From contig JAHFUP010000049.1 in the NCBI GenBank assembly GCA_023265025.1, positions 1-38,278 on the forward strand: a stretch of DNA of 38,278 nt. The letters run 5' to 3'. The stretch is from Acidimicrobiia bacterium (lineage in GTDB: Bacteria > Actinomycetota > Acidimicrobiia > Acidimicrobiales > AC-14). The notes beneath the pieces are model-generated. The model was not told the origin of the DNA and did no database searches. It saw only the letters and a program-made list of their open reading frames with translations. The first letter of the stretch is position 1. Every line of letters starts with the position of its first letter. Shown piece after piece: positions 1-38,278 of the stretch. The position numbers were made by a program, and so were the translations under genes.

Positions 1-369
1 TCCCGGCTCTCGAAGCGCTCCCTCACCTACACAGCGCTACCACCCCACCCCAACCCCGCGCCAGTCCGGGTACAAACCCGCAGGTCACAGCCTCGCCGCT
101 CCGACTTCCGCGCAGCCCTGGTTGCGACTCCCCGGGCTGCAGTCGTCGCGGTCGGGGAAGTCGCCGAAGTCTGCAGTTAGTGGATGGCAGCAGAGCGGGT
201 GGCCCAATGTAGCGAAACCGGCCCGAGCGCCGCCATGATCGACCTCCAGCGATTTCCCATCGCTTTCCAACCGACGCTACGTCACACTCGTTCCCGTCCA
301 CTGGAGTCGAGTCAGAGATGCCGATACGGTGTCAGCACCGGTGGGCACCGTCGACGGGAGCGAGGAACC
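1..369. other. Left-edge stretch without a convincing gene
   Basis: I see no gene I can support here. Open frames exist on both strands, but their translations are arginine- and proline-rich in the way GC-rich non-coding frames are, with no domain or signal peptide. No tRNA T-arm or intrinsic terminator stands out. The right end carries the Shine-Dalgarno site of the exported protein that starts at 370. An upstream in-frame ATG at 184 exists, but it would place about 60 aa of low-quality sequence before a perfect signal peptide. Confidence 0.5.
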
Positions 370-771
370 ATGAGGATGCGCGCACGATCCCTTCGGGCCT
401 TGGCCGCGGCTGGCGCCGTCGCCATTTCGGTGGTTTGCGTGCCGACTGCCGCGAGTGCCTTCAACCCTCAGCCCGATCCCCCGGGGCGGGCATCGCTTGA
501 GGGCCGGGTCACCGACGCCTGCACGATCCATCCCCTCGACGGCGTGGGCCTGCACCTCACCCTCGCCGGCGGTGATTTCACCTCCGCGGGGGCCACGAGC
601 ACCAACAGCGGGGGCCACTACCTGTTCAAGGGCCTGGCAGCGGGCAACTACCTGATCTCGGCAAGCGACGGATCCGGGGGTGCGGGGTCGCAGTTCCAGG
701 TGAGCATCCCCGCCGTCCAGCGCGGCGTCGTCCACCTCGACCTCAACCTCACGCCCCCCGACCCCTGCTGA
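370..771 (+). CDS. Small secreted protein with FNPQPDPPG motif and carboxypeptidase-regulatory-like fold
   Basis: Protein of 133 aa starting at the ATG at 370, chosen because GAGG lies four bases upstream and the translation opens with a classic signal peptide: an arginine-rich start, a hydrophobic core at about residues 10-25, then an Ala-x-Ala type site (ASA). The mature protein begins FNPQPDPPG, a motif I recall from other small exported bacterial proteins of unknown role. The rest (about residues 42-133) looks like one beta-sandwich of the carboxypeptidase regulatory-like type: LEGRVTDACT, a HYLFKGLAAGNYLISA stretch and an LDLNLTP end. Such domains are usually non-catalytic surface or adhesion modules. 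It has no operon partners. The fold assignment rests on motif pattern only, and the function is unknown. Confidence 0.7.
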   Translation: MRMRARSLRALAAAGAVAISVVCVPTAASAFNPQPDPPGRASLEGRVTDACTIHPLDGVGLHLTLAGGDFTSAGATSTNSGGHYLFKGLAAGNYLISASDGSGGAGSQFQVSIPAVQRGVVHLDLNLTPPDPC

Positions 772-913
772 GCGTCGGCCCCTCTCGCCAGCCGCCCGGC
801 GCCGTTCGCGTAGAGCGGACAGCATCCGGCGATGCGCGACGATAAGGTGGCAGGGCAGCACGGCGACAAGGCGGACCGGCGAGCTGCGATCCGGCAAGGG
901 ACGGAGGTGCGGG

Positions 914-1165
914 GTGGCAGAGGCGGACGTTTCCCGTTCGAAAGCACCCGATCCGACGGTGGACGCCCGAGTCGATCTCGGCGCTTCCGACGAGCCCAAG
1001 GGGCGCCGGTCAGGCGGGGCTCTACACCGGCCGGGCGTTCACGTCGCCTCCCACCCCGGCGCCACGGACCAATCGCATTCGCATCGCCCCGCCGTGCTGC
1101 CCGATCTAGATCGAACGGATGAAGCCAAGCCGTCGCGTCCCACCTCGAACCCCAAGGACGGTTGA
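914..1165 (+). CDS. Short hydrophilic ORF, in frame with the DUF1036 gene that follows
   Basis: ORF of 83 aa from a GTG at 914 with a good Shine-Dalgarno (GGAGG, six bases upstream). The product is hydrophilic, rich in Asp, Pro, Ser, Arg and His, with no recognisable domain. It ends at a TGA at 1163-1165, and the very same reading frame continues without another stop into the DUF1036 protein from 1172. Two readings are possible: an independent small leader gene translationally coupled to the next one, or the N-terminal linker of one protein interrupted by a nonsense change. The good ribosome site here and the poor one at 1172 favour the second. Confidence 0.35.
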   Translation: MAEADVSRSKAPDPTVDARVDLGASDEPKGRRSGGALHRPGVHVASHPGATDQSHSHRPAVLPDLDRTDEAKPSRPTSNPKDG

Positions 1166-1171
1166 GCGATC

Positions 1172-1519
1172 GTGCTCAAGTTCTGCAACTCCTATCCGAG
1201 CACGGTGTGGGTGACTATCATGTGGTACCACCCGAACTGCTCCGATGGCGGCAACTGGGAGAAGGCAGGCTGGTGGCAGATCGTCCCCGGTGCTTGCAAG
1301 GTCGCCTTCGGCGATGACCTGGACGACGTGAACCGCTACTGGTGCTTCTACGCCCAGGCCGCAGATGGGGCGGTGTGGTCGGGGCCATATATGCGGTCCG
1401 TGCCGCATCAAGCATTCGACTGGTGCGAGTGGACGAGCCAATCCGGCGCGAGGAGCGTCGGGTACCGGCTCCTCGACATCAACGGATATGACGATTACAC
1501 GCTCACGCTCGTCCCGTAG
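1172..1519 (+). CDS. DUF1036-family protein
   Basis: 115 aa from a GTG at 1172. The content is typical of DUF1036: an early Cys-Asn pair (KFCNSYPSTVWVTI), then GWWQIVPGACKVAF, a YWCFYAQA strand and a repeated aromatic/Cys pattern (CEW). In this family a domain of this kind forms a small beta-rich module, often exported, of unknown function. No signal peptide is seen in this ORF itself. The only nearby ribosome-site candidate is AGGA about 14 bases upstream, which is weak. The same frame is open upstream to 914 apart from one TGA, so the true protein may be longer. Family assignment is from recognised pattern, moderately sure. Confidence 0.65.
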   Translation: MLKFCNSYPSTVWVTIMWYHPNCSDGGNWEKAGWWQIVPGACKVAFGDDLDDVNRYWCFYAQAADGAVWSGPYMRSVPHQAFDWCEWTSQSGARSVGYRLLDINGYDDYTLTLVP

Positions 1520-1558
1520 GTCGCTGCTCAGCATCTATTCGCCGTAGAAATCGGATTC

Positions 1559-1720
1559 ATGCCCCCGGCCGCAATCTACGCCAGCGTGATGGCCCAGCTC
1601 CCGGTAAGAACGAAGAAGGTCGACCGCGAGAACGGCGAATGGATGCTGGCCGGGTCGACTCGGCCTGTGACCTGCTGGCGTTCACCCAGTCGCTATGCCA
1701 TCAACCCGGCCTTTTGGTGA
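1559..1720 (+). CDS. Possible small ORF or gene remnant
   Basis: 53 codons from ATG 1559 to TGA 1718-1720, lying in the otherwise empty gap between the DUF1036 gene and the convergent pgl. The translation includes VRTKKVDRENGEWMLAGS and a Trp/Tyr-rich end, which reads more like protein than most shadow frames in this window. There is no Shine-Dalgarno, no -10 element at leaderless distance and no recognised family. It may be the tail of a lost gene or chance. Confidence 0.25.
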   Translation: MPPAAIYASVMAQLPVRTKKVDRENGEWMLAGSTRPVTCWRSPSRYAINPAFW

Positions 1721-1726
1721 AACGTG

Positions 1727-2392
1727 CTAGCCGGCGGCGGCGGGGTCGACCAGCCAGATGAGGCGGTCGGCCTTGAGCCGGGTGGCGGGGACGTCGGGGT
1801 CGCCCCGGCGCACGGCGGCGAACGCCTCCCGCTTCTCCTCGCCCTCGACGGTGACGACCGCCAGACGGGCCCGGGAGATCCCCGAGAAGGTCAGCGTCAT
1901 GCGCTGGTGGGGATTGCGACCGGCTGGGTCGGTGTTCATGACGACCAGCCGGCCCGGGTCTGCCTCGAGGCCTGTCGACCGCGGGAAGAGCGAGGCGGTG
2001 TGGCCGTCGGGGCCCAGGCCGAGGTGCACCAGGTCGAGGCGGCCCACCTGCGCCACCCGCTGCTGGTAGGGGTCGGGTCCCTCCTCGCAGCGCATCGGGT
2101 AGACGGCGTTCGCGGCCCCCACCCGCTCGAGAAGGGCTTCCCGGCCCAGCCGCTCGTTGGAGTCGACGTCGCCCGGCGGGACGCAGCGCTCGTCGCCCCA
2201 GTAGACATCCACCTGCCACCAGTCGATCTGGTCGGCGCCGTCGGCGGCCAGGCGCTCGTAGCAACGGCGGGCCGTCCCTCCGCCCGAGAGCACGAGCGAG
2301 AACCCGTCGCCCGGACGGTTCAGGAACGCCTCGACCACCCGCTCGGAAAACTCTCCGGGCACGTCGTCGACCGTGATCACCTCTCCGTTCAC
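1727..2392 (-). CDS. pgl: 6-phosphogluconolactonase
   Basis: 221 aa. Hydrolyses 6-phosphogluconolactone to 6-phosphogluconate, the second step of the oxidative pentose phosphate pathway, in the cytosol. Family motifs are all present: SGGGTAR (36-42), YWGDER (64-69), SN at 78-79, and the glycine-rich LGLGPDGHTASLFP (124-137) that contains the catalytic His. Length is normal for the DevB/Pgl type. The GTG start overlaps the opcA stop by four bases (GTGA), so it is translationally coupled and is the last gene of the tal-zwf-opcA-pgl operon. There is no obvious terminator hairpin after the TAG stop. Confidence 0.96.
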   Translation of the reverse strand: MNGEVITVDDVPGEFSERVVEAFLNRPGDGFSLVLSGGGTARRCYERLAADGADQIDWWQVDVYWGDERCVPPGDVDSNERLGREALLERVGAANAVYPMRCEEGPDPYQQRVAQVGRLDLVHLGLGPDGHTASLFPRSTGLEADPGRLVVMNTDPAGRNPHQRMTLTFSGISRARLAVVTVEGEEKREAFAAVRRGDPDVPATRLKADRLIWLVDPAAAG

Positions 2393-3420
2393 GGTGTCGG
2401 CCCCATTTGGTCTCCCTCGGCCAGTCGCAGGTCACGGGCGCCGGCCAGGGCTTCCTCGTAGATCTCGTCGTGGCCGAACCTGGTGAGCGCCGAGGCCAGG
2501 GCCAGCGACGGCCACTGCTCGCGCATCCTCACTGTCTGTTCCACCTTGGGGCCGTCTTCGATGTCGACGCAGGACTTGATCTCCCGCTCGGCGCCCAGAC
2601 GGGCCACCGTGAAGGTCCCTCTCCTGCCGTCGTAGACGCCGTGGATGGTGACCGAGACATGGTCGTCGCGTGCAAGGTGGACGCGCACGGGCGGCAGGTT
2701 CAGCCGGCGCAGGAGCCACCCACCCAGCAGGAACCGCGGCCCGTGGTTTCCCCGCACCTCGACCCGGTCGACCGCCCCGAGAAACGGCCGGTAGACCGCG
2801 CCCTCGAACAGCCCGGTCAACATGCTGCGCCACTGTTCGAGGCGCATCCACGACAGGTCGGCGACAGGGAGCCTCTTGGCCAGGGTGAGGCTCCGGGCCA
2901 GGACGTCGCCGCCGGCCTCGGCCACGGCCCGGCTGTCCACCACCACCCGGTTGGCGGCCTGCATGAGCGGGTCACCTGGCGACGGCAGGCCGGCGGGCAG
3001 CCACACGACCATGGGCACGTCGGGGAGGGCGAAGGGCTCGACGATCGAGTCCAGGTGGTGGCGGGCGTTGCCCCGCACCCGGAGCACCACCTCCTCGAAG
3101 CACACAGCCCGCCCCTCGCGCTCGATGGCGCGGACCCACACCGAGGCGTCGGTGCCGTTGGCCGCGTCGGGCTCGTCGTCCACCGCGACGATGATCAGCG
3201 ACCGCGACGGGTGGCGGGCGCCGAGATCGGCGATGATCTGGCGGGCGCCGTCCGCCTCGGCGTCGGTGTTGACCACCGCGACGAGCGTGAGCACGCTGGT
3301 GCGCACCGCGGCCCGCTGCTCGTGCCGGCGCAGGTCGGTGAGCGCGTTCTCGACCTGGCCGATGGTGACGTTGTCGGATTCCCAGGAGCCGATCGTGGTG
3401 ACCGTGGTGGATTCGGGCAT
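2389..3420 (-). CDS. opcA: Glucose-6-phosphate dehydrogenase assembly protein OpcA
   Basis: 343 aa. OpcA is needed for assembly or redox control of glucose-6-phosphate dehydrogenase in cyanobacteria and actinobacteria. The recognisable actinobacterial pattern is here: an N-terminal region with RTSVLTLVAVV, the central PSRSLIIV segment, the VPMVVWLPAGLPSPGDPLM stretch and a basic C-terminal domain that ends in ALTRFGHDEIYEEAL. It lies immediately after zwf (six bases between the zwf TAG and the opcA ATG) and overlaps pgl by four bases, the classical zwf-opcA-pgl order. Its long N-terminal segment rich in Thr and Ser is not typical but fits the family length (about 300-350 aa). Confidence 0.93.
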   Translation of the reverse strand: MPESTTVTTIGSWESDNVTIGQVENALTDLRRHEQRAAVRTSVLTLVAVVNTDAEADGARQIIADLGARHPSRSLIIVAVDDEPDAANGTDASVWVRAIEREGRAVCFEEVVLRVRGNARHHLDSIVEPFALPDVPMVVWLPAGLPSPGDPLMQAANRVVVDSRAVAEAGGDVLARSLTLAKRLPVADLSWMRLEQWRSMLTGLFEGAVYRPFLGAVDRVEVRGNHGPRFLLGGWLLRRLNLPPVRVHLARDDHVSVTIHGVYDGRRGTFTVARLGAEREIKSCVDIEDGPKVEQTVRMREQWPSLALASALTRFGHDEIYEEALAGARDLRLAEGDQMGPTP

Positions 3421-3426
3421 GAACGC

Positions 3427-4977
3427 CTACGGCTTGCGCCAGCGCCGACCGTCGCGGTCGAGCAGGGTGTCCGCTTCGGGCGGGCCCCAGGTGCCGGCCT
3501 CGTACCGGGCGAGGGGAAGGTCGCCCTCCCCGAAGGCCTCCAACACCGGGTCGACGATCCGCCACGCCTGGGCCACCTCGTCGGAGCGGATGAACAGCGT
3601 GGGGTCACCGAGCAGGGCGTCGAGCAGGAGGCGCTCGTAGGCCTCGGGCGTCTCCTCCAGGAAGGCGGCGCCGTAGAAGAAGTCCATCGACACCGACCGC
3701 ACCCGGAACGCCTGGCCGGGCACCTTGGCGCCGAACCGCAGGGTGATTCCCTCGTCGGGCTGGATGCGCAGCACGAGGGCGTCGGGCTCCAGGCCCTCGG
3801 CCTGGCTCATGGCGAACGGCAGATGGGGGACCCGGTTGAACTCCATGGCCACCTCGGTGACCCGCTTCGGCAGGTACTTCCCGGTGCGGACGTAGATGGG
3901 CACGCCGGCCCACCGCCAGTTGTCGACCTTCAGGCGCATGGCTACGTAGGTCTCGGTCTGGCTGTGCGGGTCGACGCCCTCCTCGTCGCGGTAGCCGTGC
4001 ACCTCCGAGCCCTGGACCCACCCCGAGCGGTACTGGGCCCGCACCACGTTCTGGGCCACCTCCTCGGGGCTCATGACGTCAACCGCCCGGAGCGCCTTGA
4101 CCTTCTCGTCGCGGATGCCGCCGGCGTCGAAGGTGGCCGGGGGCTCCATCAGCGTGAGGGCCAGCACCTGCATGACGTGGTTCTGCACGATGTCGCGCAG
4201 GGCGCCCGCATTCTCGTAGAAGCCGCCTCGGTGGCCCACTCCCAGCGACTCGGCGACGGTGATCTGCACGTGGTTGACGTACCGGCGGTTCCAGATCGGC
4301 TCGAAGATGGCGTTGGCGAAGCGCAGGGCGAGGACGTTCTGGACCGTCTCCTTCCCGAGGTAGTGGTCGATCCGGTACACCTGGCGCTCTTCGAACGCCT
4401 CGTGCACGACGGCGTCGAGCCGCTCCGCGGAACGGGCGTCGCGCCCGAACGGCTTCTCGATCACGATGCGCACGAAGGCATCGTCGTTGGCCGGGCGGTT
4501 CAGGCCGCACCCGGCCAGGCCTTGCACGACGGTCGGGAACGTGTCGGGCGGCGTGGCCAGGTAGATCAGGCGGTTCTGGGCCGTGCCCCGCTGCTCGTCG
4601 AGCTCGTCGAGGACGTCCTTGAGCCTCTTGAACGTGTCGGGGTGCGAGTAGTCGCCGGCCACATAACGGAACCCGCCGCCGGCGAAGGCCTCCCAGACGT
4701 GCTTGGCGTCCTCGCCGCCCCCGCCCGACACCTCCACCGCGGCGCGCATCCGCTCGCGGAACTCCTCGTCGGTCATCGGCGTGCGGGCCACGCCGACGAC
4801 GGAGAAGCCGGGGGGGAGCAGCCGGCGCAGGGCCAGGTTCTCGACCGCCGGCATGAGCTTGCGGCTGGTGAGGTCGCCCGACGCCCCGAAGACCACCAGG
4901 ACGGCCGGCGGGGCCACCCGTTCGACGGTGGCCTCGGCCAGCGGGTTCTCGCCGCTCGTGGACAGGGGCCCGCTCAT
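3427..4977 (-). CDS. zwf: Glucose-6-phosphate 1-dehydrogenase
   Basis: 516 aa, full length. Oxidises glucose-6-phosphate to 6-phosphogluconolactone and makes NADPH. The coenzyme-binding fingerprint GASGDLTSRK lies at 31-40, the conserved EKPFG at 174-178, and the active-site motif RIDHYLGKE at 202-210 holds the substrate Lys and the neighbouring His. The ATG at 4977 sits seven bases from a TAGCAT -10-like element, so it may have its own leaderless promoter within the operon, 40 bases after tal. OpcA directly follows, consistent with the two working as a complex. Confidence 0.97.
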   Translation of the reverse strand: MSGPLSTSGENPLAEATVERVAPPAVLVVFGASGDLTSRKLMPAVENLALRRLLPPGFSVVGVARTPMTDEEFRERMRAAVEVSGGGGEDAKHVWEAFAGGGFRYVAGDYSHPDTFKRLKDVLDELDEQRGTAQNRLIYLATPPDTFPTVVQGLAGCGLNRPANDDAFVRIVIEKPFGRDARSAERLDAVVHEAFEERQVYRIDHYLGKETVQNVLALRFANAIFEPIWNRRYVNHVQITVAESLGVGHRGGFYENAGALRDIVQNHVMQVLALTLMEPPATFDAGGIRDEKVKALRAVDVMSPEEVAQNVVRAQYRSGWVQGSEVHGYRDEEGVDPHSQTETYVAMRLKVDNWRWAGVPIYVRTGKYLPKRVTEVAMEFNRVPHLPFAMSQAEGLEPDALVLRIQPDEGITLRFGAKVPGQAFRVRSVSMDFFYGAAFLEETPEAYERLLLDALLGDPTLFIRSDEVAQAWRIVDPVLEAFGEGDLPLARYEAGTWGPPEADTLLDRDGRRWRKP

Positions 4978-4984
4978 GCGTCGG

Positions 4985-4990
4985 ATGCTA
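4985..4990 (-). promoter_or_regulatory. Candidate leaderless -10 element for zwf
   Basis: TAGCAT on the minus strand, seven bases before the zwf ATG. The match to TANNNT and the spacing imply transcription starting at or next to the start codon. No convincing -35 was found. It lies in the 40-bp tal-zwf gap. Confidence 0.45.
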
Positions 4991-5017
4991 GGGGAGAGGG
5001 GACCGCGCCGTGGGCGG

Positions 5018-6118
5018 TCAACTCGACTGGAGGAGCTCGGTGGCCTTGTCGTGCAGCGACCCCATCAGCTCGTCGAAGGACTTGGTGAAGGACGCCACGC
5101 CCTCGTCCTCGAGCACCCGGCTGACGTCGGCCATGTCGACGCCGACCCTGGCCAGGTCGTCCATCACCTGGTGGGCCTGGTCGAGGTCGCGGTTGATGGT
5201 GCAGGCCAGCGTCCCCCGGCGCTCGAAGGCGTCGATCGTTGCGTCGGGCATGGTGTTGACGGTGTCGGGGCCGATCAGGTTGTCGATGTAGAGGGTGTCC
5301 GGGTAGGCGGGGTTCTTGGTCGACGTGGATGCCCAGAGCGGGCGCTGCACCCGGGCACCCTGGTCGCAGAGGGCGTCCCACCGCTCGCCGCGGAACTTCG
5401 AGGTGAAGAGCTCGTAGGCGAGCTTGGCCTGGGCGATGGCCGCCTTGCCCCGCAGCGCGAGGGCGTCGTCGGTACCGATCTTCTGCAGCCGGCGGTCAAC
5501 CTCGGTGTCGACCCGGCTCACGAAGAACGAGGCCACGCTGTGGATGCGGGACAGGTCGCCGTCGCAGTCCTCCAGGCCGGACAGGTAGGCCTCGATGACC
5601 TCGGCGTGGCGCTCGATGGAGAAGATGAGGGTGATGTTGATGCTGCGGCCCTCGGCGATCATCTGGCGGATGGCCGGGATGCCGGCTGCGGTGGCGGGGA
5701 TCTTCACCAGCAGGTTGGGCTGGGTGATCCGGTCGTCGAGCTGGCGCGCCGATGCCATGGTGCCCTCGGTGTCGTTGGCCAGCGTGGGCGACACCTCGAT
5801 CGAGACGAACCCGTCGCCGCCGGCGCTCTCTTCGTAAAGGGGACGGAGCAGGTCGAGGGCGTGGGTCACGTCGTCGATCACGAGGTCCCAGTAGGCGTCG
5901 TCGACGGACTCGTGATGCTCCATCAGGCTGCGGAACTGGTCGTCGTACTCGGCCTGGCCGGCGATGGCCTTCTGGAAGATGGTGGGGTTCGAGGTGATGC
6001 CCCGGATGCCCTCGTTGATCAGCCGCGTCAGGTCGCCGCTGGTGATGTACCCCCGCTTGAGGTTGTCCAGCCAGGGACTCTGGCCCTGCTCACCGAAGAG
6101 TCGCTCGAGTCGCGTCAT
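5018..6118 (-). CDS. tal: Transaldolase
   Basis: 366 aa, the longer actinobacterial/cyanobacterial class. Transfers dihydroxyacetone between sedoheptulose-7-phosphate and glyceraldehyde-3-phosphate. Motifs: GITSNPTIF (40-48), NLLVKIPAT (135-143) with the Schiff-base Lys139, and INITLIFS (160-167). The stretch VNTMPDATIDAF in the C-terminal half is also typical of Tal in this group. It follows the FIST gene by 28 bases and precedes zwf by 40. A TAGCGT element six bases before the ATG suggests an internal leaderless promoter. Confidence 0.96.
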   Translation of the reverse strand: MTRLERLFGEQGQSPWLDNLKRGYITSGDLTRLINEGIRGITSNPTIFQKAIAGQAEYDDQFRSLMEHHESVDDAYWDLVIDDVTHALDLLRPLYEESAGGDGFVSIEVSPTLANDTEGTMASARQLDDRITQPNLLVKIPATAAGIPAIRQMIAEGRSINITLIFSIERHAEVIEAYLSGLEDCDGDLSRIHSVASFFVSRVDTEVDRRLQKIGTDDALALRGKAAIAQAKLAYELFTSKFRGERWDALCDQGARVQRPLWASTSTKNPAYPDTLYIDNLIGPDTVNTMPDATIDAFERRGTLACTINRDLDQAHQVMDDLARVGVDMADVSRVLEDEGVASFTKSFDELMGSLHDKATELLQSS

Positions 6119-6124
6119 ACCGCG

Positions 6125-6130
6125 ACGCTA
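6125..6130 (-). promoter_or_regulatory. Candidate leaderless -10 element for tal
   Basis: TAGCGT on the minus strand, six bases before the tal ATG. The same hexamer occurs seven bases before the start of the first gene of this operon (7695-7700), so the two starts may be read by the same sigma factor. No clear -35. Confidence 0.45.
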
Positions 6131-6146
6131 TTCCTCCTGGGCGGGC

Positions 6147-7301
6147 TTACGGAACCGAAAGCAGAACCACGGACGCGGTGAAGCCGTGCATGAAGTTGTG
6201 GCCGCCGATCGGGCCGAGCTCGCCGGCGCAGAACATGCCGGCGATCGGGGCGCCGGCGAGGCTCTCGGAGACGACCCTGGCGTCGTGGTGGGGCTTCGGG
6301 AACAGGTTGGTGCCCCGACCGTTGCAGGTGAACACCAGCGCGGCGTCGGCGCGACGGCCGTCCACCATGCGGCGCAGGTCCTGGTCGGCCGACACGTGGT
6401 CACGGACCTGGAACTGGGCGGTCGAGCCCACCTGCAGGATGTCGCCCACCCGCAGGGCCCCGCTGTTCGGGTCGGCCCCGACGACGGTGCGCACGAGGAA
6501 GTCGCCGGGGCCGAAGTCGACCTTGCTCTCGTCGATCACCCGGCCGATCTGCACTACGTCGGCGAGCAGCTCCCGGTCCTCGTCGGTGAGAGTGGCGGCG
6601 ACCTCCTGCAGGCGCTCGACCGCGGAGCGGCCGGCCAGCTCGTAGACGATGTTCTGCTCGGCCCGGGTGACGACGAACGGGCTGCCCACCGGCCGGCAGC
6701 CCTGGGACACGACGGTGGCCACCTCGACCTGGGCGCTGAGGAACGCTCCGACCGCGCCGGCGGTCACCACCCGGTCGTCGATCACCAGACGGTTGCCGCC
6801 GGGGGCACGGGCTGCGGAGGCCATCCCGCCGACCACCGGCATCCCCGGCCGGTCCTCCTCCATCCGGCGTAGGAGGTCGTCGGTCGGGAATGTGAAGGGG
6901 TCCGGGATCAGCAGCAGGGCGCTGGCATCGTCGGGGATCGAGTCGGGCCAGCCGGTGAACGTCAGGCCGTCGGGGGAGTCGCCGGCGGTGAGATGGAACG
7001 GGGTCACCGTGCCCGTGCGCCCGGCCCAGAGGGAGATCGCCGGCCCCCGCTCGACCTCGTGGTCGCCGCCCACGACCGAGACTGCCGCGCAGCCGAGCAT
7101 GGCCTTGGGGCGCAACGTGGCGTTGATCGTGGCCACGATCTCCTCGATGGCCGGCGCATGGATCGGCGTCACGAAGAGCATGGCGAGGTCCGGGGCGATG
7201 CCCGGATCCCCGAGGGCCGCGAGGACACGCCCCACGACGTCGCCGGTCGCCACCGCTGGGTCGGGGTGCTCCGACATCGCTGCCGCGAAGGATCGTGTCA
7301 T
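6147..7301 (-). CDS. FIST-domain protein (putative small-ligand sensor)
   Basis: 384 aa. FIST_N followed by FIST_C, the F-box/intracellular signal transduction module proposed to bind small ligands such as amino acids. Supporting stretches are PKAMLGCAAVSVVGGDHEVE (about 87-106), MPVVGGMASAARAPGG, an SQGCRPVGSPFVVTRA turn that starts the C-terminal half, and GRGTNLFPKPHHDARVV with AGMFCAGELGPIGG near the end. In many actinobacteria such proteins stand alone, without an attached kinase or cyclase, as here. The start overlaps the preceding small gene by four bases, and tal follows after 28 bases, so it is co-transcribed with the pentose phosphate genes. Its biochemical role is unknown. Confidence 0.85.
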   Translation of the reverse strand: MTRSFAAAMSEHPDPAVATGDVVGRVLAALGDPGIAPDLAMLFVTPIHAPAIEEIVATINATLRPKAMLGCAAVSVVGGDHEVERGPAISLWAGRTGTVTPFHLTAGDSPDGLTFTGWPDSIPDDASALLLIPDPFTFPTDDLLRRMEEDRPGMPVVGGMASAARAPGGNRLVIDDRVVTAGAVGAFLSAQVEVATVVSQGCRPVGSPFVVTRAEQNIVYELAGRSAVERLQEVAATLTDEDRELLADVVQIGRVIDESKVDFGPGDFLVRTVVGADPNSGALRVGDILQVGSTAQFQVRDHVSADQDLRRMVDGRRADAALVFTCNGRGTNLFPKPHHDARVVSESLAGAPIAGMFCAGELGPIGGHNFMHGFTASVVLLSVP

Positions 7302-7687
7302 GCCGGCGCCAGCAGCGTGAGGGGCACGACGACCGACGAGTCTCCCGGCAGGAGCTTCACGTGGGCCTCGATCGTGCCGTAGGCCTCATACGTCAGCTCG
7401 CCCTTCACCAGGAGCCGCCCGAACTTCCCGGGCTGGACGCTGACCGGCTGCGCGTTGCGAGCGACTTCGGCGCCGGCGGCGTCGAGGAACTCGACCTCCA
7501 GGGTGCCGGCGCCGCTGTCGTCAACCGGGCAGCGGACGAACACCACCAGGTGCGGGGCGACGTGCACCGGCAGCTCCCCCGGAGCCGCCAGCGAGAACAT
7601 GACGCCGGTCAGGTCGAAGCGGGTCGAGGGGCCGGCGACCGAGCGCTGCTCGATCCCCTCCACGAAAAGAGCCGACACGATGTCCAT
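7298..7687 (-). CDS. Small conserved-looking protein of unknown function, first gene of the tal operon
   Basis: 129 aa, predicted beta-rich and cytosolic, without signal peptide or membrane segment. The pattern (an opening strand naming its own gene product class, PVHVAPHLVVFVRCPV, a FGRLLVKGELTYEAYG segment, then alternating hydrophobic strands) resembles small DUF6941-like proteins, but I hold that loosely. Its stop overlaps the FIST start by four bases, so the two proteins are probably made together. The ATG lies seven bases from a TAGCGT -10 element. Confidence 0.6.
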   Translation of the reverse strand: MDIVSALFVEGIEQRSVAGPSTRFDLTGVMFSLAAPGELPVHVAPHLVVFVRCPVDDSGAGTLEVEFLDAAGAEVARNAQPVSVQPGKFGRLLVKGELTYEAYGTIEAHVKLLPGDSSVVVPLTLLAPA

Positions 7688-7694
7688 ACGCTGA

Positions 7695-7700
7695 ACGCTA
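7695..7700 (-). promoter_or_regulatory. Candidate leaderless -10 element heading the FIST-tal-zwf operon
   Basis: TAGCGT on the minus strand, seven bases before the ATG at 7687. It lies in the 29-bp gap after the PIN toxin gene, which is also on the minus strand, so the operon could be transcribed independently of the toxin-antitoxin pair. Confidence 0.45.
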
Positions 7701-7716
7701 GTTGTCGGCCGGCGTG

Positions 7717-8142
7717 TCAGAGGGCGACGACGTTGAGCGCGACGCCAAGGTGGCCGGCAATGCGTCCGAGGTCGGTGCCCTCGCTGGTGAGGACCGCCAC
7801 CGGGGCGGGCGCCCGCTGGACCACGGCCCCGAGGTGTGCGTCGGCCACCGAGACGTCGAGCGCATTGCGAAGCGAAGCAGCATCGTCAGCGACCTCGCCA
7901 CCAAGCACGACATCCTCGGCGCGAAACCGGTTGATGATAGCCACCTCAGGCCGGCGCCGGTCCCAACCGGCCTCCACCCGGACTGCGGCAGGTACCAACA
8001 GCCGGAACGATCCAGCCTTCCGGAGATTGCCGGAGGCGACGACCTCAAGGGCGGCAAGCGCCCGCCGATGCTTGCGGTGGCGGACGTCGGTGAGCGCCTG
8101 GATCGCTTCGTTGTCGAGGACGGCTGTCAGCGCCCCGCTCAT
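7717..8142 (-). CDS. PIN-domain toxin (VapC-like)
   Basis: 141 aa. PIN-domain ribonuclease, the toxin of a type II toxin-antitoxin pair. The four acidic residues expected at a PIN active site are visible: Asp10 in AVLDNEAI, Glu57 in VPAAVRVEAGW, Asp101 in VSVADAHLGA and Asp124 in LTSEGTDLGRI. The start was taken at 8142 because it overlaps the antitoxin stop in an ATGA, the usual coupling. A longer open frame upstream is arginine-rich shadow sequence. Targets (tRNA or rRNA sites for known VapCs) cannot be told from sequence. Confidence 0.85.
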   Translation of the reverse strand: MSGALTAVLDNEAIQALTDVRHRKHRRALAALEVVASGNLRKAGSFRLLVPAAVRVEAGWDRRRPEVAIINRFRAEDVVLGGEVADDAASLRNALDVSVADAHLGAVVQRAPAPVAVLTSEGTDLGRIAGHLGVALNVVAL

Positions 8143-8540
8143 GCGGCGGCGGCGAGACCGGCCGCGTACAGCAACACATCGTCGGGAGTCGGGTTCTCGC
8201 TGAGCTGCATGATCTCCGACGCAGCCCGACGAATGAGCTCCGGCCGTTCGGCCAGCGGGTTCCCCCCCATCTCGGCCGCAATGAGCGCGATCTCGGCCAG
8301 GTCGGGCCGGACCTCCGGGTGGTCCCGGTAATGGGCGTCGAGCACTGCTCGCTGGGCCACCGCTCCCAGGTGGTCCCGGAGCCCCCGCACGGTCAACTCG
8401 GTCGTCGAATCTGCCAGTCCCATCTCCGCGGCCAGAACGGCGGCGTCGCGGAGTGCCAATGGCAGGCGAATGGAAGTACCAACCGTCTCTCCATCGGATA
8501 GGTCGAGCAGGTCGAGGAGCCGCGTGAGCCGCTGGTCCAT
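8139..8540 (-). CDS. Ribbon-helix-helix antitoxin
   Basis: 133 aa. The N-terminal part (about 17-60) has the ribbon-helix-helix form: a short strand with TSIRLPLALRDAAVLAAEMG followed by a second helix, which binds DNA as a dimer. The C-terminal tail (about 80-133), rich in Glu, Arg and Pro, would wrap the PIN toxin. Gene order antitoxin-toxin with a four-base overlap is canonical. The ATG lies six bases after a TACAAT -10 element, and two copies of TGTACCAC overlap that promoter, which suggests autorepression. Confidence 0.8.
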   Translation of the reverse strand: MDQRLTRLLDLLDLSDGETVGTSIRLPLALRDAAVLAAEMGLADSTTELTVRGLRDHLGAVAQRAVLDAHYRDHPEVRPDLAEIALIAAEMGGNPLAERPELIRRAASEIMQLSENPTPDDVLLYAAGLAAAA

Positions 8541-8546
8541 GGCTGA

Positions 8547-8552
8547 ATTGTA
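8547..8552 (-). promoter_or_regulatory. Leaderless -10 element of the antitoxin-toxin operon
   Basis: TACAAT on the minus strand, a five-of-six match to the consensus, six bases before the antitoxin ATG. The expected transcription start is the A of the ATG. No good -35 is seen, which is common for repressor-controlled or leaderless actinobacterial promoters. Confidence 0.6.
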
Positions 8553-8568
8553 CCACCCTGTGTACCAC
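8549..8568. promoter_or_regulatory. Direct-repeat operator of the toxin-antitoxin pair
   Basis: Two perfect copies of TGTACCAC at 8549-8556 and 8561-8568, spaced by CCTG, so the period is 12 bp, a little more than one helical turn. The first overlaps the antitoxin -10. Tandem half-sites are what ribbon-helix-helix dimers bind. The site also lies within 60 bp of the divergent tkt start, so it could influence tkt. Confidence 0.55.
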
Positions 8569-8577
8569 GGTTCGGGT

Positions 8578-8608
8578 TTGAGGACCGGCCAGAAAGAAAA
8601 CATAGGAT
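8578..8608 (+). promoter_or_regulatory. Promoter of tkt, leaderless type
   Basis: A -10 of TAGGAT at 8603-8608 lies seven bases before the tkt ATG, and a possible -35 of TTGAGG lies at 8578-8583 with a 19-bp spacer. There is no Shine-Dalgarno before the ATG at 8616. Together this indicates a leaderless transcript. Confidence 0.5.
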
Positions 8609-8615
8609 TGTCGCC

Positions 8616-10466
8616 ATGGACGACGAGAAGCAGGGGTGGCAGGAGCTCGGGCAGCAGCTGCGAGTGGATGCGGTGCGGGTGAGCGGGGTCGCCGGGTCGG
8701 GTCACCCGACCTCGTCGATGTCGGCCGCCGACCTCATGGCGGTGCTGATCAGCAAGTACCTCCGCTACGACTTCGACGCCCCGGACAACCCGGCGAACGA
8801 CCACCTGATCTTCTCGAAGGGCCACGCCTCCCCGCTGCTCTACGCCATCTACAAGGCGGTCGGCGCGGTCACCGGCGAGGAGATGGCGACCTACCGCCAG
8901 CTGGGCAGCCGCCTGGAGGGTCACCCCACGCCGGACATCCCCTGGGTCGACGTGGCCACCGGATCGCTCGGCCAGGGCCTGCCCATCGCGGTGGGCGTCG
9001 CCCTCGCCGCCAAGCGGCTGGACCAGCTCGACTACCGGACCTGGGTCCTGTGCGGTGACTCGGAGATGGCCGAGGGCTCGATGTGGGAGGCGTTCGAAGA
9101 GGCCAGCTTCGCCGGCCTCGACAACCTCACGGCCATCATCGACGTCAACCGCCTGGGCCAGAGCGGCCCGACCCGTCACGGCTGGGACCTCGACGCCTAC
9201 CGCAATCGGGCCGAGGCCTTCGGCTGGCACGCCATCGAGGTCGACGGCCACGACGTCGAGGCCGTCGACGCCGCCTTCGCCGAGGCCGTCGCCACCAAGG
9301 GGAAGCCCTCGGTGATCATCGCCAAGACCAAGAAGGGCGCCGGCGTGAAGTCGGTCGAGGACCAGCTCAACGCCCACGGCAAGGCCGTCCCCGACTGGGA
9401 GGACGCCGTCAAGGAGCTCGGCGGGGACCGCGACATCCGCGTCGCCGTGCCGAAGCCGCCCACCGACGGTACGCCGCATGTCTTCGACGCCGGCGCCCTC
9501 CAGCTGCCGACGTACGAGAAGGGCGGGGACAAGGTCTCCACCCGCAAGGCCTACGGCGACGCGTTGGCCGCCCTGGGCTCGGCCCGAGGCGACGTGGTGG
9601 CTCTCGACGGCGAGGTGTCCAACTCGACGTTCTCGGAGATCTTCCGCGAGGCCCATCCCGACCGCTACTTCGAGTGCTACATCGCCGAGCAGCAGATGAT
9701 CGCCACCGCGATCGGCCTGCAGGTCCGGGGTTGGGTCCCGTTCGCGTCCACCTTCGCCGCCTTCCTCAGCCGGGCCTACGACTTCATCCGCATGGCCGCG
9801 GTCAGCCAGGCCCGCATGAACATTTGCGGCTCCCATGCCGGCGTGTCCATCGGTGAGGACGGCCCCTCGCAGATGGGCCTCGAGGACCTGGCCTCGTTCC
9901 GGGCGGTGCACAAGAGCACCGTCCTGTACCCGAGCGACGCGACGCAGACGGCGGCCCTCGTCGCGCTCATGGCCGACATCCCCGAGGGCGTGGCCTACCT
10001 GCGCACCACCCGCGGCAACACGGACATCCTCTACGGGGCCGACGAGACGTTCGAGGTGGGCGGCTCGAAGGTGCTGCGGTCGTCAGATGACGACAAGGTC
10101 ACGATCGTGGGCGCCGGCATCACCCTCCACGAGGCGCTCAAGGCCGCCGACGCGCTCGCCTCCGACGGCCTGGCTGTGCGGGTCATCGACCTGTACTCCG
10201 TCAAGCCCCTCGACGCCACCACCCTCACCGAGGCGGTGCGCGCCACGGAAGGCCGCATCATCACCGTCGAGGACCACTGGCCCGAGGGCGGCATCGGCGA
10301 CGCGGTGGCCTCGGCCCTGGCCGAGGCCCAGCTCGACATCCCGGTCAAGTTGGTCAAGCTGGCGGTGTCCAAGCTGCCCGGCTCGGCCAAGCCCGACGAG
10401 TGCATCACCGCTGCGGGCATCGACGCCGAGGCCATCGCCGGCGCGGCCCGCAAGCTCGCAGGCTGA
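8616..10466 (+). CDS. tkt: Transketolase, short animal-type
   Basis: 616 aa. Thiamine diphosphate enzyme moving two-carbon units between ketoses and aldoses in the non-oxidative pentose phosphate pathway. N-terminal SGHPTSSMSAAD, FSKGHASPLLYA, GHPTPDIPWVDVATGSLGQG, and CGDSEMAEGSMWEAFEEAS (the cofactor loop, GDS instead of the usual GDG), then DVNRLGQSGPT. That last motif and the 616-residue length match the animal transketolases (about 620 aa) rather than the 660-700 aa bacterial form with DNN. The C-terminal half holds the pyrimidine-domain residues around ECYIAEQQMIATAIGL. It stands alone, divergent from the toxin-antitoxin pair and from tal-zwf, and is followed by a terminator hairpin. 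Confidence 0.95.
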   Translation: MDDEKQGWQELGQQLRVDAVRVSGVAGSGHPTSSMSAADLMAVLISKYLRYDFDAPDNPANDHLIFSKGHASPLLYAIYKAVGAVTGEEMATYRQLGSRLEGHPTPDIPWVDVATGSLGQGLPIAVGVALAAKRLDQLDYRTWVLCGDSEMAEGSMWEAFEEASFAGLDNLTAIIDVNRLGQSGPTRHGWDLDAYRNRAEAFGWHAIEVDGHDVEAVDAAFAEAVATKGKPSVIIAKTKKGAGVKSVEDQLNAHGKAVPDWEDAVKELGGDRDIRVAVPKPPTDGTPHVFDAGALQLPTYEKGGDKVSTRKAYGDALAALGSARGDVVALDGEVSNSTFSEIFREAHPDRYFECYIAEQQMIATAIGLQVRGWVPFASTFAAFLSRAYDFIRMAAVSQARMNICGSHAGVSIGEDGPSQMGLEDLASFRAVHKSTVLYPSDATQTAALVALMADIPEGVAYLRTTRGNTDILYGADETFEVGGSKVLRSSDDDKVTIVGAGITLHEALKAADALASDGLAVRVIDLYSVKPLDATTLTEAVRATEGRIITVEDHWPEGGIGDAVASALAEAQLDIPVKLVKLAVSKLPGSAKPDECITAAGIDAEAIAGAARKLAG

Positions 10467-10482
10467 ACAGTACGAGTCGCTG

Positions 10483-10508
10483 CCCGCCCGGAAATCCCTC
10501 CGGGCGGG
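10483..10508 (+). terminator. Hairpin after tkt
   Basis: Perfect 9-bp stem CCCGCCCGG / CCGGGCGGG with an 8-base loop, 16 bases after the tkt stop. It has no T tract, which is usual for high-GC actinobacteria. It also overlaps the place of a -35 for the downstream regulator. Confidence 0.65.
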
Positions 10509-10509
10509 G

Positions 10510-10562
10510 TAGCCTGCGGTGCTATGTGGGTTTCGAGCGCGTCCGGCCTCCGCTCTGACTGA
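10510..10562 (+). promoter_or_regulatory. Candidate leaderless promoter and 12-codon upstream ORF before the TetR gene
   Basis: A -10-like TAGCCT lies at 10510-10515. Eight bases later an ATG at 10524 opens a 12-residue ORF ([12 protein letters not shown]) that ends at TGA 10560-10562, seven bases before the likely ATG of the TetR gene. It could be a leader peptide through which ribosomes reinitiate, or coincidence. Confidence 0.3.
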
Positions 10563-10569
10563 GCGGGCG

Positions 10570-11190
10570 ATGAGCCGGATGACGACGGCGGGCCCGTCGC
10601 TCTCGACCCGCGACGCGATCCTGGCCGAGGCGCTGCGGTGCTTCGCCGAGCACGGCTACGAGGGCACGTCGCTCAACGACATCGCCGCCGGCGTCGGCAT
10701 CCGCCGGCCGAGCCTGCTCCACCACTTCCCGTCGAAAGAGGCCCTGTACCGCCAGGTCTTCGAGCGGGCGCTGGCCGACTGGTACCTGGAGGTGGACGCC
10801 GCCACCGAGGTTCCCGAAGAGGGCTGGCCGCAAGTCGACAAGATCCTCACCGCCGGGTTCCGGTTCTTCATGGACCACCCCGAGTTCGTCCGCCTGGTCC
10901 GCCGGGAGGCGCTGGAAGGCGGGAGCCGGCTGGGCATGGAGCTGGGGGAGGGCCTGCGGCCCTACTTCAACACCGCGGTGAGCTTCTTCGAGCGGGAGAT
11001 GGCCGCCGGCCGCCTCCGCCGTCACGACCCCCAGCAGCTCTTCTTCACCATTTACGGCGCCCTGGTGAGCTACTTCAGCGACATCCCGTTGCTGGAAGGC
11101 CTGCTGGGTGGCGACCCGCTGGCGCTCGACGTGGTCATGGCCCGCCTGGAGCACCTCCGCTCGCTGCTCCGTGCCGCATTGCAGCCCTAG
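10570..11190 (+). CDS. TetR-family transcriptional regulator
   Basis: 206 aa from ATG 10570. A further in-frame GTG at 10519 would add 17 residues with no conserved content. The N-terminal HTH is standard: [20 protein letters not shown], then [20 protein letters not shown] and [15 protein letters not shown]. The C-terminal domain (about 75-206) is all-helical and aligns in style with the TetR_C set that binds hydrophobic ligands. It is on the same strand as tkt but behind a terminator, and the convergent neighbour is the TPR ATPase. Its target cannot be inferred. An upstream 12-codon ORF may attenuate it. Confidence 0.9.
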
Positions 11191-11191
11191 G

Positions 11192-13408
11192 TCAGCTCGA
11201 CTCTCTTGCGGCCTCGTAGGCGGAGGCCAGGTTGGCGCGGCTCATGAGCGTGTAGGGATGGTCGGGACCGAGCACCCGCTCGCAGTCGGCCAGGGTGGCC
11301 TCATACATCGGGACGGCGCGGCCCAGGTCGCCGGCCGACTCGTAGGCGTAGGCCAGGTTGTTGCGGGTCGTGAGCGTGTCGCGATGGTCGGGACCGAGCA
11401 CCCGCTCGCAGTCGGCCAGGGTGGCCTCATACATCGGGACGGCGCGGCCCAGGTCGCCGGCCGACTCGTAGGCGTAGGCCAGGTTGTTGCGGCTGGCGAG
11501 GGCGTCGAGATGGTCGGGACCGAATGCCGCTTCGAGAGTGGTCCGGGCGGTCTCCCACACGCCCTCTACCTCCTTGACCCGGCCGGAGCGCTCGTAGCTG
11601 GCATCGAGCGCGATGGCCAGCTGCAGGTGCAGGTTGGCCGGCGTATCTGCCCTCGCCGCCTCGAGCACAACCCCTGCTCTCGCCGGCTCCCGTTCCTCGA
11701 GAAGCCGCTCGCCGAGCCACAGAAGAACGGCAGCCGTCTCAGTGGACGCGGAGCCGGCCACCCGATCCAGCAGGACATCCGCCGGGCCATGGCCTGTGCA
11801 GCGGACCTGGTGGACTGCGAGCAGCGCCGTCGCCTCGATACGGACATCCTCGGTCGGGCTCGCGCAGAGCTGGTCGAGCCGGGGCACCCACTCCTCCCCG
11901 CGGTCGCCCCGCAGCCCGAGATGGGCGAGCCCGAGGCGTGCCCGTTCCGGGGAGACCTCGGTGAGCTGGCGCTCGACCAAGTGGGAGATCGCCGGCGGTT
12001 GCCGGAGCAGCGGCTCGGGGTCGCCGGCCTGGAACGAGGCGATGGCCGCATCCACATCGAGCAGGACGGGCTGCGCCAGCGTGTTGATCGCCGCCTTGGG
12101 GTCGGGATGGAACATGCCTGCCGTGGGGTCAGTGGCCCATGCGACGGTACGGAGGAGCGTCCGGTCGGCGAGCGCTCCGGCCACGGCCAGCGGGGCGTCG
12201 GTGAGCATCGATTGACGGGCCTCGTGCCGGTAGAAGTACGTCGACGTGCCGGTGTCGTCGATGGCACCGAGGCTCTCCTGATCGAACCAGGCCTTGAGGA
12301 AGTCGACCACCAGCGCGACAGGTCGACCCCTGGCTTCCTTCAACTGGAATGCCAGCCGGGCCAGGGGCTCGGCGAGCTGGTAATAGCTGCGCCGGCGGTC
12401 GCCCATGTCGGCGAGCAGCCCGGTGCGGCGCACGATCCACCCGCGCCGGCGGAGGTCGGTGACCGTCTTCGCCAGGCTGCGGGGATCGATCCCGGTGCGA
12501 TCGGCCACCTCGGCCACCGTGAGGGCGCCGTCGGCCGCAGCCAGGGCGCGGACGGCCCGCCGCTCGTTGAGCGAGAGGCGGTCGAGCTGCTGCTGGTAGT
12601 AGGGCGTGAGGTCGTCGAAGCGCTCGACGAGGGCGGAGACGAGGTCGTCGAGGCGGTCGATGGTGAGGCCCGACGCGAGGAGGGCCCAGACCCGAGGTTG
12701 CCCGCCGGCGAGATGGGCGACGGTGGCGAGGCGGCTCCTGGCGCGCCGCTCGTCCAGCCGGGCCGACAGTGCCGCGTCGCCGTTCACCTCGGCGATCCGC
12801 TTCAGCATCCGTGCCGCGTCGTCGACGTCGAACGGCTCCAAGGTCGTGGTGTCGAAGAAGCCGTAGAACGGCTCGGCCTGGTCGAGTAGGTCCTCGCCCA
12901 GCCGGGTCGCGGTGGAGATCAGCAACAACGGGCGGTGGTTCTCCAAGAGGGCCCGGAGCCGGCGTTGGCCCTCGCTGCCGATGGCCTCGAGCACGGTGTC
13001 GAGGTTTTCGATGATCACGACGATCGGCCCGCGTCGCCCGGCAACCTCGACGATCGTGTCGAGGGGATCGGCGTCGGTCGGCTCGATGGCCGGTTCCAGC
13101 GCCTCGACGATCTCGGTGGCGAGGTCGTGAAGAGACCCGATGGTCCACATGTCCTCGGGCAGCCATGCGAGCTGGAAGTCCGTACCGAAGCCGGGCATGG
13201 CTTTGGCCCGGTGGTACACCAGGCTAACGAGGTGGGTCTTGCCGGCGCCTCGTGGCCCGACGAACAGCTTGGCGGCGCGTTCGCTGGTGGTCGCCGCCCG
13301 CTCGACCCGGCCGACGGCGTCGTCGAGGAGGTGGTGGCGGTTGACGAACAGCCGCTCCAGCGTGTCGGCGTCGAGCAGGCTCGGCGTGAAGTGGGCCCCG
13401 GTCGTCAT
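11192..13408 (-). CDS. STAND-like ATPase with winged helix and C-terminal TPRs
   Basis: 738 aa from the ATG at 13408 (GGAGG eleven bases upstream, inside the end of the previous gene). Walker A is GPRGAGKTH at 51-59, and the Walker B-like strand IVVIIENLD is at about 129-137 with a sensor-like LLLISTATR after it. A winged-helix segment follows at about 290-360 (LSLNERRAVRALAAADGALT, then TGIDPRSLAKTVTDLRRRGW). The last 130 residues hold at least three 42-residue tetratricopeptide units containing NNLAYAYESAGDLGRAVP. This is the architecture of STAND-type signalling or defence ATPases, in which TPRs sense a ligand, but no effector domain is seen. It is encoded just behind a second, broken ATPase gene and probably belongs to the same operon. 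Confidence 0.75.
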   Translation of the reverse strand: MTTGAHFTPSLLDADTLERLFVNRHHLLDDAVGRVERAATTSERAAKLFVGPRGAGKTHLVSLVYHRAKAMPGFGTDFQLAWLPEDMWTIGSLHDLATEIVEALEPAIEPTDADPLDTIVEVAGRRGPIVVIIENLDTVLEAIGSEGQRRLRALLENHRPLLLISTATRLGEDLLDQAEPFYGFFDTTTLEPFDVDDAARMLKRIAEVNGDAALSARLDERRARSRLATVAHLAGGQPRVWALLASGLTIDRLDDLVSALVERFDDLTPYYQQQLDRLSLNERRAVRALAAADGALTVAEVADRTGIDPRSLAKTVTDLRRRGWIVRRTGLLADMGDRRRSYYQLAEPLARLAFQLKEARGRPVALVVDFLKAWFDQESLGAIDDTGTSTYFYRHEARQSMLTDAPLAVAGALADRTLLRTVAWATDPTAGMFHPDPKAAINTLAQPVLLDVDAAIASFQAGDPEPLLRQPPAISHLVERQLTEVSPERARLGLAHLGLRGDRGEEWVPRLDQLCASPTEDVRIEATALLAVHQVRCTGHGPADVLLDRVAGSASTETAAVLLWLGERLLEEREPARAGVVLEAARADTPANLHLQLAIALDASYERSGRVKEVEGVWETARTTLEAAFGPDHLDALASRNNLAYAYESAGDLGRAVPMYEATLADCERVLGPDHRDTLTTRNNLAYAYESAGDLGRAVPMYEATLADCERVLGPDHPYTLMSRANLASAYEAARESS
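11228..11605 (-). repeat. Tandem 126-bp TPR-encoding repeat
   Basis: Three units of 126 bp (42 codons) start at about 11228, 11354 and 11480. The block 11257-11366 is identical, base for base, to 11383-11492 (110 bp), and the third unit is more diverged. This indicates recent unit duplication by slippage or recombination, so the number of TPRs may vary between strains. Confidence 0.85.
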
Positions 13409-13413
13409 GACCG

Positions 13414-14522
13414 TCACAGCCTCCGCAGGACCCATATCCGGCGCAGCGCGGGGTACCGCCACTCATAGCGACGGGCACCGTCGATGACGACCGCATCGAG
13501 GTAGTGGTCGGACCGCAACCAGTCGAGGACCGTCCGGAGGTGGCCGTCACCTTCGATGGCGATGCCGTCCGGTCGACCGAGGGCCAGCAGCTCTGCGCGA
13601 TCCCGGGGACCTGCGGCAAGCTGGTCGAGAAGCCACGCCGCCAATTCGGCGTCCTTGCCGTAGTGACGGTTCAGACGGGTGAGGAAGGCGGTCATCTGGT
13701 GGCTGCGGTCCAGGTCGCCGAGGGCGTGGTCGAGCAACTCGACGATCTCCCCGGGTGCGAGTGCCTTCCTCTTGCGGTCGCGCACCTCCTTGGCCGCCAG
13801 GTGGATCAGGAAGGCGATACCCCCGCTCGCCTCGGCCAACTCGTCCACACAGCCCCGCTCGGGTGCTCGATGCCCGCGCCGAGCAGCAGGCTCTCGCTCA
13901 GCCATCTGGTCCACGCCGGGTCGAGGGGACCGAGGGTCGATGTTCTCCACGTCGTTCAGCAGGTCGTCCCGGCCGAGCCGGCGGACGACGTGGTGGAAGC
14001 CAACGGACCCGGTGAGGAGCCACCGGACCGACACCGCGTCCCGGGACTCCCGGAACCGGCGGAGCAGTGCCAGTGCCTGGGTGGCGGCCGGCGCGCCTTC
14101 GGTATCGGCGATGGGGTCGGCCTTGAACGGCGACGCCAGCTCGAACTCGACGCCTTTGACGGTGGTCTTGGCCTTCGTGCTCCCAGGAAGGCGCGGGCGG
14201 CATTCCTGGCCCGGCGACCAAGCGTCTGGTGACCCTGGATGCCGTTCAGGGCCAGCTCGACCAGGCCGACCGTGCTGCTCACGCCCTGGAGGGACTGCCG
14301 GACGCACAGCCACGGGGCCGGTGGCTCGTGGCAGAGCCTGACGAGCACGCTCGTTTTCCCGATCCGGCGGGGTTCGTTCAGCAGGAGCGTGGCCCGGGAC
14401 CGGCCCAGTAGTTCCCAGATGGCGGCGACCGCCCCATCCCGACCGACGATGTCCGGCGGGTCCATCTGATGGCCCGGCGACGGGTGCAGCGGTCGGATGG
14501 GTGGCAGCTGCTCGGTCCCCAT
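13414..14522 (-). pseudogene. P-loop ATPase gene with three frameshifts
   Basis: The coding signal crosses between two frames three times. From ATG 14522 the protein reads PPDIVGRDGAVAAIWELLGR, then the P-loop region NEPRRIGKTSVLVRLCH, up to about 14180 (ARAFLG). It continues in another frame with TKAKTTVKGVEFELASPF as far as ENID near 13940, returns to the first frame for LGPLDPAWTRWLSESLLLGA, then shifts back near 13855 into CVDELAEASGGIAFLIHLAA through to the end. The C-terminal 70 residues form a winged helix (LRTVLDWLRSDHYLDAV). Each shift lies at a short run of G or C. The intact form would be about 365 aa, an archaeal-type AAA ATPase. Its ribosome site is AAAAGGAG, seven bases before the ATG. 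Confidence 0.7.
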
Positions 14523-14534
14523 ACCAGGCTCCTT

Positions 14535-14558
14535 TTATACGGGATGGTTCCCGTATAA
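14535..14558. promoter_or_regulatory. Perfect 10-bp palindrome in the ATPase-pair promoter
   Basis: TTATACGGGA (14535-14544), spacer TGGT, TCCCGTATAA (14549-14558). It lies directly upstream of the ribosome-binding site of the ATPase gene at 14522, in the only AT-containing stretch nearby, and overlaps TATA-like sequence that could serve as a -10. It is therefore most likely an operator for a dimeric repressor, perhaps one of the winged-helix ATPases themselves. Confidence 0.65.
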
Positions 14559-14594
14559 GTGTACGGCGGATTTCCCGCACAATCGAGCCGTTCG

Positions 14595-15254
14595 CTAGGC
14601 GAGCTCGTCGAGCGCGAACCTGGCGGGTAGGAGGGCGCCCAGGGCCAGGCAGGCCGGGCAGCACGCCTCGCCGGCGGCCGGTAGGCCCCGCCGTGCGCCT
14701 CGCCGGCGCAGCCAGAACACCACGCCGACCCCGACCAGGGCGGCCAGCACCACCAGCGTCGGCCCTCTCGCCTCGTCCAGCGCATCGCGCGCCGCGGGGC
14801 CGAGGACGTACCCCAGGGCGATGTGGAGCTGGACGAACACGCTGCTGCCGACGACCAGGGCGGGCAGCGCCCGGCCCGGGGCGAGGGTCGATCCGCCGGC
14901 CGCCACGACGGTGACCGTGCGCAGCCCCGGGGTGGCCCGGCCGACGAGCAGGGCGAGCGGGCCGCGCCGTTCGAGCAGGCCGCTGGCCCGCTGCAGCCGC
15001 TCGGGGGTGAGGCCGACCCGGGGGCCGAGGCGGTCGAGGGCGGCGCGGCCCGGCCCCCGTACCACGAAGAACAGCGACGCGGTGCCGACGGCGGCGACGA
15101 GCTCCACCGCCAGGATGACCAGCAGCAGTGGAAACCGGCCGGCCGAGGCACGTTCGCCGAGCACGAGCAGCAGCACGTCGGACGGCAGCGGGATCGGCAC
15201 GCCCGCCTCCATGGCGACCAGTAGGGCGGTGAAGACCGGAAGCCCGTAGTTCAC
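14595..15254 (-). CDS. DedA/VTT-family membrane protein
   Basis: 219 aa from a GTG that overlaps the DUF3052 stop (GTGA). Short polytopic protein with the VTT (SNARE-associated) domain: hydrophobic segments at about 1-30, 38-60, 120-155 and 165-182, with the conserved VGRATPGLRTVTVVAAGGS loop and FVQLHIALGYVLG. DedA proteins are proton-linked lipid transporters or flippases that keep membrane homeostasis; they lack a known specific substrate in actinobacteria. Unusual is the C-terminal tail with ACCPACLALG, a Cys-rich CxxC-like motif after the last membrane segment that I do not know from other members. Confidence 0.8.
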   Translation of the reverse strand: MNYGLPVFTALLVAMEAGVPIPLPSDVLLLVLGERASAGRFPLLLVILAVELVAAVGTASLFFVVRGPGRAALDRLGPRVGLTPERLQRASGLLERRGPLALLVGRATPGLRTVTVVAAGGSTLAPGRALPALVVGSSVFVQLHIALGYVLGPAARDALDEARGPTLVVLAALVGVGVVFWLRRRGARRGLPAAGEACCPACLALGALLPARFALDELA

Positions 15255-15667
15255 GCCGGCGCCGGCCTGTTCTCCCTCCGCCATACGAAGCGGAGGCCCG
15301 ACCACACCTCGGTCACCGCGCACACCTTGTTGTCGACCAGGCCCTGGGGCAGGCCGACCTCCCGGAGGACGTCCTCGGTGAGGTCGGTCGGCACCCTGGA
15401 CGCCCGCTTGGGCCAGGCGACCCAGAACCCGCCGGCCGGCGTGATCGACGCGGCCACAGCCGGGAACCGCCGCTCCAACTGGCGCCGCTCGGTGACGAAG
15501 AGGAGGACGACGTCGAGGTCGGGGCGCAGCCGGCGCAGGATCTGCACGCCGTCGGGAAGCGGGGCCAGCTCGGCATCGAAACCCTCGGGGGCGTCGAGCA
15601 GGGCCACCCGCGCCGCCTCCTTGATGCCGAGCTTCCTCGACAGCGGCGTGCCCGAGTATCCGACCAT
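15251..15667 (-). CDS. DUF3052-family protein
   Basis: 138 aa. Starts MVGYSGTPLSRKLGIKEAARV, the hallmark opening of DUF3052 in actinobacteria, followed by a Rossmann-like region (VALLDAPEGF, DVVLLFVTERRQLERRF, GGFWVAWPKRAS) and a C-terminal DNKVCAVTEVWSGLRFV. The start at 15667 was chosen for this N-terminus; the longer frame upstream is non-coding in style. It has no known catalytic activity. It is translationally coupled to DedA and divergent from the HTH gene at 15762. Confidence 0.85.
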   Translation of the reverse strand: MVGYSGTPLSRKLGIKEAARVALLDAPEGFDAELAPLPDGVQILRRLRPDLDVVLLFVTERRQLERRFPAVAASITPAGGFWVAWPKRASRVPTDLTEDVLREVGLPQGLVDNKVCAVTEVWSGLRFVWRRENRPAPA

Positions 15668-15761
15668 CCCCGCAGCTTGCCTCAAGCGAGGGGCCGCCGG
15701 CGTCGACACATCTAGCAATGATCGTCTCCGGCGGAGTAAACATGAAAGACTATGAGACATC
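15668..15761. promoter_or_regulatory. Intergenic control region of DUF3052 and the HTH gene
   Basis: A 94-bp divergent gap with unusually low GC around 15720-15765. It contains CATGA (15741-15745) and TCATG (15760-15764) as inverted half-sites spaced 14 bases, and GACTAT at 15748-15753, which ends eight bases before the HTH ATG and could be its leaderless -10. It is a plausible operator for the HTH_17 protein. Confidence 0.3.
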
Positions 15762-15944
15762 ATGAATAGTACGGAGTGGTTGAGCGTAGCGGGGGCGTGT
15801 CGTCGGCTGAAGGTGTCCCGGACGACACTCTTCCGCCTCATCGACCGGGGTGAGTTGCCGGCGTACCGGTTCGGCTGGATGATCCGGCTCCGGGCGGCCG
15901 ATGTCGAGGCCTTCCGGCGCAGCCGAGACGATCAACCCGGCTGA
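15762..15944 (+). CDS. Small HTH_17 DNA-binding protein (excisionase/BldC-like)
   Basis: 60 aa. A single MerR-type winged helix of the excisionase family: WLSVAGACRRLKVSRTTLFR, then LIDRGELPAYRFGWMIRLRA and a short helix with DVEAFRRS. Similar in size to BldC and to phage or plasmid excisionases, but no integrase, attachment site or phage gene is nearby, so a stand-alone chromosomal regulator is more likely. It is divergent from DUF3052, and its last 13 bases overlap the convergent ketosynthase gene. Confidence 0.8.
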   Translation: MNSTEWLSVAGACRRLKVSRTTLFRLIDRGELPAYRFGWMIRLRAADVEAFRRSRDDQPG

Positions 15945-17167
15945 TAGCTGCGCAGGAGCAGGGCGGCGTTTTGTCCGCCGAAGCCTGCGGCGTTGACCAT
16001 GACCGAGTGCAGGACCATGGGGCGGGGCGCGCCCACCACGTGGTCGAAGCGGCAGTCGGGGTCGACCGTCCCGGCTGAGAGGCCCCGCGTCGCCGGCAGC
16101 AGCTGGTGGTGCACGGCCAGCGCGGCCACCAGCACGCCGAACGCGCCGGCCGCGCCCAGGCCGTGACCCAGGGACGCCTTGGGCGCGGTCACCGCCAGCG
16201 ACGGAGCCGGGCCGAACACCGTCCGCAACGCCCGGGCCTCGGACAGGTCGCCGGCCACGGTGGCCGTGGCGTGGGCCACGAGCGCGTCGACGTCGCCGGG
16301 CCCGGCCCCGGCGTCGGCCAGCGCCCGGGACATCGCCTGGGCCGCCCCCCGGCCCTCCGGGTGCGGCGCAGCCAGGTGGTAGGCGTCGCCGGCGCTGCCT
16401 CCGCCGGCGACCACCGCCAGGACCCGCGCACCCCGAGCCGTGGCGTGATCGAGTAGCTCCAGCACGAAGACCGCGGCACCCTCCGACGCCACCATCCCGG
16501 TCCGGCGCACGCCGTAGGGCCGGCACGCCGAGGCGGGGTCGTCGCCGGCGGCGGCGAGGGCGCCGGCGTTGGCCAGGGAACCGAGGATCAGCGGCGACAG
16601 GGCCCCGTCGGTGGCGCCGGCCAGGACGACCTCGGCGTCGCCGCGCTGCAGGACCCGCAGCCCGTCAATCACCGCCTGGACGCCGGCCGCGCACGCGCCG
16701 ACGCCGCCCAGGACCGGCCCCGTCGCGCCGAGGACGATCGACGGCTGGCACGCGGCCATGTTCGGCCCGTAGACCGGCGTGAAAAGCGGGCTGACCCGTG
16801 CCGGCCGCGCCGCTGCCGCGCCGGCCGCGGCCTCGGCCTCCAGCAGTCCACCGGCGCCGGTGTGGATCACGATCCCGAGCCCGTCGCCGGCGTAGCCCTC
16901 CAGGCCGGCGTCGGCCATGGCCATCGTCGACGCGACCACCGAGAACTGGCTGAACCGGCCCATCCGCCGGGCGGTGTTGCGGTCCATGTGGTCGCCGGCG
17001 TCGAACCACCCCGCCGGCCCCACGACACCGCAGCCCGCCCGCCGGAGGCCCTCGGGGGCCGCCTCGAGGCCCGACCGGCCGGCGAGCAGCCCATCCCACG
17101 TGCCGGCGGCGTCGCCGAGCGGTGTCACGGCCCCGACGCCCGTGATCGCAATCGCGGCGTCCGTCAC
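15932..17167 (-). CDS. Beta-ketoacyl-ACP synthase (KAS II/FabF-like)
   Basis: 411 aa. Condensing enzyme extending an acyl chain by two carbons from malonyl-ACP. The catalytic Cys159 sits in GGVGACAAGVQAV, His299 in VAHATATVAGD (the family has HGTGT; here both Gly positions of the loop are Ala), and Lys330 and His335 in APKASLGHGLGAAG. FabF-type DAYHLAAPHPEG and GFGGQN are also present. With Cys, His and His intact it should be active, unlike a chain-length factor. The KS starts with a GTG and is divergent from the regulator at 17233, which heads a ligase-ACP operon, so the KS and ACP likely work together. Confidence 0.9.
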   Translation of the reverse strand: MTDAAIAITGVGAVTPLGDAAGTWDGLLAGRSGLEAAPEGLRRAGCGVVGPAGWFDAGDHMDRNTARRMGRFSQFSVVASTMAMADAGLEGYAGDGLGIVIHTGAGGLLEAEAAAGAAAARPARVSPLFTPVYGPNMAACQPSIVLGATGPVLGGVGACAAGVQAVIDGLRVLQRGDAEVVLAGATDGALSPLILGSLANAGALAAAGDDPASACRPYGVRRTGMVASEGAAVFVLELLDHATARGARVLAVVAGGGSAGDAYHLAAPHPEGRGAAQAMSRALADAGAGPGDVDALVAHATATVAGDLSEARALRTVFGPAPSLAVTAPKASLGHGLGAAGAFGVLVAALAVHHQLLPATRGLSAGTVDPDCRFDHVVGAPRPMVLHSVMVNAAGFGGQNAALLLRSYQPG

Positions 17168-17218
17168 GGCGGCGCCGACGATATCAGCGTCCCTTGATGC
17201 CCTCGTTGGCCCCCGGTC

Positions 17219-17224
17219 TACAGT
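17219..17224 (+). promoter_or_regulatory. Candidate leaderless -10 for the ArsR-like regulator
   Basis: TACAGT, eight bases before the ATG at 17233. A TTGATG at 17194-17199 could be a -35 with a long 19-bp spacer. The element lies in the divergent gap between the ketosynthase and the regulator, so a repressor binding here would control both arms of the cluster. Confidence 0.4.
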
Positions 17225-17232
17225 TGGGCGCC

Positions 17233-17571
17233 ATGGTCAGCGCCGTGACACAGAAAGAAGCGGGTCGCCTCTCGGAGGACCTGGCGGTCATCGCCGAGCC
17301 CCACCGGCTGCTCATGCTCCGCCACCTGCGCCGGGGGCCCCGCAGCGCCGGCTACCTGGCCAAGGCCCTCGACCTGCCCCAGCCCCTGGCCGCCTACCAC
17401 CTGTCGGTCCTGCTGGGCGCCGGCCTCATCACCAAGCGCCGCAACGGTCGGTTCACCTGCTACGCCGCCGACCACAACCGGGTCAAGGAGCTGCACCGCA
17501 CCATGGGGCGCCTGGTAGGCGCCTCCGGGGCGGTGGCCGAGGCCCAGGCCGCGGCCGACGACCCGTGCTGA
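17233..17571 (+). CDS. ArsR-like winged-helix regulator
   Basis: 112 aa from ATG 17233 (leaderless promoter eight bases upstream). Earlier starts at 17194 (TTG) and 17197 (ATG) have no ribosome site. A single winged helix: AVIAEPHRLLMLRHLRRG, the recognition region LDLPQPLAAYHLSVLLGAG and the wing LITKRRNGRFTCYAA. The metal-binding CxC of ArsR/SmtB is absent, so it probably answers to something else. It overlaps the AMP-ligase start by seven bases, so it is in the same transcript and likely controls this acyl-processing cluster. Confidence 0.8.
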   Translation: MVSAVTQKEAGRLSEDLAVIAEPHRLLMLRHLRRGPRSAGYLAKALDLPQPLAAYHLSVLLGAGLITKRRNGRFTCYAADHNRVKELHRTMGRLVGASGAVAEAQAAADDPC

Positions 17572-19160
17572 TCGCGGCGACCGAGCCGGGCAGGCTGGTC
17601 GCGGAACCGTCACCCCACGGCCTGGTGCGCTGCTACCCCGATCGGGTGCGCACGATCGTGGAGGCGCTGGACCGGGCCGTGCGCCTGTTCCCCGACGTCG
17701 TCGCCCTGGAGACGCCCGAGGGCGACGTCACCTACGCCGAGCTCGCCGAGCTCGTCGAGGGTGCGACCGAGCGCCTGGCCGAGGAGGGCCTGGTCACGGG
17801 CGATCGCCTGGCTGTCTGCATGCGCAACGGCCTCGACATCGTGGTCGCCATCTGGGCCGCGGCCCGGTCGGGCCTGGTCTTCGTCGGGCTGTCGACCAAG
17901 CTGGCGCCCACCCAGTGGGCCTACATGCTCGCCCACTCGGGCGCATCCCTGGCCCTCGGCCACCCCGAGTACGGCGACGGCCTCCGGGCCGCGGCCGCCG
18001 ACGCCGGCATGGCCCCCGACCGGGTGCGGGAGGTCGGCGACCACCTCACTGGCCGCCGGCGACCCTGGCGGGGCGACGCCATCGCCTTCCCCGACGAGGA
18101 CGCCACCTACGGCGTGATCTACACGTCCGGCACCACCGGGCGGCCCAAGGCCAGCCGCCTCGTCCACCGGGGCACCATGCATTCGGCCATCGCCTACGTC
18201 CGCACCCTCGCCCTCACCGCCGGCGACCGCACCGCCATCGTGTTCCCGCTGTACTACGTGACCGGCCACGTCGCCCAGGTCACGCCGATGATGCTGGTGG
18301 GGGGCACGTCGGTCACCGTCGCTGACGTCGTCCCCCGCGAGTTCGTCCGGCTCATCGGTCAGCGCCGTATCACCTATCTGATGGTCGTCCCCTCGATCTG
18401 GCCCCTGTTGCTGCGCGACCCCGGCTTTACATGGCCGGAGCTGGCCCACGTCGAGATCGGCGCGTTCGGGGGGTCACCGGTGCCCATCTCCGCCATCGCC
18501 GCCCTCCGCCGGCGGATGCCCCAACTGCGGCTGTACGACGCCTACGGCCTGACCGAGACCCACTCGCCGGCCACCATCCTCCTCGACTCGGAGTTCCGCC
18601 GGAAGCCGGGCTCGGTGGGGCGGCCGCTGCCGTGCGCGGATGTCCGGGTGGTCGACAACGACGGTCACGACGTGGCCCCGGGCGAGGCAGGCGAGCTGTG
18701 GATCCGCGGCCCGATGGTCACCACGGGCTACTACGGCGACGAGGCGGCGACCGCCGCCGCGTTCACCGACGGCTGGCTGCACTCGGGCGACTACGCCCGG
18801 GTCGACGACGAGGGGTATGTCTTCATCCTCGACCGCAAGAAGGACATGATCATGCGGGGCGGCAACAAGGTGTACTCGGTCGAACTTGAGTACCTCCTCG
18901 TCAGCCATCCCGACATCGCCGAGGCGGCCGTGTTCGGGGTGCCCGACCGCCTGGCCTTCGAGTCGGTCGCCACCTACGTCGTGCCCGCCACCGGCCGCTC
19001 GGTCGACGCCAGCACCGTCCAGCACTGGGTGGCGCGCCACATGGCCGAGTTCGCCGTCCCCCGGCACGTCCGCATCGTGGACGTGATCCCCCGCAACCGC
19101 ACGGGCAAGATCGACAAGTTGGCACTGAGGGAGACCATGGAACTGGAGCTGCGTCGATGA
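17565..19160 (+). CDS. AMP-dependent acyl-CoA/ACP ligase
   Basis: 531 aa from a GTG at 17565. Adenylate-forming enzyme that activates a carboxylic acid as acyl-AMP and passes it to CoA or to the phosphopantetheine of a carrier protein. Motifs: A3 YTSGTTGRPKA (186-196), A5 YDAYGLTETHSP (324-335), A7/A8 HSGDYARVDDEGYVFILDRK (406-425) and the C-terminal A10 NRTGKIDK with Lys515. N-terminal residues 1-50 are a typical AMP-binding lead-in. The ATGA overlap with the ACP that follows suggests it loads that ACP. The acid used is not predictable from sequence. Confidence 0.9.
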   Translation: MLIAATEPGRLVAEPSPHGLVRCYPDRVRTIVEALDRAVRLFPDVVALETPEGDVTYAELAELVEGATERLAEEGLVTGDRLAVCMRNGLDIVVAIWAAARSGLVFVGLSTKLAPTQWAYMLAHSGASLALGHPEYGDGLRAAAADAGMAPDRVREVGDHLTGRRRPWRGDAIAFPDEDATYGVIYTSGTTGRPKASRLVHRGTMHSAIAYVRTLALTAGDRTAIVFPLYYVTGHVAQVTPMMLVGGTSVTVADVVPREFVRLIGQRRITYLMVVPSIWPLLLRDPGFTWPELAHVEIGAFGGSPVPISAIAALRRRMPQLRLYDAYGLTETHSPATILLDSEFRRKPGSVGRPLPCADVRVVDNDGHDVAPGEAGELWIRGPMVTTGYYGDEAATAAAFTDGWLHSGDYARVDDEGYVFILDRKKDMIMRGGNKVYSVELEYLLVSHPDIAEAAVFGVPDRLAFESVATYVVPATGRSVDASTVQHWVARHMAEFAVPRHVRIVDVIPRNRTGKIDKLALRETMELELRR

Positions 19161-19420
19161 GCGAGACGAACGCGACGGAGCCCCGGGTGCGGTCCGTCGT
19201 CGCCCTCCACCTCGACGTCGACCCCTCCCGCCTGCAGCCCGAGGCCCGCCTCGGCGAGGACCTGTGCGTCGACTCTCTCGCCGCCATCGACATGGCCATG
19301 GTGCTGGAGGACGAGTTCGACATCGCCCTGCCCGAGGAGGTCCTGGGCTGCGTCCGCACCTACGGCGACGTGGTGAGCCTGGTCGCCGAACGGGTCGAGC
19401 GCCGGATGCAGGAGGCCTGA
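19157..19420 (+). CDS. Acyl carrier protein
   Basis: 87 aa. Four-helix carrier with the phosphopantetheine Ser40 in EDLCVDSLAAIDM, where the family usually has GADSL; the change of Gly-Ala to Cys-Val in front of DSL is unusual. Helix II continues with AMVLEDEFDIALPEE, which is typical. It overlaps the ligase by four bases and is the last gene of the regulator-ligase-ACP operon. Distinct from the housekeeping AcpP by context: no fabD, fabG or fabH is nearby. Confidence 0.9.
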   Translation: MSETNATEPRVRSVVALHLDVDPSRLQPEARLGEDLCVDSLAAIDMAMVLEDEFDIALPEEVLGCVRTYGDVVSLVAERVERRMQEA

Positions 19421-19430
19421 CAGCCCATCT

Positions 19431-19468
19431 GGCTGCAGCTACGTGCCTAGAGGCACGTCAGTGCAGCC
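19431..19468. terminator. Bidirectional terminator between ACP and flavin monooxygenase genes
   Basis: Inverted repeat with 17-base arms (GGCTGCA..ACGTGCC and GGCACGT..TGCAGCC) that pair at 14 of 17 positions around a four-base TAGA loop. It sits midway between two convergent genes, 10 bases after the ACP stop and 20 bases before the stop of the monooxygenase, so it can serve both. No T tract. Confidence 0.7.
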
Positions 19469-19488
19469 AATTCGGGGTGGGAGGGGGG

Positions 19489-20631
19489 CTACACCAGCGG
19501 GGTGTCGAGCTCCAGCCCCAGCAGCACCCGCCCGACTGTCTCCAGGCCGGGGAACGCCAGCACCACGTGCTGGCCGAGGGCGTGGACGTCACGGTGCCGG
19601 CGCTGGAGCGGGTGGTCGTCGAACAGGGCGGTGGTGCCGGCGGCCTCGAAGCACAGGTCGACCGCGGCCCGGGACGACGAGGCGGCGTTGACGACGGCCA
19701 GGCGGGCGATGGCCCGGTCGTCCATGCCGGCGCCGGCGCCGGCGGCCAGCATCCGGTCGAGCGACTCGACCAGGAAGGCCCGGGCCGACCGGGTCAGGGC
19801 TTCAGCCCGTGCCACCATCGACTGCACGACGTCGCGGTCGGCCAGCCGGCGGGCGCTGCGGTACGGCGTCTTGGTCTGGGCCAGCTCGACCACGTCGTCG
19901 ATGGCGCCCCGGGCGATGCCGAGGGCGACGGCGGCCAGCGGAGCGAAGAACAGCGGCATCGGCGGCGTCCGCCACATCGGGCCGGTCGCCCACGGTGCGA
20001 ACGCGAAGGCCATGGTGTGGGCGGCCGGTACCGGGAGGCTGTCGACCGCATAGTCGTGGCTGGCGGTGCCTCGCAGGCCCGAGGTGTGCCAGGTGTCGTG
20101 GATCATCATCGACGACCTCGGGAAGAGGGCCAGCCGGGGCTGGGGGCGGCCGTCGTCAGTGGTGAGGAGCTCGCCGGCGTCGTCGACGAGGAGGCAGGCG
20201 CCGGCCATCCAGTCCGAGTGCGAGCCGCCGCTGCCGAAGCCCCAGCGACCGGTGACCACCAGGTTGCCGTCGCCGTCGACCGTGGCCCGGCCGGCGGTGT
20301 TGAACGAGCCGCCGGTGAGGGTCGCCGGCGACGCAAAGATCTTCCTCGCGCCGGCCTCGGGCAGGAAGGCAGCCAGCGCGTTGGTGCCGACCGCCACCGC
20401 CGCGCACCAACCGGTCGCGCCGTCGGCCGCGGCGAGGGTGGCGATGGCGTCCATCACCTCCGCCGGCGTCGCCTCGGCGCCGCCCAGTTCGGTCGGGAGC
20501 CAGAGGGCCGGGATGCCACTGGCCCTGAGGTCGTCGACCAGGTGGACAGGAAGCCGGCCCGTCGCCTCGATGGCCGCCGACAGGGCGGCGACGGGCCCCG
20601 CCATCCGGCGGGCTGCGTCGACGGCGCTCAT
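19489..20631 (-). CDS. Group D flavin-dependent monooxygenase (acyl-CoA dehydrogenase fold)
   Basis: 380 aa. Resembles HsaA/DszC/SfnC-type enzymes: the acyl-CoA dehydrogenase fold using reduced flavin and oxygen to hydroxylate. Seen: LPTELGGAEATPAEVM (N-terminal helices), GRWGFGSGGSHSDWM (the flavin-region motif of this group), a middle domain with TSGLRGTASHDYAVDS, and the C-terminal QRRHRDVHALGQHVVLA. The catalytic Glu of true acyl-CoA dehydrogenases is not expected here. A separate flavin reductase would be needed and is not in the window. It overlaps the methyltransferase stop by four bases and is the last gene of the transporter operon. Confidence 0.8.
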   Translation of the reverse strand: MSAVDAARRMAGPVAALSAAIEATGRLPVHLVDDLRASGIPALWLPTELGGAEATPAEVMDAIATLAAADGATGWCAAVAVGTNALAAFLPEAGARKIFASPATLTGGSFNTAGRATVDGDGNLVVTGRWGFGSGGSHSDWMAGACLLVDDAGELLTTDDGRPQPRLALFPRSSMMIHDTWHTSGLRGTASHDYAVDSLPVPAAHTMAFAFAPWATGPMWRTPPMPLFFAPLAAVALGIARGAIDDVVELAQTKTPYRSARRLADRDVVQSMVARAEALTRSARAFLVESLDRMLAAGAGAGMDDRAIARLAVVNAASSSRAAVDLCFEAAGTTALFDDHPLQRRHRDVHALGQHVVLAFPGLETVGRVLLGLELDTPLV

Positions 20632-21371
20632 TTTGTCGCCACGAGCCGGCGTATCCGGTAGCTGACCTCGACCGGCGCCGACCGGACCCGGGCCTGCAGC
20701 AGCGCGACCGCGGCGGCCACTCGGTCGGGGCCGGCGCCGGGCGCGTAGAACGAGCGGACGACGCGCTCGGCGTCGTCTGGGCCGCGGACGGCCCGGCCGA
20801 ACAGGGCCGACTCGTCGCTGCGCAGCGTGAGCCCCGACGTCTCGAACCGGGCGGCCACCCCGGCGTCCAAACGTTCGGGGTACCCGATCCCGGCCTGGCC
20901 GAGCACACTGAGGATGGCCGCGAACGGAACGCTGCCGACGTCGCGGATCGGCACCGTCGCCACGAGCACCCCGCCCACCTGCAACACCCTGGCCACCTCG
21001 GCCAGCACGTCCTCGAGGGGCTTCACGAGCATGAGCGCCATCGACGCCACGACCGCCCCGGCGATGCCGGCGGCCAACGGCAGCGCCGTGGCCCCCGCCC
21101 GGGCGAGCAGGACGCCGCGCCCGCCGGCACAGGCCAGTTCGGCCGCCGAGAGATCGACGCCGACGACCCGCCGGCCGGGGAGCAGTCGGGCCAGGGGGGC
21201 GCTACCGCACGCCAGGTCCAGGACCGTCGTCGCCTCGGCGGGCACGGCGTCGACGACCCACTGGTACGGGGTCCGGCCCCGATGGTCGATGGTGTCGCCG
21301 AGCAGGTCCTCGGTGATGCCGGCGTGGGCCCGGTGGTAGTCGACCAGGTAGCCGGCCCAGCGGTCTGTCAC
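20628..21371 (-). CDS. Class I SAM-dependent methyltransferase
   Basis: 247 aa. Rossmann-fold methyltransferase of the Methyltransf_11/25 type: motif I VLDLACGSAPLARLLPG, followed by VVGVDLSAAELACAG (motif II), then ALPLAAGIAGAVVASMALM and LAEVARVLQVGGVLVATVP. Substrate unknown. It lies seven bases after the transporter ATPase and is coupled by ATGA to the monooxygenase, so it probably acts on a compound imported or produced by that pathway. Confidence 0.85.
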   Translation of the reverse strand: MTDRWAGYLVDYHRAHAGITEDLLGDTIDHRGRTPYQWVVDAVPAEATTVLDLACGSAPLARLLPGRRVVGVDLSAAELACAGGRGVLLARAGATALPLAAGIAGAVVASMALMLVKPLEDVLAEVARVLQVGGVLVATVPIRDVGSVPFAAILSVLGQAGIGYPERLDAGVAARFETSGLTLRSDESALFGRAVRGPDDAERVVRSFYAPGAGPDRVAAAVALLQARVRSAPVEVSYRIRRLVATK

Positions 21372-21378
21372 CGCGGCC

Positions 21379-22128
21379 TCATGCGTCGAGGACCCTGCTC
21401 AGCACGGCCGCTTTGAGCTCGACGAAGCGGGGGTCGGCCAGCGTGGCCCGGCCCCGCGGCGCCGGCAGGTCGACGGCCAGCTCCTCCACCACCTCGGCCG
21501 GCCGGTGGGACAGCCGCAGCAGCCGGTGTCCGAGCAGCAGGGCCTCCTCGACGTCGTGGGTGACCAGCAGCGTGGCCGTCCTCCGCTCGGCCAGCAGCCC
21601 GATGAGCCACTCCTGCATGCGCAGGCGGGTCTGGGCGTCGAGGGCGCCGAAGGGCTCGTCGAGGAGCAGCAGCGGCGGCCGGTTGGCGAGGACCTGGGCG
21701 ATGGCCGCCCGCTGGCGCATGCCGCCGGAGAGCTGGCGGGGGAGGAGGTGAGCGGACCCGCTCAGCCCGGTGGCGTCGAGCAGCTCATCGACGATCGTCT
21801 TGGCGTCCCGGTCGCCGAGGGCCCGGGGGCCCCACTCCAGGTTGGCCCGCAGCGACAGCCAGGGAAACAGCGTCGCCCCCTGGACGACCATGGGCCGGTC
21901 GGGCGACGGGCCGCGGACCGCCTCGCCGGCCACCTCCACCCGCCCCCGGTCGGGGGGCTCGAGGCCGGCGAGCACGCGCAGCAGCGTCGACTTCCCGCAC
22001 CCGCTGGGCCCCAGCACGGTGACCACCTCGCCGGCGGCGACCGACAGGTCGATCTGGCCGAGCACCGGAAGAGGTCCGTAGGCCTTGGCCACGCCGGCGG
22101 CGGCCAGTGCCGTTGTGTCGACGGCCAT
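21379..22128 (-). CDS. ABC transporter ATP-binding protein (SsuB/TauB/NitD type)
   Basis: 249 aa from ATG 22128, with GGTGA upstream. Walker [10 protein letters not shown] (40-48), Q-loop VVQGATLFPW, signature LSGGMRQRAA, Walker B LLLLDEPFGALD and H-loop LLVTHDVEEAL are all intact. This is the nitrate/sulfonate/taurine class of importer ATPases. It follows the permease with two bases between stop and start. A further in-frame start at 22146 exists but would overlap the permease more than usual. Confidence 0.95.
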   Translation of the reverse strand: MAVDTTALAAAGVAKAYGPLPVLGQIDLSVAAGEVVTVLGPSGCGKSTLLRVLAGLEPPDRGRVEVAGEAVRGPSPDRPMVVQGATLFPWLSLRANLEWGPRALGDRDAKTIVDELLDATGLSGSAHLLPRQLSGGMRQRAAIAQVLANRPPLLLLDEPFGALDAQTRLRMQEWLIGLLAERRTATLLVTHDVEEALLLGHRLLRLSHRPAEVVEELAVDLPAPRGRATLADPRFVELKAAVLSRVLDA

Positions 22129-22130
22129 GC

Positions 22131-23012
22131 TCACCCGTCGGCCCAACGGATGAAGGGCCGGGCGACCGCCCGCAGGAGTAGGTCGCCGGCGAAACCGATG
22201 ATGGCGAACGTGGCCATGCCGACCATGATCTGGTCCAGCCGGCTCACCTCCCGGGCCGCGAACATCATCGCCCCGAGACCGCGGCGGGAGCCGGTGAGCT
22301 CGGCGACGATCACGGTGGTCCAGCCCAGGGTGAGCCCGAGCCGGAGGCCCGTGACGATGCCGGGCAGCGCCGAGGGTAGGTAGACCCGCCCGGCCAGGTC
22401 GCGCGGGCGGGTGCCCAGCATGCGGGCCGTGTCGACCAGTTGGCGGGGCACGCGGGCGGTGCTGTCGGCCGTGGCCACGACAATGGGCGACACCGCACCG
22501 ATGAACACCAGGAACCGGGCCGCGCCGTCACCGAGGCCGAACCACACCAGGGCGACGGGCAGCCAGGCCGTGATCGGCACCGAGCGCAGGGCCTGGAAGA
22601 GAGGGTCGACGGCGGCGGCCATCCACCGCGACAGGCCCAGGCCCATGCCCAGCGGCACGCCGACGCCGACGGCGATGGCGTAGGCCACCAACCACCGGCC
22701 GGTGCTGGCCCGGATGTGCTCGAACGCGGCGCCCTTGAACGGCACCACGCCCGGGATCGGCGGCCGCTTGGGGGCGACGACGAAGTCGCGGGCGGTGCGG
22801 GCCAGGTCGGCCGGCGCCGGCAGGAACCGGTCCGACACCACGCCGGTGGCGCTGAGGACCGACCACAGGCCGATCAGGACGGCGGGAAGGGCCACCCCGA
22901 CGGCGAGCCGGCGCCAGCCGCTGAGCCGCCGGCGGGTGGCGATCTCGCTGCTGGGGCCCAGCACCTCGCCGAGGTCCAGGCCGGCGTCGCCCTCGGCCTC
23001 CCGGAGCGCCAT
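22131..23012 (-). CDS. ABC transporter permease (SsuC/TauC type)
   Basis: 293 aa. Six predicted membrane segments with the BPD_transp_1 coupling motif (ADSTARVPRQLVDTARMLG... then a conserved Gly-x-x-x-P region) and the LPSALPGIVTGLRLG helix. The N-terminal 30 residues are hydrophilic. It lies three bases after the binding-protein gene and two before the ATPase, so the three are an operon. The imported compound may be a sulfonate, thiamine precursor or similar. Confidence 0.93.
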   Translation of the reverse strand: MALREAEGDAGLDLGEVLGPSSEIATRRRLSGWRRLAVGVALPAVLIGLWSVLSATGVVSDRFLPAPADLARTARDFVVAPKRPPIPGVVPFKGAAFEHIRASTGRWLVAYAIAVGVGVPLGMGLGLSRWMAAAVDPLFQALRSVPITAWLPVALVWFGLGDGAARFLVFIGAVSPIVVATADSTARVPRQLVDTARMLGTRPRDLAGRVYLPSALPGIVTGLRLGLTLGWTTVIVAELTGSRRGLGAMMFAAREVSRLDQIMVGMATFAIIGFAGDLLLRAVARPFIRWADG

Positions 23013-23015
23013 GGG

Positions 23016-24053
23016 TCAGCTCTTGGGCTGGAAGTCCAGGAGCAGGAGGTCGTCGATCTTGGGCTTGGTGGTCAGCACGCCCTGGGCCAGCATCATCTCC
23101 GCTGCGCCCTCGAACTGGGCCTTGCGGGCGGCGTCGAACTTCCAGACCGCGCCGACGTTGTCGAGCACCGCCTTGTACACCGGCTCGGAGTACTCGAACT
23201 GCTCCACCAGCAACTTGCGCCACGGGTCGGGCGCGTTGACACCGTTCGGCGTCAAGTACTCGGCCGCATCGCGCTGCATCTTGGCCACCGCGGTGAGGAG
23301 GTCGGGGTCGTTCAGGTTCTTAGGGGCGGCCCACATGGCGGTGTTGATGTCGCCGGCGGGCGTGCCGTAGACCTCGTTGATCCGGACGCCGCGGCCCGAC
23401 ACCACGCTCTGCGTGCAGAGCGGCTCGGTGCCCATGTAGGCGTCGACGTCGCCCCGCTCGAGCGCGGCCGGCTGGTCGGCGAAGCCCAAAGGGATGGAGG
23501 TCACGTCGCGGTCGAGCTTGAGCCCCACCTTGTCGAGGGCGGCGGTCAGGGCGAGGACCTGGACGCCGGGCGGCGGCACCGCGACCTTCTTGCCCTTGAG
23601 GTCGGCCACGGTCTTGATGCCCCGGTCGGAGCGGGCGATGAGGCCGATCCCCTGGCGCGAGCACATGGTGATGACCTTGGCCCTGAACGTATTTGTGGTC
23701 GTGGCCTCGATCATGGTGTTGTAGTAACCCATGAGCCCGAAGTCGAGCTCGCCAGCGGCGAGGAGCCGGCTGATCTCGGCGGCGGCGGTGACGATCACCG
23801 GCTTGACGGTGAGGCCGGGCGGGGCGAACCGCTGCCACTCCAGCATCGACGAGGCGTGGTTCTTGGCGTAGACGGCGGTGGTGATGGTCTTGCCGCCGAA
23901 GTCCTTGACCGCGGCCTTCCCGGGGGCCGGCGTGGTCGTGGCCGTGGTGGCCGTGTCGTCGTCGCTCCCACAGGCGGCGAGCAGCGCGGCGGCCGCCGCG
24001 CCGCCGGCAGCCAGGCCCAGGAATCGCCGACGGCTCAGGTCTTCGTACGTCAT
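23016..24053 (-). CDS. ABC transporter substrate-binding lipoprotein (NitT/TauT type)
   Basis: 345 aa. Begins with a Tat-type signal (SRRRFLG) followed by a lipobox ending LAAC28, so it is probably exported folded and anchored to the membrane. The mature part is a NMT1/SsuA-like periplasmic-binding fold: AVYAKNHASSMLEWQRF, AAEISRLLAAGELDFGLMGY, TVADLKGKKVAVPPPG, AALERGDVDAYMGTEP. The ATG has a strong GGAGG six bases upstream. It is the first gene of the operon with permease, ATPase, methyltransferase and monooxygenase. Its ligand is unknown. Confidence 0.93.
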   Translation of the reverse strand: MTYEDLSRRRFLGLAAGGAAAAALLAACGSDDDTATTATTTPAPGKAAVKDFGGKTITTAVYAKNHASSMLEWQRFAPPGLTVKPVIVTAAAEISRLLAAGELDFGLMGYYNTMIEATTTNTFRAKVITMCSRQGIGLIARSDRGIKTVADLKGKKVAVPPPGVQVLALTAALDKVGLKLDRDVTSIPLGFADQPAALERGDVDAYMGTEPLCTQSVVSGRGVRINEVYGTPAGDINTAMWAAPKNLNDPDLLTAVAKMQRDAAEYLTPNGVNAPDPWRKLLVEQFEYSEPVYKAVLDNVGAVWKFDAARKAQFEGAAEMMLAQGVLTTKPKIDDLLLLDFQPKS

Positions 24054-24068
24054 GCAGCCCCTCCACGA

Positions 24069-24084
24069 ATCAACATAGGTTGAT
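24069..24084. promoter_or_regulatory. Candidate operator palindrome before the transporter operon
   Basis: ATCAAC (24069-24074), spacer ATAG, GTTGAT (24079-24084), a perfect 6-bp inverted repeat. It lies 15 bases upstream of the ABC binding-protein ATG and 53 bases before the divergent osmC start, in the AT-richer part of the gap, and could control one or both. Confidence 0.4.
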
Positions 24085-24125
24085 GACCGTACTGGCCGGT
24101 CGCGGGGCCTGCAACCGCGGCGTCG

Positions 24126-24131
24126 TACTCT
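24126..24131 (+). promoter_or_regulatory. Candidate leaderless -10 of osmC
   Basis: TACTCT six bases before the ATG at 24138. No Shine-Dalgarno is present. The spacing matches the other leaderless starts of this window. Confidence 0.45.
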
Positions 24132-24137
24132 GAGCGA

Positions 24138-24641
24138 ATGGATCCTCGAGAGCTCCAGCGCCCGCTGAAGCAGGGGTACCGGGCCGACCCCGCCACCGCC
24201 CTGCTCACCCTCCGCGCCACTGCCAGCCAGCAGGAAAGCCCCATGGCGTGCTCGGTCGACATCGGCCGCGCCGTCTACGCAGCCCAGGCCCACGCCGGCG
24301 CCGGCGGGCCGGGCACCGCCCCGTGTTCGGGCGACCTCCTCCTCGGCGCCCTCGCCGCGTGCGCCCAAGTGACCTACCAGATGGTTGCCACCGCCATGGC
24401 TGTGCCGATTGCCTCGGTGCACGTCACCGCCGAGGGGGACCTCGATCTGCGGGGCACGCTGGGCATCGACACCGAGACGCCGGTGGGGTTCACGGCGGTC
24501 CGCTTGAGCTTCGGCGTGGCCGCACCGGAAGCCACTCCGGAGCAGCTGGCGTCGGTCCTCGACAAGACCGAGCGCTACTGCGTCGTGCTCCAGACCCTCA
24601 CCACCCCGCCGGTGATCAGCGTCGCGTCGTCGGGTTCGTGA
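24138..24641 (+). CDS. OsmC-family thiol peroxidase-like protein
   Basis: 167 aa. OsmC/Ohr-fold protein. The two redox cysteines expected for the fold are visible: Cys75 in LLGALAACAQVTYQ and Cys148 in DKTERYCVVLQTL. It reduces organic hydroperoxides in known members, with the cysteines forming the active dithiol. There is no MarR-like OhrR nearby. It is divergent from the transporter operon and coupled by GTGA to a small lipoprotein, so the pair is co-expressed. Confidence 0.88.
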   Translation: MDPRELQRPLKQGYRADPATALLTLRATASQQESPMACSVDIGRAVYAAQAHAGAGGPGTAPCSGDLLLGALAACAQVTYQMVATAMAVPIASVHVTAEGDLDLRGTLGIDTETPVGFTAVRLSFGVAAPEATPEQLASVLDKTERYCVVLQTLTTPPVISVASSGS

Positions 24642-25003
24642 GGCGCTTGGCCGTGGTGCTCGTCGCCGGCGCCCTCCTTGCCGGCTGCGGCGGCGACGGC
24701 GAGGAGCCTTCGGCCGAGGACGATCCCGTTCTCCGCCCGGGCGACGTGGTGACGGTCTCGAAGGCGTGCCGGGACGCGTTCGACGCCGGCCACGCCCGGG
24801 AGACGGCCGGCGACCCCACCGTCCAGGCCTTCCTGCCGTCGGTGAAGGCCTGCGCCAGCCTGGCCGAGTGGTCGTCGGCCGCACGGGAGGCGGGGACTCG
24901 CCTGAACGGTCAGGAGCCACGCTTCGTGAACGGGGTGTGCGCGGCCGCCGACCAGGTGAGCCAGGCCAGCCCCACCTGCGTACAGGCCAAGGCGGAGGCT
25001 TAG
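24638..25003 (+). CDS. Small lipoprotein, function unknown
   Basis: 121 aa from a GTG that overlaps the osmC stop. Signal peptide with lipobox LLAGC17 followed by an acidic linker. The mature part holds four Cys (VSKACRDAF, VKACASLAE, NGVCAAA, PTCVQ) that could form two disulfides. No known domain. Its position after osmC and the Cys content may hint at a redox or envelope role, but that is inference. It converges with the Ppx gene, and the two overlap by four bases at their stops. Confidence 0.6.
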   Translation: MRRLAVVLVAGALLAGCGGDGEEPSAEDDPVLRPGDVVTVSKACRDAFDAGHARETAGDPTVQAFLPSVKACASLAEWSSAAREAGTRLNGQEPRFVNGVCAAADQVSQASPTCVQAKAEA

Positions 25004-26529
25004 CCGGGCACGACGTCGAGGCGCCGGCGGAACGTCCGCTCGAACAGCTCGCGCTTGCGGCGGGCGCCCCACAACTCGATGGCGATGTCGCCCTGCGCCT
25101 TCACGACGAGGCGGACCCGCCCGTCGTCGATCATGACCTCCATGCCGTCGACGTTGCCAGCCCGGCCCCGGTCGAGCCCGTCGGCCACGCGGAGGACGGC
25201 GGCCAGCCGGGTCACCCGGTCGCGCCCCTCGCGGTCGAGGGAGGCGAACGGCTCGTGCGACGGCTTGGGGCCACCACCCCGGTGGGCGCGGGCCAGGGCG
25301 GCGACGAGGTCGACCTCCTCGGGCGTGAAGCCGCGGAGGCGCCCGTTCTGGATGAGGTAGGCCGAGTGCTTGTGGTGCGACTCGGTCGACACGTGCTCGC
25401 CGATGTCGTGGAGGAGGCTGGCGTGCTCGAGCAGCTCCCGGTCGCTCGGTCCCAGACCGTGGAGCGAGACGGTCTGGTCGAACAAGTCGAGCGCCAGCCT
25501 GGCCGTCTGGCGGCCGTGGCTCTCGTCCCAGTTGCACCGCCGGGCGAGCTGCAGCACGGACGTGGCCCGGATGGCCCCGGGGTCGCCCGACCAGTCGGCT
25601 TCCTCGTGGCGGGGGATGACGTCGAGGATGATGCCCTCCCGGAGGGCCCACTCGCTCACCGTCATGCGGTCGAACCCGAACAGCTCCATGGCCGTGAGCA
25701 GGAGGGTCGAGCCGACCGGGATGATGTCGGCCCGCTTGGCCTCCAGCCCGGGCAGGCCCGCCCGTTCCGATGCCCGCAGCTGGAGCAGCTCCTCATGCAG
25801 CGGCAGTAGCTCGTCGCGCGTGAAGGTGAACTGGTTGATCGACCGGGGGACGCTGCCGGTGCGCCGGGCGGCGACCATCTGGGCCAGGTCGCAAAACGTG
25901 CCGCTGCTGCCGACGGCCATGGCCGGGCCGAGGCCGGCGACGTCGTCGGCGAGGGGCGCCAGCACGGTCGTGACCCGCTTCTCCACTCGCCGGACGTCGT
26001 CCGCGCTAAGCGGGTCTCCGGTCACCAGCTCGGCCGCCAGACGGGCGACCCCGAGGCGCACGCTCGCCGTGAACTGGAGGCGCTTCCGGTCGCCCACCAT
26101 GATCTCCAGGCTTCCGCCGCCGAGGTCGAGGCACAGGGCGGGGCCCGGGTCGATGACGACCGCGGCCCGGACGGCCTCGAAGATGAGGCGCGCCTCCTCC
26201 TGGCCGCTGATGACCATGACCTTGACGCCGGCCTCGAAGGCCATGCGGTCGACCACCTCGCCGCCGTTCTCCGCCTCCCGGAGGGCGGCAGTGGCCCGGG
26301 CGTGGATCTCCTCGGTGCCGGCGCCTGTGGCCAGCTTCCGGAACCGGTCGACGGTCGCCACCGCCCGGTCGGCCAGCGCGTCGGGGATGCGTCCCTCCCG
26401 GCCGACGGCGTCGCCCAGCCGGAGCATGTCCTTCTCCCGGATGAGGGGCACGAACGTGCCGTCGGCGTGGGCGTCGACCACGAGCAGGTGGAAGGAGTTC
26501 GAGCCGAGGTCGAAGGCGGCGATACGCAT
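25000..26529 (-). CDS. ppx: Exopolyphosphatase/guanosine pentaphosphatase (Ppx/GppA)
   Basis: 509 aa from the ATG at 26529. N-terminal actin-like ATPase fold: AAFDLGSNSFHLLVVD, then EEARLIFEAV, DLGGGSLEIMVG and the AVGSSGT segment. The C-terminal part (about 310-509) is an HD-type domain with HASLLHDIGEHVSTESHHKHSAYLI. It hydrolyses terminal phosphates of polyphosphate or pppGpp. It lies on the same strand as the ppk operon about 300 bases downstream, although a small plus-strand ORF sits between. A TACCCT element eight bases from the ATG suggests its own leaderless promoter. Confidence 0.92.
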   Translation of the reverse strand: MRIAAFDLGSNSFHLLVVDAHADGTFVPLIREKDMLRLGDAVGREGRIPDALADRAVATVDRFRKLATGAGTEEIHARATAALREAENGGEVVDRMAFEAGVKVMVISGQEEARLIFEAVRAAVVIDPGPALCLDLGGGSLEIMVGDRKRLQFTASVRLGVARLAAELVTGDPLSADDVRRVEKRVTTVLAPLADDVAGLGPAMAVGSSGTFCDLAQMVAARRTGSVPRSINQFTFTRDELLPLHEELLQLRASERAGLPGLEAKRADIIPVGSTLLLTAMELFGFDRMTVSEWALREGIILDVIPRHEEADWSGDPGAIRATSVLQLARRCNWDESHGRQTARLALDLFDQTVSLHGLGPSDRELLEHASLLHDIGEHVSTESHHKHSAYLIQNGRLRGFTPEEVDLVAALARAHRGGGPKPSHEPFASLDREGRDRVTRLAAVLRVADGLDRGRAGNVDGMEVMIDDGRVRLVVKAQGDIAIELWGARRKRELFERTFRRRLDVVPG

Positions 26530-26537
26530 GTGATGAG

Positions 26538-26543
26538 AGGGTA
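26538..26543 (-). promoter_or_regulatory. Candidate leaderless -10 of ppx
   Basis: TACCCT on the minus strand, eight bases before the ppx ATG at 26529. It lies in the 45-bp gap to the divergent ORF at 26575. No -35 is evident. Confidence 0.4.
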
Positions 26544-26574
26544 GGCCGGTCACACAGTTGCGCTTCGCGCCGGG

Positions 26575-26820
26575 ATGAAACGGGCGGGCTCAGGCGTTGT
26601 TCCCTACGTGAGAGGCGACCGTGTTGAGATCGTGATCGACGCCGGCGGCGAGGCCAAGACATACGAGGTGACGGCCACCCGCGCCGGCCGGCGGGTGGAC
26701 GTGCGGACCGGGCGCGGCCTGGTCGAGGTCAGCGAGCTGACCCGGGGCGGCACGCCGGTGCGGACGGCCCGGTTCATGGCCAGCCGGGTGCTGGCGCTCG
26801 TCGAGCACCCCGCGGCCTGA
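26575..26820 (+). CDS. Small hypothetical protein
   Basis: 81 aa, or 70 aa if the GTG at 26608 is used. Predicted all-beta: RVEIVIDAGGEAKTYEVTAT, DVRTGRGLVEVSEL and VRTARFMASRVLALVE. No cysteines, signal peptide or known domain. Divergent from ppx and convergent with the histidine phosphatase gene. Start and existence both uncertain; its reading frame looks better than the shadows on the other strand. Confidence 0.5.
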   Translation: MKRAGSGVVPYVRGDRVEIVIDAGGEAKTYEVTATRAGRRVDVRTGRGLVEVSELTRGGTPVRTARFMASRVLALVEHPAA

Positions 26821-26824
26821 CGAA

Positions 26825-27256
26825 TCAGGGGGCGGGGATGTGGCGGGCGGTGTGCCCGTCGAGCACCCACGTGGCGCCCTTGCGGGCGTAGCCGTCGCGC
26901 CGCACACCGAGGCTGTCGAGCACCTCCTCCATCACGTCGCCGTGCGTGCAGAGGACGACGTGGTGCGGGTGGGCCAGCAGGCCGCGGACCAACTCGACGC
27001 CCGCCCGCCCAGCGCCCTCCGCGAGGTCGTCGGACGGCTCCACGGCGAGGCCGTGGGCCGCGGCCAGCGGGGCGACGGTCTGGCTGCACCGTAGGTACGG
27101 GCTCGACAGGACTCTGGTGACGTCGTAGCGGCCCAGGGTGGTGACAAGCGCCTCGGCCTGGGCCTCGCCCTTGGCCGTCAGCGGGCGCAGGTCGTCGGGC
27201 GCGTCCCACTCCTCGGGGTCGCCGGCCTTGGCGTGACGGACGAGCAGCACGGCCAT
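26825..27256 (-). CDS. Histidine phosphatase family protein (SixA/phosphoglycerate mutase-like)
   Basis: 143 aa. LLVRHAKAG near the N-terminus carries the catalytic His, with LSSPYLRCSQT holding the conserved Arg and VVLCTHGDVMEEVL the second His. Small size is typical of SixA-like enzymes and of the C-terminal half of mycobacterial MutT1. Its ATG overlaps the stop of the Nudix gene (TGATG). As the Nudix and phosphatase halves of MutT1 occur here as separate coupled genes, they may make a two-protein MutT1 equivalent. Last gene of the ppk operon. Confidence 0.88.
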   Translation of the reverse strand: MAVLLVRHAKAGDPEEWDAPDDLRPLTAKGEAQAEALVTTLGRYDVTRVLSSPYLRCSQTVAPLAAAHGLAVEPSDDLAEGAGRAGVELVRGLLAHPHHVVLCTHGDVMEEVLDSLGVRRDGYARKGATWVLDGHTARHIPAP

Positions 27257-27657
27257 CAGACTGCCTGCCGGAGGGCGTCGAGCACCTGGCGGTCGCGCGG
27301 GTAGGTGAGGAGGGGGAAGGCGGCGTCGACGGTCAGCCAGCGAATCTCGTCGACCTCGTCGGTGGGCGTGAACCCGCCGCCGGCGGGCGTCATGGCCCAG
27401 TAGCGAACCTCCTTCGGCCGGCCCTTTCGGTCGGTGTACGACGTCGACGCCAGCTCGGCGCCGAGCTCGCAGCGCAGCCCGGTCTCCTCCTCGACCTCGC
27501 GCACGGCGGCGGCCGGATGGCTCTCGCCGGCCTCGAGCTTGCCCTTGGGCACCGTCCAGTCGTCGTAGCGGGGGCGGTGGACGAGCAGGATCTCGAGCTC
27601 CCCGTCGGCGTTGCGCCGCCAGACGACGCCGCCGGCGGCATGCACCAGGTCAGTCAC
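27256..27657 (-). CDS. Nudix hydrolase (MutT1-like N-half)
   Basis: 133 aa from the GTG that overlaps the CHAD gene stop (GTGA). The Nudix box is complete: GKLEAGESHPAAAVREVEEE followed by TGL. Opening HAAGGVVWRRNADG, and the strand VHRPRYDDWTVPKGKLEAG, match the Nudix domain of actinobacterial MutT1 proteins, which act on 8-oxo-GTP or diadenosine polyphosphates. Its stop overlaps the downstream histidine phosphatase start by one base, an arrangement that mimics the fused MutT1. Confidence 0.9.
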   Translation of the reverse strand: MTDLVHAAGGVVWRRNADGELEILLVHRPRYDDWTVPKGKLEAGESHPAAAVREVEEETGLRCELGAELASTSYTDRKGRPKEVRYWAMTPAGGGFTPTDEVDEIRWLTVDAAFPLLTYPRDRQVLDALRQAV

Positions 27658-29144
27658 AGCCAGGACCGCAGCTTCTTGTCCGACGCCCGAGCCCACGTCT
27701 GGGGCCACCGCCTCCGAGCCTCCGCGGCCTCGGCCCGTTCCATGGCGATCAGCTCGCCGGCGGCGAGGGACACGCCGTCGAGGCCGTCAGTGGCGCTGCG
27801 CAGCCAGGCCTCGGCCACCACCGCGTCATAGTGGTCGCCGAGGACGGTCTGCAGCCCGGCCAGGGCGACGGCGAAGGCCGACGCCTTCTTGCCGACCAGC
27901 GGAGCGGCGGCCTCGGTCGCGTAGCGGGCCCGCTTGGCTAGGATGCGGATCTGGTGGAGGTCGGCGTCCGGCGGGTCGGCGGGCAGCGCCTTCACCGCTT
28001 TGGCCAGCTTGCGCCAGGGGCCGGCGGCCAGGCCCGGGACGACATCGGCCGCCGGCGCCTGCGCCGCCTTGCCGCACGGTGGGTCGGCGGCCGCGGCCAC
28101 CAGGCGGTCGAGCAGGCTGACGTAGCGAGCGCTGCCCATGACGTCGAGAAGGGCGGCGCGGCCCTCGTCTCGTTCCTTGGCCAGCCGGCGGAACAGCGGC
28201 GCCAGCGCCGCGGTGTCGGGCTCGGGCAGTTGCGCGGCCTGGCGCCGGAGGCGCTCGATCAGCACGTCGCCGTCGCGCACCGCCCCGAGCGCACCACCGA
28301 GCCAGCGCAGCTCCTCCCGCAACGACGCCAGCCACTCCTCGTCCAGCAGCGGCGCGAACGTCCGCAGGTCGGAGCGGAGCCGGCGGGTGCCGACCCGGGC
28401 CTGGTGCACGTCCTCGGGGTCGTCGCCGATGCGGACGCCAGGGTCGTGGCGCATGATCCGCTCGACGGCCGCGGCGATGGCGTGGCGGACGAGCTCGGCC
28501 CCCGACGGGCTCTTTCCGAGCGCGGCGGGTACCACCTCGGGCGGCTCCAGGGCCCGGGGGCCGAGGGCCCGGATGACCTTGGGCATGGTGTCCGGCTCGC
28601 CGGCGCCGGCGTCGCGGAGCAACGAGACCACATCGTCGAGCAGTCCGGCCGGCGGCCGGTCGCCGAGCTCGACCTCGACCTCCCGGAAGCGGGTGGCAAC
28701 CCGGCCGCCATGGAGCACCGAGACCTCGTCGTCGACGACCTCGGCGACGACCGCACCCTCGTGGTCGAGGAGGTCGATGCCGGTGCGGACGGTGCGGATG
28801 CGGGCCACCGGCACCAGCGGGGTGTCCCGGGCGTAGGCGGTGATGAGCGACGCCGCCCCCGCCGGCATCCGGCCGGGCGGGCCTTCGAAGTTCAGCTCCC
28901 GCCGGACGAGCGCCGGCCCCTCCTCGCCCTCGGGGAGCTTCACCGTCCAGCCGCCACTGTCACCCGTCCGGTGGCGCACAGTGACGCCCCACCGGGCGAG
29001 GCGGAGGTCGACGGTGTCGTAGTACACGGCCATCAGCGTGCGCGGCTCCCGCGCCACCGCGGACACGTCGTCGGCCACGCCGTCGAGGACCGGCATCTCG
29101 AAGCCGGCCCACGCCCCCATCTTCACCTCTGTCTCGATGCTCAC
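27654..29144 (-). CDS. CYTH-CHAD domain protein
   Basis: 496 aa from the GTG at 29144, coupled to ppk. N-terminal CYTH triphosphatase tunnel: ExExK motif as IETEVK (3-8), then VKLPEGEEGPALVRREL and TVRTGIDLLD. The C-terminal half is a CHAD domain (from about residue 220), with HQARVGTRRLRSDLR and LHQIRILAKRARYAT carrying the conserved basic and His residues that bind polyphosphate. CYTH enzymes hydrolyse triphosphate or adenylate-like compounds, and CHAD proteins associate with polyphosphate granules. Position between ppk and Nudix genes supports a polyphosphate role. Confidence 0.93.
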   Translation of the reverse strand: MSIETEVKMGAWAGFEMPVLDGVADDVSAVAREPRTLMAVYYDTVDLRLARWGVTVRHRTGDSGGWTVKLPEGEEGPALVRRELNFEGPPGRMPAGAASLITAYARDTPLVPVARIRTVRTGIDLLDHEGAVVAEVVDDEVSVLHGGRVATRFREVEVELGDRPPAGLLDDVVSLLRDAGAGEPDTMPKVIRALGPRALEPPEVVPAALGKSPSGAELVRHAIAAAVERIMRHDPGVRIGDDPEDVHQARVGTRRLRSDLRTFAPLLDEEWLASLREELRWLGGALGAVRDGDVLIERLRRQAAQLPEPDTAALAPLFRRLAKERDEGRAALLDVMGSARYVSLLDRLVAAAADPPCGKAAQAPAADVVPGLAAGPWRKLAKAVKALPADPPDADLHQIRILAKRARYATEAAAPLVGKKASAFAVALAGLQTVLGDHYDAVVAEAWLRSATDGLDGVSLAAGELIAMERAEAAEARRRWPQTWARASDKKLRSWL

Positions 29145-31258
29145 CCGAGGTCCGGTCCGCGCCGGCGGCGGGCCCGCTCGAACGCCAGTTCCTGCAGTCG
29201 CAGGTGGGTGTTGACGCCGTTCTCGGTGGCGACCTTGCTCCACCTGCCGTCACCGGCCAGCGTCCAGGCCAGGGTGTCGTCGTCCCGACTGACGTCGAGG
29301 ATCTCCTGCAGGCGGTCCTGAAGCTCCGGGTCGAAGATGGGGGTCATCGCCTCCACCCGCCGGTCCAGGTTGCGGGGCATGAGGTCGGCGGAGCCGATGA
29401 CGTAGTGGCGCTCGCGTCGCTCCCCGAACGCGAGTATCCGGGAGTGCTCCAGGAAGCGGCCGACGATCGACCGGACCCGGATGTTCTCCGAGAGGCCGGG
29501 CACGCCGGGACGGAGGCAGCAGATGCCCCGGACGATCAGGTCGATCTGCACGCCGGCCTGCGAGGCGTCGTACAGCGCGTCGATGATCGTCGTGTCAACC
29601 AGGCTGTTCATCTTCATGACGATGCGGCCGGCGCGGTCGGGGTCGTCCCGCTCGGCGGCAATGAGGTCGAGGATCGACTGTCGCAGGCCGGCGGGCGCGA
29701 CGAGGAGCCGGCGGTACTTCGTCTGCCGGCTGTAACCGGTGAGGTAGTTGAACAGCTCCGCCAGGTCGGCGCCGAGCTCCGGGTCAGCCGAGAGCAGCCC
29801 GATGTCCTCGTAGGTCCGGGCGGTCCTGGGGTTGTAGTTGCCGGTGCCCACGTGGCAGTAGTGACGGATGCTGTCGCCCTCTTCCCGTACCACCAGGGCG
29901 GTCTTGGTGTGGGTCTTCAGGCCGACGAGGCCGTAGACCACGTGGACGCCCGCCTCCTCCAGGGCCCGGGCCCAGGCGATGTTGGCCTGCTCGTCGAAGC
30001 GGGCTTTGAGCTCGACCAGGGCGGCAACCTGCTTGCCGGTCTCCGCGGCCCGGATCAGCGCCTTGATGATGGGGCTGTCCCCGGAGGTCCGGTAGAGCGT
30101 CTGCTTGATGGCCAGCACCTGCGCGTCCTTCGACGCCTGCTCGATGAAGGTCACCACCGACGTTGAGAAGGAGTCGTAGGGGTGGTGGACCAGCACCTCG
30201 CGCTCCCGCAGGACGGCGAAGATGTCGTTGGCGTCGCCGTCGTCGTCGACCAGCCGGGGCTGGGTCACACCGACCCACGGCGGGTCCTTCAGGTCAGGAC
30301 GGTCGAGGTCGTAGACCGCCATCAGCCCGTTCAGCTCGAGCGGCCCGTCGACCACGTACACGTCGTCGGCCGAGAGCTCGAGCTCCCGGAGCAGCAGCTC
30401 GCGGGTCTCCTCCGACATGGTGGTGGACACCTCGAGGCGCACAGCCCGGCCGAAGCGGCGCCGGCGCAGCTCGAGCTCGACCGCGGCCAGCAGGTCGTCG
30501 GCCTCCTCGTCGTCCTCCAGGGTGACGTCGGCGTTGCGGGTGACGCGGAACGTGTCGTGCTCCTCGATCTCCATGCCGGGGAACAGGGTGTCGAGGTGGG
30601 CGGCGATGAGCTGCTCGACGGCGACGAACCGCTCGCCGTCGGGCATGACGACGAACCGGGGGAGCAGGGGCGGGACCTTGAGGCGGGCGAACCGCCGGGC
30701 GCCGGTGCTCGGATCGTGCACGCTGACCGCCAGGTTCAGCGACAGGTTGGAGATGTAGGGGAACGGGTGGCCGGGGTCGACGGCGAGGGGCGTCAGCACC
30801 GGGAAGATGCGGCGGTGGAAGACGTCGACGAGGTACTCGCGGTCGTCCGCGTCGAGGGACTCCCAGTCCGACAGCACGATGCCGGCGTCGGCCAGCGCCG
30901 GCGCGATCTCGTTGAGGAAGACGTGGGCCTGGCGGGCGATGAGGGCGTTGACCCGTGGCCGGATGGCCCGGAGCTGCTCGGCCGGCGTCAGGCCGTCGGG
31001 TGATGTGCTGCCCAGGCCGGCGGCCTGCTTGTCGTGCAGGCCGGCCACCCGCACCTGGAAGAACTCGTCGAGGTTGTTGCTGAAGATGGCCAGGAACTTG
31101 GCCCGCTCCAGCGTCGGCGTGTCGGGGTCCTCGGCCAGGGTGAGGACCCGCTCGTTGAAGTCCAGCCAGGAGAGCTCGCGGTTGATGTACCGGGGCCGTC
31201 CCGGCGCGTCGGACTCGGCCGGCTCGAGGTCCGCGGGGGCCTGGTCCAGGTCGGTCAC
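29141..31258 (-). CDS. ppk: Polyphosphate kinase 1
   Basis: 705 aa from a GTG at 31258. Makes polyphosphate from ATP reversibly. All four PPK1 domains are covered: INRELSWLDFNERVL near the start, a middle head domain, and the two catalytic domains. The autophosphorylated His lies at 450 in GLKTHTK, followed by HYCHVGTGNYNPRTA; the second conserved His is in GRFLEHSRILAFG. Length is normal. It overlaps the CYTH-CHAD gene by GTGA, so four genes form one operon. The upstream ATG-less start has a TACCAT element nine bases away. Confidence 0.96.
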   Translation of the reverse strand: MTDLDQAPADLEPAESDAPGRPRYINRELSWLDFNERVLTLAEDPDTPTLERAKFLAIFSNNLDEFFQVRVAGLHDKQAAGLGSTSPDGLTPAEQLRAIRPRVNALIARQAHVFLNEIAPALADAGIVLSDWESLDADDREYLVDVFHRRIFPVLTPLAVDPGHPFPYISNLSLNLAVSVHDPSTGARRFARLKVPPLLPRFVVMPDGERFVAVEQLIAAHLDTLFPGMEIEEHDTFRVTRNADVTLEDDEEADDLLAAVELELRRRRFGRAVRLEVSTTMSEETRELLLRELELSADDVYVVDGPLELNGLMAVYDLDRPDLKDPPWVGVTQPRLVDDDGDANDIFAVLREREVLVHHPYDSFSTSVVTFIEQASKDAQVLAIKQTLYRTSGDSPIIKALIRAAETGKQVAALVELKARFDEQANIAWARALEEAGVHVVYGLVGLKTHTKTALVVREEGDSIRHYCHVGTGNYNPRTARTYEDIGLLSADPELGADLAELFNYLTGYSRQTKYRRLLVAPAGLRQSILDLIAAERDDPDRAGRIVMKMNSLVDTTIIDALYDASQAGVQIDLIVRGICCLRPGVPGLSENIRVRSIVGRFLEHSRILAFGERRERHYVIGSADLMPRNLDRRVEAMTPIFDPELQDRLQEILDVSRDDDTLAWTLAGDGRWSKVATENGVNTHLRLQELAFERARRRRGPDLG

Positions 31259-31533
31259 GTGCCTGGCATGGTACCGGGGCGCAGACGCGAAGCGGCCCCG
31301 AGTAGCCCTGCAACCGAAGCTGCCGAACTTCTCGGGACCGACCTCACGGGCAACCCACAACCGCCTAGCGCCGCCCGGAGGCGGGCACCGGCCGGCCCGA
31401 TATTCCCCGGAAGGAACACCGGCGTGTGTGTGATGCCTGGCCCTTCACTTCCCGGTGGCCGCTTGCGCGTCCTCCGTTCCGTTCCGGACGAGGAGCAGTA
31501 TGGCCCGGACCGGCTGTGCATTGGAAGGGGCGC
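31259..31533. other. Gap between ppk and the response regulator gene
   Basis: About 290 bases without a supported gene. It must hold the ppk promoter: on the minus strand TACCAT at 31268-31273 lies nine bases before the GTG. I found no GTTCACC-type PHO box here by eye. The right end carries a hairpin oriented to stop plus-strand transcription. Confidence 0.5.
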
Positions 31534-31556
31534 AACCTGGGGATTTCAGGTTTTTT
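31534..31556 (+). terminator. Rho-independent-like terminator facing plus strand
   Basis: AACCTG (31534-31539), seven-base loop, CAGGTT (31547-31552), then a run of T to 31556. It overlaps the stop codon of the minus-strand response regulator gene. The T tract is on the plus strand, opposite to the neighbouring genes, so it ends some plus-strand RNA that starts in the gap to its left, or is fortuitous. Confidence 0.4.
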
Positions 31557-32268
31557 CCAGCGCGCGGGACGGGCTCTCGTACTTGTAGCCGAGCCCGCGG
31601 ATGGTGACGATGCGGTTGGGCTTGGAGGGGTCGACCTCGATTTTGGCCCGCAGGCGCTTGATGTGGACGTCGAGGGTCTTGGTGTCGCCCACGTAGTCGG
31701 CGCCCCAGACCCGGTCGATCAGCACCTCGCGGGTCAGCACCCGGCCGGCGTTGTCCAGCAGGGCGGCGAGCAGCTCGAACTCCTTCAGGGGCATGGTGAC
31801 CGCCTGGCCGCGGACGAAGACCTCGTGGCGGTCGGGGTCGAGCCGGACGTCACCGACCTCCAGCGCACCGGGCCCCGCCGCCGGCTCGTCCGGAAGGGGC
31901 GCCCGGCGTAGCGCGGCCCGCATGCGGGCCACCAGCTCCCGCAGCCGGTACGGCTTGGACACGTAGTCGTCGGCGCCGACCTCCAGGCCGACGACTGTGT
32001 CGATCTCCGACGACCGGGCCGTCACCATGATGATCGGGACCCGCGACCGGGTCCGGATCTCCCGGCACACGTCGATGCCGGAGATGCGGGGGAGCATCAC
32101 GTCGAGCAGGACGAGGTCGGGTTGTACGAGGTCGAACAGCTCCAACGCCTCGACCCCGTCCCGGGCGACGCGGACCCGGAACCCCTCGCGCTTGAGGCCG
32201 ACGGTGAGTGCTTCGACGAAGGACTCCTCGTCCTCCACGACGAGGATCGTCGTGGTCGGTTCGGGCAT
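31546..32268 (-). CDS. regX3: OmpR/PhoB-family response regulator (RegX3-like)
   Basis: 240 aa from ATG 32268. Receiver domain: acidic pair Glu12/Asp13 in VVEDEES, phosphoacceptor Asp56 in LVLLDVMLP, Thr83 and Lys105 in YVSKPYRLREL. C-terminal winged helix: LKEFELLAALLDNAGRVLTR, WGADYVGDTKTLDVHIKRLR and IRGLGYKYE. This is the type that binds PHO boxes. No partner histidine kinase (SenX3/PhoR) is in the window. It is the last gene of the pst operon, one base after surE. Confidence 0.92.
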   Translation of the reverse strand: MPEPTTTILVVEDEESFVEALTVGLKREGFRVRVARDGVEALELFDLVQPDLVLLDVMLPRISGIDVCREIRTRSRVPIIMVTARSSEIDTVVGLEVGADDYVSKPYRLRELVARMRAALRRAPLPDEPAAGPGALEVGDVRLDPDRHEVFVRGQAVTMPLKEFELLAALLDNAGRVLTREVLIDRVWGADYVGDTKTLDVHIKRLRAKIEVDPSKPNRIVTIRGLGYKYESPSRALEKT

Positions 32269-33074
32269 CAGGCGGCTTCGCTGATCGCCCGTTCGAGGAA
32301 CGCGGCGGCGTCGACGCGGTCGTCGGCGCGAATGCCGACGAGGGCGGTGAGCGTCACCCACCCGTCGCGGAGGAAGGCGCCGTCGGTGCCGGGCGCCGGC
32401 TCGTGCGACTCGATCTGGAACCTGGCGAGGTACGGCCCGGCGTCGCGCTCGTGGATGGTCGGCTGGAACGTGGCGATTGCGGTGCCCAGCGGCGCGTGGC
32501 GGAAGCCGGCCAGCCGGTCGAGAGGCAGGTCGGGGACGTTGACGTTCAGCACCGTGCCCGCCGGCGAGCCGAGTATCCAGTCGAGGGCGGCGGCCGCCAC
32601 CGTGGTGGCGGTGTCGAGGTGCGCCGGCTCGAACGAGTCGATGCTGACGGCCAGGGCCGAGAGGCCCAGGTGGGCCGCCGCCATCGCCGCTCCGACCGTG
32701 CCCGAGAACAGCACGGACAGGCCGGTGTTCGGTCCGAGGTTCACACCGGATGCCACCACTGACGCCTCCGCAGCCGGTCGGCCCAGCTCGCCGAGGCGGG
32801 CGCCCAGCACGGCCAGCGCCGGCGGGCCGTCGACGGAGAAGGCGATCAGCTCGCCGGCGTGGGCGCCTTCGAGGCCTCTCAGCGTCACCGGCTCGATGCG
32901 GACTCCTTCGGGCGGCCGGGGCGCCACCGCGGCAGACGTCCCGCTCTGGTCGCTCGCCGGGGCGGCGACCACCACCCGCCGACCGGGTGCCATCACGGCC
33001 CGCACCAGGGCGGCGAGGCCGGGCGACGCCACCCCGTCGTCATTGGTGACCAGCACCGTCGCGATGGTGCTCAA
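32268..33074 (-). CDS. surE: 5'-nucleotidase SurE
   Basis: 268 aa. Releases phosphate from nucleoside monophosphates and can act on short polyphosphate. Metal site VTNDDG with Asp12 and Asp13 near the N-terminus, [24 protein letters not shown] and [12 protein letters not shown] are typical. It overlaps pstB by four bases and regX3 by one, so it is in the pst operon, which is unusual but fits phosphate recovery. Confidence 0.92.
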
Positions 33075-33844
33075 CCGAACCGGCCGGTGATGTAGGCCTC
33101 GGTGCGCTCGTCGCCGGGCTTGGTGAAGATCTTCGACGTCGGCCCCACCTCGACCAGGCGGCCGGGGTCGCCGGACACCTCAAGGGTGAAAAAGGCGGTC
33201 GAGTCGCTGACCCGGGCGGCCTGCTGCATGTTGTGGGTGACGATGACGATGGTGTACATGTCTTTCAGCTCGGCGATCAGGTCCTCGATGCGCAGGGTCG
33301 AGACGGGGTCGAGCGCCGAGCACGGCTCGTCCATGAGCAGCACCTGTGGCTCGACCGCGATGGCGCGGGCGATGCAGAGCCGCTGCTGCTGGCCGCCGGA
33401 GAGGCTGGCGCCCGGCTTGTCGAGGCGGTCGCGCACCTCCTTCCAGAGGCCGGCGCCTTGGAGCGCCTTCTCGACGACGGGCTCCAGCTCGGCCTTCTTG
33501 CGCATGCCGTTGAGCCGCAATCCGGCGGACACGTTGTCGCGGATCGACATGGTGGGGAACGGGTTGGGACGCTGGAAGACCATCCCGATCGTCCGTCGCA
33601 CCGACACGGGGTCGATGCCCGAGGCGTAGATGTCCTCGCCGTCGAGCAGGACCTCACCCTCGATCCGGGCGCCGGGGATGACCTCGTGCATGCGGTTGAG
33701 GGTGCGGATGAAGGTGGACTTCCCGCACCCCGACGGGCCGATCAGCGCGGTGACCTGCTTGGGCTCGATGGCGAGCGTCACGTCGTCGACGGCCTTGAAG
33801 CCGCCGTACCAGGCGCTGACGTGGTTGGCCTCGATGCGCTTCAC
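33071..33844 (-). CDS. pstB: Phosphate ABC transporter ATP-binding protein
   Basis: 257 aa. Walker [10 protein letters not shown] (36-44), Q-loop VFQRPNPFP, signature [15 protein letters not shown], Walker [13 protein letters not shown] and H-loop [16 protein letters not shown] and CSALDP are PstB hallmarks. It lies three bases after pstA and overlaps surE by four. Forms the ATPase dimer of PstSCAB. Confidence 0.97.
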
Positions 33845-33847
33845 AGC

Positions 33848-34885
33848 TCAGACCAACCTGTTGCGGCGCGTCACCAGCCGGGCGGCCACGGTGAGGAGTA
33901 GGACCACTGCGATGAGCGTAAGCGCGCCGGCCCACGCCCGGTCCACCGCCGCGCCGAACGCCGACGACGCCTGGCTGAAGACGAACAGGGGCAGCGAGGA
34001 CTGCGGCCCGGAGAACGGGTCGTTGTGGATGGAGTCGAAGCCGAACGCGGTGAGCAGCAGGGGCGCCGTCTCGCCTGTCACGCGGGCCACCGCCAGCATC
34101 ACGCCGGTGGTGATCCCCGCCGACGCCGTCGGGAGCACCACCTTGAGGATGGCCCGCCACCGGGGGATGCCGAGGGCGTACGCCGCCTCCCGCAGCGACG
34201 CCGGCACGAGCTTGATCATCTCCTCGGACGACCGCACGACGATCGGCAGCATGAGGATCGACAGGGCCATCGCCGCCGCGAACCCTGAGAAGCCCCGGCC
34301 CAGGCCGAGCACCCAGAAGGCGTAGATGAACAGGCCGGCGACGATCGACGGGATGCCCACCATGACGTCGACCACCGTCCGCACGAGGGAGGCGAGCCGG
34401 CCCCGCCCGTACTCGGAGAGGTAGATGGCGACCAGCAGGCCCGAGGGCACGGAGATGAGCGTGGCCAGCAGCACCTGCTCCAGCGTCCCGATGATCGAGT
34501 GGTAGGCGCCGCCGGCGTCGTCGCGTGGTCCGACGCCGTTCATCGAGTGGGTGAAGAAGTACCAGTCGAGCGCCTTGACCCCACGCGCCGCGGTGTAGAC
34601 GAGCACTGAGCCCAGTGCCAGCAGGCAGATGCCGACTGCGGTCACCATCAGGACGGCGAAGAGACGGTCGACCACCGACCGCCGGCCTTCGGTGCGGGCC
34701 GCGACGGCCAGGTAGGCGGCAGTGCCGGCGAGGTAGGCGACGAGAAGGAAGTCGGCCCGGCCCTGCAGCGGGGTCAGCCAGAAGGCGACGGTGGTGACGG
34801 CCACCCCGGCGGCCACCGCCGCCACCGCGGAACGGGCGGCCAGCCGTCCGGAGCGCAACGTGCTCGCCGGCGCACGCGTGCTCAC
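33848..34885 (-). CDS. pstA: Phosphate ABC transporter permease PstA
   Basis: 345 aa from a GTG that overlaps pstC by four bases (GTGA). The last 230 residues are the standard PstA permease: HSIIGTLEQVLLATLISVP, VDVMVGIPSIVAGLFIYA and VARVTGETAPLLLTAFGF. The first 90 residues carry about two extra hydrophobic segments before the usual first helix (AARSAVAAVAAGVAV and FLLVAYLAGTAAYLAVAA), so the protein has about eight membrane spans instead of six. Confidence 0.94.
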   Translation of the reverse strand: MSTRAPASTLRSGRLAARSAVAAVAAGVAVTTVAFWLTPLQGRADFLLVAYLAGTAAYLAVAARTEGRRSVVDRLFAVLMVTAVGICLLALGSVLVYTAARGVKALDWYFFTHSMNGVGPRDDAGGAYHSIIGTLEQVLLATLISVPSGLLVAIYLSEYGRGRLASLVRTVVDVMVGIPSIVAGLFIYAFWVLGLGRGFSGFAAAMALSILMLPIVVRSSEEMIKLVPASLREAAYALGIPRWRAILKVVLPTASAGITTGVMLAVARVTGETAPLLLTAFGFDSIHNDPFSGPQSSLPLFVFSQASSAFGAAVDRAWAGALTLIAVVLLLTVAARLVTRRNRLV

Positions 34886-35871
34886 GGGCGGGCCCCCTTG
34901 ATCGCCGTTCGGCGGATGATGGCCCGTGCCGCGACGGTGGCGGCCAGCGTGATGGCGAACAGGATGAGCCCGCTGGCGATCAGGGCCGAGCGCCCGGTCC
35001 CGCCGGCCTCGCCGAACTTGGTGGCGACGTTGGCGGCGATGGTGTTTCCGCCGGGCTCGAGGATGCGGAGGTGGACGTCGAAGGTGGCGGCCAGCACGAG
35101 GGCAACGGCGATCGTCTCGCCGAGGGCTCGGCCCAAGCCCAGGATGATCGCCCCCACGACGCCGCTTCGACTCGAGGGGAGGACGGAGGTCCGGATGACC
35201 TCCCACCGGGTCGCACCGAGGGCCAGCGCCGCCTCGCGGAGCTCGCGAGGCACATGGCGGAACACCTCGCGGGAGACGGCGGCGACGATCGGCAGGACCA
35301 TGAGGGCGAGCACGACCGACGCGGCGAAGATCGACTTCCCGTAGATGTCGTCCGGGTTGTCGAAGAACGGGATGAAGCCCAGGTGGCCGGCCAGGAAGCG
35401 CTGGAGCGGCACCATCCGGGGCACGAGGAACAGCAGTCCCCAAAGCCCGTAGACCACGCTGGGCACCGCGGCCAGGATGTCGACCAGGTACCCGATCCAG
35501 CGGCCGGTGGCGGGCCGGGCGTACTCGGTGACGTAGAGGGCGGAGCCGAGGGCGACGGGCACGGCGACGGCCAGGGCCAGCACGCTGGAGACGAGCGTCC
35601 CCCAGACGAGGGCGACGATGCCGAAGCGAGCCGGCGACGCGTCGGGGAACCACTCCCGCTCGGTGATGAAGCCGGCGCCGGCCTCGTGCACCGCCGGCCA
35701 CGCCCGGACGACCAGGAATGCGGTCATGGCCAGGAGGATGACGACCACCGTGATGGCGACCGTCGTGGTGACGCCCTGGAACACGCGGTCGCCGGTCTGC
35801 CCGCCGCCGGCGCCGGGCGTGAGGAGGGCGGGCCCGGGCGTCGCCGGGTCTGTCTCGACGGTCGCGCTCAC
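34882..35871 (-). CDS. pstC: Phosphate ABC transporter permease PstC
   Basis: 329 aa. Six membrane segments; typical PstC stretches LVWGTLVSSVLALAVAVPVA, YLVDILAAVPSVVYGLWGL and GRALGETIAVALVLAA. The loop FIPFFDNPDDIYGKSIF is a normal PstC feature. It is separated from pstS by 46 bases that contain a hairpin. Confidence 0.95.
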   Translation of the reverse strand: MSATVETDPATPGPALLTPGAGGGQTGDRVFQGVTTTVAITVVVILLAMTAFLVVRAWPAVHEAGAGFITEREWFPDASPARFGIVALVWGTLVSSVLALAVAVPVALGSALYVTEYARPATGRWIGYLVDILAAVPSVVYGLWGLLFLVPRMVPLQRFLAGHLGFIPFFDNPDDIYGKSIFAASVVLALMVLPIVAAVSREVFRHVPRELREAALALGATRWEVIRTSVLPSSRSGVVGAIILGLGRALGETIAVALVLAATFDVHLRILEPGGNTIAANVATKFGEAGGTGRSALIASGLILFAITLAATVAARAIIRRTAIKGARP

Positions 35872-35893
35872 TGTGTTTTCTGGTCGCTGCGCT

Positions 35894-35910
35894 CGCCGGC
35901 CTGGCCGGCG
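35894..35910. terminator. Hairpin between pstS and pstC
   Basis: CGCCGGCC, one base, GGCCGGCG: a perfect 8-bp stem, centred in the 46-bp pstS-pstC gap. Likely partial terminator or mRNA-stabilising structure that gives more PstS than permease. Confidence 0.5.
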
Positions 35911-35917
35911 TGCTCGC

Positions 35918-36997
35918 TCAAAGTTTCACCGCGCCGAGGGCGCTGATCTGGATCGGCTCGGGAAGGGGTGCGTAGTCCAGGCTCTCGGCCAGCGCCTGCC
36001 CCTCGGTGAGCACCCATGTGGCGAAGTGTTTGAGCGCCGTGTCCTTTGCGGCGTCCGGCGCCGATCGGTAGAACATCAGGTAGCTGGCGCTGCTGATCGG
36101 GTACGCCTCGGGACTGGTCGGGGTGAAGTTGAGCTTCAGGGTGCCTTCCGGCGTCACGGTGGCCGCGGCCAGCGCGGCGCTGACCGCCCTGGCGTCCGGT
36201 CCGACGAACCGCCCGCCGGCGTTGCGCACGGTGGCGATCCCGAGCCCGGCCTGCTTGGGGAAGCTCGGCTCGGAGTAGCCGATGGATCCGGCGGACTGCT
36301 TCACCGCCGCCGTGACGCCGTCGGAGCCCTTGGCGCCGGTGCCGGCGGTGTCCGCCGGCCAGTCCTTTCCCGACGGGAAAATCCAGATGGCCGGCGCGGC
36401 CGCCTTCAGGTAGTCGGTGAAGACCTGCGTGGTGCCCGAGCCGTCGGAGCGGTGGACGACCTGGATGCCCGAGGCGGGCAGCGACGCGCTCGCGTTCTCG
36501 CCCTTGATGGCGGGGTCATTCCACCTGGTGATGGTGCCGGCGAAGATGCCGGCCAGCGTCTCGGGGGTCAGCCGGAGCCCCTCGACGCCCGGCAGGTTGT
36601 ACTCGACCGCCACCGCGCCCGCCGTCCACGGGACCTGCACGACGGCGCCCGGCCCGCCGGTGGCCTCCACCTCGCTCGCCTTCAGCGGGACGTCGGAGCC
36701 GGCGAAGTCGACCGTCTTCGACGTCAGCTGCTGGATGCCGGCGCCGGAGCCGATGGGCTGGTAGTTGACCGTGACACCGGGCGCCAGCGGGCGGTACTGC
36801 TTGATCCACTCCTGGACGATGGTGGCCGGGAAGGTGGCGCCGGCGCCCGACAGGGTGGCCTGGTCGTCCCTGCCCACGACCGGCGCCTGCTGGGTCCGGC
36901 CGGCGTTGAGCCGGGCGCTGTTGTCGTCGGTGCCGCAGGACGTGGTGGCGCCGACGGCCAAGGCCAGGGCGAGCACCACGGCTCGTCGGCTCCCCAT
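35918..36997 (-). CDS. pstS: Phosphate-binding lipoprotein PstS
   Basis: 359 aa. Signal peptide with lipobox TTSC21. Phosphate-binding fold: LSGAGATFPATIVQEWIKQY near the mature N-terminus, IGSGAGIQQLTSKTVDFAGS, VVHRSDGSGTTQVFTDYL and SAGSIGYSEPSF, which include the Ser, Asp and Thr residues that hold phosphate. First gene of pstSCAB-surE-regX3. A leaderless -10 and three PHO-box repeats sit in front. Confidence 0.96.
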   Translation of the reverse strand: MGSRRAVVLALALAVGATTSCGTDDNSARLNAGRTQQAPVVGRDDQATLSGAGATFPATIVQEWIKQYRPLAPGVTVNYQPIGSGAGIQQLTSKTVDFAGSDVPLKASEVEATGGPGAVVQVPWTAGAVAVEYNLPGVEGLRLTPETLAGIFAGTITRWNDPAIKGENASASLPASGIQVVHRSDGSGTTQVFTDYLKAAAPAIWIFPSGKDWPADTAGTGAKGSDGVTAAVKQSAGSIGYSEPSFPKQAGLGIATVRNAGGRFVGPDARAVSAALAAATVTPEGTLKLNFTPTSPEAYPISSASYLMFYRSAPDAAKDTALKHFATWVLTEGQALAESLDYAPLPEPIQISALGAVKL

Positions 36998-37003
36998 ACG
37001 CGG

Positions 37004-37009
37004 AACCTA
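37004..37009 (-). promoter_or_regulatory. Leaderless -10 of the pst operon
   Basis: TAGGTT on the minus strand, six bases before the pstS ATG. The region 17-22 bases upstream falls in the third PHO-box unit, so activator bound there would replace a -35. Confidence 0.55.
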
Positions 37010-37025
37010 CCGAGCACAGTCGTCC

Positions 37026-37058
37026 GGGCAGTGGACGGCAGGTGAACAGGAGGTGAAC
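37026..37058 (-). promoter_or_regulatory. PHO box: three contiguous 11-bp direct repeats
   Basis: On the minus strand: GTTCACCTCCT (37048-37058), GTTCACCTGCC (37037-37047), GTCCACTGCCC (37026-37036). The units are contiguous at 11 bp, as in Streptomyces PhoP boxes, with the third diverged. The array overlaps the -35 position of pstS, and its other end lies close to the divergent Rpf-like gene. The response regulator gene of the same operon is the natural candidate to bind it. Confidence 0.85.
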
Positions 37059-37174
37059 GGGAACCCAACGTGCGCCCAGGATGCGACGCGTGGGCCCCCG
37101 CCGGTATGGTGAGGGCACCCCGGAGGGCGGCGGAGCGCCGGAACGGGGCCGGCGTGCCCTTTGCCAGGAGGCTG

Positions 37175-38155
37175 ATGGCCGCACCACACCGGATGACGAA
37201 CGGCGCTCTGGCCTTGGTGTTGCTCGCCCTGGCGCTCGCCGCCGCACCGGCCGGCGCCGGACAGGTCGAGGACAAGCGGGCCGAGGCGGCCGCAATCGCG
37301 GCCAGGCTCGAGCAGCAGGCCAAGGAAATCGTCGCCCTCGACAAGGAGCATCGCCGAGCAGCCGCCGACCTGGAGGCCGCCGACGCCGCGGTCGCCCGGG
37401 CCGAGGCCGACCTGGCCGCCGCCGGCCGCCGCCAGGACGAGGCCCGGCACCTCCTCGCCGCCCACGCCCAGTCCGCCTACGTCGGCGGTGGAAGCATCGC
37501 CTTCCTCGCCCAGATGACCCGGGCCACCGTGTCCGACGCCGGCGCCCGGCGCACCTACCTCCGGATCATCGCCGGCGAGGACCGCCAGGCCATCGGCCGG
37601 CTCCAGGCCGCCCGGGAGGACATCCAGGTGCGCCAGCGGAACCTGGTCGAGGCCCGCAAGGCCGCCGCCCGCCAGGCCGACGCCAAGGGCGCCGACCTGG
37701 CCGGGCTGGAGAAGGCCATCGATGGCCAGCGGGCACTGTTGTCCCGAGCCAATGGCGAGCTGGCCCAACTGGTCGCCGCCGAGCAGGCCCGCCGCGACGC
37801 CGAGGAGGCCCGGGCCGCCGCGGCCCGAGCCGCCACGTCGACCACGGCGCCGAAGCCGGTCGGCACCGCGGCGACCTCGGCGCCGGCGACCACGGCGGCA
37901 CCGGCCGTTCTCCCGGGCCCGTCCGCCTCCGTCGACGCCACCTTCGCCTGCATCCGCCAGCTGGAGTCGGGCAACAACTACCAGTCCCCCGGTGGTGGCG
38001 CCTACCAGTTCCAGGACGCCACGTGGCACTCCCTCGGCTACACCGGCAGCGCCCAGGACTACCCGCCGGCGGTCCAGGACGAGGCGGCCCGCAAGCTCTA
38101 TGCCCGCGACGGCTGGAAGCCGTGGACGACGGCTCCGCTGTGCGGTCGGGTTTGA
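37175..38155 (+). CDS. Secreted coiled-coil protein with C-terminal Rpf-like transglycosylase domain
   Basis: 326 aa from ATG 37175 (AGGAGG just upstream; ATG 37193 is the alternative). Signal peptide ALALVLLALALAAAPAGAG, then about 160 residues of coiled coil rich in Ala, Glu, Arg and Gln, a Ser/Thr/Pro/Ala linker, and at about 250-326 an Rpf/transglycosylase-like fold: FACIRQLESGNNYQSPGGG, AYQFQDATWHSLGY, YPPAVQDEAARKLYAR and a Cys pair (ACI and PLCG). The Glu in RQLESG would be catalytic. It cleaves peptidoglycan in the cell wall. Divergent from pstS, possibly under the same PHO box. Confidence 0.8.
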   Translation: MAAPHRMTNGALALVLLALALAAAPAGAGQVEDKRAEAAAIAARLEQQAKEIVALDKEHRRAAADLEAADAAVARAEADLAAAGRRQDEARHLLAAHAQSAYVGGGSIAFLAQMTRATVSDAGARRTYLRIIAGEDRQAIGRLQAAREDIQVRQRNLVEARKAAARQADAKGADLAGLEKAIDGQRALLSRANGELAQLVAAEQARRDAEEARAAAARAATSTTAPKPVGTAATSAPATTAAPAVLPGPSASVDATFACIRQLESGNNYQSPGGGAYQFQDATWHSLGYTGSAQDYPPAVQDEAARKLYARDGWKPWTTAPLCGRV

Positions 38156-38158
38156 CGC

Positions 38159-38278
38159 CTAGTCTGTGCCGAACGTCCCGGTGACCATGTAGCCCACCCG
38201 CTCGCCGATGTTGACCGCGTGGTCGGCGATGCGCTCGAAGTACCGGCCCAGGAGGGCGACCTGCACCGCCCGCTGTAC
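38159..38278 (-). CDS. phoU: PhoU, C-terminal fragment at window edge
   Basis: The last 39 residues (ending ...GYMVTGTFGTD and TAG) match the PhoU end: LLGRYFERIADHAVNIGERV, with the conserved ExxxDH metal-binding signature. The gene runs off the right edge. PhoU restrains Pst and the phosphate kinase. Co-located with pst genes, but it is not in the same transcript because the Rpf-like gene lies between on the other strand. Confidence 0.88.
   Translation of the reverse strand, partial: VQRAVQVALLGRYFERIADHAVNIGERVGYMVTGTFGTD

What the first reader, a model, noticed from the sequence alone, without database searches (positions are those of the whole stretch)
15932..19420. Ketosynthase - regulator - AMP ligase - ACP mini-cluster
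A FabF-like ketosynthase with HATAT instead of HGTGT in its His loop is divergent from an ArsR-like gene, an adenylating ligase and an ACP whose active-site loop is CVDSL. No other fatty acid genes are near, so the four may make or activate a dedicated acyl product.
Basis: partly seen in the sequence, partly recalled or inferred. Interest (0 to 1): 0.55.

Follow-up and report, generated by a model that had tools for sequence, protein, structure and literature searches.

The report
Switch-controlled acid-loading and chain-extending gene set
A small group of actinobacteria carries a regulated gene set that probably takes up an unknown acid, loads it onto its own carrier protein and extends it with a reshaped enzyme, a possible new small-molecule pathway whose product is unknown.

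Summary
The four genes are real, intact and at the stated coordinates. All 3 held genomes of the genus keep them (one KS is cut by a contig end). The older unit is ArsR-ligase-ACP: the same triad, same order, occurs without the KS in another genus of the family (G006) and in two genomes of another class (G606, G780). The KS beside it is seen only in this genus.

The locus is probably larger than reported. The KS-ArsR promoter region carries ATCA-N8-TGAT; the only other match in the window (0.10 expected in all) lies before SsuA of the neighbouring SsuA-SsuC-SsuB-methyltransferase-flavoenzyme operon. Both sites are kept in 3 of 3 genus genomes, and G006 has one before its ArsR. The ArsR may control all nine genes.

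The KS keeps its catalytic residues but lost three pocket Phe (F202L, F229M, F398A); it scores far below the FabF cut-off, and its place in the tree is unresolved.

Best reading: an ArsR-switched importer, ACP-loading ligase and dedicated KS that extend an imported acid with housekeeping malonyl-ACP. Substrate, product, ACP (versus CoA) loading and ArsR binding are inferred. New variant of a known kind.

The parts
15932..17167 (-). FabF-like ketosynthase (KS); catalytic Cys, two His and Lys kept, HATAT loop, altered acyl pocket
   Evidence: PF00109/PF02801, FabF models below cut-off; 85% in G001, 86% over the part present in G002; residue map
17168..17232 (.). promoter region between divergent KS and ArsR; -10-like TATCGT (KS side) and TACAGT (ArsR side)
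   Evidence: read by eye from the sequences of three genomes
17183..17198 (+). candidate ArsR operator ATCAGCGTCCCTTGAT
   Evidence: ATCAANNNNCGCTGAT (other strand): one exact match per genome in 3 of 3 genomes, always here; ATCAGCNNNNNTTGAT: 0.01 expected in window, also at the ArsR promoter of G006
17233..17571 (+). ArsR-family regulator without a familiar metal-site motif
   Evidence: PF01022/PF12840, NF033788 above cut-off; 92-94% in genus, 62% G006, 44-47% G606/G780
17565..19160 (+). class I adenylate-forming ligase (PF00501 + PF13193); if the GTG is the start, it overlaps arsR by 7 nt in 4 of 4 genomes looked at
   Evidence: orthologues; reciprocal best hit from G606; overlap string
19157..19420 (+). 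acyl carrier protein, DSL serine intact, 4-nt overlap with ligase
   Evidence: PF00550 33.3 bits, over cut-off; follows the ligase in 6 genomes
19489..20631 (-). acyl-CoA-dehydrogenase-fold enzyme, flavin-monooxygenase-like; not found in G002
   Evidence: PF08028; NF045629 (HsaA) 143.5 bits, below cut-off 450
20628..21371 (-). class I SAM methyltransferase, fast-evolving
   Evidence: PF08241; 58-64% in genus
21379..22125 (-). ABC importer ATPase (SsuB/TauB-like)
22131..23012 (-). ABC importer permease (SsuC-like; named from its neighbours, not scanned)
   Evidence: ORF; 82-83% in genus
23016..24053 (-). ABC importer substrate-binding protein (SsuA/NMT1-like)
   Evidence: PF09084/PF13379; TIGR01728 102.6 bits, below cut-off 163.5; start codon read
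24069..24084 (-). second candidate ArsR operator, 15 nt before the SsuA start codon, next to a -10-like TACGGT (by eye)
   Evidence: ATCAN8TGAT: two sites in window, 0.10 expected, 0 of 100 shuffles reach two; kept in G001 and G002

Best explanation
An ArsR-switched 'take up, load and extend' module. When the ArsR repressor lets go of its sites, three transcripts come on: the SsuA-SsuC-SsuB importer operon with a methyltransferase and a flavin monooxygenase; ArsR-ligase-ACP; and the KS. The ligase adenylates an imported carboxylic acid and hands it to the phosphopantetheine arm of its own ACP. The KS, whose pocket has lost three Phe rings, takes that unusual acyl group and performs one or a few condensations with malonyl-ACP from the housekeeping FAS. 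Methylation and hydroxylation are optional finishing steps. SHOWN: gene content, intact catalytic residues, conservation, selection, the wider ArsR-ligase-ACP unit, and the shared palindrome at both promoters. INFERRED: that ArsR binds it, import of the substrate, loading onto ACP rather than CoA, condensation by the KS, and the product.
For: ArsR-ligase-ACP in the same order in 6 genomes of two classes. ATCA-N8-TGAT at exactly two places in each of the window, G001 and G002 stretches, both promoters, and once in the G006 stretch, at the ArsR promoter, amid different neighbours. Importer theme elsewhere: in G498, G707 and G779 a sodium:solute symporter gene stands beside the ligase (Pfam for G498; 76% and 57% relatives in the other two). 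A more distant relative, G781, has KS, ligase, ACP, an acyltransferase and an SDR reductase in a row. KS keeps C163, H303, K335, H340, F400 (numbering and roles recalled) while F202L, F229M, F398A and G198I occur in no other of the 11 rows mapped except G001. pN/pS: KS 0.18-0.22, ligase 0.18-0.22, ArsR 0.07-0.11, ACP 0.25-0.31.
Against: G498 and G707 keep the ligase without a recognisable ACP but with a CoA-binding-domain gene, so the ligase family may use CoA. The KS is missing beside the triad in G006, G606 and G780. No reductase, dehydratase or thioesterase gene was found among the 11 window genes scanned. The flavoenzyme is not in G002 and the SsuABC operon is not beside the triad in G006. 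In G781 the acyltransferase and reductase frames match only part of their domains. The first operator site was known when the N8 pattern was tested, so only the second site is an independent surprise. Spacer 6 gives as many matches as spacer 8, but all seven lie inside genes.
Confidence: 0.4

Rival explanations
1. Acid salvage: the ligase is an acyl-ACP synthetase that loads scavenged ordinary or branched fatty acids onto ACP, and the KS only feeds them into membrane lipid synthesis.
For: Best ligase model is a fatty acyl-CoA synthetase (NF006182, 379.5 bits, below its cut-off 663); nearest solved structures are fatty-acyl- and feruloyl-CoA synthetases; importer nearby; FAS genes on C30.
Against: Altered KS pocket and a methyltransferase/monooxygenase operon with the same operator-like site fit a dedicated product better; SsuABC-type importers for long fatty acids are not known to me (recalled).
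Confidence: 0.2
2. Catabolic CoA ligase: the ArsR regulon imports and oxidises an aromatic or organosulfur acid; the ligase makes a CoA thioester, and ACP and KS are side players.
For: SsuABC-like importer plus HsaA/SfnB-like enzyme; feruloyl-CoA synthetase among nearest solved structures; ligase without ACP but with a CoA-binding gene in G498/G707.
Against: An ACP follows the ligase in all 6 triad genomes; a KS is not expected in catabolism; no ring-cleavage gene among the 11 window genes scanned.
Confidence: 0.17
3. Spare FabF: the KS is a divergent FabF that substitutes for or protects against inhibition of the housekeeping FabF and shares the promoter region by chance.
For: H-A-T-x-T is shared with KSs that stand beside TetR-type regulators on Streptomyces, Kitasatospora and Pseudarthrobacter plasmids; KS linked to the triad only in this genus.
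Against: Kept beside the triad in 3 of 3 genus genomes with its promoter overlapping the conserved palindrome; the two of those plasmid KSs that I mapped (L083, L085) keep F202, F229 and F398, which ours has lost; the careful tree does not unite all H-A-T-x-T rows.
Confidence: 0.12
4. KS as acyltransferase: the ACP-bound acyl group is moved to another acceptor and no carbon-carbon bond is formed.
For: No reductive partner gene among those scanned; weak similarity to the AmcF model, described as an acyltransferase subunit (152.5 bits against cut-off 325).
Against: Full catalytic set and FabF-like sequence over the whole length.
Confidence: 0.08

Closest known systems
FabF / KAS II (TIGR03150, NF005589)
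   Same: Full-length alignment; C163, H303, K335, H340 and F400 kept
   Different: 336.8 bits against cut-off 493.75 and 333.6 against 387; HATAT; G198I, F202L, F229M, T270A, F398A; the genome has another FabF on C30, 41% identical
ArsR-ligase-ACP triads of G006, G606 and G780
   Same: Same gene order; against the window ligase 58-77%, ArsR 44-62%, ACP 30-47%
   Different: No KS beside them; next gene is a peptidase M19 (G006), an HpcH/HpaI lyase (G606) or an opposite-strand FMN dehydrogenase (G780)
KS-ligase-ACP-acyltransferase-reductase row in G781 (L096)
   Same: Ligase relative (41%), KS and ACP adjacent and in one direction
   Different: Adds acyltransferase and SDR frames (partial domain matches); HGTST loop; KS 39% identical, no closer than housekeeping FabFs; no ArsR hit in the stretch
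Streptomyces plasmid loci with KS, AMP-binding protein and ACP (L098, L099)
   Same: Adenylating enzyme, ACP and FabF-like KS near each other
   Different: Also a chain-length-factor gene (L098) or a MaoC-type gene (L099) and more; ours has one KS and an ArsR
Actinomycete KSs with H-A-T-x-T beside TetR-type regulators (L083, L084, L085, L104)
   Same: Ala at position 304, regulator next door
   Different: No ligase or ACP annotated in the stretches shown; shared descent with our KS not supported

Membership tests
FabF equivalog (TIGR03150) | score over curated cut-off 493.75 | tested here: not met
   336.8 bits
Catalytic ketosynthase | Cys163, His303, Lys335, His340 | tested here: met
   alignment to E. 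coli FabF; residue roles recalled
Housekeeping FabF of the order | one clade with the order's FabFs | tested here: inconclusive
   held together (28 rows), lnL 39.3 lower, p-AU 0.066; trees
Clade of actinomycete KSs with H-A-T-x-T | shared descent with them | tested here: inconclusive
   SH-aLRT 80 in the quick tree, with one non-HAT row inside; careful tree puts it nearest to the T. roseum FabF, and 0% of 200 bootstrap trees have all 14 HAT rows on one side of a branch
Minimal type II PKS | KS-alpha with a chain-length-factor partner | tested here: not met
   one KS here; PF00109 rings at three places in the genome: this one, the C30 FabF, and a 22.4-bit partial hit in a gene I read as a thiolase
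Fatty acyl-AMP ligase (FAAL) | FAAL-specific insertion and C-terminal domain type (recalled) | tested here: inconclusive
   only PF00501 and PF13193 in Pfam; no FAAL among the 25 NCBIfam models shown of 105 matched; insertion not examined
ACP-loading ligase | transfers acyl-AMP to holo-ACP | not testable with these tools
   only adjacency to an ACP gene
ArsR/SmtB family | NF033788 over cut-off 55 | tested here: met
   62.5 bits
ArsR metal sensor | metal-site motif (ELCVCDL type or alpha-5 D/H set, recalled) | tested here: not met
   not seen by eye in the alignment of six
Acyl carrier protein | D-S-L site and PF00550 over cut-off | tested here: met
SsuA sulfonate-binding protein | TIGR01728 over 163.5 | tested here: not met
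   102.6 bits: related, substrate open

The most novel reading that the evidence does not exclude
ArsR-ligase-ACP is an undescribed portable 'acid-loading cassette' of actinobacteria that senses a small acid, charges it onto its own ACP and captures different downstream enzymes (KS here, M19 peptidase in G006, HpcH/HpaI lyase in G606). In this genus it has grown into a nine-gene regulon with its own importer that turns an environmental acid into an unknown extended, methylated and hydroxylated product.
Probability: 0.3. Interest if true: 0.7.

Novelty: new variant of a known kind. Interest (0 to 1): 0.5.

Why it matters
It would be a minimal, self-regulated chain-extension module with its own uptake system in Acidimicrobiales, a group from which I recall little small-molecule chemistry. 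The operator logic gives a direct handle: the inducer of the ArsR is likely to be the substrate or the product, so finding one would point to the other. The changing partner genes of the triad are natural experiments on what an ACP-linked ligase can be coupled to.

Tried and rejected
Considered and rejected. (1) Four genes as one ancient unit: the KS is not beside the triad in G006, G606 or G780, and none of them has a KS closer than 41-43% (G780 is only 59% complete). (2) KS as the genome's only FabF: C30 holds another, next to an ACP. (3) HATAT as unique: 14 of 81 tree rows have H-A-T-x-T. (4) KS linked to the ligase in G498/G707: those KSs lie about 10 kb away, next to a long gene I read by eye as ribonucleotide reductase, not in a run with the ligase. 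(5) KS tree as a clean answer: quick and careful trees differ and the KS sits on a long branch. (6) ATCA-N6-TGAT as a second motif: as frequent as N8 in the four sequences (2, 2, 2, 1 each), but its seven matches lie inside genes: five in the ligase, one in SsuA, one in the Ppk frame.

Led nowhere: one search used an operator pattern one base too long (its matches are not the site); plasmid searches gave best rows of 45.6% (KS) and 37.6% (ligase) identity; seven literature searches, of which I saw only the listings with the first lines of abstracts, showed nothing on this gene set. 'Not described' rests on these alone. In one search the SsuA values involving G002 are wrong (my slice began before the start codon and held a stop) and are not used. 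Structure prediction was not run.
Full report
Observation. The window is the whole contig C181 of a 5.45 Mb, 185-contig genome. Its two held genus relatives appear, by equal contig lengths, to be an Acidimicrobiia MAG (JAHFUR010000017.1, G001) and Acidimicrobiales AVDCRST_MAG10 (CADCTB010000067.1, G002). The KS matches FabF models over its full length but scores 336.8 bits against a cut-off of 493.75.

Conservation. In G001 the neighbourhood is syntenic: SsuA-SsuC-SsuB-MT-flavoenzyme, ACP, ligase, ArsR, KS, then genes I read by eye as DedA-like, TetR and transketolase. G002 has the KS (cut by the contig end), ArsR, ligase, ACP, MT and SsuBCA but no flavoenzyme. Identities are KS 85-86%, ArsR 92-94%, ligase 87-89%, ACP 83-87%; pN/pS 0.18-0.22, 0.07-0.11, 0.18-0.22 and 0.25-0.31. 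The methyltransferase (0.46-0.57) and flavoenzyme (0.41) are less constrained.

Distribution. In 395 genomes drawn from the class, 2 (G000, G001) have a ligase hit at E <= 1e-100. The same draw gave 179 genomes with a KS hit at E <= 1e-62, and in the part of that list shown nothing but G001 exceeds 43% identity. Only 3-4 candidates per genome were scored in these two searches, and the draw evidently lacked G002 and G006. A family search of 10 genomes found a ligase hit in 7: the three genus members, G006 at 77%, and three at 37-38%. In 396 genomes drawn from the phylum it rang in 4 at E <= 1e-92 (own genome, G606, G498, G707), and in the 66 held genomes of G606's class in 7. G606's ligase finds the window ligase as its best hit in our genome (59%; next 35%).

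The older unit. ArsR-ligase-ACP in the same order occurs in G006, G606 and G780 as well as in the three genus genomes. The best KS elsewhere in these genomes is 41% (G006), 43% (G606) and 42% (G780, only 59% complete). What follows the ACP differs: a peptidase M19 in G006, an HpcH/HpaI lyase in G606, an opposite-strand FMN dehydrogenase in G780. G498, G707 and G779 show no ACP by tblastn beside the ligase and have a sodium:solute symporter gene there instead; G778 shows neither on its short contig. The more distant G781 has KS, ligase, ACP, acyltransferase and SDR reductase frames in a row, the last two with partial domain matches.

The switch. Between KS and ArsR lies ATCAGCGTCCCTTGAT. On the KS strand, ATCAANNNNCGCTGAT has exactly one exact match in each of the three genus genomes, always here; one mismatch adds 5, 3 and 1 other places, and the backward control, also with one mismatch allowed, gives 2, 1 and 1. 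The ArsR promoter of G006, with different neighbours, carries ATCAGCCGCGGTTGAT. ATCA-N8-TGAT gives two matches in the window: this one, known beforehand, and ATCAACATAGGTTGAT at 24069, 15 nt before the SsuA start codon (0.10 expected, 0 of 100 shuffles reach two). G001 and G002 have the same two sites and no other match in the stretches held; resampling gives 0.02-0.07 expected per stretch. Spacer 6 is as frequent but all its matches lie inside genes. By eye, the site directly follows a -10-like hexamer at SsuA and overlaps one at the KS. One repressor for the transcription units on either side is the simplest reading. That it is this ArsR is inference; one search found no paper to cite for such a site.

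The enzymes. The KS keeps C163, H303, K335, H340 and F400 (E. coli numbering and roles recalled). The window and G001 share I108A, T161G, G198I, F202L, F229M, T270A, G304A, S306A and F398A. Of these, G198I, F202L, F229M and F398A are seen in no other of the 11 rows mapped, whereas A or G at 108 and A at 304 are. Loss of three rings suggests a bulkier or differently shaped acyl group; this is inference from sequence. In trees of 81 KSs the pair sits on a long branch: the quick tree puts it by actinomycete H-A-T-x-T KSs (SH-aLRT 80), the careful tree nearest to the Thermomicrobium roseum FabF. One clade with the order's FabFs is not rejected at 0.05 (p-AU 0.066). The ligase has PF00501 and PF13193 and resembles fatty-acyl and feruloyl-CoA synthetases. 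The ArsR shows no familiar metal motif. A Cys in the beta-wing and one near the C-terminus are present in 6 of 6 ArsRs, but in the four of this family the last Cys codon lies in the overlap with the ligase start, so its conservation may be forced. The genome has seven phosphopantetheine-domain places.

Interpretation. I take the locus as an ArsR-switched module that imports an acid, charges it onto a dedicated ACP and extends it with a dedicated KS, at 0.4. The main doubts are CoA versus ACP as acceptor, whether the KS condenses, and whether the ArsR binds both sites. It would work like a very small type II chain-extension system; it fails the tests for the FabF equivalog and for a KS-alpha/chain-length-factor pair, so I file it as a variant, not a member.

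Noticed in passing
window 15762-15944 (+): 60-aa HTH_17 (excisionase-like) protein convergent with the KS and overlapping its stop; a 63% identical copy lies at the same place in G001 (L034 13398-13550).
   Followed up: partly
window 19489-21371 (-): Methyltransferase and flavoenzyme have higher pN/pS than the other genes compared; the flavoenzyme is not found in G002.
   Followed up: partly
L096 7247-12036 (G781): KS-ligase-ACP-acyltransferase-reductase row that looks like a small extension system of its own.
   Followed up: partly
L087 6549-10544 (G498), L088 (G707): Sodium:solute symporter, ligase and a CoA-binding-domain gene in a row.
   Followed up: partly
L083, L084, L085, L104: FabF-like KSs with H-A-T-x-T next to TetR-type regulators on Streptomyces, Kitasatospora and Pseudarthrobacter plasmids, with no ligase or ACP annotated in the stretches shown.
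   Followed up: partly
G000:C150:27832-33681: Three phosphopantetheine-binding domains in long frames and an adenylating-domain hit: probably an NRPS-type locus in the same genome.
   Followed up: no
L086 upstream of ArsR (G606): GTCTA-N8-TAGAC inverted repeat with the same 8-nt spacing as the window's site but other letters, read by eye; nothing similar seen in G780.
   Followed up: no
window 24138-24641 (+): OsmC-like gene divergent from SsuA, close to the second palindrome; not found in the G001 stretch held, and the G002 contig ends there.
   Followed up: partly
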